A stretch of 64,000 bases of DNA. Source: OCS116 cluster bacterium AG-390-I16 (lineage in GTDB: Bacteria; Pseudomonadota; Alphaproteobacteria; MED-G09). A program made the translations under genes and the position numbers. Positions 1 through 64,000 of this stretch are shown one piece after another. Within the stretch, counting starts at the first letter, position 1, and each line of letters opens with the position of its first letter. Below the pieces are notes generated by a model. It was not told the DNA's origin and did not search any database. It saw nothing but the letters and a program-made list of their open reading frames with translations. The stretch spans positions 1 through 64,000 of the forward strand of contig QCGZ01000001.1 in NCBI GenBank assembly GCA_003279705.1. Reading direction: 5' to 3'.

Positions 1-243
1 AAAATTGTAATACCTGATGTTATTATAATTCCATTGTTAAGTTTTGACTTAAGTGGTACTAGACTTGGTATGGGTCTAGGTATTTATGACAGAAGCCTTC
101 CATTTTATGAATTAAGTGATAAATATGGGCTGGCTTTTTCCAATCAGAAGACAAAGAGGCTTATTAGAGAAGAGCATGATTTTTTGATTGATGGAGTAAT
201 TACAGAAAAGAACTTTTTAAGTTTTGGAAGGAAGAAAAATTGA
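1..243 (+). CDS. 5-formyltetrahydrofolate cyclo-ligase family protein, C-terminal part (truncated by window edge)
   Basis: Open frame from base 1: KIVIPDVIIIPLLSFDLSGTRLGMGLGIYDR..., matching the FD..G.RLG.G.G.YDR motif of the family; stop at 241-243. Confidence 0.8.
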   Translation, partial: KIVIPDVIIIPLLSFDLSGTRLGMGLGIYDRSLPFYELSDKYGLAFSNQKTKRLIREEHDFLIDGVITEKNFLSFGRKKN

Positions 244-1046
244 GAATATTATTTTTAGGCGATATTGTTGGCAGATCAGCTAGAGATTCTGTCATAAAAA
301 AAATGCCTGATATTAGAAGAGATTATTCTTTGGATTTTGTAATTGTTAATGGTGAAAATGCTGCTGGTGGATTCGGAATAACGGAAGATATTTGTGAAAA
401 ACTTTTTTCTTCAGGTGTTGATTGTATCACAACTGGTAATCATGTTTGGGATCAGAGAGAGCTCTTAAAGTATATTGATAATGAAAATAGACTGTTACGA
501 CCTATTAATTTCCCTAGTGAAACACCTGGTAAAGGTCTGAATATTTATAATAATCAATTTGGTCGTATCCTTGTTGTAAATGTCATGGGAAGACTCTTTA
601 TGGAGTCATTAGACGATCCTTTCTCAGCTATAGAGAAAGTATTATCTGAAAATCATTTGGGTGAAAATTGTGAGGCTATAATTATTGATATACATGCAGA
701 AACTACCTCAGAAAAAACTGCTATGGGTCATTTTTGTGACGGAAAAGTCAGCTTAGTTGTAGGAACTCATACGCACATACCCACTGCTGATTATCAGATT
801 TTACCATACGGAACCGCTTACCAAACCGATGCAGGTATGTGCGGTGATTATGACTCAGTTATAGGTATGGAAAAAACTGAACCTATAAGAAGGTTTGTTG
901 AAAAAACACCTGGGGGAAGATTTAATCCTGCTCAAGGTGATCCAACCCTTTGCGGAGTAATTATTGAAACTTCAAGTGATGGGTTGAGTGAATCAATTGA
1001 ACCGTTTAGAGTTGGAGGTATTCTGTCTCAAACAAAGAAACAATAA
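240..1046 (+). CDS. YmdB-family metallophosphoesterase (TIGR00282-like)
   Basis: MRILFLGDIVGRSARD...VNGENAAGGFGIT...TTGNHVWD...VGTHTHIPTAD motifs; TTG start overlapping previous stop. Confidence 0.85.
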   Translation: MRILFLGDIVGRSARDSVIKKMPDIRRDYSLDFVIVNGENAAGGFGITEDICEKLFSSGVDCITTGNHVWDQRELLKYIDNENRLLRPINFPSETPGKGLNIYNNQFGRILVVNVMGRLFMESLDDPFSAIEKVLSENHLGENCEAIIIDIHAETTSEKTAMGHFCDGKVSLVVGTHTHIPTADYQILPYGTAYQTDAGMCGDYDSVIGMEKTEPIRRFVEKTPGGRFNPAQGDPTLCGVIIETSSDGLSESIEPFRVGGILSQTKKQ

Positions 1047-1080
1047 TTAATTAAAGATAGAATTAAAAAGAGTTTACAAA

Positions 1081-1824
1081 ATGGCAGGACATTCCAAATT
1101 TAAAAATATACAATTTAGAAAAGGGGCTCAAGATAAAAAGAGAGCTAAAATTTTTGCGAAAATTTCTAAAGAAATTACTGTTGCAGCTAAGTTAGGTTTA
1201 CCTGATCCAAGTGCAAATCCAAGATTACGTTCTGCAATTGCTCTTGGTAAAGCTCAAAACATGCCAAAGGACAATATAGAAAGGGCTATAAAAAAGAGCT
1301 ACGATGAGAATGGTGAGAATTATGAATCTGTTCGTTATGAAGGCTTTGGTATTGAAGGAGTTGGGATAATAGTTGAAACATTAACAGATAATAGAAATAG
1401 AACTGCAGGAGATATTAGATCAGTTTTTTCAAAACATGGTGGTAATTTGGGAGAGACTGGTTCCGTTAGTTTCATGTTTAATCATTTAGGTATAGTAAAA
1501 TTTTCAAAATCAGCTGGTAATTTTGATGATATTTTCGAGATTGCTAATGATGCAGGAGCTCTTGACTGTGATTTATTAGATGATGAGTATGAGATATCTT
1601 GTTCAACTGACGATTTGCATCAGGTTACGGAAAATATCGAAAATACTCTTAGTTGTGTTATTACCTCTCAATTGACTTGGAAACCATTAAATCAAATACC
1701 TTTAAATAAAGAAAAAGCTCTAAAAATAATAGAAATGATTGAAGTCTTAGAGGATCATGATGATGTACAAGAAGTTTTTGCAAATTTTGATTTACCTGAA
1801 GAGGTTTTTAATGAATTACAGTAG
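1081..1824 (+). CDS. yebC: YebC/PmpR (TACO1) family protein
   Basis: MAGHSKFKNIQFRKGAQDKKRAKIFAKISKEI...NMPKDNIERAIKK... is the family signature. Confidence 0.95.
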   Translation: MAGHSKFKNIQFRKGAQDKKRAKIFAKISKEITVAAKLGLPDPSANPRLRSAIALGKAQNMPKDNIERAIKKSYDENGENYESVRYEGFGIEGVGIIVETLTDNRNRTAGDIRSVFSKHGGNLGETGSVSFMFNHLGIVKFSKSAGNFDDIFEIANDAGALDCDLLDDEYEISCSTDDLHQVTENIENTLSCVITSQLTWKPLNQIPLNKEKALKIIEMIEVLEDHDDVQEVFANFDLPEEVFNELQ

Positions 1825-1838
1825 GAAAATTTTTTAAA

Positions 1839-2345
1839 ATGCCTTCACCACAAAAAGTTAAAGGAAAATCATTTGAAAATGCAAAAGCAAAATTTTTAAC
1901 AGAAATTTATGGTGAAAAATTTATAAGAGTGCCGACATCTGGTGCCTTTTTAGGTGGACAAAATTATGATAGAAGGCACACAATGTCTCAAGGTCAGGTT
2001 ATGGCTTTTAAAGGCGATATAATACCTCCTGATGATTGGATTTATTTCAATTGTGAATGTAAATTCTACAAAGATTTTAAATTTCATTTATTATTCAATG
2101 AATCTAAAATATTAGATAGTTGGATTGATGAAACTTTGGCAACGGCTAACGAAAATGACCTAAACATTATTTTTATGAAATTTAATAATATTGGAGAGTA
2201 TGTTGCTTATCAAAGGCGAGAAAAATTTAAAGTTAAAAATTTTGTTTCATATTCAAAGGGATGGAATTTTACTTCTCATGAAAGTTTTTGGAATGATTAT
2301 AATATGAGTAAAATAAGAGATAGGTCCAAGGGAATTAACCTTTAA
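1839..2345 (+). CDS. PD-(D/E)XK nuclease-like protein, Hjc-type Holliday-junction-resolvase-like
   Basis: 168 aa; GKSFENAKAKFLTEIYGEKFIRVPTSGA...KGDIIPPDDWIYFNCECKFYKDF: E..., R.P.SGA, GD and E.K elements in the order seen in Hjc-like resolvases. Confidence 0.55.
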   Translation: MPSPQKVKGKSFENAKAKFLTEIYGEKFIRVPTSGAFLGGQNYDRRHTMSQGQVMAFKGDIIPPDDWIYFNCECKFYKDFKFHLLFNESKILDSWIDETLATANENDLNIIFMKFNNIGEYVAYQRREKFKVKNFVSYSKGWNFTSHESFWNDYNMSKIRDRSKGINL

Positions 2346-2371
2346 AAAATAAATAACTTTATAATAACGTT

Positions 2372-3658
2372 ATGAAAAATAAAAAACCAATGAAAGATTT
2401 ACCAGAGGTAAAACTTTTTAATAAATATATCGATGGTAAATCTATTGCTCTTGCTGTTTCAGGTGGTCCTGACTCTACTGCAATGATGCAAATAGCTGCT
2501 TTTTCAAAAAAAATAAAAAATAGTAATGTTACAGTTATTGTCGTTGATCACGGTCTGAGGAAAGAGTCAAAAAATGAAGCAGAAATTGTTTGTCAAAATG
2601 CAAAATTACTTGGTTTTAAGTTTAAAACTCTTAAATGGGATGGTGTTAAACCAAAAACTCGTATTCAAGAAATAGCAAGAAAAACAAGATATAAATTAAT
2701 AACCTCTTGGTGCAAAAAAAAAGGAATTGAAAAGCTTTTTCTGGCTCATCATCTTGATGATCAAGTTGAAACCTTTTTTATGCGCCTTGGTAAGGGGTCT
2801 GGCGTTGATGGTCTTGCTGTTATGAGTTTTGTTACAGAAACATCTACACTTAAATTAGTGAGGCCTTTTTTAGAAATACCAAAGACTAGATTTATAAAAA
2901 TACTAGATACCTCCAATCTTGAATGGATTTCGGACCCAAGTAATTTTAACTCAGATTATAAAAGATCAAGGATTAGAAAAATTTTACCAATTTTATCTAA
3001 AGAGGGAATTAATTCTAAACAAATTGGATTAGTTATAAAAAGGATGCGATTAGCAAAAGATGCTTTGGATACTCAAACTAGTTTTTTGTTAGAAAAATAC
3101 TTATCAAATGTAGATAATGTGGCATATTTTTTGAATAAAAATTTATTGAAAGTCTCAGCAGAAAAAGAGATATTGCTTAGGGTTTTAGAAAAAATTTTTA
3201 TGAATATTTCGGGGTCTATTTATCCTCCAAGGAGAAATAAACTTGAACATATTTTATCTTGGATTTTAGAAAATAATAATGTTGCAGCCAAAACTTTAAC
3301 TGGTGTGGTTGTTAGAAAAAGAAAAAATGAATTTATTTTTTATAGAGAGCCAGAGGACTGTTATAAATCAGTTAATATTAGACCTCTGACTTCAAGGTAC
3401 AGTTGTTGGGATGATAGATTCTTTTTAAAGGCTAATAAATCTAATAATCTACAAATAAGAGCTCTTGGTGATGTTGGAATTACAATACTAAAGGAAGAAA
3501 GGATACTAAAGAGACAAGGTTTTCAAAATGTTCCTTTATCTGCATGGAAAACTGTTCCAGGAGTTTGGTCAAAAAAAAGACTTATTTCAGTGCCAACTTT
3601 AGGTTATTGTAAACAAAAAGATTTAAAAATTTATATAAAATCGAATAAAATTATATAA
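2372..3658 (+). CDS. tilS: tRNA(Ile)-lysidine synthase
   Basis: PP-loop ALAVSGGPDSTAM, VDHGLRKES, LAHHLDDQVETFFMRL; adjacent to ftsH. Confidence 0.9.
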   Translation: MKNKKPMKDLPEVKLFNKYIDGKSIALAVSGGPDSTAMMQIAAFSKKIKNSNVTVIVVDHGLRKESKNEAEIVCQNAKLLGFKFKTLKWDGVKPKTRIQEIARKTRYKLITSWCKKKGIEKLFLAHHLDDQVETFFMRLGKGSGVDGLAVMSFVTETSTLKLVRPFLEIPKTRFIKILDTSNLEWISDPSNFNSDYKRSRIRKILPILSKEGINSKQIGLVIKRMRLAKDALDTQTSFLLEKYLSNVDNVAYFLNKNLLKVSAEKEILLRVLEKIFMNISGSIYPPRRNKLEHILSWILENNNVAAKTLTGVVVRKRKNEFIFYREPEDCYKSVNIRPLTSRYSCWDDRFFLKANKSNNLQIRALGDVGITILKEERILKRQGFQNVPLSAWKTVPGVWSKKRLISVPTLGYCKQKDLKIYIKSNKII

Positions 3659-3735
3659 ATGCACTAGTAATTCATTATTTAGTTACTATTTATATGAGTA
3701 TGTAATTAACTAATTGTTTAGAAAGAAGGTAAAAA

Positions 3736-5655
3736 GTGAATAACGGAAATTTAAGAAATATTATAGTTTGGGTCATATTGGCATTTTCTTTATTAGGTTT
3801 GTATAACTTAATTGATAATCCTATTGTTTCAAAAAATCAGTCAGAGATTACTTTTTCTCAACTCTTAGCTGAAGTCGATGCAGGTAATGTCGTAGATGTT
3901 GAGATTTCTGGTGATAATATTTCTGGACATTATTCAGATGGACGATCTTTCAAAACTTTTGCTCCTTCCGATCCAACCTTAATTGATAGGTTATACAATA
4001 GAGGTGTATCAATTTCTGCTAAACCAGAAAAAGAAGGTGGTTCAATTTTTCTGAATATACTTATTTCATGGTTCCCAATGTTATTATTGATTGCTGTATG
4101 GATCTTTTTTATGCGTCAAATGCAAGGTGGTGGGGGAAAAGCTATGGGCTTTGGTAAGTCAAAAGCTAAACTTTTAAATGAAAAAAGCGGTAAAGTTACA
4201 TTTGAAGATGTTGCTGGCGTTGATGAAGCAAAAGATGACCTACAAGAGATAGTTGAATTTCTAAAAGATCCTTCAAAATTTCAAAGATTAGGCGGTCGTA
4301 TTCCAAAGGGAGCTTTATTAGTAGGACCTCCAGGTACAGGTAAAACATTACTTGCAAGAGCCATTGCTGGCGAAGCAAATGTTCCATTTTTTACTATTTC
4401 TGGTTCTGATTTTGTTGAAATGTTTGTTGGTGTTGGAGCTAGTCGTGTAAGGGATATGTTTGAGCAGGCAAAAAAGAATGCTCCTTGCATAATTTTTATT
4501 GACGAAATTGATGCTGTAGGAAGATCTCGAGGTGCTGGTTTAGGTGGTGGAAATGATGAAAGAGAACAAACTCTTAATCAGCTTTTGGTTGAAATGGATG
4601 GATTTGAAACAAACGAAGGTATTATTCTAATTGCTGCTACAAATAGACCTGATGTTCTTGACCCTGCTTTGTTAAGACCGGGAAGGTTTGATAGACAAGT
4701 AGTAGTTCCAAACCCAGATATAATTGGTAGAGAAAAAATATTAAAGGTTCATATTCGTAAAGTTCCTATATCATCAGATGTTGATATAAGGGCAATAGCA
4801 AGAGGTACACCAGGATTTTCGGGTGCAGATCTTGCCAATATTGTAAATGAAGCTGCACTTCTTGCTGCAAGAAGAGGTTTAAAGTTGGTTTCTAATGCAG
4901 AATTTGAAGATTCGAAAGATAAAGTTATGATGGGTCCAGAACGAAGATCAATGGTTATGACAGAGGAAGAAAGAACTTTAACAGCTTATCACGAAGCTGG
5001 TCACGCACTTGTTTCTTTAAATTATTCTTCATCTGACCCTATCCACAAGGCAACAATTATTCCAAGAGGTCGTGCTTTAGGAATGGTTATGCGTCTACCT
5101 GAAAGAGATCAAATTTCTATTACCAGAGAGAAAATGTTTGCAAATCTTGCTGTTGCAATGGGAGGTAGAATTGCTGAGGAAGAAGTATTTGGTTACGATA
5201 AAGTTACTTCAGGTGCATCATCAGATATTAAACAGGCAACTGACCTAGCTAGAGCTATGGTAATGCAGTATGGAATGTCTGAAAAATTAGGTTTTTTATC
5301 TTATGGTGATAATGAAGAGGAGGTTTTTCTTGGAAGATCTGTTGCAAGAACTCAAAGTATGTCTGAAGAAACTCAAAAACAAGTAGATTCAGAGGTTAAG
5401 GTTATAGTTGACAAATCATATAAAGATGCTGAAAAAATAATTAAAGATAAAAGAAAAGATTTGGATATTATCGCTAAAGGGCTACTTGATTATGAAACAT
5501 TAACAGGTGATGAAATAATTAATCTTTTAAAAGGTATAGATCCTACCAGAGAAGATCCTTCCGATGATGATACAGGTGGAAAAACTTTATCAGGCTCTGT
5601 TCCCAAAACAGGCGGAAAAGCCCAAAAAACAGAACCAGGTCTTCAAGGTACTTAA
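3736..5655 (+). CDS. ftsH: ATP-dependent zinc metalloprotease FtsH
   Basis: Walker [12 protein letters not shown] region, zinc site HEAGHA; GTG start. Confidence 0.97.
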
Positions 5656-5677
5656 TAAAATTTTTTTGGGGGATTGA

Positions 5678-7033
5678 TTGAACAAAAAATTCTTTGGTAC
5701 CGATGGTATTCGTGGGACTGTAAATGAGTCATATTTAACAGTAGATACAGCTCTAAAATTAGGTATAGCTGCTGGAAAAGTATTTACAAGAGGTCCTCAT
5801 ATTCACCGCGTTGTAATAGGCAAAGATACAAGAGTATCTGGTTATATGCTTGAAACAGCTTTAACATCAGGCTTTACATCTGTAGGAATGGATGTTTTTT
5901 TATTTGGTCCTATTCCAACGCCAGCAGTTGCCTTTTTAACTCAAGCATTAAGAGCTGATATTGGAGTAATGATAACAGCCTCTCACAATACATATGAGGA
6001 TAATGGATTTAAATTATTTGGACCTGATGGATATAAACTTTCCGATAAAAAAGAACTAGAAATTGAAGAGTTAATGTTATCAAAAGACCTGCTAGAGTTT
6101 CCACGATCAGAATATATTGGTAGGGCTAAACGAATAGACGACGCACAAGCTAGATATATTGAATATGCTAAAAGATCTTTTCCAAAAGATAAAACTCTTG
6201 AAAATATAAAAATTGTTTTAGATTGCGCTAATGGAGCTTCTTATAAAGTTGCACCAGAAACATTTTGGGAGTTAGGTGCGAAAGTAACGGTAATCGGTAA
6301 TCAACCAAATGGTAAAAATATTAATTTAAACTGCGGTTCTACCAATACTGACCTATTAAAAAAAATAGTTGTTGAAGAAAGAGCTGATATTGGAATAGCT
6401 CTCGATGGTGATGCCGACAGAATGATTATTGTCGATGAGAAAGGAGAAGAGGTAGATGGCAATCTTTTGTTCGCTTCTATTGTTAAAAATTGGAACGATA
6501 GAGGTATTCTTGAAAATAAATCTGTAGCTTCAACGATTATGGCTAACTTTGCATTAGAAAATTATTTATCAGGAATAGGAATTGATCTAATTCGTACAAG
6601 TGTTGGAGACAGACATTTAGTTAAAAGTATGAGAGAAAATAACTTAAAAATAGGTGGAGAACCTTCGGGGCATATAGTGATGAGTAATTTCGGTACAACA
6701 GGAGATGGGCTTATTGCTTCTCTTCAAGTTTTATCTATGATGTGTTCTGAAGACAGACCCATTAGTGAGCTCGTTAACTTATTTGAACTTTATCCTCAAA
6801 AAAATATATCTATACCAATAGGTGAAAATAATCCGCTTAATGATCCAATTGTAAAAAAAGTTATTAAAGAACAAGAATCATTTTTAATTAATAAAGGTAG
6901 AATTGTTGTCAGAGAAAGTGGAACAGAACCAATTATTCGTGTTATGGTTGAGTCAAAAGAAGAAAAAATCATAAATTATATTTGTGAAAAGATTGTTTCT
7001 AGCATCGAAAAGTCTCAAGAGAAAAAGAATTAA
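5678..7033 (+). CDS. glmM: Phosphoglucosamine mutase
   Basis: KKFFGTDGIRGTVN, TASHNTYEDNG, DGDADR, RESGTEPIIRVM; TTG start; follows ftsH. Confidence 0.95.
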   Translation: MNKKFFGTDGIRGTVNESYLTVDTALKLGIAAGKVFTRGPHIHRVVIGKDTRVSGYMLETALTSGFTSVGMDVFLFGPIPTPAVAFLTQALRADIGVMITASHNTYEDNGFKLFGPDGYKLSDKKELEIEELMLSKDLLEFPRSEYIGRAKRIDDAQARYIEYAKRSFPKDKTLENIKIVLDCANGASYKVAPETFWELGAKVTVIGNQPNGKNINLNCGSTNTDLLKKIVVEERADIGIALDGDADRMIIVDEKGEEVDGNLLFASIVKNWNDRGILENKSVASTIMANFALENYLSGIGIDLIRTSVGDRHLVKSMRENNLKIGGEPSGHIVMSNFGTTGDGLIASLQVLSMMCSEDRPISELVNLFELYPQKNISIPIGENNPLNDPIVKKVIKEQESFLINKGRIVVRESGTEPIIRVMVESKEEKIINYICEKIVSSIEKSQEKKN

Positions 7034-7092
7034 ATTCTCTTAATTGTAAATTTTATTTGACTAAAACTTTCATAGATTATATTCCCATAAGT

Positions 7093-7141
7093 GGGTTACC
7101 CCTCCCCAACGGGGGGCAACTATCTGGAAGGATAGAGTAAA
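7093..7141 (+). ncRNA. serC-type leader RNA: two tandem hairpins, the second overlapping the ribosome-binding site
   Basis: Hairpin 1: GTT-A-CCCCTC (7095-7104) with GGGGGG-C-AAC (7111-7120). Hairpin 2: CTATC (7120-7124)/GATAG (7131-7135) enclosing TGGAAG; serC ATG at 7142. Confidence 0.6.
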
Positions 7142-8311
7142 ATGATAAATAAAAAACCAATAAGCAAACCTGTATGCATAAATTTTTCATCAGGGCCTTG
7201 CACTAAAAGACCGGGTTGGAGTGTTAATTCCCTTCATAACGCTCTCTTAGGTAGAAGTCACAGAAGCAAAGAAGGCAAGATCAAATTAAAAGATGCTATT
7301 GATAAAACAATAGACATCCTTGGTATTCCTGAGGACTATAAAGTTGGAATTGTTGCTGGATCTGATACTGGTGCCATTGAAATGGCTATGTGGAATTTAT
7401 TAGGGTCAAAACCAGTAGAAATTTTAGCGTGGGAAGTATTTGGTAATGATTGGAAAAAAGATATTGTAGAGCAATTGAAAATTACAAATTCAAAACCTCA
7501 CACTGCTGAGTTTGGTTATCTACCTGATCTCTCAAAAATTAATTTTGATAATGATGTTATATTTACATGGAACGGAACCACTGCTGGGGTAAAAGTTCCT
7601 AATGCAGATTGGATACCTAATAATAGAAAAGGGCTAGTTCTTTGTGATGCAACCTCTGCAGTTTTTGCACAAGATGTTGAGTGGGCTAAGTTAGATGTTG
7701 TCACTTATAGTTGGCAAAAAGTTCTCGGCGGAGAAGCAGCGCATGGAATTATTGTATTAAGCCCAAAAGCTCTTAATCATTTAGAAAGTTTTTCTCCTGA
7801 ATGGCCAATTCCTAAAATTTTTAGGTTAACAAAAGATAATAAAATCATAGAAGGTGTTTTTAGAGGCGAAACTTTAAATACCCCCTCAATGCTATGCGTA
7901 GAGGATTATCTTGATGTTCTTGGTTGGGTAGAAAAAATTGGTGGTTTGAATGCGTGTATTACAAGAGCTGATATCAGCCTTTCAAATATAGAAAATTGGA
8001 TTGAACATTCAGATTTTTTTGATTTTCTATGCAATAATTCTGAGTATCGATCTAATACCTCTGTTTGTCTTAAGTTTAAAAATGAAGAAATAGGAAATAA
8101 AGGTGAGGAATGGCAAAGAAAATTTGCCAAAGAAATAGGCCTTATTCTTGAAAAAGAAGAAGTAGCATTTGATATTGTCAATCATCGAAGTGCTCCTCCT
8201 GGTTTAAGGATATGGACTGGTGCAACTGTTGAAAGTTCTGATGTTGAAAAACTTTTACCTTGGATTGATTGGGCCTATAAGCAAGCATTAACTAATATTG
8301 ATAGTAATTAA
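7142..8311 (+). CDS. serC: Phosphoserine aminotransferase (alphaproteobacterial type)
   Basis: NFSSGPCTKRPGWS...LLGRSHRSKEGK...SWQKVLGGEAAHG; followed by serA. Confidence 0.92.
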   Translation: MINKKPISKPVCINFSSGPCTKRPGWSVNSLHNALLGRSHRSKEGKIKLKDAIDKTIDILGIPEDYKVGIVAGSDTGAIEMAMWNLLGSKPVEILAWEVFGNDWKKDIVEQLKITNSKPHTAEFGYLPDLSKINFDNDVIFTWNGTTAGVKVPNADWIPNNRKGLVLCDATSAVFAQDVEWAKLDVVTYSWQKVLGGEAAHGIIVLSPKALNHLESFSPEWPIPKIFRLTKDNKIIEGVFRGETLNTPSMLCVEDYLDVLGWVEKIGGLNACITRADISLSNIENWIEHSDFFDFLCNNSEYRSNTSVCLKFKNEEIGNKGEEWQRKFAKEIGLILEKEEVAFDIVNHRSAPPGLRIWTGATVESSDVEKLLPWIDWAYKQALTNIDSN

Positions 8312-8321
8312 GGGGTTGATA

Positions 8322-9908
8322 ATGCCAAAAGTATTAATTTCTGATAAATTAAGTCCTAAAGCTGAAAAAATCTTTATTGAAAGAGGTGTTGAGGTTGATG
8401 TAATAACAGGCCTTGAAAGAGATGAGTTAATCAAAATAATAGATAAATATGATGGTTTAGCTATAAGATCTTCAACAAAAGTAACTCAAAAGGTACTTGA
8501 TGCTGCAACTAACCTTAAAGTAATAGGTAGAGCAGGTATTGGTGTAGATAATGTAGATATTCCATACGCAACTTCAAAAGGTGTTGCAGTTATGAATACT
8601 CCTTTTGGAAATGCAATCACAACTGCTGAGCATGCTATTTCATTAATAATGTCACTAGTAAGAAATATTCCCCAAGCTAATGAGTCTACTCATAATGGTA
8701 AATGGGAAAAATCAAAATATATGGGTACCGAAATCACAGGTAAGACTTTAGGCCTTATTGGATGTGGAAATATTGGATCTATAGTAGCTGATAGAGCTCT
8801 AGGGCTAAAGATGAAGGTTTTAGCATATGACCCCTTTTTAACTGAGGAAAAGGCTTTAGACCTCCAGGTAAAAAAAGTTGAATTTGACGAACTTCTTACG
8901 TCAAGCGATATAATTACTTTGCATGTTCCTATGACTGATCAAACTGCAAACATAATCAATAAAGAGTCTCTCGAAAAATGTAAAGATGGAATTCGAATTG
9001 TTAATTGTGCCAGAGGCGGCTTAATTGATGAGAAAGCATTAAAAAAATATATTGAAAATGGAAAAGTATCTGGCGCTGCTATTGACGTTTTTGAGATAGA
9101 GCCGGCTACTGAAAGTATCTTCTTTGGCATGGAAGAAGTGATTTGTACACCTCATTTAGGAGCATCAACTCTTGAGGCTCAAGAAAATGTTGCCCTTCAA
9201 GTAGCTGATCAGATGTCAGATTTTTTAACAACTGGAGCTGTTTCAAACGCTATCAATATGCCATCAATAAGCGCAAGTGAAGCTCCTATTTTGAAACCAT
9301 TTACAAAAGTTTCGGAACAATTAGGATTGTTCGCAGGACAATTAATGCCTTCTGATTATCACGAAATTTCAATTGATTATGTTGGAGATGTCTCAGGCTA
9401 TAATTGTTCACCTATAACATCTGCTGCAGTTGCTGGCATCTTAAATGCGTCATTTCCCGATATAAACATGGTTAGCGCTCCATCAATAGCTAGAGACAAA
9501 GGTATTGCAATTACTGAGACAAAAAAAGATGAGTACAGTGCGTATGAAAGTTATATTCGTATTAATTTATTATCAAAGAAGGAAAATTTTTCAATTGGTG
9601 GAACTACATTCTCAGATGGTAAACCAAGAATCGTTCAAATTAATGGAATTAATTTAGAGGCTGAGCTAATGACAAATATGCTTTATGTAACCAATAATGA
9701 TGTTCCAGGGTTAATTGGAAGTTTAGGTAATATTTTAGGCAATGAAGGTATAAATATTGCAAGTTTCAATTTAGGACGAACTGCACCGTTAAAGGATGCT
9801 ATGGCCCTTATTGGTATTGATAGCCCAGTAAATGAAAAAGTAATTAATGAAGTAAAAAAACTTGAATCAGTTGTAAATGTTAAAAGTCTTAACTTTAATA
9901 TTATGTAA
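8322..9908 (+). CDS. serA: D-3-phosphoglycerate dehydrogenase with C-terminal ACT-like domain
   Basis: MPKVLISDKLSPKAEKIF...GRAGIGVDNVDI...LGLIGCGNIGS...; 529 aa; ATG at 8322 preferred over upstream start. Confidence 0.93.
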   Translation: MPKVLISDKLSPKAEKIFIERGVEVDVITGLERDELIKIIDKYDGLAIRSSTKVTQKVLDAATNLKVIGRAGIGVDNVDIPYATSKGVAVMNTPFGNAITTAEHAISLIMSLVRNIPQANESTHNGKWEKSKYMGTEITGKTLGLIGCGNIGSIVADRALGLKMKVLAYDPFLTEEKALDLQVKKVEFDELLTSSDIITLHVPMTDQTANIINKESLEKCKDGIRIVNCARGGLIDEKALKKYIENGKVSGAAIDVFEIEPATESIFFGMEEVICTPHLGASTLEAQENVALQVADQMSDFLTTGAVSNAINMPSISASEAPILKPFTKVSEQLGLFAGQLMPSDYHEISIDYVGDVSGYNCSPITSAAVAGILNASFPDINMVSAPSIARDKGIAITETKKDEYSAYESYIRINLLSKKENFSIGGTTFSDGKPRIVQINGINLEAELMTNMLYVTNNDVPGLIGSLGNILGNEGINIASFNLGRTAPLKDAMALIGIDSPVNEKVINEVKKLESVVNVKSLNFNIM

Positions 9909-9912
9909 ATAA

Positions 9913-11217
<1,305 letters not shown>

Positions 11218-11261
11218 ATTTTGCTTGCAAGCATCATTAAACCATTATAACTAGATATATG

Positions 11262-11342
11262 TCCAAGGGGTGCCAAATGGCTGAGATGGAAATAACCAAT
11301 CCCTTTGAACCTGATCCGGTTAATTCCGGCGTAGGAATGGAT
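11262..11342 (+). ncRNA. TPP riboswitch (THI element)
   Basis: AAGGGGTGCC...GGCTGAGATGG...CCCTTTGAACCTGATCCGGTTAATTCCGGCGTAGGAATGG matches the conserved THI-box core. Confidence 0.95.
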
Positions 11343-11400
11343 TTTTCTCTACAGCCACACATTAATCGTTTCTGCATAATATAATTTGTAGGAGTATTTA

Positions 11401-13599
11401 ATGAGAAATCTTTTGTATTTTTGTTTTCTAATCTTTAACACTAATTTTTTGTTAGCTCAGGAGACTCAAACCCAATCAACTATTGATGAGATAATTGTAA
11501 CCGCTTCATTTAATGATGTAGATTCATATAGTTTATCATCAAGTGTTTCTGTTATTACCGAGAATGATATTTTTAGAAGAAATGCTAATCATTTGGAGGA
11601 TTTACTCTTTTTAGCTCCAAATATTAATTATTCAACAGGGGCCTCACGAGGAAAGTTTTACCAAGTTCGAGGTATTGGGGAGCGAAGTGAATTTACGGAG
11701 CCAGTAAATTATTCTGTCGGGGTAATTATAGATGGAATTGATTTTACTGGTATTGCTTTGGGAGCCTCAACATTTGATATAAATCAAGTAGAAATTTTGA
11801 GAGGACCGCAAGGCACCCTTTATGGCGCAAATGCATTAGCGGGACTTATAAATATTGTAAGTAATAATCCAACTGAAGATTTTTATTCAGAAGTTTCTGG
11901 GTCAATTTCAGAGTTTGGAGGAAAAGATATTGGAATAGTTATAAGTGATTCAAACAATAAAAATTTTGGTTACAGACTAGGAATTAAAAATTCAAAAAGT
12001 GATGGTTTTATTAAAAATATATATTTGAATCAAAGCGACACCAACAATATTGATGAAACAATTACTAGAGCAAAATTTACTAAAAATTTTGATACCACAG
12101 AATTAACATTGAATATTTTCTATGCTGATATTGACAATGGTTATGACGCCTTTAGTCTTGATAATACTCGAGTAACATACTCTGATGAACCTGGATACGA
12201 TAGACAGAAAACTAATGCAGCATCTGTTAAGTTTGAAAAGACTCTTAAAAATGATGATGTTATTGAACTTTTAGGAAGTTTTGCTGACTCAGAACTTGAT
12301 TATGCCTATGATGAGGACTGGAGCAATACAGGAATTTGCGATGGTACTCCGTGTGATACAAAGTTATTTGGTTTTGATTGGTGGTACTCATCTTTTGATA
12401 GCTTTAATCGTGATAATCAAAATAATACTATAGATTTACGTTATATTTCGAATTCTAAAAACACTAATTGGGTAATTGGTTTTTATAATAGAGATCAAGA
12501 TATAAACCTAATAAGAAAATATACTTATCTAGAGAATGATTTTAAAAGTTCTTTTGATACAAGGAATTCAGCAATTTATGGCCAGTTAACCAATAATTTC
12601 ACAAATAATATAAAATTAGAGGCTGGCCTAAGGTTTGAAGAAAGGAAAGCTAATTATATTGATAATAATGGACCTACTCCAGAAGGCTTCTTTTGTATTG
12701 CAATTTATCCTAAGCCAGAGAGTTGTCTTTTTGACAATAACTATTCAAGGTCTGAAAATTTTTGGGGAGGTAAAGTTTCCTTACAGGGCGAATTAAATGA
12801 AAACTTAATGATTTATGCATTATTATCAAGGGGTTATAAACCAGGCGGTGTAAATATTGAAGGAACTATAAATAAACAAAATCTTAATTATGATTCCGAA
12901 ACAATGTGGAATTATGAGTTAGGCTTAAAAGCAAATAATCAAGATAAAACAGTTTTTTTACAAACATCTATTTTTTATCAAGATCGAGACGATGTTCAAA
13001 CTAAACAAAGTCTAGTCACCTCTATAGAAAGTGGAATTGAAGGTGGAGATTGCCCATGCAGTTTTTCAGATTATATTGGAAATGCTGCTTCAGGAAGTAA
13101 TTATGGCATTGAGTTAGAACTTCTATTAATACCTAATAATAAATTAGAAATTTTTTCTAGTTTAGGAATCTTAGAGACTGAATTTAAGAATTTTATTAGT
13201 TATTCTCATATTAATGCCGATCCATCAAATGGGATAGGTTATGATCTATCTGGAAGAGAACAGTCACACGCACCAAAATACCATTTTAATTTGTCATTAA
13301 ATTATAATTTAAGTGAATATTTATTCTTAAATTTGAATTTTGAAGCAAAGGATGAATTTTACTTTTCAGACAGGCATAATTCAAAATCTGATCATTACAA
13401 TCTTTTTAATTTTGTAATTGGTTATAAAAAAGACTCATATGAAATAAATTTTTACGGAAAAAATATTACTGATAAAGATTTTCAAACAAGAGGTTTTGGA
13501 AGTTTTGGAAACGATCCAAGAAAATTTTATATAACCGAACAGTATAGCCAGTATGCAACCCCAAGGATTTTTGGTATTAATGGTAAAAAAACTTTTTAA
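11401..13599 (+). CDS. TonB-dependent receptor, probably for thiamine or a thiamine derivative
   Basis: Signal peptide; TonB-box/plug region DEIIVTASFNDVDSYSLSSSVSVITENDIFRRNA, VEILRGPQGTLYGANALAGLINIVS; C-terminal F; first ORF behind TPP riboswitch. Confidence 0.85.
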   Translation: MRNLLYFCFLIFNTNFLLAQETQTQSTIDEIIVTASFNDVDSYSLSSSVSVITENDIFRRNANHLEDLLFLAPNINYSTGASRGKFYQVRGIGERSEFTEPVNYSVGVIIDGIDFTGIALGASTFDINQVEILRGPQGTLYGANALAGLINIVSNNPTEDFYSEVSGSISEFGGKDIGIVISDSNNKNFGYRLGIKNSKSDGFIKNIYLNQSDTNNIDETITRAKFTKNFDTTELTLNIFYADIDNGYDAFSLDNTRVTYSDEPGYDRQKTNAASVKFEKTLKNDDVIELLGSFADSELDYAYDEDWSNTGICDGTPCDTKLFGFDWWYSSFDSFNRDNQNNTIDLRYISNSKNTNWVIGFYNRDQDINLIRKYTYLENDFKSSFDTRNSAIYGQLTNNFTNNIKLEAGLRFEERKANYIDNNGPTPEGFFCIAIYPKPESCLFDNNYSRSENFWGGKVSLQGELNENLMIYALLSRGYKPGGVNIEGTINKQNLNYDSETMWNYELGLKANNQDKTVFLQTSIFYQDRDDVQTKQSLVTSIESGIEGGDCPCSFSDYIGNAASGSNYGIELELLLIPNNKLEIFSSLGILETEFKNFISYSHINADPSNGIGYDLSGREQSHAPKYHFNLSLNYNLSEYLFLNLNFEAKDEFYFSDRHNSKSDHYNLFNFVIGYKKDSYEINFYGKNITDKDFQTRGFGSFGNDPRKFYITEQYSQYATPRIFGINGKKTF

Positions 13600-13609
13600 A
13601 AGAGCTTAA

Positions 13610-14167
13610 GTGATGCTTCTTGAGATTTTTGCAGTAATTTTTGCAATTACCTATTTAATATTAGCTGTAAGACAAAATATTTTATGTTGGTATGCTGCGT
13701 TTTTAAGTACTGCAATTTATACTTTTTTATATTGGGATGTTTCCCTATATATGGAGTCCATTCTGAATGTTTATTATTTATTAATGGCGATTTATGGATG
13801 GGCAAATTGGAATAATAAAAAAGATCAAATCGATTTACCGATTATAGAATGGTCAATTAACAAACATTTTATCTCTATATTAATTATTTTATTTTTTACT
13901 CTCGTATCTGGTTTTCTTTTAAATAATACGGAAGCGGCAAGACCTTATCTTGACTCCTTTACTACTTGGGGTTCTGTTTTCACTACTTATATGGTTACCC
14001 AAAAAATTTTATCAAACTGGCTTTATTGGTTTGTTATTAATGGTGTGGGTATTTTTCTGAATATTGATAAAGAGCTTTATTTAACTGCATTACTGTTACT
14101 AAGTTATCAGGTAATATCCATCTTTGGCTTTATAAATTGGCGTAAATCTTATTATGAACAAAAATAG
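13610..14167 (+). CDS. PnuC-family transporter, likely thiamine (PnuT-like)
   Basis: Polytopic 185 aa; NILCWYAAFLSTAIYTFLYWDVSLYMESILNVYYLLMAIYGWANW; located in TPP-riboswitch operon. Confidence 0.8.
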   Translation: MMLLEIFAVIFAITYLILAVRQNILCWYAAFLSTAIYTFLYWDVSLYMESILNVYYLLMAIYGWANWNNKKDQIDLPIIEWSINKHFISILIILFFTLVSGFLLNNTEAARPYLDSFTTWGSVFTTYMVTQKILSNWLYWFVINGVGIFLNIDKELYLTALLLLSYQVISIFGFINWRKSYYEQK

Positions 14168-14885
14168 TGAATTAATTAAATTAATAGAAAAAACAGCCTT
14201 AAATTTTAATTTTAAAAAAATTTCTTTTAAAAAATTACAAAATGGAAAAGTTAATAATAGTTTTTTAATTAATGACGATGAAAATAAAAAAAAATATATT
14301 TTAAGAATAAATTCACTAAAAAGTAATAAATTTAATATTAGTAGAAAAAATGAAATTATAATTTTAAATGCTATTAAGGAATATGAAATTGCTCCTAAGA
14401 TAGTTTTTTCTGATCCTCAACTTAAATTTTTAATTACAGAGTATATTGATGGTTCTGTTTGTTCAAAAAAAAATTTCTCATTAAACGATAGAGCTATTCT
14501 AAAAAAAATAATTGAAAAATATCAGAAAATTGAAATTGGATTACCTAAGTTTAATTACTTGAAACATATTGAAAAATATCAAAAAATCATTAGCCAAAAA
14601 TCAATAATTGATAATAAATTAAAAAAAAGACTTGAAAAATTTTATCCTCACTTAGAGAGCTTTCAAAATAAAAATTGGTCACCAGTACTTTGTCACCATG
14701 ACTTAAATCCTTCAAATATTATTAAAACTGACAAGGGTATGAAAATTATTGATTGGGAGTTTGCAGGGTATGGCCACCCAGAATATGATTTACATTGTAT
14801 AGGGTTAATAGATAAAGGTGATTTTTTCTTTAATGAATTAATTAATATAATTAACGATCTTTGGCATATGATTAATAATAACTAA
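14154..14885 (+). CDS. Aminoglycoside phosphotransferase/choline-kinase-like protein, probable thiamine kinase
   Basis: APT motif LCHHDLNPSNII...KIIDWEFAGYGHPEYDLH; overlaps pnuT-like gene. Confidence 0.75.
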   Translation: MNKNSELIKLIEKTALNFNFKKISFKKLQNGKVNNSFLINDDENKKKYILRINSLKSNKFNISRKNEIIILNAIKEYEIAPKIVFSDPQLKFLITEYIDGSVCSKKNFSLNDRAILKKIIEKYQKIEIGLPKFNYLKHIEKYQKIISQKSIIDNKLKKRLEKFYPHLESFQNKNWSPVLCHHDLNPSNIIKTDKGMKIIDWEFAGYGHPEYDLHCIGLIDKGDFFFNELINIINDLWHMINNN

Positions 14886-15760
14886 ATATCAACAATATTT
14901 CGTTCTTTCATACTTTTTTCCAAACTTTCTTTCATTTTTTCAAGTGCCCTAACTTCAATTTGTCTCACACGTTCTCTGCTAATATCATATTTGGAACTTA
15001 ATTCTTCAAGGGTAGAGGGATCGTCACTTAACCTTCTTGTTTGAATGATATCTAGCTCTCTTTCATTTAAAACTAAAAGAGAGTCATTTATCAGTTCTTT
15101 CCTTAGCGTATCCTCTTCTTGACTTGAATAGCTCTCCTCCTGATTTGGTTCATCGGCAACCAACCAATCTTGCCATTCGAGTGTTTGCTCACTATCCGAT
15201 ACCGGAGAGTTTAAAGAGGGGTCTCCACCAGAAAGTCTTCTATTCATATTAATAATTTCTTTTTCTGGGGCATTAAGTTGATCAGATATTTTTTTTAGAT
15301 TTTCCGGATTCAGATCACCTTCTTCATATGCTTGTATTCTGTTTTTTGCGCTTCTAAGATTGAAAAATAATTTTTTTTGGATTGCGGTTGTTCCAATTTT
15401 AACCAGAGACCATGATCTAAGAATATATTCTTGCATAGCAGCTTTAATCCACCACATTGCATAAGTGCTTAACCTAAAGCCTTTTTCTGGATCAAATTTT
15501 TGAGCTGCTTGCATTAATCCTATATTTCCCTCTGATATAATATCAGTTATAGGAAGGCCATATCCTCTATAACCCATTGCTATTTTCGCTACTAACCTTA
15601 AATGACTTGTAACTAGTGAATGTGCTGCATCTGTATCTTTATGGACTTTCCATCTATTTGCCAGTGTGTACTCTTCATCAGCACTAAGCATAGGAAATTT
15701 TTTAATTTCCTCAAGATAGTTTTTTAAGCCAATTTCACCTGATAAAACAGGAAGATTCAT
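14882..15760 (-). CDS. rpoH: RNA polymerase heat-shock sigma factor (sigma-32)
   Basis: ITDIISEGNIGLMQAAQKFDPEKGFRLSTYAMWWIKAAMQEYILRSWSLVKIGTTAIQKKLFFNLR; C-terminal HTH. Confidence 0.95.
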   Translation of the reverse strand: MNLPVLSGEIGLKNYLEEIKKFPMLSADEEYTLANRWKVHKDTDAAHSLVTSHLRLVAKIAMGYRGYGLPITDIISEGNIGLMQAAQKFDPEKGFRLSTYAMWWIKAAMQEYILRSWSLVKIGTTAIQKKLFFNLRSAKNRIQAYEEGDLNPENLKKISDQLNAPEKEIINMNRRLSGGDPSLNSPVSDSEQTLEWQDWLVADEPNQEESYSSQEEDTLRKELINDSLLVLNERELDIIQTRRLSDDPSTLEELSSKYDISRERVRQIEVRALEKMKESLEKSMKERNIVDI

Positions 15761-15825
15761 AATATCCTCTTTAATATATTTAACTAATATATGGTTATTT
15801 TTTTAATGTATGTAAAGGTTTCTTA

Positions 15826-16809
15826 TTAAAAAGATTCTATAATTTTTTTCATAGTTTCAGGGGGATCAGTTTCAAAAATTAAATTTTTATTGGTAATAGG
15901 GTGTTCAAATCCAAGTTTATACGCATGCAAAGCTTGTGTGTTTACATGTTTTTCTACTAAAATTTTTATATTGGACTTTAATTTATTAACTCTTGTTTTA
16001 TAACCATGTCCATACAAAGGGTCTCCTAATACGGGGTGAGAAATATGATCCAAGTGAACTCTAATTTGGTGGGTTCTTCCTGTTTCTAAATTACATTCAA
16101 TTAGCGTAATATTATTTTCATCATTTTTCTCTAATACCTTCCAATATGTAATAGCTTCTTTTGATTTATATTTTTCATCATTAAAAACCATCATTTTTTT
16201 TCTATTTCGATCAGATCTTCCTATAAAAGTTGATATTTTTCCCGATGAAAAAGTTGGTATACCCCAGACAATAGCTTTATACGCCCTTATTAATTTTCCA
16301 TCTTTACCATGATTTTTAAACTGTGAAGCTAAACCGTTATGTGACCTATCATTTTTTGCAACTACTAAAAGGCCGCTTGTATCTTTATCAAGTCTATGAA
16401 TGATACCAGGTCTTTTTTCTCCTCCTATCCCGGATAAACTGTTTCCGCAGTGATTGATTAATGCATTTACTAGAGTTTTATTGGGATTACCAGGGGCAGG
16501 GTGTACCACCAATCCTTTTTGTTTATTAACTACTATTAGGTCACTATCTTCATATATAATTTCAAGATCAATTTTTTCACCTACTGGCTTTGCTTCTACT
16601 GCATCAGGAATTTCCAGAATAAAGATATCATTTTCTTTAACAGTGTATGATGGATCTATAATTATCTTATTATTTAGTTTCAAAAAACCATCAACAATAA
16701 GCTTTTTTATTCTGGTTCTACTAAGGTCGCTGATATTTTGCTTTAGAAACTGATCTAGTCTTATTTCAGATGATTCTTTTTTAACTTTATGTGTTACAAT
16801 ATTTTCCAA
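15826..16809 (-). CDS. rluD: 23S rRNA pseudouridine synthase, RluD family
   Basis: S4-like N-terminus; GIIHRLDKDTSGLLVVAKND; ETGRTHQIRVHL. Confidence 0.9.
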   Translation of the reverse strand: MENIVTHKVKKESSEIRLDQFLKQNISDLSRTRIKKLIVDGFLKLNNKIIIDPSYTVKENDIFILEIPDAVEAKPVGEKIDLEIIYEDSDLIVVNKQKGLVVHPAPGNPNKTLVNALINHCGNSLSGIGGEKRPGIIHRLDKDTSGLLVVAKNDRSHNGLASQFKNHGKDGKLIRAYKAIVWGIPTFSSGKISTFIGRSDRNRKKMMVFNDEKYKSKEAITYWKVLEKNDENNITLIECNLETGRTHQIRVHLDHISHPVLGDPLYGHGYKTRVNKLKSNIKILVEKHVNTQALHAYKLGFEHPITNKNLIFETDPPETMKKIIESF

Positions 16810-16835
16810 TTATTCTCAGCTAGTAGAAATTAGTA

Positions 16836-16943
16836 ATGAAAAACAATTATATCTTTTTAAAATCGATTGTCATTATTTTAGGTTTATTAATATTTTTAGG
16901 ACTTTGCCTAATAATACTTAAAATTGTTTTTGATTTAATTTAG
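16836..16943 (+). CDS. Small single-pass membrane protein (35 aa), DUF6476-like
   Basis: ATG at 16836, MKNNYIFLKSIVIILGLLIFLGLCLIILKIVFDLI, stop 16941-16943; divergent from rluD; below ORF-track cutoff. Confidence 0.5.
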   Translation: MKNNYIFLKSIVIILGLLIFLGLCLIILKIVFDLI

Positions 16944-16965
16944 ACTAAATAATTTATAAAAATTA

Positions 16966-16988
16966 TTGCAAATAATTATTAATATCAA
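16966..16988. promoter_or_regulatory. Candidate Fur-family box upstream of Fe(III) ABC transporter
   Basis: TTGCAAATAATTATTAATATCAA; shares TGCRAATNATTATTA with elements at 21011 and 21039. Confidence 0.45.
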
Positions 16989-17023
16989 TAAAATTAATTT
17001 AGGTTCTTAATGCAGGTTTTAAA

Positions 17024-18055
17024 ATGAAATATTTCTATAAGCTTTTTTTCGTTGCTTTATTACTATTTATTTTTTCTTATCAGTCATTTGCAAGTGAGGT
17101 TAATGTTTATACTTCTCGTCATTATGATTCTGATGAATCCATATACGAGGACTTTACAGGTTTAACAGGAATTAAAGTAAATATTATTTCTGGAAAGGGT
17201 AAAGCCCTTATGGAAAGATTAAGGCTTGAGGGTAAAAATTCACCAGCTGATTTATTTATAACTTCTGATGCAGGAAATCTATGGAAGATTCAAAAAGATG
17301 GAATGTTTAGAGAGATTTTATCAGAAAAAATAGTCAAAACAGTGCCTGATAGTGCAAGGGGCCCTAATAATGAGTGGGTTGGTATTGCAAAAAGATCAAG
17401 AGTAATTTTTTATAATCCAGAAAGAGTAAAAGATATAGAAATTATGAATATAACCTATGAAGACCTTGCAGATCCAAAGTGGAAAGGTAGGTTGGTAGTA
17501 AGGAGCTCAGGAAATATTTATAATCAATCACTTGTAGCGTCTCTTATATCTAATATTGGTGTTGAAAGAACAGAAAAATGGGCAAAAGGGATTGTTAAAA
17601 ATTTTGCTAGGAAACCTCAAGGTAATGACCGTTCTCAAATTCTAGCAGTTGCTAATGGCGAAGCAGATATTGCTATAGCTAATACTTATTATATTGGGTT
17701 GATGCTATCAGGCGAGAAGGGTATTGATCAAAAAAAAGCCGCTGAAAAAGTTTCTTTGATATTTCCAGGTCAAACAGATGATGGAACGCATATCAATATT
17801 AGTGGAGTAGGCATATTAAAAAATGCTCCAAATCCATCTAATGCAGAAAAATTTATTGAATATCTTTTAACTGATAAAGTTCAAAAGCATATAGTCGATA
17901 ATACATATGAATACCCAATAAAAAGCCATATAATGCCAAGTAAAATTATTGCTAAATTTGGAACAAATTTTAAAACAGATGAAACATATGCATCAGATTT
18001 TGGTAAATATAATTCTGAGGCTGTAAGATTGATGGATAGGGCGGGTTGGAGATAA
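17024..18055 (+). CDS. Fe(3+) ABC transporter substrate-binding protein
   Basis: Signal peptide, EVNVYTSRHYDSDESIYEDFTGLTGIKVN...FITSDAGNLW; FutA/FbpA-type. Confidence 0.9.
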   Translation: MKYFYKLFFVALLLFIFSYQSFASEVNVYTSRHYDSDESIYEDFTGLTGIKVNIISGKGKALMERLRLEGKNSPADLFITSDAGNLWKIQKDGMFREILSEKIVKTVPDSARGPNNEWVGIAKRSRVIFYNPERVKDIEIMNITYEDLADPKWKGRLVVRSSGNIYNQSLVASLISNIGVERTEKWAKGIVKNFARKPQGNDRSQILAVANGEADIAIANTYYIGLMLSGEKGIDQKKAAEKVSLIFPGQTDDGTHINISGVGILKNAPNPSNAEKFIEYLLTDKVQKHIVDNTYEYPIKSHIMPSKIIAKFGTNFKTDETYASDFGKYNSEAVRLMDRAGWR

Positions 18056-18121
18056 AATTTATATTGATATAATAAAAATGATTTTTCATTTATACTTTAA
18101 TAAATAATTTGCGAAAATATT

Positions 18122-19768
18122 ATGTTTTATAATTCTCTCTTTGAAAATTCACTTAAAATTTTACCGATTTTTTTATTTTTACTTTTTGTTGCACCTGTAA
18201 TTTTAGTTTTATCTAGTCTTTTTTATGGATACTCTGAGAACTGGTTTCATTTATATAATTATGTACTTTCTGAATATATTATAAACTCAATTTTTCTAAT
18301 TATTGGAGTTTCCTTTTTTGTAGTATTGATAGGAGTTTTATCATCATGGCTTGTAACTTATTATGATTTTACAGGTAAATCTTTTTTTGAGTGGGCTTTA
18401 ATACTTCCTCTTGCTGTACCACCTTACATCTTAGCTTATACATTTACGGAGATTTTTGACACTTATGGAAGTGCTAATATATTACTAAATAATATTTTTT
18501 TATTAGAAGATAAAAAAGTTTTTTTTCCAAATGTTAGGAACATATATGGAGCAATAGCTGTTTTTTCCTTTACCCTTTATCCATATGTTTATCTTGTTTC
18601 AAGAATGGCTTTTATAAATCAATCGATTTCCATTATTGAGGCTGGAAGGGTTTTAGGTTTAAGTAGAGTAGGGGCATTCTTTAAATTATCAATACCACTT
18701 ATAAGACCTGCTATTTTTGCAGGCTTAGCTCTTGTTATTATGGAGACACTATCAGACTTTGGCGCCGTAGAACATTTCGCAATTGCAACATTCACTACTG
18801 GAATTTTTAGAACATGGTTTGGAATGTATGATTTACAAACTGCAATGCAATTAGCATCATTACTCTTAATTTTTGTGACAGTATTTTTAGTCATTGAGAG
18901 GATATCTAGGAAAAAGGCTTCTTTTGTATCAAGAAATTCTCTTTATAAAAAATACGATATTATAAAACTTAAAGGTTATAATAATTTTTTCGCAATGCTG
19001 TTTTGTTTTACTCCGATATTTATGGGATTTATTTTGCCCATAACTGAATTACTCAATTGGACAATTAATTATAAGTTAGATTTTTTTAATATAGATTTTT
19101 TGGAGAGTTCTTTTAATTCTCTTTTACTTGCAATAATCGCCGCTTTATTATGTACAATGATTTCTTTTCTAGTTAATTTTTCTGCTCGTTTTCAAGGTAA
19201 TAAATTTCTATTATCCCTTAGCTCAGCCCTTATGCTTGGATATGCTGTACCTGGATTAATTCTTGCTATTGGAATAACTCAACTTCTTACGTTTCTTGAC
19301 AATTATATTGAATTTTTTAAATTTAATTTTATTTTAACTGGAAGCTTAATCGGTTTAATAATTGCTTACATAATAAAATCATATGCTTTATCTAATTCTA
19401 CAATTGAAGCTAGTTTTCAAAGAGTTAGTAGCTCATTGGACGATGTTTCTAAAACTTTAAATATCTCAGGTATTAAATTAATGTATAAAATTCATTTCCC
19501 TCTAGTAAAAACAGGACTACTTACAAGTATTTTACTTGTAGGATCTGAGGTTATTAAGGAATTACCTGCTACTCTAATTTTGAGACCTTTTAATTTTGAA
19601 ACCTTGGCAGTCTCGGCATATAATTATGCTTCAGAAGAGCGAATGTATGAAGCAGCTGCCCCTTCAATTGCTATCGTAATAGTTGGACTGTTACCAATTG
19701 TAATTTTATCAAGAATTATAAAAAATTCGAGACCTGGAGAAGAGCTATGGAAAAAAAAATTAGTTTAA
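18122..19768 (+). CDS. Fe(3+) ABC transporter permease (two fused permease halves, FbpB type)
   Basis: 548 aa polytopic; ETLSDFGAVEHFAIATFTTGIFRTWFGM; EVIKELPATLILRPFNFETLAV. Confidence 0.9.
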   Translation: MFYNSLFENSLKILPIFLFLLFVAPVILVLSSLFYGYSENWFHLYNYVLSEYIINSIFLIIGVSFFVVLIGVLSSWLVTYYDFTGKSFFEWALILPLAVPPYILAYTFTEIFDTYGSANILLNNIFLLEDKKVFFPNVRNIYGAIAVFSFTLYPYVYLVSRMAFINQSISIIEAGRVLGLSRVGAFFKLSIPLIRPAIFAGLALVIMETLSDFGAVEHFAIATFTTGIFRTWFGMYDLQTAMQLASLLLIFVTVFLVIERISRKKASFVSRNSLYKKYDIIKLKGYNNFFAMLFCFTPIFMGFILPITELLNWTINYKLDFFNIDFLESSFNSLLLAIIAALLCTMISFLVNFSARFQGNKFLLSLSSALMLGYAVPGLILAIGITQLLTFLDNYIEFFKFNFILTGSLIGLIIAYIIKSYALSNSTIEASFQRVSSSLDDVSKTLNISGIKLMYKIHFPLVKTGLLTSILLVGSEVIKELPATLILRPFNFETLAVSAYNYASEERMYEAAAPSIAIVIVGLLPIVILSRIIKNSRPGEELWKKKLV

Positions 19769-20406
19769 GTTTATCGAATATAAAGCATAGCTATGGTGGT
19801 AGTGATTTTATTTTGAATGATATAAATTTGGATGTGTCTGAAGGTGAAATAGTTGCAATATTAGGCTCATCTGGATGTGGAAAGTCAACTTTGTTAAGGT
19901 TGATAACTGGCTTAGAAAAATTAAATTATGGCGCGATAGAAATCTATGGAAAAACTGTTGCTAATAAAGATTTTTCAACTCCCCCAAACCATAGAAATGT
20001 TGGTCTAGTTCTTCAAGAGAAAGTTTTGTTTCCTCATTTATCAGTATTAGAAAATGTAAAATTTGGAATTAAAGGTAAAAAAAGTTTTCGTACAAAAAAA
20101 GCTATAGACTTACTTAATCTTTTTCGAGTTGATCAATATGTAAATTCTTACCCAAATAACATATCTGGAGGGGAACAACAAAGAGTAGCAATTGCAAGAG
20201 CAATTGCTCCTGACCCACAAATTTTGTTAATGGATGAGCCCTTTGCTTCTTTAGATGAAGATCTGAAGAAAGATTTAAGGCATGAAACAAAAAAAATATT
20301 AAACAATAATAATATAACTTGTATTCTCGTAACCCATGATATTGAGGATGCTAATTCTATGGCAGATAGAATAATTAAATTAAAGGACGGAAAGATTGAT
20401 AATTAG
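19747..20406 (+). CDS. Fe(3+) ABC transporter ATP-binding protein (FbpC type)
   Basis: Walker A GSSGCGKST; signature SGGEQQRVAIARA; Walker B ILLMDEPFASLD. Confidence 0.92.
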   Translation: MEKKISLSLSNIKHSYGGSDFILNDINLDVSEGEIVAILGSSGCGKSTLLRLITGLEKLNYGAIEIYGKTVANKDFSTPPNHRNVGLVLQEKVLFPHLSVLENVKFGIKGKKSFRTKKAIDLLNLFRVDQYVNSYPNNISGGEQQRVAIARAIAPDPQILLMDEPFASLDEDLKKDLRHETKKILNNNNITCILVTHDIEDANSMADRIIKLKDGKIDN

Positions 20407-20950
20407 AAATTTTAAATATTTAATTTTTTTTCTTTTCACTATCTTTTTAAATTCAACTCTTACTGCTGAAGAAATGATTATTGGTGAAGAAAAAATTGAT
20501 CCAGGTATTGAATTAATTTTTGAAGGTGCAATTAAAGATGATATTTTTCCCGAAGAATTTTATTTAAGTGAACAAAAATCAGATATTCATATCGAAGCCC
20601 TTGCCACCTGGACAAATGATGCGCCTGAGGGTTCTGTTGAGGGTGGCTTTGTACCTTATTTAGAAATAAAAGTTAAAATAATTAACCAAAAAACTCGAAA
20701 GAGTGTTTCATATGATCTTGTTCCGCATATAAATTTAACAGATAATTTTCATTACGCTAATAATATAAAGTTACCAGGAAAAGAAGATGATCTTTTTGAA
20801 GTAATTTTTGATATCAAACCACCTTCCATTGGAAGTTTAGGTTATCACTATGATTGGAGAAAGAATGTAAATAAAAACCTTATTTCTAAGAGAACTTTTA
20901 TTTACATGGATCAAAATTTTAGTAAATGGGCTTCTTTATCAAGAAGATAA
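20396..20950 (+). CDS. P19/Tp34-family periplasmic iron transport protein
   Basis: Signal peptide; EGGFVPYLEIKVKI...VPHINLTDNFHYANNIKLPG...FDIKPPSIGSLGYHYD resembles the P19/Tp34 fold family. Confidence 0.7.
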   Translation: MIIRNFKYLIFFLFTIFLNSTLTAEEMIIGEEKIDPGIELIFEGAIKDDIFPEEFYLSEQKSDIHIEALATWTNDAPEGSVEGGFVPYLEIKVKIINQKTRKSVSYDLVPHINLTDNFHYANNIKLPGKEDDLFEVIFDIKPPSIGSLGYHYDWRKNVNKNLISKRTFIYMDQNFSKWASLSRR

Positions 20951-21010
20951 TACAATATTTTCAATAAGTTAGTTATTTAAAAAATAAAGATATTTTTTTT
21001 ATTTATTTAC

Positions 21011-21029
21011 TTGCGAATGATTATTAATT
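21011..21029. promoter_or_regulatory. Candidate Fur-family box 1 upstream of TonB receptor
   Basis: TTGCGAATGATTATTAATT. Confidence 0.45.
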
Positions 21030-21038
21030 ACATTATAA

Positions 21039-21059
21039 CTGCGAATAATTATTATTATC
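21039..21059. promoter_or_regulatory. Candidate Fur-family box 2 upstream of TonB receptor
   Basis: CTGCGAATAATTATTATTATC, second copy 28 bp downstream of first. Confidence 0.45.
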
Positions 21060-21093
21060 AAAAACAATTTTTTTAAATTGGGGAAACAAAACT

Positions 21094-23178
21094 ATGATAA
21101 AAGCTAAATTAAGTAAGTTTTTACTTATTGCATTGATGTTCAATCTATCGGTGCCTATTACTATATTTGCACAAGAGAATTCATCTGATCCTGAAGAAAT
21201 TATCGTCAAAGGTAAGGTTCTTTATTCTGATCAGGTTACTGCTCTTAAAACTCCAGTACCAATTATTGATGTGCCACAAACACTATCAATTGTTACTGAT
21301 GAAGATATTCGTAAGCAAGGTTTTAGAGATCTTGGCGATATCGTTCGTTACACACCAGGTGTTAATACATCGCAAGGAGAGGGACACAGAGACTCTGTAG
21401 TCTTCAGAGGAGTTAGATCAACCGCTGACTTCTATCTTGATGGTGTAAGGGATGATGTTCAATATTACCGTTCTCTCTATAACCTAGAGCAAGTTGAAAT
21501 TCTAAGAGGACCTAATGCGTTGTTATTTGGAAGAGGTGGAACTGGTGGTATCATTAACAGAGTTACAAAAAAAGCTGTTTTAAATGATGCTTTTGGATCT
21601 TTTGATATGGGCGCGGATACTTTTGGAGCATTTGACTTCGCTGTTGATTATAATGTTCAAACTGGTGAAAATTCTGCATTAAGAATTAACTTTCACTCTG
21701 ATACATTAGAAAATCACAGAGATTACTTCGATGGTGATCGTTATGGTTTTAACCCAACACTAAGAGTTCAAATTTCACCTCAAACAACATTAGATTTATC
21801 TTATGAGCATGCAGATCATGAAAGATTTATTGATCGTGGTGTTCCAACCCTTAATGGAGAACCAGTGGAGGCTTTTGAAGAAATAGTTTTCGGTGACACT
21901 GATACAAACTTAACAACCCTTAGAGCTGATATTTATCGTGCTAATGTTAGTCATGAATTTTCTGACACTCAAAAAGGTAATTTTGTTGTTCAATATAGCG
22001 ATTTTGCAAAAATGTATAAAAATTATTATGCATCAGGTTACTCTGGTGGGGATACATTTACAGCGGATGGTTATAAAGATCCTACAGAAAGAACTAATTT
22101 AATAATTTCTGGTAACATTGTTAATGAGTTTGAAACTGGATCAGCAAAACATACTCTATTGGTTGGGGCTGAAATTATTGACACTGAGAATGAAAATTAC
22201 CGTTATAATACTTTTTTTATTACTACTGAAGATGATAACGAAGTATTCAATATCTCTAGACCAATTAACTTTGGAGTTAATGCTGCAGGTGTAAGAACAT
22301 ATAATGACTTTACTGCAGATCTAAAAAGTAGCACTGAATCTGATATTGAAGTGACATCTTTCTACATTCAAGATCAAATTGATGTGAATGATAACTTTAA
22401 GATAATGCTCGGTGGACGTTTTGATAGTTTTGATATTACAGTTAGAGATGTCAAAAATGGTACGTCAGAGTCAAGAGAAGATGAAGAAGTTTCTCCACGT
22501 GCAGGTTTAATCTTTAAGCCGCAAGAAAATCTATCACTTTATGTAAGTTATAGTGAAAGCTTCCTTCCAAGATCTGGTGAGCAATTCAAAAGTTTATCAT
22601 CTAGCTCTGCAAGATTAGACCCTGATGTTTTCGAAAGCACTGAAATTGGTGTTAAATGGGATATCAGAGATAATCTAAGCTTTACTGTTAGTTATTTTGA
22701 TAGTGAGCAAACTCAAGCTGTTAGAGACAGTGATACTGGTGAAAATTCAGAAATCGTAGGACTTCAAGTTGACGGTATTGAGTTAGAACTTAAGGGACAA
22801 GTGACTGATAGATTATATTTAGCGCTTGGATATAGTGATCTTGATGGTGAAACTGCTAAAGGTGGCGAGCCTAGAGAAATACCTGAACAAACTGCTTCTT
22901 TATGGGCTACGTATGAAGTCAATGATCAGTTTGGTATTGGTTTAGGTGTCACACATCAAGGTGAGTCTAATATTAAAAATGATAAACCAGGCCTAATCCT
23001 TCCTGACTATACACGTGTGGACTTTGCAGCTTATTATGATCTTGCAGACGATTTAAGCGTTCAGCTTAACGTTGAAAATTTAACTGATGAGCTATATTTC
23101 CCGCATTCTCATAGTACTCACCAAGCATCAGTCGGTGAGCCTTTGAATGCACGTGTATCTCTAAGGAAAAGATTCTAA
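21094..23178 (+). CDS. TonB-dependent siderophore receptor
   Basis: DVPQTLSIVTDEDIRKQGFRDLGDIVRYTPGV, QVEILRGPNALLFGRGGTGGIINRVTK; terminal F. Confidence 0.9.
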   Translation: MIKAKLSKFLLIALMFNLSVPITIFAQENSSDPEEIIVKGKVLYSDQVTALKTPVPIIDVPQTLSIVTDEDIRKQGFRDLGDIVRYTPGVNTSQGEGHRDSVVFRGVRSTADFYLDGVRDDVQYYRSLYNLEQVEILRGPNALLFGRGGTGGIINRVTKKAVLNDAFGSFDMGADTFGAFDFAVDYNVQTGENSALRINFHSDTLENHRDYFDGDRYGFNPTLRVQISPQTTLDLSYEHADHERFIDRGVPTLNGEPVEAFEEIVFGDTDTNLTTLRADIYRANVSHEFSDTQKGNFVVQYSDFAKMYKNYYASGYSGGDTFTADGYKDPTERTNLIISGNIVNEFETGSAKHTLLVGAEIIDTENENYRYNTFFITTEDDNEVFNISRPINFGVNAAGVRTYNDFTADLKSSTESDIEVTSFYIQDQIDVNDNFKIMLGGRFDSFDITVRDVKNGTSESREDEEVSPRAGLIFKPQENLSLYVSYSESFLPRSGEQFKSLSSSSARLDPDVFESTEIGVKWDIRDNLSFTVSYFDSEQTQAVRDSDTGENSEIVGLQVDGIELELKGQVTDRLYLALGYSDLDGETAKGGEPREIPEQTASLWATYEVNDQFGIGLGVTHQGESNIKNDKPGLILPDYTRVDFAAYYDLADDLSVQLNVENLTDELYFPHSHSTHQASVGEPLNARVSLRKRF

Positions 23179-23208
23179 GGGATAGTTTAATAGATAAAGA
23201 GGGATGTT

Positions 23209-23679
23209 ATGGAAAGAAGTATCAAGAATTTAGGAACTGCTGAAAATATATTAATTTTATGCTCGAGGTTTTGGTTAAAAGCCCATGTATTTAGATGTAA
23301 TACGCCTCTAATTTTAATTGATCATACTTTCAAGGCGGCTAAACTTGATAACTCTGTAAGATACTTTCATACACTTATGATGGGTCTCTCACACTTAAAT
23401 AAAACTAATTTAAGAAGTGATTTCATGACATCTCCTTTAACTAGTAAAAACGAGAATTTATTAATTGAAATTATAGCTTTTGCTCAAAAAGATATGAAGG
23501 AAGATATTTATAATATATTTGGTCCTTATTTTCCTGAAGCAGACGCAGAACATTTTGTGAATGCAGGTTTTAATTTAGGTAAGAAATTTATTAATAGTGA
23601 TTTAATTATTCACGAGAAATATAAAGATAACATTTACTCCTTTTATGGGAGTAGGGAGCAATTAAATGTTATAAACTAA
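23209..23679 (+). CDS. Uncharacterised protein (156 aa) downstream of siderophore receptor
   Basis: ORF with ATG 30 bp after receptor stop, same strand; no family recognised. Confidence 0.6.
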   Translation: MERSIKNLGTAENILILCSRFWLKAHVFRCNTPLILIDHTFKAAKLDNSVRYFHTLMMGLSHLNKTNLRSDFMTSPLTSKNENLLIEIIAFAQKDMKEDIYNIFGPYFPEADAEHFVNAGFNLGKKFINSDLIIHEKYKDNIYSFYGSREQLNVIN

Positions 23680-23750
23680 GACTTTTGATATTATCTGATT
23701 TTTATTTCCATTAATTAGACTCCCCCCCCTAAGGAAAGATAATTAGATAA

Positions 23751-23807
23751 GCAGTATCCCAATAATACTGCCAAATGGGACCATTATTTTTAATTTTGGT
23801 CCCATTT
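23751..23807 (+). terminator. Hairpin plus bidirectional rho-independent-type terminator
   Basis: GCAGTAT(23751-23757)/ATACTGC(23765-23771), then AAATGGGACCA(23773-23783)/TGGTCCCATTT(23797-23807) flanked by A/T-rich tracts. Confidence 0.7.
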
Positions 23808-23866
23808 TACTTTTTAGATTGATTCTAATTTAGCTATAGTTTATATCTATTTTCATCATAAACTTA

Positions 23867-23885
23867 AATGATTCTAATAATCATT
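23867..23885. promoter_or_regulatory. Candidate regulator box (perfect inverted repeat) upstream of ahpC
   Basis: AATGATT-CTAAT-AATCATT, 19 bp. Confidence 0.45.
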
Positions 23886-23908
23886 ATTATAAATTAGGAG
23901 AAATTATT

Positions 23909-24454
23909 ATGTTAGGAATTGGAAGTGATTTACCAGAGTTCGAGGTTGTAGGTGTAAAGCCAGGTTTCAATAATCATGAAGAAAATGGTGAAAGTGCATT
24001 TGAAAATATTACCAATAAAAGCTTTGAAGGAAAGTGGAAGGTTATATATTTTTATCCAAAAGATTTTACGTTTGTTTGTCCAACTGAAATTTCAGAATTT
24101 GCTTCATTAAATTCTGATTTTGAGGATAGAGATTGTGTTGTTTTAGGTGGAAGCTCTGACAATGAATTTTGCAAATTAGCATGGAGAAGAGAGCATTCTG
24201 ATTTAAATAAGTTATCTCAGTGGTCATTTGCTGATACCACTGGATCTTTAATTGATGCCCTTGGTATAAGATCTGAGGAGGGTGTTGCTTTAAGAGCTAC
24301 TTTTATTGTTGATCCTCATAATGTTATTCAACATGTTTATGTTACTAACCTAAATGTTGGAAGAAATCCTCAAGATACATTACGTGTATTGGATGCTCTT
24401 CAAACAGATGAATTGTGTCCATGTAACCGTCCTGTTGGTGGTGAAACTTTATAA
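23909..24454 (+). CDS. ahpC: Peroxiredoxin, AhpC type
   Basis: FYPKDFTFVCPTEISEFASLN; C-terminal LCPCNRPVGGETL. Confidence 0.93.
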   Translation: MLGIGSDLPEFEVVGVKPGFNNHEENGESAFENITNKSFEGKWKVIYFYPKDFTFVCPTEISEFASLNSDFEDRDCVVLGGSSDNEFCKLAWRREHSDLNKLSQWSFADTTGSLIDALGIRSEEGVALRATFIVDPHNVIQHVYVTNLNVGRNPQDTLRVLDALQTDELCPCNRPVGGETL

Positions 24455-24466
24455 AAGTGATTAATT

Positions 24467-24991
24467 ATGAAATTTGAAAAAATAAAGTCTCTTTTGCCTG
24501 ATTTTGCAAAAGATATAAAATTAAATCTTTCTTCATTATCAAATGAAACAATTTTGAATGAGAATACTTTTGCCGGAATGGTTTTAACATCATCTTTAAC
24601 AACACAAAATAAATTTTTAACTGAAATGATAGTTGAAGAAGCAATAGAAATTCTTTCTGAGAAAGAGTTTAATGCTGCATATACAGCCGCAAGCTTAATG
24701 GCTATGAATAATATTTATTATCGATCAATACATTTAATAAGTAATAAAAACTATCAATCAATGCCCGCTAATTTAAGGATGAATGCAATAGCATCCCACG
24801 GTATTGACGAAATTGATTTTGAACTATGGTCTCTTGCTGCTTCAGCTATTAAAGGCTGTGGTATGTGTTTGGATAGTCATGAAAATGTTTTAGTTAAAAA
24901 AGAAGTTAGTGCAAATAAAATCCAAGCAGCTTTAAGAGTGGCTTCGGTAATAAATGCAACTAGCCTATCGATTGATTCAATTTCAAATTAA
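24467..24991 (+). CDS. ahpD: Alkyl hydroperoxide reductase AhpD
   Basis: AAASAIKGCGMCLDSHENVL: CxxC..H motif of AhpD-like enzymes; follows ahpC. Confidence 0.9.
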   Translation: MKFEKIKSLLPDFAKDIKLNLSSLSNETILNENTFAGMVLTSSLTTQNKFLTEMIVEEAIEILSEKEFNAAYTAASLMAMNNIYYRSIHLISNKNYQSMPANLRMNAIASHGIDEIDFELWSLAASAIKGCGMCLDSHENVLVKKEVSANKIQAALRVASVINATSLSIDSISN

Positions 24992-24994
24992 TTT

Positions 24995-25009
24995 ATGCGA
25001 CATATTGTC
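24995..25009. promoter_or_regulatory. RegA/RegR-like box upstream of pseudoazurin
   Basis: ATGCGACATATTGTC; differs at one position from the element at 26831-26845 read on the other strand. Confidence 0.4.
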
Positions 25010-25087
25010 TTTAATATTTTTTCAGCTGGCAAATATGACCGCATTTATTGTAATTTATAGTATTGATTTTAATATTAGGAGATTAAA

Positions 25088-25513
25088 TTGAATAAAATTT
25101 TATTTGCCATTACCGCCATATTTTTTGCAAACACACTATCAGCTGCAACTTTCGAAGTTGAAATGCTTAATAGGTTAGGAAAAGAAAGCATGGTTTATTC
25201 TCAGTCTGTAGTGAATATTCAATCTGGTGATACCGTAAAATGGTTGGCAACAACAAAAGGTCATAACGTTCAATTTCTAAGTGTACCCGAGGGTGTTGGT
25301 ACTTTTAGGAGTAAGTTAAATGTTGATACAGAATATACATTTACAGTACCTGGTATTTATTTATATCAATGCACACCTCACAAAAATATGGGCATGATTG
25401 CGGTAGTTATTGTTGATGGCAACAAAGATAATTTAAATGCTATAACATCTGCTCGTGTAGCTGGTAAAAGTAAGCAAAGGTTAGCAAAAATTATTGAAAC
25501 TCTTAGTTCTTAA
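25088..25513 (+). CDS. Pseudoazurin-like cupredoxin
   Basis: Signal peptide; DTVKWLATTKGHNVQF...GIYLYQCTPHKNMGMIAVVIV with Cu ligands H, C, H, M. Confidence 0.88.
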   Translation: MNKILFAITAIFFANTLSAATFEVEMLNRLGKESMVYSQSVVNIQSGDTVKWLATTKGHNVQFLSVPEGVGTFRSKLNVDTEYTFTVPGIYLYQCTPHKNMGMIAVVIVDGNKDNLNAITSARVAGKSKQRLAKIIETLSS

Positions 25514-26745
25514 GCTCTAGAATTTAAATTATTAGACTCAGCTCTCTTGAAATTGAGGATATTCCAGGCTTCATTAATGCATGATATAAAGTTATCTATA
25601 TCAGCCTTAGAATGTTTTGGAGTTATTGTTACTCTCAACCTTTCCCCACCCTTAGGTACTGTAGGATAAAATACAGGTTGAATATAAATACCAAAATCAT
25701 CAAGTAATAATTTAGATATCTGTTTACATTCTAGAGGTCCTTTTACAAGTATTGGGACAATATGGCTTTCGTTGTCGATAAATGGAATGTTAACTGATCT
25801 AAGACCATCTCTAATAATTGACGAATTTTCTCTAATTTTAAGACGAAGAGTTTCTGCAACTTTTGAGATTTCAATACTTTTAATTGAGGCAGCTGCAACA
25901 GAGGGATTAATTGATGATGTAAAAATAAAACCTGGTGCGAAACTTCTTATGTAATCAATTAAATCTGCATTAGCTGCAATATAACCACCCATTTGCCCAA
26001 AGGATTTTGATAAAGTACCATTGATGATATCAATATCTCTATCAATTCCTTGTTCGGCAGCTATACCACTACCCGAGGGTCCATAAAGACCAACAGAATG
26101 AACCTCATCAAGGTATGTGAGGGAATTATATTTTTTTGCCAGTCTAACAATATCTTTTAATGGAGATCTTATTCCCTCCATAGAATAAATCGACTCACAA
26201 ACAATTAGTTTAGGTTTTTCAATATCACAATCATTTAATTTTTTTTCTAAATCATCAATATTGTTGTGTTTAAAAATGTGATATTTTGCACCACTATTTC
26301 TTATACCTTCAATAAGAGAAGCATGATTTAATTCATCTGAAAAAATTTCAATATCATCTATATTTTTACACAAAATTGATATTGTTGATTGGTTTGCTGT
26401 GTATGCTGAGGGGAAAACAAGCGCTCTATCTTTGTTATGTAGCTCCGCAAGACATTTTTCTAATCCCACATGGTATGATGATGTACCAGAAATATTTCTA
26501 GTACCTCCTGAACCTGTTCCAAGTTCAGATATTACATCAATACATGTCTGCATTACTTCAGGATGTTGGCTCATATTCAAATAGTCATTTGAACACCAAA
26601 TTTCAACTTCTCTGTTATGACCTTCATTATATTCGAGTGCTTTAGGAAATAAATTTTGATGGCGATCAATCTCTCTGAAAGTTCTATAAAGACCTTCATC
26701 TTTAAGATTATCTAATTTACTTTTAAAAAAATTATTATAATCCAA
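25510..26745 (-). CDS. hemA: 5-aminolevulinate synthase
   Basis: WCSNDYLNMSQHPEV, GSGGTRNISGTSSYHVGLE, LDEVHSVGLYG, GTLSKSFGQMGGYI; TTG start at 26743-26745. Confidence 0.95.
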   Translation of the reverse strand: MDYNNFFKSKLDNLKDEGLYRTFREIDRHQNLFPKALEYNEGHNREVEIWCSNDYLNMSQHPEVMQTCIDVISELGTGSGGTRNISGTSSYHVGLEKCLAELHNKDRALVFPSAYTANQSTISILCKNIDDIEIFSDELNHASLIEGIRNSGAKYHIFKHNNIDDLEKKLNDCDIEKPKLIVCESIYSMEGIRSPLKDIVRLAKKYNSLTYLDEVHSVGLYGPSGSGIAAEQGIDRDIDIINGTLSKSFGQMGGYIAANADLIDYIRSFAPGFIFTSSINPSVAAASIKSIEISKVAETLRLKIRENSSIIRDGLRSVNIPFIDNESHIVPILVKGPLECKQISKLLLDDFGIYIQPVFYPTVPKGGERLRVTITPKHSKADIDNFISCINEAWNILNFKRAESNNLNSRA

Positions 26746-26759
26746 CTTTCCTACCCCAG

Positions 26760-26774
26760 TTTAGTATTACTAAA
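26760..26774. promoter_or_regulatory. Palindrome upstream of hemA
   Basis: TTTAGTATTACTAAA: arms TTTAGT/ACTAAA. Confidence 0.3.
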
Positions 26775-26830
26775 ATAAATTATATTTCTAATAGAAAAAT
26801 ATAATAATAGCACTTTAAAATACTCTTTTA

Positions 26831-26845
26831 GACATTATGTCGCAT
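26831..26845. promoter_or_regulatory. RegA/RegR-like box between divergent hemA and hemC
   Basis: GACATTATGTCGCAT, containing the perfect palindrome GACATTATGTC. Confidence 0.4.
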
Positions 26846-26909
26846 ATTTCTATCAAGATAGATAAAATAAGTCGATACTTTAAAATAAATTCATGAGAAA
26901 ATATAAATT

Positions 26910-28418
26910 ATGGTTAAAATTATTTCAAGAAAGAGTGATTTAGCAATTATTCAGGCTTTTTTAGTTGGTGACGCTATTAAAACCAAAAAAAATGACATAT
27001 CTCTAGATTTTATTTACAAAGATACTAAAGGTGATATTGATTTAACAACTCCTTTAAGTAAGCTTCCAGAGATAGGTGTTTTTACTTCTGACTTGAGGGC
27101 AAGTTTAATTAACGAAGAAGCTGATTTAGCTGTTCATTCATGGAAAGATTTACCAATTAAATTAACCAAGGGTACTAAAATAGTGGGAACACTTCCACGA
27201 GCAGATATGCGAGATATTATTTTTTTTAAAAAGAAAAATATAGAAAAAATTAAAAAAAATAAAAGCTTAACTCTTTTAACATCATCACCGAGAAGAGAGT
27301 ACAATTTAAGCTCATTTCTAAATAATGCTTTGCCATTTGAGACCATAAAGATAAATTTTGAAAATATTAGAGGTAATATTCCAACTCGATTGAATAAATA
27401 TTTTAATGGAAACTCTGATGGAATAGTTTTAGCAAAAGCCGCTATTGATAGACTTCTTGCAAATGGAGATAAAAGCTTATCAATTGAAATAAGAGAAGTA
27501 ATTGATAATTCAGTTTGGCTAATACCCCCCTTATCTGAAAACCCTTGCGCTCCTGCGCAAGGCGCAATTGCAATTGAAGTAAAAGATGGTCGTGAAGATA
27601 TTATTAATCTAGTAGAAGCAATTAATGATTTTAAAACATTTGAATCTGTTCAAGTAGAACGAGAAATTTTATCTTCCTACGGTGGTGGTTGTCATCAAAA
27701 AATCGGTGTTAGCTTTGAAAAAAAAAGCTTTGGAGATGTGCTTACATTAAAAGGTATAACTGATGAAAATATTACCCTTGATAAAAGAATTATAAAGAGA
27801 AAAGTTAAGGATGGAAAAAATTGGTATGGTGTCGACCCAGATAAAATTTATCCATCTAATATAAGAGATTATAAATTATTCTCACGTGAGAATATTAAAG
27901 AAAAATCAAAAAAAATAAGCACTCTAAGAAATAAAAATATTTTAGCAACTAGAGGTAATGTTTTAGAAAGTAAGGAGAAAATAGATAGTTCAAACATTCT
28001 ATGGACAAGCGGTGTAAAAACTTGGTTTCAATTAGCCAAAAAAGGTTTTTGGGTTAATGGAAGTTTTGATAGTTTGGGAGAAAGTCAGGATAATTTGAAA
28101 TTTCTTTCCGATAACCAATGGATAAAATTAACTCACTCGAGTTCTTTAGATTTTTCAATCAAAGAAAGATTATTTACATATAAATTAATTAAAAATAAAA
28201 TTGATGAGAATTTATCTAAAAAGACACATTTTTATTGGATGAGTGGATCAGCATTTGAGTATGCAATTGAGGAATTCCCACTAATTCTTGAAAAATTTCA
28301 TTCTTGTGGACCAGGTAATACCTATGAAATTATAAAAAAGAATGTTACGGAAGACCGTATAAAAATTTTCTTGAATTATGAAGATTGGAAAAATGAGATT
28401 ACAAATGGAAAAAGCTGA
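26910..28418 (+). CDS. hemC: Hydroxymethylbilane synthase with C-terminal uroporphyrinogen-III-synthase-like domain (HemC-HemD fusion)
   Basis: N-terminal VFTSDLRASLINEEADLAVHSWKDLPI, RGNIPTRL, APAQGAIAIEV, GGGCHQKIG cofactor Cys; about 180 additional C-terminal residues of HemD-like character. Confidence 0.75.
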   Translation: MVKIISRKSDLAIIQAFLVGDAIKTKKNDISLDFIYKDTKGDIDLTTPLSKLPEIGVFTSDLRASLINEEADLAVHSWKDLPIKLTKGTKIVGTLPRADMRDIIFFKKKNIEKIKKNKSLTLLTSSPRREYNLSSFLNNALPFETIKINFENIRGNIPTRLNKYFNGNSDGIVLAKAAIDRLLANGDKSLSIEIREVIDNSVWLIPPLSENPCAPAQGAIAIEVKDGREDIINLVEAINDFKTFESVQVEREILSSYGGGCHQKIGVSFEKKSFGDVLTLKGITDENITLDKRIIKRKVKDGKNWYGVDPDKIYPSNIRDYKLFSRENIKEKSKKISTLRNKNILATRGNVLESKEKIDSSNILWTSGVKTWFQLAKKGFWVNGSFDSLGESQDNLKFLSDNQWIKLTHSSSLDFSIKERLFTYKLIKNKIDENLSKKTHFYWMSGSAFEYAIEEFPLILEKFHSCGPGNTYEIIKKNVTEDRIKIFLNYEDWKNEITNGKS

Positions 28419-29370
28419 AAAAAAACTTCACCGTTTAAAGAGCAATCAATTATTAAGAGATTTATGTTCTGAAACAAGTTTTTCACTATCGCATTTTGTT
28501 CAACCAATTTTTATTAATGAGGGTATTAATGATAATGAAGAAATTATAGGTTTAAAAAATAATTTCGTTATGTCTCTTGATAACTCTTTTAAACAAATTG
28601 ATGATGATCTAAATAATGGAGTAAAAAATTTTCTATTATTTATTTCTCCTAAAAAGAAAAGCGTTAGTTCTTTTAATTTAGATTTTCACCAAAGAGCAAT
28701 AAGCTCAATAAAAGATAGGTTTATGAATGATATAAATTTATGGACCGACGTTTGCTTATGCTCTTTAACTGATCATGGACATTGTTGTTTATTTAATGAG
28801 GATCAATCAATTGACATTGATCGAACATTAAAAGAAATTTCCAAGATCGCACTTAGCTATGCTCAGGCAGGATCAGACATTATTGCACCAAGTGATATGA
28901 TGGATGGAAGAACATTATCAATTAGAAAAATCCTTGATAAAGAGGAATTTTCAATGAAGCCTATAGTTAGTTATAGTACGAAATTTTCAAGTAATTTTTA
29001 TGGACCATTTAGAGAGGCTGCATCTTCGGCACCATCTTTTGGTGATAGAAAGCAATATCAGTTAGATTATAGGAGCGAATCTGAGGCAATTAGAGCAAGC
29101 TTAAGATGTGCTGAGGAAGGAGCTGACATGCTCATGGTCAAACCTGGAATGACCTCAATTGATTTAATTATGAAGATTAGAGAAAAAACCAATTTAATGG
29201 TTGGCTCTTATCAGGTAAGTGGTGAATACGCTGGTATGTGTTTATCAGAAGAAAAAGGTTTGCTGGATTTAAATGAAGCTTTAAAAGAAACTTGGCATGT
29301 TATGCGAAGGGCTGGAGCTCAATATATTATTTCTTATGGAGCACGGTTGGCAAAAGAAATAGGTTTTTAA
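28405..29370 (+). CDS. hemB: Delta-aminolevulinic acid dehydratase (porphobilinogen synthase)
   Basis: CLCSLTDHGHCC zinc-site region; APSDMMDGR; SYSTKFSSNFYGPFREAA; MVKPGM; upstream start at 28378 also possible. Confidence 0.93.
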   Translation: MEKAEKKLHRLKSNQLLRDLCSETSFSLSHFVQPIFINEGINDNEEIIGLKNNFVMSLDNSFKQIDDDLNNGVKNFLLFISPKKKSVSSFNLDFHQRAISSIKDRFMNDINLWTDVCLCSLTDHGHCCLFNEDQSIDIDRTLKEISKIALSYAQAGSDIIAPSDMMDGRTLSIRKILDKEEFSMKPIVSYSTKFSSNFYGPFREAASSAPSFGDRKQYQLDYRSESEAIRASLRCAEEGADMLMVKPGMTSIDLIMKIREKTNLMVGSYQVSGEYAGMCLSEEKGLLDLNEALKETWHVMRRAGAQYIISYGARLAKEIGF

Positions 29371-30404
29371 TGTCCAATTTATTATTTAATAACGCTTTAA
29401 AAAGAGTATCTCAAAAAACTCCACCAATATGGTTTATGCGACAAGCTGGAAGATATCATTCGCATTACCAAAATTTAAAAAAAGATTACTCTTTTGAGGA
29501 TTTATGTAAAAATCCAGAGTTGGCTGCACAAACTGCATTGGGTCCGATTGAAGACTTTGATTTTGATGTTTCAATTCTATTTAGCGATATTCTTTTTCCA
29601 TTGGAGGCTTTAGGTATGAGTCTTAAATATAATCCAGGGCCTGTTTTTGGTAAATTTATCGATCATTTAAATTTTAATGAATTAAAAGAGGTTGAAGACG
29701 CTATCCTAGATTTAAATTTTCAGAGCGAGGCTTTAAAAATAACACGTGATATCTTACCAAAAAATAAAAGCTTGATTGGCTTTGTAGGTGGTCCATGGAC
29801 AGTTGCCTCTTACGGCACTGGAATGAATAAGGGTATAAGTTACGAGGGTAATTTTAGAAATGATTTTATTTATAAACTTCTTACTGAGAAAATAATACCT
29901 TTGTTAAAGAAAAATATTGAACTACAGATTTCTTCAGGAGCCGAAATAGTTATGATTTTTGATACAGATGCTGCAAGAATAGGAAATTCAAAAGATTTCT
30001 ATGCTTATTCAGATATTGTGTATAATAATTTAATAAAACCTTTTGATGGTAGCGTTGGATTCTTTGCAAAGCACCCATTTGAATATAATTTTTTTATTGA
30101 AGCTATAAATTCCAATGAAGATAAAACTTTATCAGGAATAGGATTTGATCACACATTCGAAATTTCACATTGGTTAAGAAAAACTAAAAGAGGTTTTGTT
30201 CAGGGTAATTTTAATCAAGAGATTTTAACTAGATCTTTGGATGAAGTTAAAAGAGAGCTCGATAAATATATGGAGCCAATACTTAATTTAAATTTATCCG
30301 AGAGAGCTGGTTGGGTTTGTGGTTTAGGGCATGGTATTTTAAAAACTACACCTGAAGAAAATGTTAGTTACTTTATTAAGACTATTAGGGAAAATTTTAA
30401 ATGA
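29370..30404 (+). CDS. hemE: Uroporphyrinogen decarboxylase
   Basis: PPIWFMRQAGRYHSHYQ; GFVGGPWTVASYG; GLGHGILKTTPEENV; ATG at 29370 overlapping hemB stop. Confidence 0.95.
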   Translation: MSNLLFNNALKRVSQKTPPIWFMRQAGRYHSHYQNLKKDYSFEDLCKNPELAAQTALGPIEDFDFDVSILFSDILFPLEALGMSLKYNPGPVFGKFIDHLNFNELKEVEDAILDLNFQSEALKITRDILPKNKSLIGFVGGPWTVASYGTGMNKGISYEGNFRNDFIYKLLTEKIIPLLKKNIELQISSGAEIVMIFDTDAARIGNSKDFYAYSDIVYNNLIKPFDGSVGFFAKHPFEYNFFIEAINSNEDKTLSGIGFDHTFEISHWLRKTKRGFVQGNFNQEILTRSLDEVKRELDKYMEPILNLNLSERAGWVCGLGHGILKTTPEENVSYFIKTIRENFK

Positions 30405-31234
30405 ACAACTCTTTAGGATTAGATGAATCTGAAAGTGAGAAAAAAATTGCTCAAGAATGGTTTAGAGAACTAAGAGATCAATTTTGTAAAAAATTTGAAG
30501 AAATTGATGACGAAAAATTTGTAAGAAAGACCTGGAAACACTCTGGAGAGGGTGGTGGAGAAATGAGTACTTTAAAAGGTAGTGTTTTTGAAAAAGTTGG
30601 TGTTAATATTTCAACTGTTAAAGGCGAATTTAAAGAAGATTTTAGAAAACAAATATCTGGTACTGAAAAAGCTCCAAATTATTGGGCAAGTGGCATAAGT
30701 GTAGTTGCTCATATGCAATCTCCTTTTGTCCCAGCTTTTCATTTTAATACTAGATTCATCCAAACTGGAAAAAAGTGGTTTGGCGGCGGAGCCGATATGA
30801 CTCCTTCAATTTTTAATGATGATGATGTAAATTTTTTTCATACATCAATAGAAAATGTATGTAATAAGCATGATAAAAATTATTATCCAGATTTTAAGAA
30901 ACAATGTGATGAATATTTTTATCTTCCTCATAGGGATGAGCCAAGGGGAGAGGGAGGTATTTTTTTTGATCATTTGAATAATAACAATTTTGATAATGAT
31001 TTTAATTTTATCCATGATTTTGGAGAAGATATTTTAACAACTATCTGTACTATTATTGAAAAACGAAAAAATAAGAGTTGGTCTCAGGATGAAAAAGATA
31101 TTCAACTGTATAAAAGAGGTCGATATGTTGAATTTAATCTTTTATGGGACAGGGGAACATTATTTGGCCTTAAAACCGGGGGATCTACAGAGGCAATTTT
31201 AATGTCTATGCCTCCTAATGCAAAATGGAAGTAA
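30401..31234 (+). CDS. hemF: Oxygen-dependent coproporphyrinogen-III oxidase
   Basis: GGGEMSTLKGSVFEKVGVN; TGKKWFGGGADMTP; HRDEPRGEGGIFFDHL; GRYVEFNLLWDRGTLFGL. Confidence 0.95.
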   Translation: MNNSLGLDESESEKKIAQEWFRELRDQFCKKFEEIDDEKFVRKTWKHSGEGGGEMSTLKGSVFEKVGVNISTVKGEFKEDFRKQISGTEKAPNYWASGISVVAHMQSPFVPAFHFNTRFIQTGKKWFGGGADMTPSIFNDDDVNFFHTSIENVCNKHDKNYYPDFKKQCDEYFYLPHRDEPRGEGGIFFDHLNNNNFDNDFNFIHDFGEDILTTICTIIEKRKNKSWSQDEKDIQLYKRGRYVEFNLLWDRGTLFGLKTGGSTEAILMSMPPNAKWK

Positions 31235-31655
31235 ATTGATACTCTGGATTAAAGTTATACATATAGTTTCTGTAATATCTTGGATGGCTGGCCTCTTATA
31301 CCTTCCAAGGCTATTTGTTTATCATTCTGAAAATATTAATAATATTGATTTATCTTCAACTTTTAAAGTTATGGAGTATAGATTATACCGTTTTATAATG
31401 AACCCCGCCATGATGATTGTATGGTTGTCTGGTCTTTTTTTGCTTTATAATAATGGGCTTGAATTATGGTTATTAATAAAATTTTTATTAGTAATTCTTA
31501 TGACATTTTTTCATATTTTTATGAAAAATTGCATTAATGAATTTGAAAATGATAATAACAAATATTCATCAAAATTCTTCCGTATAATAAACGAAATACC
31601 AACTGTTTTAATGATATTTATTGTTATTCTTGTTGTAATAAAGCCTTGGTCTTAA
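31218..31655 (+). CDS. hemJ: HemJ-type protoporphyrinogen oxidase
   Basis: WIKVIHIVSVISWMAGLLYLPRLFVYHSE; FKVMEYRLYRFIMNPAMM; end of hem cluster. Confidence 0.88.
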   Translation: MQNGSKLILWIKVIHIVSVISWMAGLLYLPRLFVYHSENINNIDLSSTFKVMEYRLYRFIMNPAMMIVWLSGLFLLYNNGLELWLLIKFLLVILMTFFHIFMKNCINEFENDNNKYSSKFFRIINEIPTVLMIFIVILVVIKPWS

Positions 31656-31658
31656 TTT

Positions 31659-34016
31659 TTAAACTGATTTTGCTTTTTGAATTGCTTCCCATATTTTATT
31701 TGGGGTAGCCGGCATATCAAAGTCTTTTATACCAAATGATTTTAATGCATCTAAAACAGAATGGATAACCGCAGGAGGCGCTGCAATTGCACCTGCTTCT
31801 CCACAACCTTTTACGCCGAGTCCATGAACCGATGGTGTTGTTTCAGTTTTTACAATCATTGACGGAATATTATCTGCCCTAGGCATTGTGTAATCCATAA
31901 AAGATCCATTTATTAATTGAGCCGAGTCCTCTTCATAAATGCAATGTTCTAACATGGCTTGTCCAATGCCTTGAGCAACACCTCCATGAACCTGCCCTTC
32001 AACAATCATAGGATTCATTATTATACCAAAATCGTCAGATACTGCATAATTTACGATTTCCGTTTTACCAGTATCTGGATCTATTTCAATCTCACAAATA
32101 TGGGTTCCTGCTGGATAGGTTAGGTTCGGGGGATCATAGAATGAAGTTTCTTCAAGGCCAGGTTCAAGTTCGTTAATAGGATAATTTCCAGGTACATAAG
32201 CTGCACCAATAATTTCAGGTAATGAAATAAATTTGTTTGTATCTTTTACTGAAAATTCGCCATCCTCAAAAATTATTTTATCGGCTGAAGATTCTAACAA
32301 ATGAGCAGCAATTCTCTTTCCTTTAGTAATAATTTTTTCTAAAGACTTCATCAATGCAGGTCCTCCTACAGCTAAAGAACGAGAACCAACTGTACCTACG
32401 CCATAAGGTATTCTTCCTGTATCCCCATGTACTACATCAATAGACTCAAATGGAATACCAAGAGTATCGTGAACAATTTGGGCAAATACTGTTTCATGAC
32501 CTTGTCCATGAGAGTGTGATCCAGTAAATACGGTAATCGAACCGGTTGGATTCACACGAACGGTAGATGATTCATAATAGCCACCCCTTCCTCCTGCATC
32601 TAGGGTCATTTTTGAAGGGGCTACTCCACATGCCTCAATATAACAAGAAATTCCTATACCTCTTAGCTTACCATTTTTTTCTGATTTAATTTTTCTCTCA
32701 TTATATTCGTCATATTTAATTGCTTTTAATGCAGAGTTTAGACATGCATCATAATCTCCAGAGTCATATGTTAAATTTCCGGGCGATGGATAGGGGAATT
32801 CATTTGGTTGAATAAAATTCTTTTTTCTTAATTGAATAGAGTCAATTCCTGTTTGATTGGAAGCGGCTTCAACTAATCTTTCTGTAACATATGTAGCTTC
32901 TGGGCGACCAGCTCCTCTATACGCATCAACAGGTACTGTATTTGTAAATACACCTTTAACATCACAATAAAGATTAGGAGTTTTATATGGACCAGGTATT
33001 AAAGGGCCATAAAAAAATGTAGGTATTGCTGGTCCTGACCCTGATAAATACCCTCCTAAAGAAGCTAAGGTTGTAACTCTCATTGCTGTAAAATAACCGT
33101 CTTTATCAAGAGCTGCCTCTGCTTTTGTAACATGATCCCTTCCATGTCTATCACTAATAAATGCTTCACTTCTTTCAGATGTCCATTTAATAGCCCTTGC
33201 TAATTTTCCAGCAGCCCAGGTTACTATTGCTTCTTCTGCATAATGAAATGCTTTAGAACCAAATCCACCTCCAACATCATGTGAAATTACCCTAACTTTA
33301 TGTTCCTCCAAGCCCAATACTGTGCAAACAAGCATTCTAATAATGTGTGGAAGTTGTGTTGTTGTATAAAGTATATACTCTTCTTTTCCATCCTCATAAT
33401 TTCCTATGTATGATCTAGGCTCCATAGCATTTGGAACTAAACGGCTATTTGTTAAATCAATTTCAATATGATGCTCTGCCTCTTTAAATGCCTTTTCAGT
33501 TTCTTCTTTATTTCCTAATTCCCACTCAAAACATATATTATTAGGAATATCGTCCCAAATTTGTGGTGCGCTATCTTCTGTGGCTTTTTTTGGAGATACA
33601 ACAGCTGGAAGATCTTCATACTCAAGGTTAATTAATTCACACGCATCTTTTGCTTGATTAACTGTTTCAGCAATGACGACTGCAATCATTTCTCCAACAA
33701 ATCTAATTTTATCCTTTGCAAAAACAGGCCAAGGAGGCTCGTGCATTGGAGGAGTTCCAGGTTTTGTAGGAGTTTCCCAGCCGCAAGGAAGAGAAGCATC
33801 AATATCTTTACCTGTATATATTGCAACTACCCCTGGAGAACTCATTGCACTCTCAGTTTCAATAGAAATTAAATTTGCATGTGCGACAGGAGATCTTAAA
33901 AAATATGCATATAATTGATTGGGGTGATTTATATCATCGGTATATTTTCCTTTACCTGTTATAAATCTATAATCTTCTTTTCTTAGAACTGAAGATCCCA
34001 TACCTTTTTCAGACAT
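31659..34016 (-). CDS. Xanthine dehydrogenase/CO-dehydrogenase-like molybdopterin-binding large subunit
   Basis: VGGGFGSK, DAYRGAGRPEATYVTERL, GSHSHGQGHETVFAQI, VKGCGEAGAIAAPPAV; 785 aa. Confidence 0.9.
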   Translation of the reverse strand: MSEKGMGSSVLRKEDYRFITGKGKYTDDINHPNQLYAYFLRSPVAHANLISIETESAMSSPGVVAIYTGKDIDASLPCGWETPTKPGTPPMHEPPWPVFAKDKIRFVGEMIAVVIAETVNQAKDACELINLEYEDLPAVVSPKKATEDSAPQIWDDIPNNICFEWELGNKEETEKAFKEAEHHIEIDLTNSRLVPNAMEPRSYIGNYEDGKEEYILYTTTQLPHIIRMLVCTVLGLEEHKVRVISHDVGGGFGSKAFHYAEEAIVTWAAGKLARAIKWTSERSEAFISDRHGRDHVTKAEAALDKDGYFTAMRVTTLASLGGYLSGSGPAIPTFFYGPLIPGPYKTPNLYCDVKGVFTNTVPVDAYRGAGRPEATYVTERLVEAASNQTGIDSIQLRKKNFIQPNEFPYPSPGNLTYDSGDYDACLNSALKAIKYDEYNERKIKSEKNGKLRGIGISCYIEACGVAPSKMTLDAGGRGGYYESSTVRVNPTGSITVFTGSHSHGQGHETVFAQIVHDTLGIPFESIDVVHGDTGRIPYGVGTVGSRSLAVGGPALMKSLEKIITKGKRIAAHLLESSADKIIFEDGEFSVKDTNKFISLPEIIGAAYVPGNYPINELEPGLEETSFYDPPNLTYPAGTHICEIEIDPDTGKTEIVNYAVSDDFGIIMNPMIVEGQVHGGVAQGIGQAMLEHCIYEEDSAQLINGSFMDYTMPRADNIPSMIVKTETTPSVHGLGVKGCGEAGAIAAPPAVIHSVLDALKSFGIKDFDMPATPNKIWEAIQKAKSV

Positions 34017-34128
34017 ATATTTTCCTTTCAAAAATTAAATATATATATAATTTTTTTTTGTTTAAAGTTTATATTCGCTTTTATAGTTAAAATTTACTAT
34101 TTTGTTAAATATTTTAAATGGGGTTGAT

Positions 34129-34920
34129 ATGGATTTGGGACTTAATAATAAAATTGTTCTTGTTACTGCAGCAAGTCAAGGTCTAGGAAAAGCAACAGCA
34201 CTTTCTATTGCAAACGAGGGTGCAACAGTAATCATTTGTTCAAGGGATGAAGAAAAAATTTCAAAATCTGCAAAAGATATTAAAGAACAGACAGGCTCTG
34301 AAGTCTATTTTTTTCAGACAGATTTAAGCAACAAAGAAGACATTAATAAAATGGTTGAAGATATTATTAAAAAGCATGGAAGGGTTGATGTACTGGTTAA
34401 TAATACTGGCGGTCCAAAGGCAGGTTTTTTTGATGAGATCAGTGATGATGATTGGGTTTCTACTTTTGAGTCAACTTTTTTATCAGCTGTAAGATTAACA
34501 AGGGCTGTTTTACCATCTATGAAGAGAAATAAATGGGGAAGAATAATTAATATTAGTTCTGTATCAGCAAAACAACCCATTGATAATCTAATGTTATCTA
34601 ATGGAGTTAGAATGTCTGTTCATGGCTGGGCAAAAACTCTCTCTAACCAGATTGCATCGGATAATATTTTGATAAATAATGTTTGTCCGGGCTTCACTAA
34701 AACTGAAAGAGTTGAAGGCCTTGTTTCAATGCAAGCCAAAGAGCTTAATGTTTCCGAAGAGCAGGTTGTGGACACAATATCAAGTAATATTCCCGCTAAA
34801 AGAGTTGGTAAACCAGAAGAATTAGCAGATTTGGTGACTTTTTTGGCCTCTGAAAAATCAAGTTATATTACTGGCCAATCAATTGCAGTAGATGGTGGCG
34901 TTTCAAGTTTGCCTATTTAG
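34129..34920 (+). CDS. SDR-family oxidoreductase
   Basis: Glycine-rich TAASQGLGKATA, NNTGG, Rossmann fold, C-terminal DGG; ATG at 34129 preferred. Confidence 0.85.
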   Translation: MDLGLNNKIVLVTAASQGLGKATALSIANEGATVIICSRDEEKISKSAKDIKEQTGSEVYFFQTDLSNKEDINKMVEDIIKKHGRVDVLVNNTGGPKAGFFDEISDDDWVSTFESTFLSAVRLTRAVLPSMKRNKWGRIINISSVSAKQPIDNLMLSNGVRMSVHGWAKTLSNQIASDNILINNVCPGFTKTERVEGLVSMQAKELNVSEEQVVDTISSNIPAKRVGKPEELADLVTFLASEKSSYITGQSIAVDGGVSSLPI

Positions 34921-35684
34921 GCGTTAGTAAGACCTAAACCTAAACCTCCATCAACTTCAAGAATTGCACCAGTTGTCCACTCAGCACAAATTAAATACTC
35001 TATAGCTTCTGCAATTTCTAGAGGAGTACCTATTCTTCCTAAGGCGTGTATCGACGCCATATCTTCCAATCTTTTTTTTGCATTATCATCGTTAAATAAA
35101 CCTGCTCTTTGGTTGATTTCTGTAAAGACCCCTCCTGGTACAACACAATTTACTCTAATTTTTTCATTACCAAGCTCTGCGGCTAAAACTTTCGTTAATG
35201 TCTCAAGTGCACCTTTTGTTGCTGCATAAGGCGATGCTCCGGGAAAAGCTCTTCTGTTATGAACAGAGCCAATAAAAATATTAGAGCCTTTAGTTTCAGC
35301 TAAGAAACTTTTTGCCTTACCTAAAAGCATCATTCCTGAAATAACATTCGTATTAAATATATCTAGGAGTTTTTGTTCTTCTAGATCTTCAATTTGCCCT
35401 CTATACATATTACCGGCATTATTTATAAGGACATCAATTTTATTACCATGTTGCAATGCTCTATCAATAATTTTCTCTCTATCGCTATCTTGAGTAACAT
35501 CTGCGACAATTGACAAAACATTTGAACCTAATTCTTCCTGGGATTTTTTTACTTTTTCTTCTCTTCTACCGCAAATAGTTACTTTTGCTCCAGCCTCACT
35601 ATATTTTTTTGCCATACCAAGACCTAAGCCTGAGCAACCACCAGTGATAATAATCGACATATTTTTAATTTCTAACAAACTCAT
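34917..35684 (-). CDS. SDR-family oxidoreductase
   Basis: TGGCSGLGLGMA, NNAGNM, SPYAATKGALE (YxxxK), VDGGLG. Confidence 0.88.
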   Translation of the reverse strand: MSLLEIKNMSIIITGGCSGLGLGMAKKYSEAGAKVTICGRREEKVKKSQEELGSNVLSIVADVTQDSDREKIIDRALQHGNKIDVLINNAGNMYRGQIEDLEEQKLLDIFNTNVISGMMLLGKAKSFLAETKGSNIFIGSVHNRRAFPGASPYAATKGALETLTKVLAAELGNEKIRVNCVVPGGVFTEINQRAGLFNDDNAKKRLEDMASIHALGRIGTPLEIAEAIEYLICAEWTTGAILEVDGGLGLGLTNA

Positions 35685-36357
35685 CTCCAGATAACCAAAG
35701 TAAACTATTTTTTATAATATTTATCATAAATGGATTTTTTAATGATTCTGAATCGTGACCTAGTGCATTATAAACAGTTCTTCCTTTTTGATATTCACTA
35801 GTCCAGCCAATAATATGATCCTCTTTTGTTGTATTTGATCTTGCTGAGAGAAATGGCTGGGAATTTTTTTCAATTTTAAGATTATGATATACCTCATCTT
35901 TGATTTTAAAGTTTTCTATGCTTTTACCCAGAAGATGATTTTTTATTGGAGAAACTTCAATTTTTTCAATTGGAGGATGGAATGATTTATCCCAGTCCCA
36001 TTTACCACCCAAAAGTTTTGTCCATCCATCCCAATCATCAAAGCATATAGATGAAGTATGGAAAGCTAGCATTTTTCCACCTTTCTTTATGAAATCTTCT
36101 AATAAATTTCTCGATTTATTAGATAAGCTAAACTGCCATTCATCAATATAAGGTATATATTTTTCATGATTTAACATTCTCCACCTAAGGGCATTGAAAG
36201 TAATTAAATCATATTCATTTATATTTTTAATACCCTCTTCAATATCAATAGTTATTTCTGATTTATATCCAAAATTATTAATAATATTTGATAAAGTTTC
36301 TGATGTTTCATCGAATGGATGAAATATTCCCCCTGTAAAAATTAAATTTTTTTTCAT
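35665..36357 (-). CDS. ThuA-like (class-I glutamine-amidotransferase-like fold) protein
   Basis: IFTGGIFHPFDETSETLSNII...LITFNALRW...GGKMLAFHTSSICFDDWDGWTKLLGGKWDWDKSFHPP...HNLK. Confidence 0.75.
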   Translation of the reverse strand: MKKNLIFTGGIFHPFDETSETLSNIINNFGYKSEITIDIEEGIKNINEYDLITFNALRWRMLNHEKYIPYIDEWQFSLSNKSRNLLEDFIKKGGKMLAFHTSSICFDDWDGWTKLLGGKWDWDKSFHPPIEKIEVSPIKNHLLGKSIENFKIKDEVYHNLKIEKNSQPFLSARSNTTKEDHIIGWTSEYQKGRTVYNALGHDSESLKNPFMINIIKNSLLWLSGDEFVRN

Positions 36358-37097
36358 TATTCCCTTGGAAGTTGGGCAATAACACTGCTTATTACACCAC
36401 CATCAACTACTAAGTTATGACCATTAACATAAGATGCATTTTCCGAGTCTAGGAAGAGAACTGCATTGGCTATATCCTCAGCTTCACCCAATCTTCCTGA
36501 GGGAACTGCTCCACCTCTTAACTCTCTAACTTTAGGATCTTCATAAATAGGTTTTGACATACCTGCATCTATAAAACCTGGAGAAATACAATTTACTCTA
36601 ATTCCAAATTTACCCCATTCAATAGCCATTTGTTGTGTCATGGATATTATGCCAGCTTTTGATGCTGGGTATGCACCAATTCCTATACCTGGATTAACAC
36701 CATTAACTGATGACATATTAATTATTGAACCATTTCCTCTTTTAATCATGTCATTTATTAAAACTCTAGAGGTGATAAAAGAACCTAACAGATTTATATT
36801 TAGACTTTTACTATAATCATTTACAGAATGTTCCTCGAGAGGACCAAATAAAACAATACCAACATTATTGACTAATAAGTCAGGTATTTCACCAAATTTG
36901 CCAAATGCCTCTTTTATAGAATCCTCGCTTGTAACATCACCACAAAGAGGAGTGCTATTTTCAATTTTTTTTGAAGCTTCTTTTACACTTTCTTCATTTA
37001 AATCCAGCATACCAACACGATAATTATTTTTACTTAGTTTTTGGCAAATAGCTTCACCTATTCCAGCTCCAGCTCCTGTAACAATAGCAGTTTTCAT
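36357..37097 (-). CDS. SDR-family oxidoreductase
   Basis: TGAGAGIGEAI, NNVGIV, GAYPASKAGI, VDGGVI. Confidence 0.9.
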   Translation of the reverse strand: MKTAIVTGAGAGIGEAICQKLSKNNYRVGMLDLNEESVKEASKKIENSTPLCGDVTSEDSIKEAFGKFGEIPDLLVNNVGIVLFGPLEEHSVNDYSKSLNINLLGSFITSRVLINDMIKRGNGSIINMSSVNGVNPGIGIGAYPASKAGIISMTQQMAIEWGKFGIRVNCISPGFIDAGMSKPIYEDPKVRELRGGAVPSGRLGEAEDIANAVLFLDSENASYVNGHNLVVDGGVISSVIAQLPRE

Positions 37098-38302
37098 TTT
37101 ATATCTCCGAATATTATTGGGTAAGAAGCCCAGTTAGACCTTTCTGTACTTAGATCAGTTTCTGGTTTATTTTTATCATCAGGGTAACCACCCTCATTTA
37201 GGATTTTTTGTACTAATAAAGTTACTATACCATACTGATGATTGCTAGGGTCAGTTTTTTCATCTGGTACTAGTCCTCCATCCAAATCTCTTCCAAAACA
37301 CATGTGCAATCCTATACCAAATGTTAATCCCCACAAAAACTGGTTTTTAGGAACCTCCCTATATGGATTAAATATATGTGAGTCTAGACCAAAAATTGTT
37401 TTATCTTGGTTTGCTTCATGAAGATCCATAATTATTAAATCATTTTTTTTCATATTAATATTTTTTTCAAGATTAACCGGGCATTCTGATTTTCTCCAAG
37501 CTACAGGACTTGCAGGATGAAGTCTCATGCTTTCATGAACGCATCGCTGAAGAAAAAGGGGATCATTTTTAATTTTTTTAATACCTTTAGGGTTATTGTC
37601 ACTCCATTTGTAAATTTCATGTAAAGCATGTGTCATCGAATTTGCAGTACTATGGGATCCAGCTTGAAGATAGAAGGCGATTTCTCTTCTGATAAGTTCA
37701 TCGTTTAGCTCTATTTTATCTTCATTCATTAATAAAACTGTAAGAACATCCCTAGGAAGTTGTTCTTTTTTTATTTCATTATTTTTATATCTTTTTATTA
37801 AATTTTTTCTTCTATTTTTTGATGGAGCAAGGAACTTTGTTTCAAATTCATTCAAGGCTTTTATAACTTCTTTATTGACATCTTCATGAGGTCTTTTTGA
37901 ATGAACTAATGTAGCTCCTTGGCTAAATATTTTAACTAACGATAGTAAATCTTCAGTTTCTTTTGGAGTTTTTTTAACTCTATCAACACCTGCAAAATCT
38001 GCTGTTAAGTTCATTGTTATTCTATAACCAAAATCTAATAAATCTAATCTTCCATTTTTTAGATACGGATTAATAGTTTCATTAAGTGTTCTTGGGAAAA
38101 GTTCTTTTTCATAATACTTAAAAAAATCTCTTTGAAAAACTCTATGCTCAAGTTTTCTTCTTTTCCTATGCTCCTCACCATGTAAAGTAAGCAAAACTCC
38201 ATCCATTATAACTTTACCTTTGTCATATAAAGCTTGTTTAAGATTCCTATTTACTAGAGCTGATTTTATAGTTTCGTAACTTGATGTTTCAAACTTATTC
38301 AC
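37094..38302 (-). CDS. Cytochrome P450
   Basis: ESMRLHP (ExxR) and FGIGLHMCFGRDL heme-Cys loop; I-helix LQAGSHSTANS. Confidence 0.9.
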   Translation of the reverse strand: MNKFETSSYETIKSALVNRNLKQALYDKGKVIMDGVLLTLHGEEHRKRRKLEHRVFQRDFFKYYEKELFPRTLNETINPYLKNGRLDLLDFGYRITMNLTADFAGVDRVKKTPKETEDLLSLVKIFSQGATLVHSKRPHEDVNKEVIKALNEFETKFLAPSKNRRKNLIKRYKNNEIKKEQLPRDVLTVLLMNEDKIELNDELIRREIAFYLQAGSHSTANSMTHALHEIYKWSDNNPKGIKKIKNDPLFLQRCVHESMRLHPASPVAWRKSECPVNLEKNINMKKNDLIIMDLHEANQDKTIFGLDSHIFNPYREVPKNQFLWGLTFGIGLHMCFGRDLDGGLVPDEKTDPSNHQYGIVTLLVQKILNEGGYPDDKNKPETDLSTERSNWASYPIIFGDIK

Positions 38303-38307
38303 TATTG

Positions 38308-39501
38308 CTATCTCTTAGAGGAAAAGACAATTGGGTAGTATCCCCAGTTTGGTCTTTTTGTCTTATCATCCATTTTAGGTGCATCGTCTGGATCAGGAAT
38401 GGCATTACGTGAAATTAACTCCCTAAGTATCATTGTTACTGTTCCGTAATGATGATTATTTGGGTCGGTATCTGGTTTAGAATTTACTCCAGCCGCAAGA
38501 TTTCTTCCAATACATGAATGCATTCCCAAACCAAATGATAACCCATATAAATTTTGACCATTCGGTGGTTCTCTATGGGGATTAAATTTATCTGCATCAT
38601 TACCAAAAACTTTCTTATCTCTATTTGAATTATATAAATCAATAACAACACTATCGCCAAGGCCTGCCTCATTATCATTTGGAAGTTTTACAGGACACAC
38701 TGGTTTTCTTAGAGCTATTGGGCTTGAAGGGTGGAGCCTTGTGCTCTCTAAAAAGCATTTTTGAACAAATATTGGATCAGTTATCATTTTATTTTTTTCT
38801 TCAGGATTATTTGTGACCCACTCGTGTATTTCATGAAAGACGTGGACAAGCGAATGAATTGAGGTTTGAGCTCCAGCAAGAAGATAGAAAGCAATTTCCC
38901 TCTGAAGAACATCATAAGGAAGATTTAAATCATCATCATTTACCAAAAGAATAGTAAGAATATCGCTTGGTAAATTTTCAAAATCTTTTTTTTCAATTAG
39001 TGTTTTTCTTCTTTCAATTGAGGGTTTTAGGAATTGGTTATCAAAATCTCTAAGAGCACTTTTTACTTCTTCTTTTACTTCTTCGTGATCCCTAGTTGAG
39101 TGATGGAGAGTTGCCCCTGAAGCAAAAATCTTTAACAAAGTTAACAAAGTTTCTGTCTCTTCTTTAGATTTTTTTGGCCTATCAACACCAGAAAAATCAG
39201 CTGTTAAATTTAATAACACTCTAAAACCGTAATCCACTAAATCCATTTTTCCAGAAACTTTGTATGGCTCTAAGGTTTCATCAATTGTTTTTGGAAAAAC
39301 TTCATTTTCATAATATTTAAAAATATCTCTTGTAAAAATTTTATTTTCTAACTTTCTTCTTTTTTTGTGTTCTTCACCATGCAAGCAAACTAATACTTGA
39401 TCCATGATAACTTCACCATCATCGTAGAGAGATTGTTTAAGGTCTTTGATCCTTAAAGCATTAGCAGCATCGTCATAATTAGTAAAAATATGTTCAGTCA
39501 T
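38308..39501 (-). CDS. Cytochrome P450 (paralogue of the downstream gene)
   Basis: ESTRLHP and FGLGMHSCIGRNLAAG; I-helix LLAGAQTSIHS. Confidence 0.92.
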   Translation of the reverse strand: MTEHIFTNYDDAANALRIKDLKQSLYDDGEVIMDQVLVCLHGEEHKKRRKLENKIFTRDIFKYYENEVFPKTIDETLEPYKVSGKMDLVDYGFRVLLNLTADFSGVDRPKKSKEETETLLTLLKIFASGATLHHSTRDHEEVKEEVKSALRDFDNQFLKPSIERRKTLIEKKDFENLPSDILTILLVNDDDLNLPYDVLQREIAFYLLAGAQTSIHSLVHVFHEIHEWVTNNPEEKNKMITDPIFVQKCFLESTRLHPSSPIALRKPVCPVKLPNDNEAGLGDSVVIDLYNSNRDKKVFGNDADKFNPHREPPNGQNLYGLSFGLGMHSCIGRNLAAGVNSKPDTDPNNHHYGTVTMILRELISRNAIPDPDDAPKMDDKTKRPNWGYYPIVFSSKR

Positions 39502-39506
39502 TTCGC

Positions 39507-40844
39507 CTATCTATTTTTTGCTACTTTTTGTGTTAAAATTTTATCTGAATAGGGTGATAGCCTCCAACCCTGAGGTGGAGTGATTTCTGGCTCAGGCTTA
39601 GTTCTATCAACTTCATTTCCATTCAAAATAATTGACGAAATTTTTGATTTATCACCAAGTACAGTAATATCGTTCAGAGGATTTTCATCTAATATCAAAA
39701 TATCAGCTAGCATACCATTTTCTAATGTACCAACTTCTCCCTCCATTTTCATTGCTTTAGAAGCGTTTTTTGTAGCGCATACAATCGATTCTAAATTACT
39801 CATGCCAATATCATTAACAAAAACTTCAAGTTCCCTATAATGCCATTCTCCGTATGGTGTCATAGAAAAACCACTTTCAGTTCCGCATAACAATGGAACA
39901 CCTGCATCATGAATTTTTTTAAATATTTCACAATTGTCTACAATTTCTTTTCTAAAAATTTCTTTGTAATCAGATGATGCGCCTATTATTTCACCAAAAT
40001 CTGCTAGATTTGCTTGAAAGGTAAAAGTTGGGACAATTGGAGTTTTGGTTTCGCAAACTAAATCAATTGCTTCTTCATCCATAAATGTTGCATGAAGTAT
40101 CATGTCCATTCCAGCTTTTATACTATCTATAACCCCTTTTGCATTTCTCACATGACCTACAACTGGGATACCTAGGTCATGAGCTAAATCACAAACTAAT
40201 TTTAGCTCATCATATGACCATACAGATATTTCACCTGCTTCCCTTTGATTTGGTATAAGACCTGTAACATGAACTTTAATCCAATCAGCACCATTTTTAA
40301 TTTGACGCCTGACTTCTGTAATTATTTCATCTTTATTTTGTACTATTTGGGCATAGCCCCTGATACCCTCATCAGGAATTAACCTACCAGCGGTTCCACC
40401 TACTGATGTTAATAGAGCATTTCCCCCAACTGACATTCTGGGCCCTTCGACATACCCAGAATTAATTGCATCTCTTAAATCAATGCCAATTTCATGTAAA
40501 CTGTCTGGGTCACAAAACCCAGTAACACCTGCTAACAATACTTTTCGTGCATTATGACCTGATATTATCGCTGCTAAAGCCTGCCTTCTATGAAAAAAAA
40601 GCTCATCATTTGAGGTTGGTTCGTCAAAGCTGATATGACAATGTGCATCGATAATACCTGGCATCACAAATTTTTCGGATGCATCAATTTTTTTTATATC
40701 CTTCTCTTTAGAGAAGTCTTTTGCACTCTCACCAATAGCAATAATTTTATTATCTTCAATAACTATATTGCCAATATATTCTTTAGAACCAGTCCCATCA
40801 ATTATAGTTCCGTTTTCAATAAGAATTTTTTCTTTCATATTCAT
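39507..40844 (-). CDS. Amidohydrolase family protein (imidazolonepropionase-like)
   Basis: MPGIIDAHCHISFD; metal-binding GHVRNAKG; GTESGFS; LENGMLADILILDENPL. Confidence 0.85.
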   Translation of the reverse strand: MNMKEKILIENGTIIDGTGSKEYIGNIVIEDNKIIAIGESAKDFSKEKDIKKIDASEKFVMPGIIDAHCHISFDEPTSNDELFFHRRQALAAIISGHNARKVLLAGVTGFCDPDSLHEIGIDLRDAINSGYVEGPRMSVGGNALLTSVGGTAGRLIPDEGIRGYAQIVQNKDEIITEVRRQIKNGADWIKVHVTGLIPNQREAGEISVWSYDELKLVCDLAHDLGIPVVGHVRNAKGVIDSIKAGMDMILHATFMDEEAIDLVCETKTPIVPTFTFQANLADFGEIIGASSDYKEIFRKEIVDNCEIFKKIHDAGVPLLCGTESGFSMTPYGEWHYRELEVFVNDIGMSNLESIVCATKNASKAMKMEGEVGTLENGMLADILILDENPLNDITVLGDKSKISSIILNGNEVDRTKPEPEITPPQGWRLSPYSDKILTQKVAKNR

Positions 40845-40943
40845 ACCTCTAAGCATTATAATGGATAATACTAATTAAATTCAAAATTTAAATACTAATT
40901 TGTTCTTCAAATTATTATAAATAATAATAAAAGGAAATAAATT

Positions 40944-41576
40944 ATGAAATTTAACACTCAAAATCAATCACTTGGGGTTCTAAGGTCACTTCTTCTTTTG
41001 GTATTAATTATATTCGGAGTATGGATTCTTGATGAAAGAGGTCTTTTAGCAGTTGTATTAGAAGGTGATAAAAGTCAAATATCGACAGTAATAGCTTGTT
41101 TGTGGATTATTTCTTCAATTTATTGGTTATATTTATCAAAAATTATTTCTGATGAAAGAAATTCCTTTGAAAATATGGAATTTAAAAATAAAAAATTATT
41201 GGTTTCTAGATTCTTTAATTCCCTTAAAAAAAATGAAGATAAGGATGTTCTAATTAATGCTTTTGAGTCAGAATTTGAGAAAAAAATTAGCTACGGTGTA
41301 GTTGCTTCTGATGTGGCGCTAAAATTAGGATTGTTAGGAACAATCATAGGATTTATTCTTATGCTAAAACCTATTGCCGATTTAAACAGTACAAGTCCAG
41401 AGGATTTAAAAATGGCATTATCATCGATGAGTTCTGGAATGGCTGTTGCATTATATACTACCTTAACTGGTTTAATTGTTAGTACTTTGCTAAGAATACA
41501 ATTTCACTTTTCAGCAACTTGGATTATTTCTCTTATCAATGATTTAGCTTTTTATACGGAAAATAATTTTGAGTAA
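40944..41576 (+). CDS. MotA/TolQ/ExbB proton-channel-family-like membrane protein
   Basis: LKLGLLGTIIGFILMLKPIADLN...MSSGMAVALYTTLTGLIVSTLLRI matches the MotA/ExbB core. Confidence 0.75.
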   Translation: MKFNTQNQSLGVLRSLLLLVLIIFGVWILDERGLLAVVLEGDKSQISTVIACLWIISSIYWLYLSKIISDERNSFENMEFKNKKLLVSRFFNSLKKNEDKDVLINAFESEFEKKISYGVVASDVALKLGLLGTIIGFILMLKPIADLNSTSPEDLKMALSSMSSGMAVALYTTLTGLIVSTLLRIQFHFSATWIISLINDLAFYTENNFE

Positions 41577-42180
41577 AAAAATTCTTTCAATTGAATCCAG
41601 CAATGGAGATGCATTCACTGATTTATTGTTTAATGCATTATTAGGCTTTGCCTTTATGTTCTTCATCTCATTTGCATTGATTCAAAAACCGCAAGATGGA
41701 GGTAAAATTGACAGTAAGGCAGAGTTTATTATTTCAGCTGAATGGGAAGATCATCACCCAGATGATATTGATTTAATAGTTGAAGATCCGCAAGGTAATA
41801 TAGTTTATTTTCAGAGGCAACAAGCTGGATTAATGCATTTGGATAGGGATGACAGAGGTACGCTAGCAGATAGAATAGTTATTGACGGAGTTGAGATGGA
41901 AAACCCCGCTAATCAAGAAGTAGTTACTATAAGAGGTTATATGAAAGGGGAATATGTTGTTAACTTACTCTATTATAAGTCAAATTTTATTACTCCTTTA
42001 AAAGTAAAGGTAAAGGTTGAAAAAATAAATCCAAGATTAGAGGTAATTTACTTTAATGACTTTTTTTTAAAGAAAACTGGTGATGAAATAACTGCGGTGA
42101 GATTCATTCTAGATGATAAAGGAAATGTTTTAGATTTAAACCAACTTCAAAAACCAATAATCTCTGGAAAGGTAAAGTAA
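41569..42180 (+). CDS. Single-TM protein with extracytoplasmic domain, possible ExbD/MotB-like stator partner
   Basis: DAFTDLLFNALLGFAFMFFISFALI: one N-terminal TM preceded by Asp; gene overlaps the MotA-like ORF; TTG start. Confidence 0.55.
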   Translation: MSKKILSIESSNGDAFTDLLFNALLGFAFMFFISFALIQKPQDGGKIDSKAEFIISAEWEDHHPDDIDLIVEDPQGNIVYFQRQQAGLMHLDRDDRGTLADRIVIDGVEMENPANQEVVTIRGYMKGEYVVNLLYYKSNFITPLKVKVKVEKINPRLEVIYFNDFFLKKTGDEITAVRFILDDKGNVLDLNQLQKPIISGKVK

Positions 42181-42735
42181 ATGAATGAAACAGTTCTTTT
42201 AGGTATTTCGTATGCTCTACTATTTTCTCTATTAGTAAGTTTAAATTTTTTCACAAATTTTTCTTTAAAAACTAAAGTAATTTTAGTTTTTTCTGTTTTA
42301 ATTTTTTCTATAATTTCTTATTCATCAATTAGAGAAATGCAAGGAATTCCATATAGGGATAATAACTTTTCTAATGATGAGAAGCTTTATAAAATTTTAT
42401 GGAGCGGAGTTAACGAACCCAATAAATTGGAAAAAACAAAGGGGGAAATTTTTCTTTTATTAAAGTCTATAGATACTAAAGGTATAGAGGAGGGAGATCC
42501 TAGACTATATGCTGTTGAATACGATCCCTTTCTTTTAGAAAAGATATTGGAAATAAAAAAAATTACAAAAAAAGGTGTTCCGGTTGCTGTAAAGCTTACA
42601 AACTTAGACTTAAAAGTAAAAGATAATGGGAAACTTCCAGACGAATTAGATGGGTTCGATAAATATAATTCTTTATCCGGAGATATTAATATTCAATTAG
42701 AGGAGATTATATCTCCGTCACTCCCAGAAAAATAA
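42181..42735 (+). CDS. Uncharacterised membrane-anchored protein, third gene of MotA-like cassette
   Basis: Two predicted N-terminal TMs then soluble domain; ATG directly after previous stop. Confidence 0.55.
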   Translation: MNETVLLGISYALLFSLLVSLNFFTNFSLKTKVILVFSVLIFSIISYSSIREMQGIPYRDNNFSNDEKLYKILWSGVNEPNKLEKTKGEIFLLLKSIDTKGIEEGDPRLYAVEYDPFLLEKILEIKKITKKGVPVAVKLTNLDLKVKDNGKLPDELDGFDKYNSLSGDINIQLEEIISPSLPEK

Positions 42736-44922
42736 TCAATTACCAATTTGTTTAATTCTATCCTTGGTTGCCCTGTCGATTATATAATTATGAACCTGAT
42801 TAACTTCTTGTTCGGTTAATATAGATGAAAAATTCGCCATACCATTTTCTTCAAGAATTCCTTCAAGAAGAATTTCATTAAATATTTCATGCTTTTCTAT
42901 TGTGAGATGTCTAAGATCTACTATAGATTTTCCCCTTACACCTGCACCATGACATGCGCCACAAAACTGGGCATAAATTTTTTCGCCTTTAAGTAAATCT
43001 TCAGCAGAAGCATTAATAATTGGTTGTTCCGGAATAACACTATTTTTTCTTTCTAGTTTAGGTAATTTAGATTTCCCGTTTAGCTTAAATGATAATAACC
43101 TGCCATTATTCCCATATAATATAGAAGCTATTTCATTATCTAAACCAAAATTATCGCCAACTGAGTTACCTGCACCACCGTCGCCTGCAAGTATAGATAT
43201 ATATTGTTCTCCATCAATCTGATAGGTAATTGGAGGAGCAATCATTCCTGTTTGAATTGCTTTGCTCCAAAGAATATTTCCATTTTCTGAGTCGTAAGCT
43301 ACTAAGTTTCCAGATGAGTTTCCTTGAAAAGTTATACCTGATGAAATTGATAAAGTACCGCCATTCCAAAAATGATTATGAGATACAGACCACTTTGTTT
43401 CTCCCGATATAGGATTAAAAGCTATAATAGCGCCAGTAACTGGAGGAATACCATCCATTTCAGCTGCTGCTTCATTTACATAAAAACTTGTACCCGTATT
43501 GAATGTTCCTGGTTGCATTTTATAGTAGCCTTTTATCGGTACATAAATAGCAGCAACTTCATGTATGGGTATATAAACTAATCCTAATTTTGGGTCATAT
43601 GACATTGCTTGCCAATTATGACCACCGTAACTGCCTGGAAGAACCCATTCAGGTTTAACATTATAGTCTTTATCTTTATTAATTACTGGCCTACCTGTTG
43701 TGAGATCAACATGTGTTGCCCAATTAACAGGTACATAATTATGTGCTCTTAATAATTTTCCATTTTTTCTATTAATTACATAAAAGAAACCATTTTTGGG
43801 TGCTTGCATTAAAACCTTTTTTGTTTCCCCGTCAATATCCATATCCGCAAGCATTATATCTTGAGTTGCGGTAAAGTCCCATTTGTCTTCGGGGGTTGTT
43901 TGGTAATACCAATTCATTTTTCCTGTATCAGCGTTAAGAGCTATTATTGAAGATAAGTATAAATTATCTCCTCCCCCAGGTGATCTGATATCGATATTCC
44001 ATGGTTGTCCATTACCAGTCCCAATGTACAATTGATTAAAATCAGGGTCATATACAATTGAATTCCAAGCAGTTCCGCCTCCACCCATGGTCCACCATTC
44101 ACCATTCCAAGTTTTAGCAGCTGTTTCTAGTTCTGGATGCTCAAAAGGTAAGGATGGATCTCCTGGAATAGTATAAAAACGCCAAATTAATTTACCTGTT
44201 TCTGTATCATATGCTGAAACATATCCTCTTACCCCACCCATATCGGCTCCACCATTACCAATAAAAACTTTATCATTTGCAATTCTTGGCGCACCTGTAA
44301 TTGTGTAATCAAGCTTTCTATCAGATAGTGTATTGATTTCCCAAATTAATTCACCTGTTTGGGCGTCAAGCTTTAAAAGCCTTCCATCTAAAGTCGCTGA
44401 ATATACAAATCCTTTCCATACTGCAACTCCACGATTAACAACATCGCAACAGGCCTTTTTTGACCAAACCCTTGGGACATCTGGATCATAAAACCATTTT
44501 TCTTTACCTGTTTTTGCATCAATAGCGTGGACAATACTCCAAGCGTTAGTGACATACATAACTCCATTATCAACAATAGGAGTTGCCTCTAAACCTCTAG
44601 TTGTATTCATATCAACTGACCATTCAAGTTCAAGATTAGAAATATTCTCCTTATTAATTATAGAAAGTGGAGAAAATCTTTGTTCATTATAATCTCTTCC
44701 ATGGGCTAACCAATTATGAGGTTCATTATCAGCATTAATAATTCTCGACTGATCAATATTTCCAATAATTTCATTAGAAATTTTATTCATATCTTCATTA
44801 TTGTTAATTTGAACATTTCTTTTCAAAAAGTATGAACTTGAAATAATTGATATAGTTAAAATTAATATTAAAATTATATTAATTAATATTGCTGAATTTC
44901 TGTTTAGAGATGGATGCTTCAT
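42736..44922 (-). CDS. PQQ-dependent quinohemoprotein alcohol-dehydrogenase-like protein
   Basis: Vicinal Cys KKACCDVVNRG, WDFTATQDIMLAD, beta-propeller W motifs, C-terminal CGACHG heme motif. Confidence 0.9.
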   Translation of the reverse strand: MKHPSLNRNSAILINIILILILTISIISSSYFLKRNVQINNNEDMNKISNEIIGNIDQSRIINADNEPHNWLAHGRDYNEQRFSPLSIINKENISNLELEWSVDMNTTRGLEATPIVDNGVMYVTNAWSIVHAIDAKTGKEKWFYDPDVPRVWSKKACCDVVNRGVAVWKGFVYSATLDGRLLKLDAQTGELIWEINTLSDRKLDYTITGAPRIANDKVFIGNGGADMGGVRGYVSAYDTETGKLIWRFYTIPGDPSLPFEHPELETAAKTWNGEWWTMGGGGTAWNSIVYDPDFNQLYIGTGNGQPWNIDIRSPGGGDNLYLSSIIALNADTGKMNWYYQTTPEDKWDFTATQDIMLADMDIDGETKKVLMQAPKNGFFYVINRKNGKLLRAHNYVPVNWATHVDLTTGRPVINKDKDYNVKPEWVLPGSYGGHNWQAMSYDPKLGLVYIPIHEVAAIYVPIKGYYKMQPGTFNTGTSFYVNEAAAEMDGIPPVTGAIIAFNPISGETKWSVSHNHFWNGGTLSISSGITFQGNSSGNLVAYDSENGNILWSKAIQTGMIAPPITYQIDGEQYISILAGDGGAGNSVGDNFGLDNEIASILYGNNGRLLSFKLNGKSKLPKLERKNSVIPEQPIINASAEDLLKGEKIYAQFCGACHGAGVRGKSIVDLRHLTIEKHEIFNEILLEGILEENGMANFSSILTEQEVNQVHNYIIDRATKDRIKQIGN

Positions 44923-44942
44923 ATTTGACTTTCTTACTAAAA

Positions 44943-47168
44943 TTATTTTATTGCTTGTTGAATTTTACGGTCATTTTTAGCAGTATCAACTATATAATGA
45001 TAAATGTTATTTACATCATTTTTTGACATGACATCAGAAAAAGCAGTCATTCCAATTTCATTGTAAATTCCATTATATACAATTTCATTAAATAATTCAT
45101 GGCTATCATTACTCATCATTCTTAAGTCAGGTAGTGCTGGCCCTGATCTGACAGCAGTACCATGACAAAATGCACAATATTCACCGTATAATTCCTTTCC
45201 CCTTGATACTTCAAATTCTGTAGAGATTATTTCAGGTTGTTTAGGAATTGTTCTGTCAACAAGATCTAATCTAGGAAGAATTCCTTTTCCGTTTATCTTA
45301 AATGCTAAAAGCCTTCCCTCATTTCCATATTTTAATGAGGCCATATGTTCAGTGTGAAAACCTAGGGTATCTCCACCATGATTGTTTCCTCCACCGGTTC
45401 CAGCAAGAATAACAATATATTGTTCATTTTTAATTTTATAACTAATTGGGGGAGCAATCATACTAGTTTGGATGTCTTTAGACCATAAAATCTCTCCAGT
45501 AGCAGAGTCAAAAGCGTTTAAGAAACCCATACCATTTCCCTGAAAAGTTATACCTGACTTTGTTGATAAAGTTCCTCCATTCCAATGTTGAGGATATTTT
45601 ACTTCCCATTCAGTTTTGCCTGAGATTGGATTGAATGCCTTTAAAGAACCTGTACCAATAGGTGCATCTAATGTAGTGAGAGCTAAATCTAAATATTTTG
45701 CAATTTCAATTCCTGTATTCCATGATTTAGCTTTATATTTTATCTTTCCTGTTTGTTGCCACTCTTCAGTCATTTTATAAATTGTTGTTGATTTTTGTTC
45801 GGGAATAAAAACTAGACCTAATTCTGGGTCAAAAGACATAGCCTGCCAGTTGTGTCCACCAAGGGCCCCAGGGAGTATCCATTGTTTTTCATTAGTATAA
45901 TCTTTTTCTGGATTTTCAACAGGTCTACCTGTTTCCATATCAACATGAGTAGCCCAATTGACTTCGGTATACTTATGAGCTTTTAAAAGCTCTCCATTTT
46001 TTCTATCAATAACATAAAAGAAGCCATTTTTAGGAGCCTGCATGAGAACTTTTCTTTCAACACCATCAACACTCATATCGGCAAGCATTATATCTTGTGT
46101 TGCAGTATAGTCCCAATTATCACCCGGTGTTGTCTGATAATACCATTTCATTTTTCCATTATCTGCATTTAGAGCAACTATCGAAGAAAGAAATAGATTA
46201 TCTCCTCCACCTGGTGATCTAATAACCCTTGTCCATGGAGATCCATTTCCAACACCAATATATAAATTATTAAAATCTGGATCGTAAACTATTGTATTCC
46301 AAACTGTTCCTCCTCCACCAATTTTCCACCATTCTCCTCCCTTCCATGTTTTTGCAGCTTCTTTTAATTCAGAATGTTCAAATGGAAGAGAGGGATTACC
46401 TGGAACTGTATAAAAACGCCAAACTAAATTACCATTATTTGTATCATATGCTGAAACATATCCTCTGACACCATATTCAGCACCACCATTCCCTATAAAG
46501 ATTTTATCATTGGCAATTCTTGGTGCTCCAGTAATAGTGTAGTCTTTGTCTCTGTCTATTAATGTATTTATTTCCCAAATTAATTTACCTGTTCTAGCAT
46601 CAAGTTTAATTAATCTTCCATCAAGACTTGCAAAAAAGACATTACCTTTCCAGACTGCAACACCTCTATTAACAACATCGCAACAAGCTTTTCTTCCCCA
46701 TGATTTTGGAACTAATGGATCATAACTCCAAATTTCTTCACCAGTTTCAGCATTAATTGCATATACAATACTCCATTCACTTGTAAGAAACATAATTCCA
46801 TTATCGACAATAGGTGTTGCCTCTAGCGCCCTAGTACTGTTCATATCAAAAGACCATGCAAGCTCTAAATTTTTAATATTATTTTTATTTATATCTTCAA
46901 GAATTGAATATCTTTGTTCTTCGTAATTTCTCCCATGGGATAACCAATTATTTGGTTCATTATCAGTTTCAATAATCCTTTGGGTATTTATATCGCCTAT
47001 TAAACTTACCTTTTCTTCTTTCGGCATAGGAATATTTTTCTTTATATCTGGTTTGTTTATTGATGCGGTCTTAATTAAAATGCCAAATATAAGAATAAAG
47101 ATTAGAATGATGTTAATAAAAATTGCTGTTTTTTTTCCTAAGCTTGGATGACTCATAATTACCCTCAA
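44943..47168 (-). CDS. PQQ-dependent quinohemoprotein alcohol-dehydrogenase-like protein (tandem paralogue)
   Basis: RKACCDVVNRG, WDYTATQDIMLAD, C-terminal CAFCHG heme motif. Confidence 0.9.
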   Translation of the reverse strand: MRVIMSHPSLGKKTAIFINIILIFILIFGILIKTASINKPDIKKNIPMPKEEKVSLIGDINTQRIIETDNEPNNWLSHGRNYEEQRYSILEDINKNNIKNLELAWSFDMNSTRALEATPIVDNGIMFLTSEWSIVYAINAETGEEIWSYDPLVPKSWGRKACCDVVNRGVAVWKGNVFFASLDGRLIKLDARTGKLIWEINTLIDRDKDYTITGAPRIANDKIFIGNGGAEYGVRGYVSAYDTNNGNLVWRFYTVPGNPSLPFEHSELKEAAKTWKGGEWWKIGGGGTVWNTIVYDPDFNNLYIGVGNGSPWTRVIRSPGGGDNLFLSSIVALNADNGKMKWYYQTTPGDNWDYTATQDIMLADMSVDGVERKVLMQAPKNGFFYVIDRKNGELLKAHKYTEVNWATHVDMETGRPVENPEKDYTNEKQWILPGALGGHNWQAMSFDPELGLVFIPEQKSTTIYKMTEEWQQTGKIKYKAKSWNTGIEIAKYLDLALTTLDAPIGTGSLKAFNPISGKTEWEVKYPQHWNGGTLSTKSGITFQGNGMGFLNAFDSATGEILWSKDIQTSMIAPPISYKIKNEQYIVILAGTGGGNNHGGDTLGFHTEHMASLKYGNEGRLLAFKINGKGILPRLDLVDRTIPKQPEIISTEFEVSRGKELYGEYCAFCHGTAVRSGPALPDLRMMSNDSHELFNEIVYNGIYNEIGMTAFSDVMSKNDVNNIYHYIVDTAKNDRKIQQAIK

Positions 47169-47227
47169 TTATCCCCAAATTCGAGCTAATGCTAGATTAA
47201 ATATTTTTTTAAATCCAGAATAATTTA

Positions 47228-48007
47228 TTAATTTCTAGCAATAAAATTTGGATTTATAAAATTATTTTCCTTAAAACCATATCTAAGTTCTTCACCATTC
47301 AATAAGGTAACATTACCACCCGCCGTTTTTAAAATTGCATGGCCTGCTGCAGTATCCCATTCGCAAGTTGGCGACATACGTGGATATATATGAGCTTCTC
47401 CAGATGCAATTAAACAAAATTTATAAGAAGATCCAACATAGTTGATCTTTTCTATATCATAATCTTTTAAATAATTCTCAATCTCTTTTCCGCTATGTGA
47501 TCTGCTAATTGTGGCGATTAATTTTTTTTGTTTTTGACCACTCACTTTAATTTGTTTAGCTTTTTGAATAGATATTTCATCTTTAGATTTTGTTTCAATG
47601 ATATAGGATTTTTTTTCATCATTAAAAAAGATCTTATTTTTTGCTGGAGCATTTATGAAACCAATTTTTGTGTATCCTTCATTTATAAATGCAATGTTTA
47701 CAGTAAATTCACCATTTTTTTTGATAAACTCTTTTGTTCCATCAAGAGGATCAACAAGAAAAAATCTTTTATCATAATCTGGAATAAATTTATTTGAGTA
47801 AGCTTCTTCTGAAATAATTGGAATGTCTGGAAAAATATTACTCAACTTTTTTAAAATAAATTCTTCAGCATTTTTATCCGCGTTTGTTACAGGTGAATTA
47901 TCTTTTTTATGATTTACTTCAAATTTATTATTATAAATATCCATAATTAATAACCCCGCTTCATAGGAGATTTTAATTAATTCAGATAAAATATTTTGTT
48001 GAAACAT
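47228..48007 (-). CDS. cysQ: 3'(2'),5'-bisphosphate nucleotidase CysQ / inositol monophosphatase family
   Basis: SPVTNADKNAEEFI; ISEEA; FLVDPLDGTKEFI; CEWDTAAGHAIL. Confidence 0.88.
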   Translation of the reverse strand: MFQQNILSELIKISYEAGLLIMDIYNNKFEVNHKKDNSPVTNADKNAEEFILKKLSNIFPDIPIISEEAYSNKFIPDYDKRFFLVDPLDGTKEFIKKNGEFTVNIAFINEGYTKIGFINAPAKNKIFFNDEKKSYIIETKSKDEISIQKAKQIKVSGQKQKKLIATISRSHSGKEIENYLKDYDIEKINYVGSSYKFCLIASGEAHIYPRMSPTCEWDTAAGHAILKTAGGNVTLLNGEELRYGFKENNFINPNFIARN

Positions 48008-48116
48008 AAAAAAATTATAATGAGTAAAAGTAATAAAATAAATTAAATAATTAAAAGTAATATTTTTTAGGCCTTAATTAATTGCATTAATTGAATAATT
48101 TTTATATTTAGTTCTT

Positions 48117-49247
48117 ATGACACCAAAAGTAGACTTAGATATAAAGAATAGGACCAAGAAAGGTCGAGTTGTTGTTGCAATGTCTGGCGGAGTTGACTCT
48201 TCTGTGGCTGCAGCCCTCGTAAAAGCTTCTGGTTATGAGGCTATTGGAATAACACTCCAACTTTACGATGATAGTAATTCTCCAAAAAAGAAGGGATCTT
48301 GTTGTGCTGGTCAAGATATTCATGATGCAAAAAAGGTAGCATCTACCCTAAAGATTCCTCACTATGTTTTAGACTATGAAAAAATTTTTAAAGAAAAAGT
48401 TATAAATGATTTTGCATCATCATATGAAAAAGGTGAGACACCAATACCATGCGTTTTGTGTAACGAAAGAGTTAAGTTTGACGATTTATTCGATGTCGCA
48501 AAAGATTTAAATGCTGATGCATTGGTTACTGGACATTACATTAATTCAGTCGAAGGTAAAAATGGACGTGAAATGTATAGAGCTAAGGACATTGAAAGAG
48601 ATCAAAGTTATTTTCTTTTTAAAACTACAAGAGAGCAGCTTAATTTTTTAAGATTTCCTCTAGGTAACTTTACTAAATCAGAAATTCGTAAAATAGCCGA
48701 AGATATTGGTCTTGAGGTCTCAGAAAAACCCGATAGTCAAGATATATGCTTTGTTCCAGATGGTAACTATAAAAATGTTTTAAAGAAACTTAACCCTAAT
48801 GGTCACATTAGAGGTAAAATCATCTCTAAACAAGGTGAAGTTCTTGCAGAGCATAATGGAATTGTAAATTTTACTATTGGCCAAAGAAGAGGGCTAGGGT
48901 TGGCAGTTGGAGAGCCTTTATATGTTATTGATATAAATCCTGTTTCCTATGAAGTTACTGTTGGTACTAAGGATGATCTGAAAAAAGAAACTATATATAT
49001 TAAGGATATTAATTGGTTAGGAGATGATCAATTTAGCAATAAAATATGTAAAGTTAAGGTAAAAGTTGGTTCAACTCTTGACCTTGAAAATGCTGATATT
49101 ATTACTGAAGGAAACAATATAAGTGTAAAATTAGAATCTGGATTAAAGGAAGGTATTTCCCCAGGTCAAGCTTGCGTTTTTTACGATATTCAAAATAGCT
49201 CAAGGGTTTTAGGTGGTGGATGGATATATGATAATCGCTTACCTTGA
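48117..49247 (+). CDS. mnmA: tRNA-specific 2-thiouridylase
   Basis: VVVAMSGGVDSSVAAAL; PCVLCNERVKF; DSQDICFV; FTIGQRRGLG. Confidence 0.95.
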   Translation: MTPKVDLDIKNRTKKGRVVVAMSGGVDSSVAAALVKASGYEAIGITLQLYDDSNSPKKKGSCCAGQDIHDAKKVASTLKIPHYVLDYEKIFKEKVINDFASSYEKGETPIPCVLCNERVKFDDLFDVAKDLNADALVTGHYINSVEGKNGREMYRAKDIERDQSYFLFKTTREQLNFLRFPLGNFTKSEIRKIAEDIGLEVSEKPDSQDICFVPDGNYKNVLKKLNPNGHIRGKIISKQGEVLAEHNGIVNFTIGQRRGLGLAVGEPLYVIDINPVSYEVTVGTKDDLKKETIYIKDINWLGDDQFSNKICKVKVKVGSTLDLENADIITEGNNISVKLESGLKEGISPGQACVFYDIQNSSRVLGGGWIYDNRLP

Positions 49248-49285
49248 CATCTAGCAATTTACAGCATTAATGGATGAATACTTAT

Positions 49286-49362
49286 GGCGGGGTAGCTCAG
49301 TTGGTTAGAGCAGCGGAATCATAATCCGCGTGTCGGGGGTTCAAATCCCTCCCCCGCTACCA
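49286..49362 (+). tRNA. tRNA-Met (anticodon CAT)
   Basis: GGCGGGGTAGCTCAGTTGGTTAGAGCAGCGGAATCATAATCCGCGTGTCGGGGGTTCAAATCCCTCCCCCGCTACCA; cloverleaf folds, CCA encoded. Confidence 0.95.
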
Positions 49363-49385
49363 TAAGATGGAAAATAGGAGACAAC

Positions 49386-49844
49386 ATGAAGAAGTTAATA
49401 TTTTTATTTTTAATAATAGCCTCGATTTCATTAAATGCTGGCCATCATAAAGTAGGTGAATTATCTAGTGAAGAAATTGTTAAAATGGCTTATTCAACTT
49501 TTGCATCAGGTGATACTGATGCATGGTCAAAATTACACACCGAAGATCTGAAATTTTCTATCTATGGTAAATTACCTCATTCAGGGACTCACATCGGTAC
49601 AGAAGCTACAATAAAAAATGTTTTTGAAGTAATTCCGAAATTCTGGCCTAATTTTAAATTAGAAATTCAAAATATAGACACTGTTAAAACAAAAAGTGGA
49701 AGTACAGTTTATGTTCTTCATAAAATGACTGCTGATAATCTTAATTCTTCAGCTTTGCATATGTTTACACTGAAAAATGGAAAAATTAATTCCTTTTCAG
49801 CTTTTGATGATTACGACTCTATGCGTAAAGCAATGGTTAAATAA
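49386..49844 (+). CDS. Exported SnoaL/NTF2-like domain protein
   Basis: Signal peptide; VKMAYSTFASGDTDAWSKLHTEDLKFSIYGKLPHSGTHIG...VFEVIPKFWPNFKLE. Confidence 0.7.
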   Translation: MKKLIFLFLIIASISLNAGHHKVGELSSEEIVKMAYSTFASGDTDAWSKLHTEDLKFSIYGKLPHSGTHIGTEATIKNVFEVIPKFWPNFKLEIQNIDTVKTKSGSTVYVLHKMTADNLNSSALHMFTLKNGKINSFSAFDDYDSMRKAMVK

Positions 49845-49868
49845 GATTTTTTTCAGCCAATAAAAATA

Positions 49869-50615
49869 ATGCCAGACAGACATGTAAATTTAACAGGTGC
49901 TTCAAATTTTAGAGATCTTGGTGGATATGAAACCGAAGATGGCATGAAGTTAAAGCAAGGCCTTATTTATCGTTCAGATAATTTATCTCATTTATCTGAG
50001 GAAGATTTAAAGAAAATTAATCAAATTGGCATAAAAACTGTATGTGATTTTAGAAGTGATATTGAGCTTGATGAATTTCCGTCACCGTTTTCTGAAAAAA
50101 CTCTACCCTTGCTAAAACATATACCAATTAAAACATTAGGAACTAAAGATCTTAGAGAATTATCAACAAGAGATGATGTTACAAGTGAAGAGATGGCTAA
50201 AGAAATGCAGCATCACTACGTTCTTTATGTTCATCAACATAAGAAAAAATATAGGGATTTTATAAATTTAGTTGCTTTTGGAGAAATTCCTTTAGTTTTT
50301 CATTGTTTTGCAGGAAAAGATAGAACTGGCTTTGGTGCTCTTTTATACCTAGGTTTATTAGGTGTTAAAAAGGAAACTATAATTGAGGATTATTTACTAA
50401 CTAATAAATATTTCAAAGGTCCAATTATTAACGAGGATTGGAGAGATACTTCTTCAGAGAAACTAAAACCCTTGTTTGAGGCAAGAGTTGATTATATAAA
50501 TGCAGCCTTTTCAGAAATTTATTTATCGTATAATTCAATTGAAGATTTTGTAGTTAAAGAATTAGAAATTAATAATCAAACTGTGGATTTATTAAAAAAT
50601 AGGATTTTAGAGTAA
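49869..50615 (+). CDS. Tyrosine/serine protein phosphatase family protein
   Basis: NLTGASNFRDLGGYET...GLIYRSDNLSHLS...HCFAGKDRTGF (CX5R). Confidence 0.88.
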   Translation: MPDRHVNLTGASNFRDLGGYETEDGMKLKQGLIYRSDNLSHLSEEDLKKINQIGIKTVCDFRSDIELDEFPSPFSEKTLPLLKHIPIKTLGTKDLRELSTRDDVTSEEMAKEMQHHYVLYVHQHKKKYRDFINLVAFGEIPLVFHCFAGKDRTGFGALLYLGLLGVKKETIIEDYLLTNKYFKGPIINEDWRDTSSEKLKPLFEARVDYINAAFSEIYLSYNSIEDFVVKELEINNQTVDLLKNRILE

Positions 50616-50616
50616 A

Positions 50617-50838
50617 TTATTCTTTTACAAAAGTAACGGCATAATACTCTTTGCCATCAAACAAGTCTTTCGCATCCTCAACGCCACTAATCATTTGGAA
50701 CTTTCTTGGTACTATTGTTCCTTCCATTCTATAACCACGAGCACTCATATTTTTTCTATGAAATTCCATGGCGGCAGGGGTAAAATCTTCCGCCAGGACT
50801 GTTATTCTTTCTGCTTTTTTACTGTTTTCTTCTGTCAT
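50617..50838 (-). CDS. Small uncharacterised protein (73 aa)
   Basis: ORF in minus-strand gene set, no family recognised. Confidence 0.5.
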   Translation of the reverse strand: MTEENSKKAERITVLAEDFTPAAMEFHRKNMSARGYRMEGTIVPRKFQMISGVEDAKDLFDGKEYYAVTFVKE

Positions 50839-50872
50839 TTTTTCTCTCTTTAAAAAACATTATCACAATATA

Positions 50873-51901
50873 TTATTTATTTCCGTAAAAAACAAAACCT
50901 GATGGTTTTTTTCCTTTTTTAAAATCTAATAAATTATCTAAAATCGATTTAGACCTTCTTAAATCTGACTCTAAAGTATGTGCAGAGTTATGAGGAGTCA
51001 TTATGATATTATCTAGTTTATGAAAAGGAAAATCAGATGGTCTAGGTTCTTTTTCTGGTTTACCACCTTCTTTTGGTCTATCTGGGTATATCCACCACGT
51101 ATCGATTGCTGCGCCAGCAATATTTTTTTTCTTTAAACTATTGTAAAGGTCCTCTTCCACACAAACATCACCTCTTGCAACATTGATAATATAGGAGGTT
51201 TTTTTCATCTTTGATAATGTTCTTTTATTAATCAGACCTTTGGTGCTTTCATTAAGGTCGCAAGCTAAGACTAAAAAATCACTTTCTTCTAAAATAAAAT
51301 CGAGCTTATCTGATGATCCATGCCAATCAAGATATTTCGGAGTATTTTTTTTCTGAGTTCTGTTTAGTCCATATGTTTTCATTCCAAGTGACTTTGCCCT
51401 TATTGCTGTTTCAATTCCAATCTGACCATATCCGATTATACCTAATGTTTTACCAAAAACCTCACCATGCATACTTTTAGGGTCTGACAGAGTACCTGTT
51501 TTTTCCCATGATCCAGATTTGAAATCATTATGATTGGTAAGGAGGTCAATACTCAAACTCATTATGCAGCCAATAATATATTCAGACATTGCTATTTCAT
51601 GACCAGAGGCATTCGCAACCATAAGATTTTTGGGGATTAATTTGGGATTAAGCCAATCAACTCCAGCAAAAGGTATTTGTAAAAGTTTTAGGTTTTTTGC
51701 AGATGAAATGAATTTAAAAATACCTCCATAAATTAAGGCATCAGATCCAGTTATTGCTATATCTGCTTTATTGAGAAGGTTTGATAAATGTTCTTCACTT
51801 TCACCAGGATTCCAATTAAATATTTTCCAAGATTTATCAAGATTTTCTTGAAGATCTTTTTGGATCGCCTCTCCTTTTTTTCCAAGAATTAATAAATTCA
51901 T
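50873..51901 (-). CDS. D-isomer-specific 2-hydroxyacid dehydrogenase family protein
   Basis: GKTLGIIGYGQIGIETAIRAKSLGM; INVARGDVCVEEDL; TPHNSAHT. Confidence 0.88.
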   Translation of the reverse strand: MNLLILGKKGEAIQKDLQENLDKSWKIFNWNPGESEEHLSNLLNKADIAITGSDALIYGGIFKFISSAKNLKLLQIPFAGVDWLNPKLIPKNLMVANASGHEIAMSEYIIGCIMSLSIDLLTNHNDFKSGSWEKTGTLSDPKSMHGEVFGKTLGIIGYGQIGIETAIRAKSLGMKTYGLNRTQKKNTPKYLDWHGSSDKLDFILEESDFLVLACDLNESTKGLINKRTLSKMKKTSYIINVARGDVCVEEDLYNSLKKKNIAGAAIDTWWIYPDRPKEGGKPEKEPRPSDFPFHKLDNIIMTPHNSAHTLESDLRRSKSILDNLLDFKKGKKPSGFVFYGNK

Positions 51902-51904
51902 TTT

Positions 51905-52669
51905 TTAAGCGATTGTAACGCCTCCATCAATAACGATATTTTGACCTGTGGTAAATGATCCTGCATCACTGGCTAAAAATATAGCCGCTCCAGCAACTTC
52001 GTCTGGCACACCAATTCTTCTTAGAGGTGCTTTAGATGTAGTATTTTTTAAAATCTCTGGATTATCCCATAAAGCCTTTGCAAATCTAGTTTTTATAATA
52101 CCAGGTGAGATACAATTAGCTCTGATATTGTATGGTCCTTGCTCAACGGCTATATTTCTTACCAACTGCATATCTGCTGCTTTTGAGATACTATAAGCTC
52201 CAAGCATTTCAGATCCTTTTAGACCGCCAATAGATGATACAACTATTATTGAACCCTCTTTTCTTTCAATCATTTGAGGAAGAACCATGTTAGACAACCA
52301 ATGATTTGATTTTATATTAGCGCTTAAAATTTTATCAAAAGCTTCATCTGGTATATCCATTGAAGACCCAAAGAATGGATTTAAAGCAGCATTACATACT
52401 AAAATATCTATTCCACCAAAAATAGAATTTGTCTCCTTCACAAGATCCTCTAATTGTTTTTTCTCATTAATGTTGCATGGAATCGAGATAGCACTATCAG
52501 GAAATTTATTGTTAATTTCATCTCTTATTTTTATACACATATCTTCTTTTCTACTGGATATAACAACCTTAGCACCATGCTCAGCAAATCTTTTTGCAAT
52601 AGCTTCACCTATTCCTTTTGTTGAACCAGTTATCAACGCTCTTTTTCCTGATAAATTAAATAATTCCAT
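51905..52669 (-). CDS. SDR-family oxidoreductase
   Basis: ITGSTKGIGEAIAKRF; NAALNP; GAYSISKAADMQ; VIDGGV. Confidence 0.9.
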   Translation of the reverse strand: MELFNLSGKRALITGSTKGIGEAIAKRFAEHGAKVVISSRKEDMCIKIRDEINNKFPDSAISIPCNINEKKQLEDLVKETNSIFGGIDILVCNAALNPFFGSSMDIPDEAFDKILSANIKSNHWLSNMVLPQMIERKEGSIIVVSSIGGLKGSEMLGAYSISKAADMQLVRNIAVEQGPYNIRANCISPGIIKTRFAKALWDNPEILKNTTSKAPLRRIGVPDEVAGAAIFLASDAGSFTTGQNIVIDGGVTIA

Positions 52670-52768
52670 TTTTTTTCCTATAATTTATATATTTAGAATA
52701 GCAGAGCTTAAAAACTAAATGAAGCCAATAGTTGACGAATAAGACACAGTATATTAGTCAGTGATTAT

Positions 52769-53620
52769 ATGGCTCATGACATAAAAAAATCTATTAAAAT
52801 TAATAATTTTTCAGAAGTTTATGAAAAATATGACTCTGTAATCTGTGATATTTGGGGTGTAATCCATAATGGACAGGAGTTATTTGGTTCAAGCGTCGAT
52901 TGTTTATATGATTTAAAAAATAAAGGATATCCTATAATTTTGGTTTCGAATGCTCCTCGTCCAGGAGAGGAGATAAAATTAATGCTTGAAAAGATGGGTT
53001 TAGAAAAAAATTGCTATGATAAAATTATTACATCTGGTGATTTAACGCAGAAAATATTAAATGATGGATCGCTTGGGCAAAATTGTTATCATATTGGTCC
53101 AGATAGGGATTTAAAGATTTTTGATGGTGTGGGGGTAAACAGAGTTAGTTTTGATGAATCTGATTTTATTTTTATTACTGGGTTATTTAATGATGAGGAA
53201 GAGGATGAAAATACCTACTTACCTCTTTTAGAGAAAAGTAAAAAAAGAAAACTTAAATTATTATGCGCAAATCCAGATATTTGGGTTCAAAGGGGTAGTG
53301 ACTTGATTCCTTGTGCAGGGGCAATATCTAAAAAATATGAATCTATTGGTGGCGAAGTCATAAATATTGGGAAGCCGTTTCAACCAATTTTTGATGAGGC
53401 AATGAAAAATATAGATAACCTTGGAAAAGGAAAATTTTCGTCAACTATTGTTATTGGCGATGGAATTGACACAGATATAAAAGGGGCTAATGATTATAAA
53501 TTAGATAGCTTACTAACATTAGGTGGGTTATTCTCTGGTCAAAAAATAGATGAGGTCCATAAGGTAATTAATAATAAGAAGATTTTTCCAACTTATCTCA
53601 TTGAGGAATTAACTTATTAA
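52769..53620 (+). CDS. HAD-superfamily subfamily IIA hydrolase
   Basis: YDSVICDIWGVIHNGQELF; VSNAPRPG; VIGDGIDTDIKGANDYKLDSLLTLGG. Confidence 0.85.
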   Translation: MAHDIKKSIKINNFSEVYEKYDSVICDIWGVIHNGQELFGSSVDCLYDLKNKGYPIILVSNAPRPGEEIKLMLEKMGLEKNCYDKIITSGDLTQKILNDGSLGQNCYHIGPDRDLKIFDGVGVNRVSFDESDFIFITGLFNDEEEDENTYLPLLEKSKKRKLKLLCANPDIWVQRGSDLIPCAGAISKKYESIGGEVINIGKPFQPIFDEAMKNIDNLGKGKFSSTIVIGDGIDTDIKGANDYKLDSLLTLGGLFSGQKIDEVHKVINNKKIFPTYLIEELTY

Positions 53621-53647
53621 ATATTTTAAGTTTTTTTGGTTAAGAGT

Positions 53648-54574
53648 ATGAAAATTTTTATCGATAAAAATGATAATTTAAAGTCTGCTAGAGGTGGTGT
53701 TTATGCGCTAGGTAATTTCGATGGAGTACATCTTGGTCATAAAGAGATTATTTTAAAAGTTATTGATATTAGTAATTCAAAAAATATTCCATCTGGTGTT
53801 TTAATTTTTGATCCTCATCCCAGAAATTTTTTTAATCCCAAATTAGATGATTTTATTTTATCCGACATAAAAACAAGATCATATCTTTTAGAAAAAACTA
53901 ACTTAGATTTTTTAGGTATACTAAAATTTGATGATTTTATGTCTAATCTTTCCCCACGGGAATTTGTTGAAAAAATAATCAAAAATAGAGTTGGTGTCTC
54001 CCATCTCATTGTAGGATACAATTTTAGATTCGGTAGAAATAGAGAAGGGGATGTTGAAATATTATCAAAAATTTGTACTGAATTTAATATTGATCTTACT
54101 ATTATCGAACAGGTTAAAAATATGGAATTAACTATTTCATCTTCTAAAATAAGAGAAGCTATAGAAGGATTAGATTTTAAAAAAGTAAAAGGAATTATTG
54201 GAGACTACTGGAAAATTGTAGGCGAGGTAATTGAAGGTGATAAAAGAGGAAGAGAGATAGGTTTTCCTACTGCAAATATTATGATGGATAATATTATAAA
54301 ACCTAGTTTTGGAGTTTATGCAGTTAAAGTTAATTATAATAATGATATTTTTAATGGGATTGCAAATTTTGGTGTAAGACCAACCTTCGACAAAACAAAA
54401 TCATTACCTATATTAGAAGTGCATTTGTTTAATTTTTCAGATAATTTGTACGGAAAAGAAATTGTTATTTCTTTTGTTGACTTTATAAGAAAAGAAAAGA
54501 AATTTAATGGTCTTGAGTCTTTAAAATCTCAGATTAAGCTTGATATAAATATAGCAAAAGATTTATTGGGTTAA
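53648..54574 (+). CDS. ribF: Bifunctional riboflavin kinase/FAD synthetase
   Basis: ALGNFDGVHLGHKEII; FDPHPRNFF; GYNFRFGRNREGD; GREIGFPTANI. Confidence 0.95.
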   Translation: MKIFIDKNDNLKSARGGVYALGNFDGVHLGHKEIILKVIDISNSKNIPSGVLIFDPHPRNFFNPKLDDFILSDIKTRSYLLEKTNLDFLGILKFDDFMSNLSPREFVEKIIKNRVGVSHLIVGYNFRFGRNREGDVEILSKICTEFNIDLTIIEQVKNMELTISSSKIREAIEGLDFKKVKGIIGDYWKIVGEVIEGDKRGREIGFPTANIMMDNIIKPSFGVYAVKVNYNNDIFNGIANFGVRPTFDKTKSLPILEVHLFNFSDNLYGKEIVISFVDFIRKEKKFNGLESLKSQIKLDINIAKDLLG

Positions 54575-54608
54575 TAATTTTATAAGTTGAGCTTCAAATG
54601 GAAAAGTT

Positions 54609-57452
54609 ATGTCCTTAGAAAATGAAAATAAAGTAGATTATAGAGATACACTGTTATTACCAAAAACAGATCTACCTATGCGAGCAAGTCTTCCAGATAA
54701 AGAACCTAATTTTTTAGAAAAATGGCATAAAGAAAAGTTATTTTCTAAAATCAGAGAAGCGTCAAAAGGTAGAGAAAAATTCATTTTGCATGATGGACCG
54801 CCATACGCAAATGGAAATTTACACATGGGAACTGCTCTAAATAAAATCTTAAAAGATGTTATTGTTCGCTCAAAGCAATTACAAGGATTTGATGCAGAGT
54901 ATAGACCTGGCTGGGATTGTCATGGATTACCTATTGAGTGGAAAGTTGAAGAATTATATAGGGAGGCTAACAAAGTAAAGGAAGATGTGCCTATAAATGA
55001 TTTTCGAGGAGAATGCAGGGCTTTTGCAAAAAAATGGATAAATATTCAAAAAGAACAATTTATGAGATTAGGAGTATTAGGTAATTGGGATAATCCATAT
55101 ACAACAATGGAGTTTTCTTCTGAGGCAGCTATTGTTGAAGAGTTCCATAAGTTTTTAATGAATGGCGACCTATATATGGGCTCAAAACCAGTGATGTGGT
55201 CAGTTGTTGAAAAAACAGCATTAGCTGAAGCTGAAGTCGAGTATCTAGAGCATGCATCCCCTACTATATGGGTAAGCTTTCCAATTTTAAATGGTAATAA
55301 GGACTTAAGTGGAGCAAGTATCTTAATTTGGACCACAACTCCTTGGACTATTCCTGCTAATAGAGCGTTAGCATTTTCATCTCAATTTGAATATGGTTTA
55401 TTTGAAGTTTCTTCAATTGATGAAGGAAGCATAGCATCAGTTGGTAAAAAAATTATTATTAATATAGCTATGAAGGAAAATGTTGAAAACGCAGCTAAAA
55501 TAAAATTAAATTTTTTGAAATCTGTGGAATCTCTTGAAGGTTTAATATGTAGTCATCCATTTAGGGAAAGTGGTTATGATTTTGATGTTCCCTTATTAGA
55601 AGGGGATTTTTTAACTGAAGATGCCGGTACTGGTTTTGTCCATATAGCCCCTAGTCACGGTCAAGATGATTATGAGCTTGCGATTAAAAACGATATTAAG
55701 CCGCCTTTTATCCTAGATGATGAAGGTTATTATCTTGATGACGTTAAGGTTTTTGCAGGTAAGAAAGTTTACAATGATGATGGATCTTTAGGCAATGCAA
55801 CGGGTGCAGTTATTTCTGAACTAATAAAATCAGATAATCTTTTGGGAAAAGGAAAGTTAAGGCATCAATACCCGCATAGTTGGCGTTCAAAATCTCCACT
55901 AATTTTTAGAAATACCCCTCAATGGTTTATCTCAATGGAAACAAATGGATTAAGAAAAAAATCTCTTAAGGCAATTGAGGATGTTCAGTGGATTCCTGTA
56001 AAAGGAAAAAATAGAATTAAAGCAATGGTTGACACAAGGCCTGATTGGGTTGTTTCAAGGCAAAGGGCTTGGGGTGTACCTTTGTCTATTTTTGTAAATA
56101 AGAAAACTGGCGAGCCTTTAAGAGATAATGGAGTTAATAAAAGAATTGCAGACTCATTTAGAGAAAATGGTTCAGATTCTTGGTTTAGCAAAAATTCATC
56201 AGAGTATTTAGGTGATAATTACAATCCAAATGATTGGGAAAAAGTTAATGATATTCTGGATGTTTGGTTTGACTCTGGTTCAACACATGCGTTTGTATTA
56301 GAGAATGATGAAAATTTATCCTCACCAGCAAATCTTTACTTGGAGGGGTCAGATCAACACCGGGGATGGTTTCAGTCATCCTTACTTGAGTCATGTGGAA
56401 CAAGGGGTGTAGCTCCCTTTGAACAAGTTTTAACGCATGGATTTGTAATGGATAAGGATGGAAGAAAAATGTCAAAATCCATTGGAAATGTTATTCTTCC
56501 TGATGACCTCATTAATCAGTATGGAGCAGACGTAGTAAGATTATGGGTAGTTTCATCTGATTTTACTGAAGATTTGAGAATTGGTCAGGAAATAATGAAG
56601 GCAAATGTAGAGTCATATAGAAAAATAAGAAATACATTTCGATTCTTATTGGGAAATCTTCACGATTTTAGCGATAAGGAGATTGTTCCATATGAAGATA
56701 TGCCTGAATTGGAAAAGTATATTCTTCATAAGCTAAAAGTAATCGATGAGAAAGTTAAAAAAGGTTATAATGAGTATGACCTGAAAATGGTATTTCAAAC
56801 CCTTCTTAATTTTTCAAATTTAGATCTTTCTTCATTTTATTTTGATGTTAGAAAGGACTCCCTTTATTGCAATAGTATTAATGATATATCAAGAAGGTCT
56901 ACCAGAACAGTTTTAGATATTTTATTTAATTATCTTGTTCGATGGTTTTCTCCAATATTATGCTTTACTTGTGAGGAGGTGTTACAATCTCGTTTTTTCG
57001 GCTATGAAAAGAGTGTCCATGAGTTAGACTTTATAGAAACAAATGACGAGTGGTTAAATATTGAACTTTTTGAAAAGTGGGAAAAAATACGCTCTGTAAG
57101 AAAAGTCGTAACTGGAGCTATTGAATTGGAAAGAAAAGAAAAAAGAATAGGGTCAAGTCTAGAGGCTTTTCCAAATATTTTCATATCAAATGATGAATAT
57201 TTAGAAATTTTTAAAAATATCGATTTAGCTGAAATATTTATTACATCTCAAGCAAAAATTTTAGAGGGTGAAGGACCAGAAAATGCATTTAGATTATCTG
57301 AAAATAATATAGTTTCTGTTTTATGCTATGTTGCAGAAGGAAAAAAGTGTAACAGATCATGGAAGATATTACCTGAAGTTGGAACAGATCCTGATTATCC
57401 AGATTTAAGCATTCGTGATGCAAATGTTATGAGAGAAATTAGTGATAAATAA
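54609..57452 (+). CDS. ileS: Isoleucyl-tRNA synthetase
   Basis: [41 protein letters not shown]. Confidence 0.97.
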
Positions 57453-57930
57453 AAAATTAAGAAATTATAGTTTTCTAATATTATCAATTTTTATTTTTCT
57501 TTTAGATTTTTTCAGTAAATATTTTTTAATTAATTTTTATGATTTAGGATCAAAAGGTAGAGTATACATAACTTCGTTTCTTGACTTCATATTAGTTTTA
57601 AATCCTGGCATAAGTTTTGGTATTTTATCAAATGGCAATGATACTCAGCGATGGACTCTTTCTTTTCTTTCTATATTAGTTATTTTTTATTTATATTATT
57701 GGTCAACAAAATCACCTTCAAAAATTATAAAAATATCTTTATTTGTTATGATTGGTGGAGCTTTAGGAAATGTTTTTGATAGACTTATTTACGGTAAAGT
57801 AATTGATTTTATTTCACTTCATGTTTTTGATTATTACTGGTATGTATTTAATATAGCAGATATAGCTATTGTTCTAGGAGGTTTGACTATTTTAACCGAT
57901 CTTACTAGAGACTCTTTTGTAAAAAAGTAA
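57442..57930 (+). CDS. lspA: Lipoprotein signal peptidase
   Basis: [40 protein letters not shown]. Confidence 0.93.
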
Positions 57931-57940
57931 TGGGGAAATA

Positions 57941-58357
57941 ATGTTTATAAGATTTTTTGGTTTTATTTTTATCTTTTTTAATATTTCTTTCTTGTCCAGT
58001 TGTGGCAGTGAGTTGGCAGACGTTTTAGGAACAAATAAACTTCCACCAGATGAGTTTACAATTTTAACAAAGCCTGCGTTAATTGTTCCTCCAGAATACA
58101 ATCTTAGGCCTCCAGCCGAGGGAGAAATTCGTCCTGATCCTCAGCAACCAAACAGACAATTGCAATCAATTTTATTTGGGCAAAATAAAACTGACGAATT
58201 TAGTACATCAGAAATTAATTTGATGACAGGTTCAGATGTAGCTGAGGCTATTCCAAATATTCGAGAGGTAATTGACTCTGAAATGAGAGATGTTGAGGAG
58301 GTTAGCCCCAATCTTGAAAGTCAAATTTTAAATTCACCATCTGAAACTTTAAGATAG
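57941..58357 (+). CDS. DUF3035-family (BamF-like) lipoprotein
   Basis: Lipobox LSSC; ADVLGTNKLPPDEFTILTKPALIVPPEYNLRPP; downstream of lspA. Confidence 0.8.
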   Translation: MFIRFFGFIFIFFNISFLSSCGSELADVLGTNKLPPDEFTILTKPALIVPPEYNLRPPAEGEIRPDPQQPNRQLQSILFGQNKTDEFSTSEINLMTGSDVAEAIPNIREVIDSEMRDVEEVSPNLESQILNSPSETLR

Positions 58358-58360
58358 TAT

Positions 58361-59305
58361 TTACTCTTTAGAAGATAGATAATTTTCAGCCTCTAAAGCA
58401 GCCATACATCCCAAACCAGCAGCTGTCACTGCTTGTCTATATTTTTCATCTGTAACATCACCAGCAGCAAATACTCCTTCGATAGATGTTAAGGTAGAGT
58501 CTGGTTCTGTAATTATGTAACCATTTTTATTAATTGCTAATTTATCTTTGAAGATTGATGATGAAGGACTGTGACCAATAGCAATAAAGATTCCATCGAC
58601 CATAATTTTATCCTCGCTATTATTTTTTACATTTTTTAGTAAAACGCTGTTTACGCTTGGTGGATTATTTTCACCAATTATTTCTTTAACTTCAGAGTCC
58701 CAGATAGTAGAAATTTTTGGATGATTAAAAAGTTTATTTTGAAGAATTTTTTCAGCTCTCAACTCATCTCTTCTATGAACTAATACTACTTCAGAAGCAA
58801 AATTTGTTAGAAATAAAGCTTCCTCTACAGCAGTATTTCCGCCACCAACAACCATTACTTTTTTATCTTTATAAAAGAATCCATCACAAGTAGCACATGC
58901 TGATACACCATAACCTTTAAATTTATCTTCCGACTCAAGGCCAAGCCAACGTGCTTGAGCTCCAGTTGAAATTATCAGAGCATCACATGAATATTTTTTT
59001 TCTGAATCTGATGATAAAATAAAAGGTCTAACAGATAGATCTACATCAATTATAGTATCTAGAATTATTTTTGTGCCCACTTTTTCAGCTTGATCTCGCA
59101 TTTGCTCCATTAACCATGGACCTTGTATTACATCAGAAAAACCTGGGTAATTTTCAACATCTGTTGTAATCGTCATTTGCCCGCCAGGTTCAATTCCTGT
59201 CAATAAAACTGGTTCTAGCATTGCTCTAGAGGTGTATATTGCAGCTGTATAGCCAGCTGGTCCAGAACCTAAGATTAGTATTTTAGAATGATTAATATTA
59301 GGCAT
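58361..59305 (-). CDS. trxB: Thioredoxin-disulfide reductase
   Basis: ILGSGPAGYTAAIYTSRA; CATCDG redox site; AAGDVTDEKYRQAVTAAGLGCMAA. Confidence 0.95.
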   Translation of the reverse strand: MPNINHSKILILGSGPAGYTAAIYTSRAMLEPVLLTGIEPGGQMTITTDVENYPGFSDVIQGPWLMEQMRDQAEKVGTKIILDTIIDVDLSVRPFILSSDSEKKYSCDALIISTGAQARWLGLESEDKFKGYGVSACATCDGFFYKDKKVMVVGGGNTAVEEALFLTNFASEVVLVHRRDELRAEKILQNKLFNHPKISTIWDSEVKEIIGENNPPSVNSVLLKNVKNNSEDKIMVDGIFIAIGHSPSSSIFKDKLAINKNGYIITEPDSTLTSIEGVFAAGDVTDEKYRQAVTAAGLGCMAALEAENYLSSKE

Positions 59306-59367
59306 TTTTTTCCTTTCATACTTATTGGTATTATAAAAGATTCTTTAGCTTAAAAAACAATATAAAT

Positions 59368-60300
59368 TTATATTAATTTAGCTAAATGATCAGCTATTTC
59401 TTTAGTGGCATTACTCTTTTCAAAATGAAATTCGTTAATTTTTCCATTAATTTTTTTTACAAAATTTCCTTTTTCTAATTGTATTAGAAACTTATTAATT
59501 CTTTTCGATCTGCATTCAAGATCAAAAATATAGGTTGATTGGTTGGCTGTGATTGCTTCGCTTATCATGTTTACAGAGTCAGGGGTTACTATAGCTATAT
59601 TTGATACTCCCAGGAATGCATAGTAAGGATTATCTCCATAATTATCATAAAAATAGTGAGGACTATTCTTAATAATATTTCTTATTTCTTCTTTTAAAAA
59701 TTGGGGAGTTCTTCGAGAGGTTGAAATTAAGGGTGTCCAACCTTCTTTAATTGATCTAGATATAGTTTCTAAAATTGAAAAACATTCTTTTTTATCAAAG
59801 CTAAATGCCTTTGTTTTACCTCCTATTAATATTGTTAAAAAAGGTTCCGGAAGAACTGAAAATTTATTACTCCATTTATCAAGTTCTTTTGTTATTAAAT
59901 CTTGAGAGACTCTCCCAGGAGATAGAAGAGTTGAAAAAGTATTTGCCCCTTTTATTTCATCATGAAGTGGGGCCCACACAAAATCAAAATTACTTGTTTT
60001 AATTTTTGGGTTCTGAAGAAATATAGTAAAAACATCATCTCTAAGCTTAGATTTTAAATATTTCATATAGGGTATGGTTTTTCTACCTGCCCCAATGATA
60101 TATTTTGGCCAGGGTTTGACAAAGTTTTTAACTTTTCTTGGTGTACCATATGGCGCTGTAATAGATAGAATTTTCCCAGGATTAATTTTTTTTATTTCAT
60201 AGTTAAAATTTAACTCTTCAGCAAGACCAATGCATTGATTTTCGCAGCCAATTAAGCCCGAAGAAATAATCCAGCAATTTATAGATTCCTTTTCTGTCAT
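59368..60300 (-). CDS. Mitochondrial-fission ELM1-like family protein
   Basis: CWIISSGLIGCENQCIGLAEEL...WPKYIIGAGRKTIPYMKYLK...VTPDSVNMISEA. Confidence 0.8.
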   Translation of the reverse strand: MTEKESINCWIISSGLIGCENQCIGLAEELNFNYEIKKINPGKILSITAPYGTPRKVKNFVKPWPKYIIGAGRKTIPYMKYLKSKLRDDVFTIFLQNPKIKTSNFDFVWAPLHDEIKGANTFSTLLSPGRVSQDLITKELDKWSNKFSVLPEPFLTILIGGKTKAFSFDKKECFSILETISRSIKEGWTPLISTSRRTPQFLKEEIRNIIKNSPHYFYDNYGDNPYYAFLGVSNIAIVTPDSVNMISEAITANQSTYIFDLECRSKRINKFLIQLEKGNFVKKINGKINEFHFEKSNATKEIADHLAKLI

Positions 60301-60358
60301 TAATTAATTCCTTGTAATAATCTTGCGTGATTATTAGACAATGTATAACATAATTTAT

Positions 60359-60838
60359 ATGAAACGAGATAATTTAGATAATATTGATGTAAAAATTTTA
60401 AAAACACTTCAGAAAAACGGTAGGGTGACAAATGTTGAGCTTGCTGAGAAAGTTGATTTATCAGCTCCTCCTTGTTTAAGAAGAGTAAGATCACTGGAAG
60501 AAAAAGGGTTTATTAAAGGATATCATGCTGATCTATCAGCAGAAAAACTTGGATTTCAAGTTACTGTTTTTGCTATGGTCGGTTTGCATAATCAAGCTGA
60601 GTCTGATTTAAAGGCTTTTGAGGATAGAGTTAACTCGCTAGACTATGTAAGAGAATGTCATATGCTTAATGGTGAAATAGACTTTATTTTAAAATGTGTT
60701 GCACCTGACTTATCTGCTTTTCAAATTTTTCTTACGCAGGAGCTTACCTCCGCACCAAATGTAGCTAGTGTTAAAACCTCGCTAACTATCAGACAATCAA
60801 AGTATTCTCCTGGTATTCCTATTAAAAATACAATTTAA
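60359..60838 (+). CDS. Lrp/AsnC-family transcriptional regulator
   Basis: LDNIDVKILKTLQKNGRVTNVELAEKVDLSAPPCLRRVRSLEEKGFIKGYHA. Confidence 0.92.
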   Translation: MKRDNLDNIDVKILKTLQKNGRVTNVELAEKVDLSAPPCLRRVRSLEEKGFIKGYHADLSAEKLGFQVTVFAMVGLHNQAESDLKAFEDRVNSLDYVRECHMLNGEIDFILKCVAPDLSAFQIFLTQELTSAPNVASVKTSLTIRQSKYSPGIPIKNTI

Positions 60839-62244
60839 ATATCTATAACTTTTCCAGGATTCATAATATTTTTTGGATCAAATGATTTTTTGATTGATTT
60901 AAATACTTCTACATCTTTTTTCATGTATTTTTTTAAGTCAGCTTTTCTTGTTAAACCAATGCCATGTTCGGCGCTAATCGACCCTTTTAGATCAAGAGTA
61001 AGATTGATAATTTCTTTTCTTAAAGCTCTCTCTTTTTTTAGAAATTTATCTTTATCAGCTTTTTCTGGTTGGGATATATTGAAGTGAATATTACCGTCTC
61101 CAATATGACCAAAAACTACACACCTAGAACCAGGTATTACTTCTTTTGAAATTTTGATAGCACTTCTAATAAATTTACTTATATCTTTAATTGGAATTGA
61201 TATATCGTTTTTGATGCTACCACCTTCTTTTTTTTGGGCTTCAGAAATACTTTCTCTTATATTCCACATATTTTTTGTTTGTTTGAGGGATTGTGCAATG
61301 AAAATATCTTTGGCTATGTTTTCGTTTAATATTTTATTAAGTATATTTTCAATTTTATCTTTTTCATCTTTTGAGTCTTCAACTGAAGAAAATTCAATTA
61401 ATATTAACCATTTGAATTTTTCAATTGGTATTAAAATATCATTCATATGTTCTTTGACGAGCTCTATAGAAAAATTATTCATTAATTCAAAAGCCGTTAG
61501 AGGAATTGAAAAATTACTTTTTATATAATTTAAAATTTTAATAGATTCTTTTGGTGAATTAACTGCAATTAACGCTGTATATACTCTCTTTGGTTTTGGA
61601 AAAACTTTTAATGTAGCAGCTGTTATAACTCCAAGAGTTCCTTCGGAGCCAATAAATAAATCTTTTAAGGAATAGCCTGTATTATCCTTAATGAGTGTTT
61701 TCAGATTATTAATAACAGATCCATTAGGTAAAACCATTTCAAGACCCATAACTAATTCTCTAGTATTTCCATAGTGAAGAACAGCAACACCTCCAGCATT
61801 TGTAGCAATATTACCGCCCACACTACAGCTTCCTTCGGATGCAAGCGATAATGGGAAAAGTAGATTATTTTCTTCACATATTTTTTGGAGGTTTGATAGA
61901 ATTAAACCTGCTTCGACTGTAATTGATTGATTTATATTATTAATTTCTCTTATTTTAGAAAGTCTCTCTAAACTAATAACTATATGATTTTTACTAAAAG
62001 GTATTTGTCCGCCTACAAGACCTGTATTTCCACCTTGGGGGATACATGAAATATTTTTCTCATAAGAATATTTAATTATATTTGATACTTCTTTAGTTGA
62101 TTTTGGCTTAACTATTGCCCCAGCAACTCCAGTATAAATACCTCTCCACTCTTTGAGATATTTACCCATATCTTTCTCATCAGTAATAACATTTTTATTA
62201 CCAACAATTTTTTTAAATTTATTTATATCTGAATTTTGCATCAT
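60835..62244 (-). CDS. FAD-linked oxidase (GlcD/D-2-hydroxyacid dehydrogenase family)
   Basis: IPQGGNTGLVGGQIP; NAGGVAVLHYGNTRELVMGLEMVLPNG; GSEGTLGVIT; GHIGDGNIHFN; EHGIG. Confidence 0.9.
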   Translation of the reverse strand: MMQNSDINKFKKIVGNKNVITDEKDMGKYLKEWRGIYTGVAGAIVKPKSTKEVSNIIKYSYEKNISCIPQGGNTGLVGGQIPFSKNHIVISLERLSKIREINNINQSITVEAGLILSNLQKICEENNLLFPLSLASEGSCSVGGNIATNAGGVAVLHYGNTRELVMGLEMVLPNGSVINNLKTLIKDNTGYSLKDLFIGSEGTLGVITAATLKVFPKPKRVYTALIAVNSPKESIKILNYIKSNFSIPLTAFELMNNFSIELVKEHMNDILIPIEKFKWLILIEFSSVEDSKDEKDKIENILNKILNENIAKDIFIAQSLKQTKNMWNIRESISEAQKKEGGSIKNDISIPIKDISKFIRSAIKISKEVIPGSRCVVFGHIGDGNIHFNISQPEKADKDKFLKKERALRKEIINLTLDLKGSISAEHGIGLTRKADLKKYMKKDVEVFKSIKKSFDPKNIMNPGKVIDI

Positions 62245-62308
62245 TATACTCTAGCAATTGCAATATTTTAATTAAAGAAAAAGCGTTAATAAATTTAATT
62301 AATGTATT

Positions 62309-63150
62309 ATGATATTTAAAATGCTTACTCGAGTACAAAATATTTTTCTTGCAACTAGTAATATAGAAGAAACATCTCAAAAATTTTCTATTTTTTTTGG
62401 AAGAAACCCTAATTTTATTGGTCAATCAAGAAACCTTGGTATCGATATAATAAGTTTTGGATTATATAAGACAAATATTTGTTTAATTTCCCCAAAGAGT
62501 CCTGGTATTTGGTTTGAAAACCTTAATAGTTTTCTAAAGATTAAAGGTGAGGGTATTTTTGGAATAAATTTTTCTTCCGATGATTTTGATGATGATTATA
62601 GTAATTTTGTAAAGAATGATTTAAAGCTAAGTAATAAATTTGAAAGTTGTTTTGAAGGAAATAATGAGAATCAAATTAAATTTTCTTTTTTTAATATATT
62701 AGATAAAAACATTGAAAGTTTAAATATCCTTGTAAGCCATGAAATGGATTTCCAGAATAATATAGCAAATTCAAATAACAATGTGAGCAAAGTAAATCAA
62801 TTAGTAATTCAAACAGAAACTCCCGATTCAATCAAAGATATTTTTGAACGGAAGTTGGGTATTAGACTGGCTTTGGATAAAACATTTAAGGAGTGGGCTG
62901 GGCGTATGCTTTTTTTAGATTAGGTGGTGTAACATTAGAGGTAATTGAAGGAAAAGATATTGAGCAAAATCCTAAATATTTTGGTATTGGTTGGCACGCT
63001 GAAAATTACAATAAATGCTATAATAACTTAATTAACGATGGCTTTAGTCTCTCTGAAATTAGAAAAGGAAGAAAAGAAGGTACTGTGGTATCTACTATAA
63101 AAGAACCGATATTAAATATACCGACTATTTTAATTGGTTTAGAGGAATGA
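62309..63150 (+). pseudogene. VOC/glyoxalase-like protein split by a -1 frame change at T7 run 62910-62916
   Basis: ORF 62309-62923 ends ...KEWAGRMLFLD*; -1 frame continues ...GRMLFFRLGGVTLEVIEGKDIEQNPKYFGIGWHAENYNKCY... to 63150. Confidence 0.75.
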
Positions 63151-63154
63151 TTTT

Positions 63155-64000
63155 ATGAAAAAATTTTTTTTTATTATTTTTTTAATCTTTTTGTCTTCCT
63201 GTTCAGAAGATGAAAACATAGAAAACAGTGATGGTTTATTGCAAATTACATTTGCAACCGATTGGAAAGCCCAGGCAGAACAAGGTGGTTTCTATCAAGC
63301 TCTAGCTTCTGGAAAATATTTAAAAAAGGGCTTAGATGTAAAAATAATTCAAGGTAACGCAAATATAAATATTCCAAGGTTGTTGGCTTCAAATTCAATT
63401 GATTTTGGAATGGGTTCAAATAGTTTTATTCCCATGAATATGGTTGCTAATAATATTCCTGGAAAGGCTGTAATGGCCGTTTTTCAAAAAGATCCTCAAA
63501 TAATTATGACCCATGCGAGTAATAGTGTTGAGAATATTGAAGATATTGTGGGTCTTCCCATTATGATTGCAGATGCAAGTATTGGAGGATTTTGGCTATG
63601 GTTAAAATCAAAATATAGTTTTAACGATAGCCAAATTCGAAAAAAAACTATTAGTTTGGCACCTTTTTTGAAAGATACTTCTTCTATTCAGCAAGGTTAC
63701 TTAACGTCTGAACCTTATTTATTTGAACAGGTAACTGGCGAACAACCTAAGGTTTTTCTAATGGCTGATTATGGTTATCCAAGTTATGGAGCAATGATAC
63801 TGGCATCAAATGACATGATAATGCAAGATCCAAAAATCGTTCAGGATTTTGTTGATGCAAGTATTGAGGGTTGGATTGATTATATCTATGGAGACCCTTC
63901 TTTAGGGAATAATTTGATATTAAGCGAAAATAATGAAATGACTGAAGAAGTCTTGTTCCAAGCTATTAGAAAAATTAGAGAATATAATATGATATCTAGT
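63155..64000 (+). CDS. NMT1/SsuA-like ABC transporter substrate-binding lipoprotein (truncated at window end)
   Basis: MKKFFFIIFLIFLSSCSEDEN...LLQITFATDWKAQAEQGGFYQALASGKYLKKGLDVKIIQGNANINIPRLLASNSIDFGMGSNSF; open to base 64000. Confidence 0.8.
   Translation, partial: MKKFFFIIFLIFLSSCSEDENIENSDGLLQITFATDWKAQAEQGGFYQALASGKYLKKGLDVKIIQGNANINIPRLLASNSIDFGMGSNSFIPMNMVANNIPGKAVMAVFQKDPQIIMTHASNSVENIEDIVGLPIMIADASIGGFWLWLKSKYSFNDSQIRKKTISLAPFLKDTSSIQQGYLTSEPYLFEQVTGEQPKVFLMADYGYPSYGAMILASNDMIMQDPKIVQDFVDASIEGWIDYIYGDPSLGNNLILSENNEMTEEVLFQAIRKIREYNMISS

Follow-up and report, generated by a model that had tools for sequence, protein, structure and literature searches.

RuvAB has been described as nearly universal in RecA-bearing bacteria, being missing from only two RecA-bearing genomes of 117 (PMC1193525). 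Non-orthologous replacement of a resolvase is known from the Firmicutes, in which RecU stands in for RuvC and works with a retained RuvAB (PMC1193525). RecU itself has a PD-(D/E)XK fold. In Escherichia coli, the prophage resolvase RusA, which is silent in the wild type, efficiently replaces RuvABC provided that RecG is present (PMC5055574). Among phage enzymes, Hjc_15-6 cleaves four-way junctions, with a proposed Glu10-Asp40-Glu53-Lys55 site (PMC8805305), and several jumbo phages have been reported without a recognised resolvase (PMC7824862). Here, we describe a gene of marine PS1/OCS116 Alphaproteobacteria that very likely displaced ruvC-ruvA-ruvB in situ in the ancestor of this family and whose product is very likely a Holliday junction resolvase, phage-derived and with a PD-(D/E)XK fold of the Hjc type; junction cleavage is inferred.

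Like RecU, the PS1 nuclease is a PD-(D/E)XK-fold protein that appears to have replaced RuvC non-orthologously. In contrast to the Firmicutes, however, PS1 lacks RuvAB as well, and the replacing gene lies in the ruv slot. The likeness to RusA is a functional analogy, that of a phage-type resolvase proposed to act with RecG and without RuvAB (PMC5055574); the two families are unrelated, and, unlike the silent RusA gene, the PS1 gene is a conserved, single-copy gene of a housekeeping locus. The phage nucleases of the PDDEXK_15/PHROG_244 group (T5-like D14, SPO1 gene 91-like and PA5oct gp342) belong to the same family, with 40–66% identity to the nearer members and a common E / R / SG / D / E-x-K layout, but, whereas those genes belong to phage genomes, the PS1 gene is fixed in the chromosome of a cellular lineage, at the site of ruvCAB. 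The catalytic order is that of Hjc_15-6, with E13-D60-E73-K75 as the corresponding residues, whereas the insert between motifs I and II and the C-terminal part are longer than in either Hjc_15-6 or archaeal Hjc.

The nuclease gene between yebC and tilS

The window, by which we mean the whole 64,000-nt stretch of DNA analysed, contains a 168-aa open reading frame (ORF) with an ATG at 1839 and a stop codon at 2343–2345 (Table 1). It is separated from yebC by 14 bp and from tilS by 26 bp, gaps too short to leave space for ruv remnants beside it. A chance ORF is ruled out by matches in Pfam, PHROG and tblastn searches and by the low pN/pS of the gene within the genus (0.045–0.11). At moderate divergence, dN/dS is roughly 0.03–0.06, similar to or below that of yebC, which shows purifying selection and therefore a maintained, vertically inherited function. 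TilS diverges much faster (36–57% identity between groups, dN/dS of about 0.2) than FtsH, YmdB, YebC and the nuclease. The window contig begins inside the gene preceding ymdB.

Table 1 Features of the nuclease locus and of the second nuclease type. Coordinates refer to the window unless a locus is named.
Feature	Coordinates	Strand	Basis
PDDEXK_15 Hjc-fold nuclease, phage-type, 168 aa; proposed sole Holliday junction resolvase (HJR)	1839..2345	+	ORF, Pfam, PHROG, tblastn, alignment, model, structure search
Codon of E13, helix 1 glutamate, motif I	1875..1877	+	Invariant in 43/43 rows; model helix 10–24
R30-V-P-T-S34-G35-A36; R30, S34, G35 and A36 invariant	1926..1946	+	Alignment and model; loop 34–45 of low confidence
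G59-D60, motif II, predicted metal-binding Asp	2013..2018	+	D60 invariant, G59 ≥90%
E73-C74-K75, motif III, E-x-K	2055..2063	+	Invariant; strand 70–77 in model
yebC; directly upstream of ruvC in relatives	1081..1824	+	Pfam; 25/30 ruvC loci
ymdB-like phosphoesterase gene, conserved upstream neighbour	240..1046	+	Pfam YmdB E = 8e-103; order kept in ruvC-bearing relatives
tilS, downstream neighbour; ybgC intervenes in sister genera	2372..3658	+	Pfam ATP_bind_3; L068, L069, L071
ftsH, in conserved block	3736..5655	+	ORF and conservation across PS1 loci; name from sequence, not scanned
glmM, in conserved block	5678..7033	+	ORF and conservation across PS1 loci; name from sequence, not scanned
PHROG_2002 nuclease, G040	L164:2263-2571		yebC-tolQ slot
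PHROG_2002 nuclease, G047	L165:1143-1511		yebC-tolQ slot

Family membership is shown by the Pfam family PDDEXK_15 (PF24608, ‘Phage putative PDDEXK endonuclease’), which the window protein matches with E = 2.8e-22 and 79.8 bits, above the curated cut-off of 27, as do all 43 members of our alignment. The protein also matches PHROG_244, labelled ‘RusA-like Holliday junction resolvase’ (E = 1.8e-13). Pfam detects no RuvC (PF02075) domain and, despite the PHROG label, no RusA (PF05866) domain; neither Hjc (PF01870) at E ≤ 10 nor RecU (PF03838) up to E = 10 is matched, although 14 of the 43 relatives touch Hjc weakly and below threshold (best E = 2.3e-3). NCBIfam gave no match, and phmmer of the single protein against PDB sequences returned only chance matches (heat shock factor). 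The ‘RusA-like’ label of PHROG_244 thus seems misleading, given that no RusA domain was detected and that the fold match is of the Hjc type.

The alignment shows the catalytic layout directly: E13, R30, S34, G35, A36, D60, E73 and K75 are invariant across the 43 relatives, with G59 kept in at least 90%, and E13, D60, E73 and K75 constitute the catalytic residues of a PD-(D/E)XK enzyme.

To describe the fold, we used an AlphaFold2 model of the nuclease (pLDDT 81.9, pTM 0.80). Archaeoglobus fulgidus Hjc provides 12 of the top 13 PDB matches of this model in Foldseek (best E = 2.4e-3, probability up to 0.98). In a comparison with viral structures, SPO1 gene 91-like and D14 proteins are among those matched. 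The Foldseek values are marginal, with no PDB match below 1e-3, and residues 34–45 of the model are unreliable; this poorly modelled segment may account for the modest values. A profile search against PDB sequences places Hjc_15-6 first, weakly (E = 0.35). Within these margins, the model predicts an Hjc-type fold, as the top solved-structure match is Hjc rather than RNase H or another fold.

An earlier note, made from the sequence alone, had reported a 168-aa ORF between yebC and tilS with E / R-x-P-x-SG / GD / E-x-K residues, and both the ORF and the residues are confirmed. Its reading of the product as an Hjc-like, virus-type nuclease is supported by the phage origin and by the structure comparison, in which Hjc matches came first and no unrelated fold was found, but the protein falls outside the Hjc family as defined by sequence.

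Phage relatives of the nuclease

Searches with tblastn find relatives in jumbo phages (E of about 5e-38, 45% identity over 96%). Named phages with relatives at 40–46% identity comprise the Pseudomonas PA5oct group, Salicola SCTP-2 and Sinorhizobium Phosso, and one such relative is annotated ‘D14 protein/putative resolvase’. In total, relatives occur on 524 viral contigs; none was found on plasmids. Among the best 80 viral contigs, the fetched flanks contain T4 gp46/gp47-like recombination genes in 79 and a gp55-like sigma factor gene in 68. The gp46/gp47-like neighbours provide an independent pointer to a role in recombination, inferred from gene neighbourhood.

In a phylogenetic tree, the PS1 proteins are monophyletic (99/84) and lie inside the phage diversity, where their clade joins its nearest relative, a marine phage protein of 66% identity (100/100). 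Several branches are long, and the finer placement is therefore unsure. Taken together, the phage matches, the viral contigs and the tree show computationally that the PS1 nuclease is phage-derived. A resolvase role for PDDEXK_15 would fit the jumbo phages without a recognised resolvase (PMC7824862), and it predicts a function for the T5 D14-like nuclease family, which is apparently untested: the open-access literature that we searched contains neither a biochemical or genetic test of any PDDEXK_15 member nor a description of RuvABC replacement by such a nuclease.

Distribution and position in the PS1/OCS116 family

A scan of one genome per species returned ten cellular relatives (74–96% identity), all from marine PS1/OCS116, the family of the window host, and one likely phage contig. 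Consistent with this, a PDDEXK_15 search of 385 genomes of the class gave over-threshold matches in the PS1/OCS116 family only. A 45% relative on a contig of a Cloacimonadota MAG (L072:2734-3267) lies beside PhoH-like, AAA and HNH-like ORFs; we did not count it as a second cellular case, as these neighbours suggest a phage contig binned with the MAG.

The family is shown to lack RuvABC: RuvC, RuvA (RuvA_N) and a strong RuvB (RuvB_N) match are each found in none of its 18 genomes, and RuvC is present in 74 of 78 genomes of the class outside it. Because the window genome is 77% complete, this absence rests on its relatives. RusA is likewise absent from all 18 genomes. All six family genomes that are at least 93% complete encode both RecA and RecG, and RecG is full length and over the cut-off in 13 of the 18. 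Family RuvB_N matches of E ~1e-6 were read as general AAA proteins and rejected as RuvB, since true RuvB elsewhere scores 1e-50 to 1e-82. Secondary RuvB_N matches of E ~1e-11 to 1e-16 in frames of 420–500 aa, probably RarA, occur in most other genomes and are missing from the PS1 family (G000–G017, best RuvB_N ~1e-6); RarA has possibly been lost too.

Wherever yebC is assembled in the family (11 of 11 genomes), the nuclease gene follows it directly, and the seven genomes without the nuclease are also without yebC. Three of these (G010, G012 and G013; 83–96% complete) were considered as counter-examples and rejected. In addition to yebC, G010 lacks tilS, and the G012 and G013 contigs end inside or beside ybgC/tilS, indicating that the locus is simply unassembled; G010 and G013 are two of the six most complete family genomes. 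PS1 assemblies often break within a few kb of the locus (G003 C21, G009 C211, G011 C19, G012 C4 and G013 C27).

Comparison with other Alphaproteobacteria shows that this position is the former ruv site. At 25 of 30 sampled ruvC loci, the gene just upstream, in the same orientation, is yebC; in six of eight outgroup loci, ruvB is followed by a ybgC homologue; and the ancestral order in relatives is yebC-ruvC-ruvA-ruvB-ybgC. Two PS1 sister genera (L068, L069 and L071) have yebC-nuclease-ybgC-tilS, in which ybgC encodes a ybgC-like thioesterase. The nuclease gene therefore occupies the site of ruvCAB, and the order very likely arose by exchange of ruvC-ruvA-ruvB for one gene between yebC and ybgC, followed by loss of ybgC in the window genus, where it is absent between the nuclease gene and tilS (2345–2372). 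No relatives of TolQ, TolR or Pal were found in the window, though other lineages have the tol-pal block at this position. The earlier claim that ruvC often lies beside yebC thus holds for Alphaproteobacteria. Of the two options that the note had left for RuvC, replaced or supplemented, the evidence favours replacement, as the entire family lacks RuvC, RuvA and RuvB and the search for an intact ruvC that it had proposed found none in the 18 genomes.

Proposed role, rival explanations and a second nuclease type

In the mechanism that we propose, RecA would make joint molecules, and migration of the four-way junction would fall to RecG instead of RuvAB. The nuclease would bind the junction as a dimer and nick a pair of opposing strands; E13, D60 and E73 would hold the Mg2+, and K75 would lie at the scissile phosphate. 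Ligase would seal the products. Junction cleavage, dimerisation, the partnership with RecG and the support of recombination in the cell are inferred only. If the proposal is correct, PS1, a free-living lineage that has RecA and RecG, lacks RuvABC and carries a phage resolvase at the ruv locus, mirrors in nature the E. coli experiment with RusA and RecG, and it allows a direct test of whether cells can do without branch migration by RuvAB.

The rival explanation that survives best, although we consider it unlikely, is that junctions are resolved by YqgF/RuvX or some other, unrecognised nuclease and that the PDDEXK_15 protein has another task, such as processing flaps, forks or branched DNA in general. 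YqgF, a RuvC-fold protein that could still act as a resolvase, occurs in 14 of the 18 genomes of the family and in each of the six that are at least 93% complete; furthermore, phage resolvases are typically promiscuous on branched DNA (PMC3864405), favouring a general role. However, YqgF co-occurs with RuvC or RecU in most bacteria, with no resolvase activity shown in the survey (PMC1193525), and its presence therefore leaves the loss of RuvABC unexplained. Moreover, it is the PDDEXK gene that took the exact ruvCAB position, and junctions should be among the substrates even of a nuclease that acts on branched DNA in general.

Still less plausible is that the gene encodes a nuclease carried as cargo or for defence, whether restriction-like or anti-phage, and lies after yebC by chance. 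In favour of this are the phage origin of the gene and the PD-(D/E)XK fold, which many restriction enzymes also have, and the earlier note had allowed for a restriction-like or nicking enzyme. This alternative is unsupported: the nuclease matches no defence family in PADLOC, no methylase or other defence gene is found among its neighbours (ymdB, yebC, tilS, ftsH and glmM), and its phage relatives lie near recombination genes. In addition, the gene is single copy, fixed in position and vertically inherited over three genera under the selection described above.

That RuvABC is present but was missed in incomplete genomes, with the phage-type nuclease merely a supplement, is also very improbable: the window genome and several fragmentary relatives are incomplete and G010 and G013 lack the yebC locus, but none of the three genes was detected in 18 genomes, while full-length RecG over the cut-off was recovered from 13 of them, and the canonical ruv locus is assembled in 11 genomes with no ruv gene there.

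The preferred reading, replacement of RuvABC by a phage nuclease, is strengthened by a second refilling of the slot after yebC. Two other alphaproteobacterial genomes, G047 (one contig, 99% complete) and G040, are also without RuvABC, and their slot between yebC and tolQ contains a different protein of 102 to 122 aa that matches PHROG_2002, ‘Holliday junction resolvase’. In the alignment of this type, E / R / LSG / D / E-x-K is invariant, and archaeal Hjc is among the top matches of a model of a viral PHROG_2002 relative; profile comparison does not join the PHROG_2002-type protein to PDDEXK_15 (probability 5%). The G040 protein is 62–73% identical to its nearer marine viral proteins, whereas the G040 and G047 proteins are 58% identical to each other, so two separate acquisitions are possible. 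Phage Hjc-fold nucleases of two different types have thus come to fill the same locus, one in PS1 and the other in G040/G047, with junction cleavage inferred for both. A bolder reading, which we regard as likely, is that, in streamlined marine Alphaproteobacteria, phage Hjc-fold resolvases repeatedly replaced the whole of RuvABC, each time at this one locus: once in PS1 and at least once more, by the PHROG_2002 type, in G040 and G047. Such repeated replacement, if true, would mean that free-living bacteria can dispense with RuvAB branch migration.

A further genome, G036 (L174), an assembly of 390 contigs, contains RuvA and RuvB, no RuvC match and a RusA protein (E = 4e-27), which may mark another resolvase replacement.
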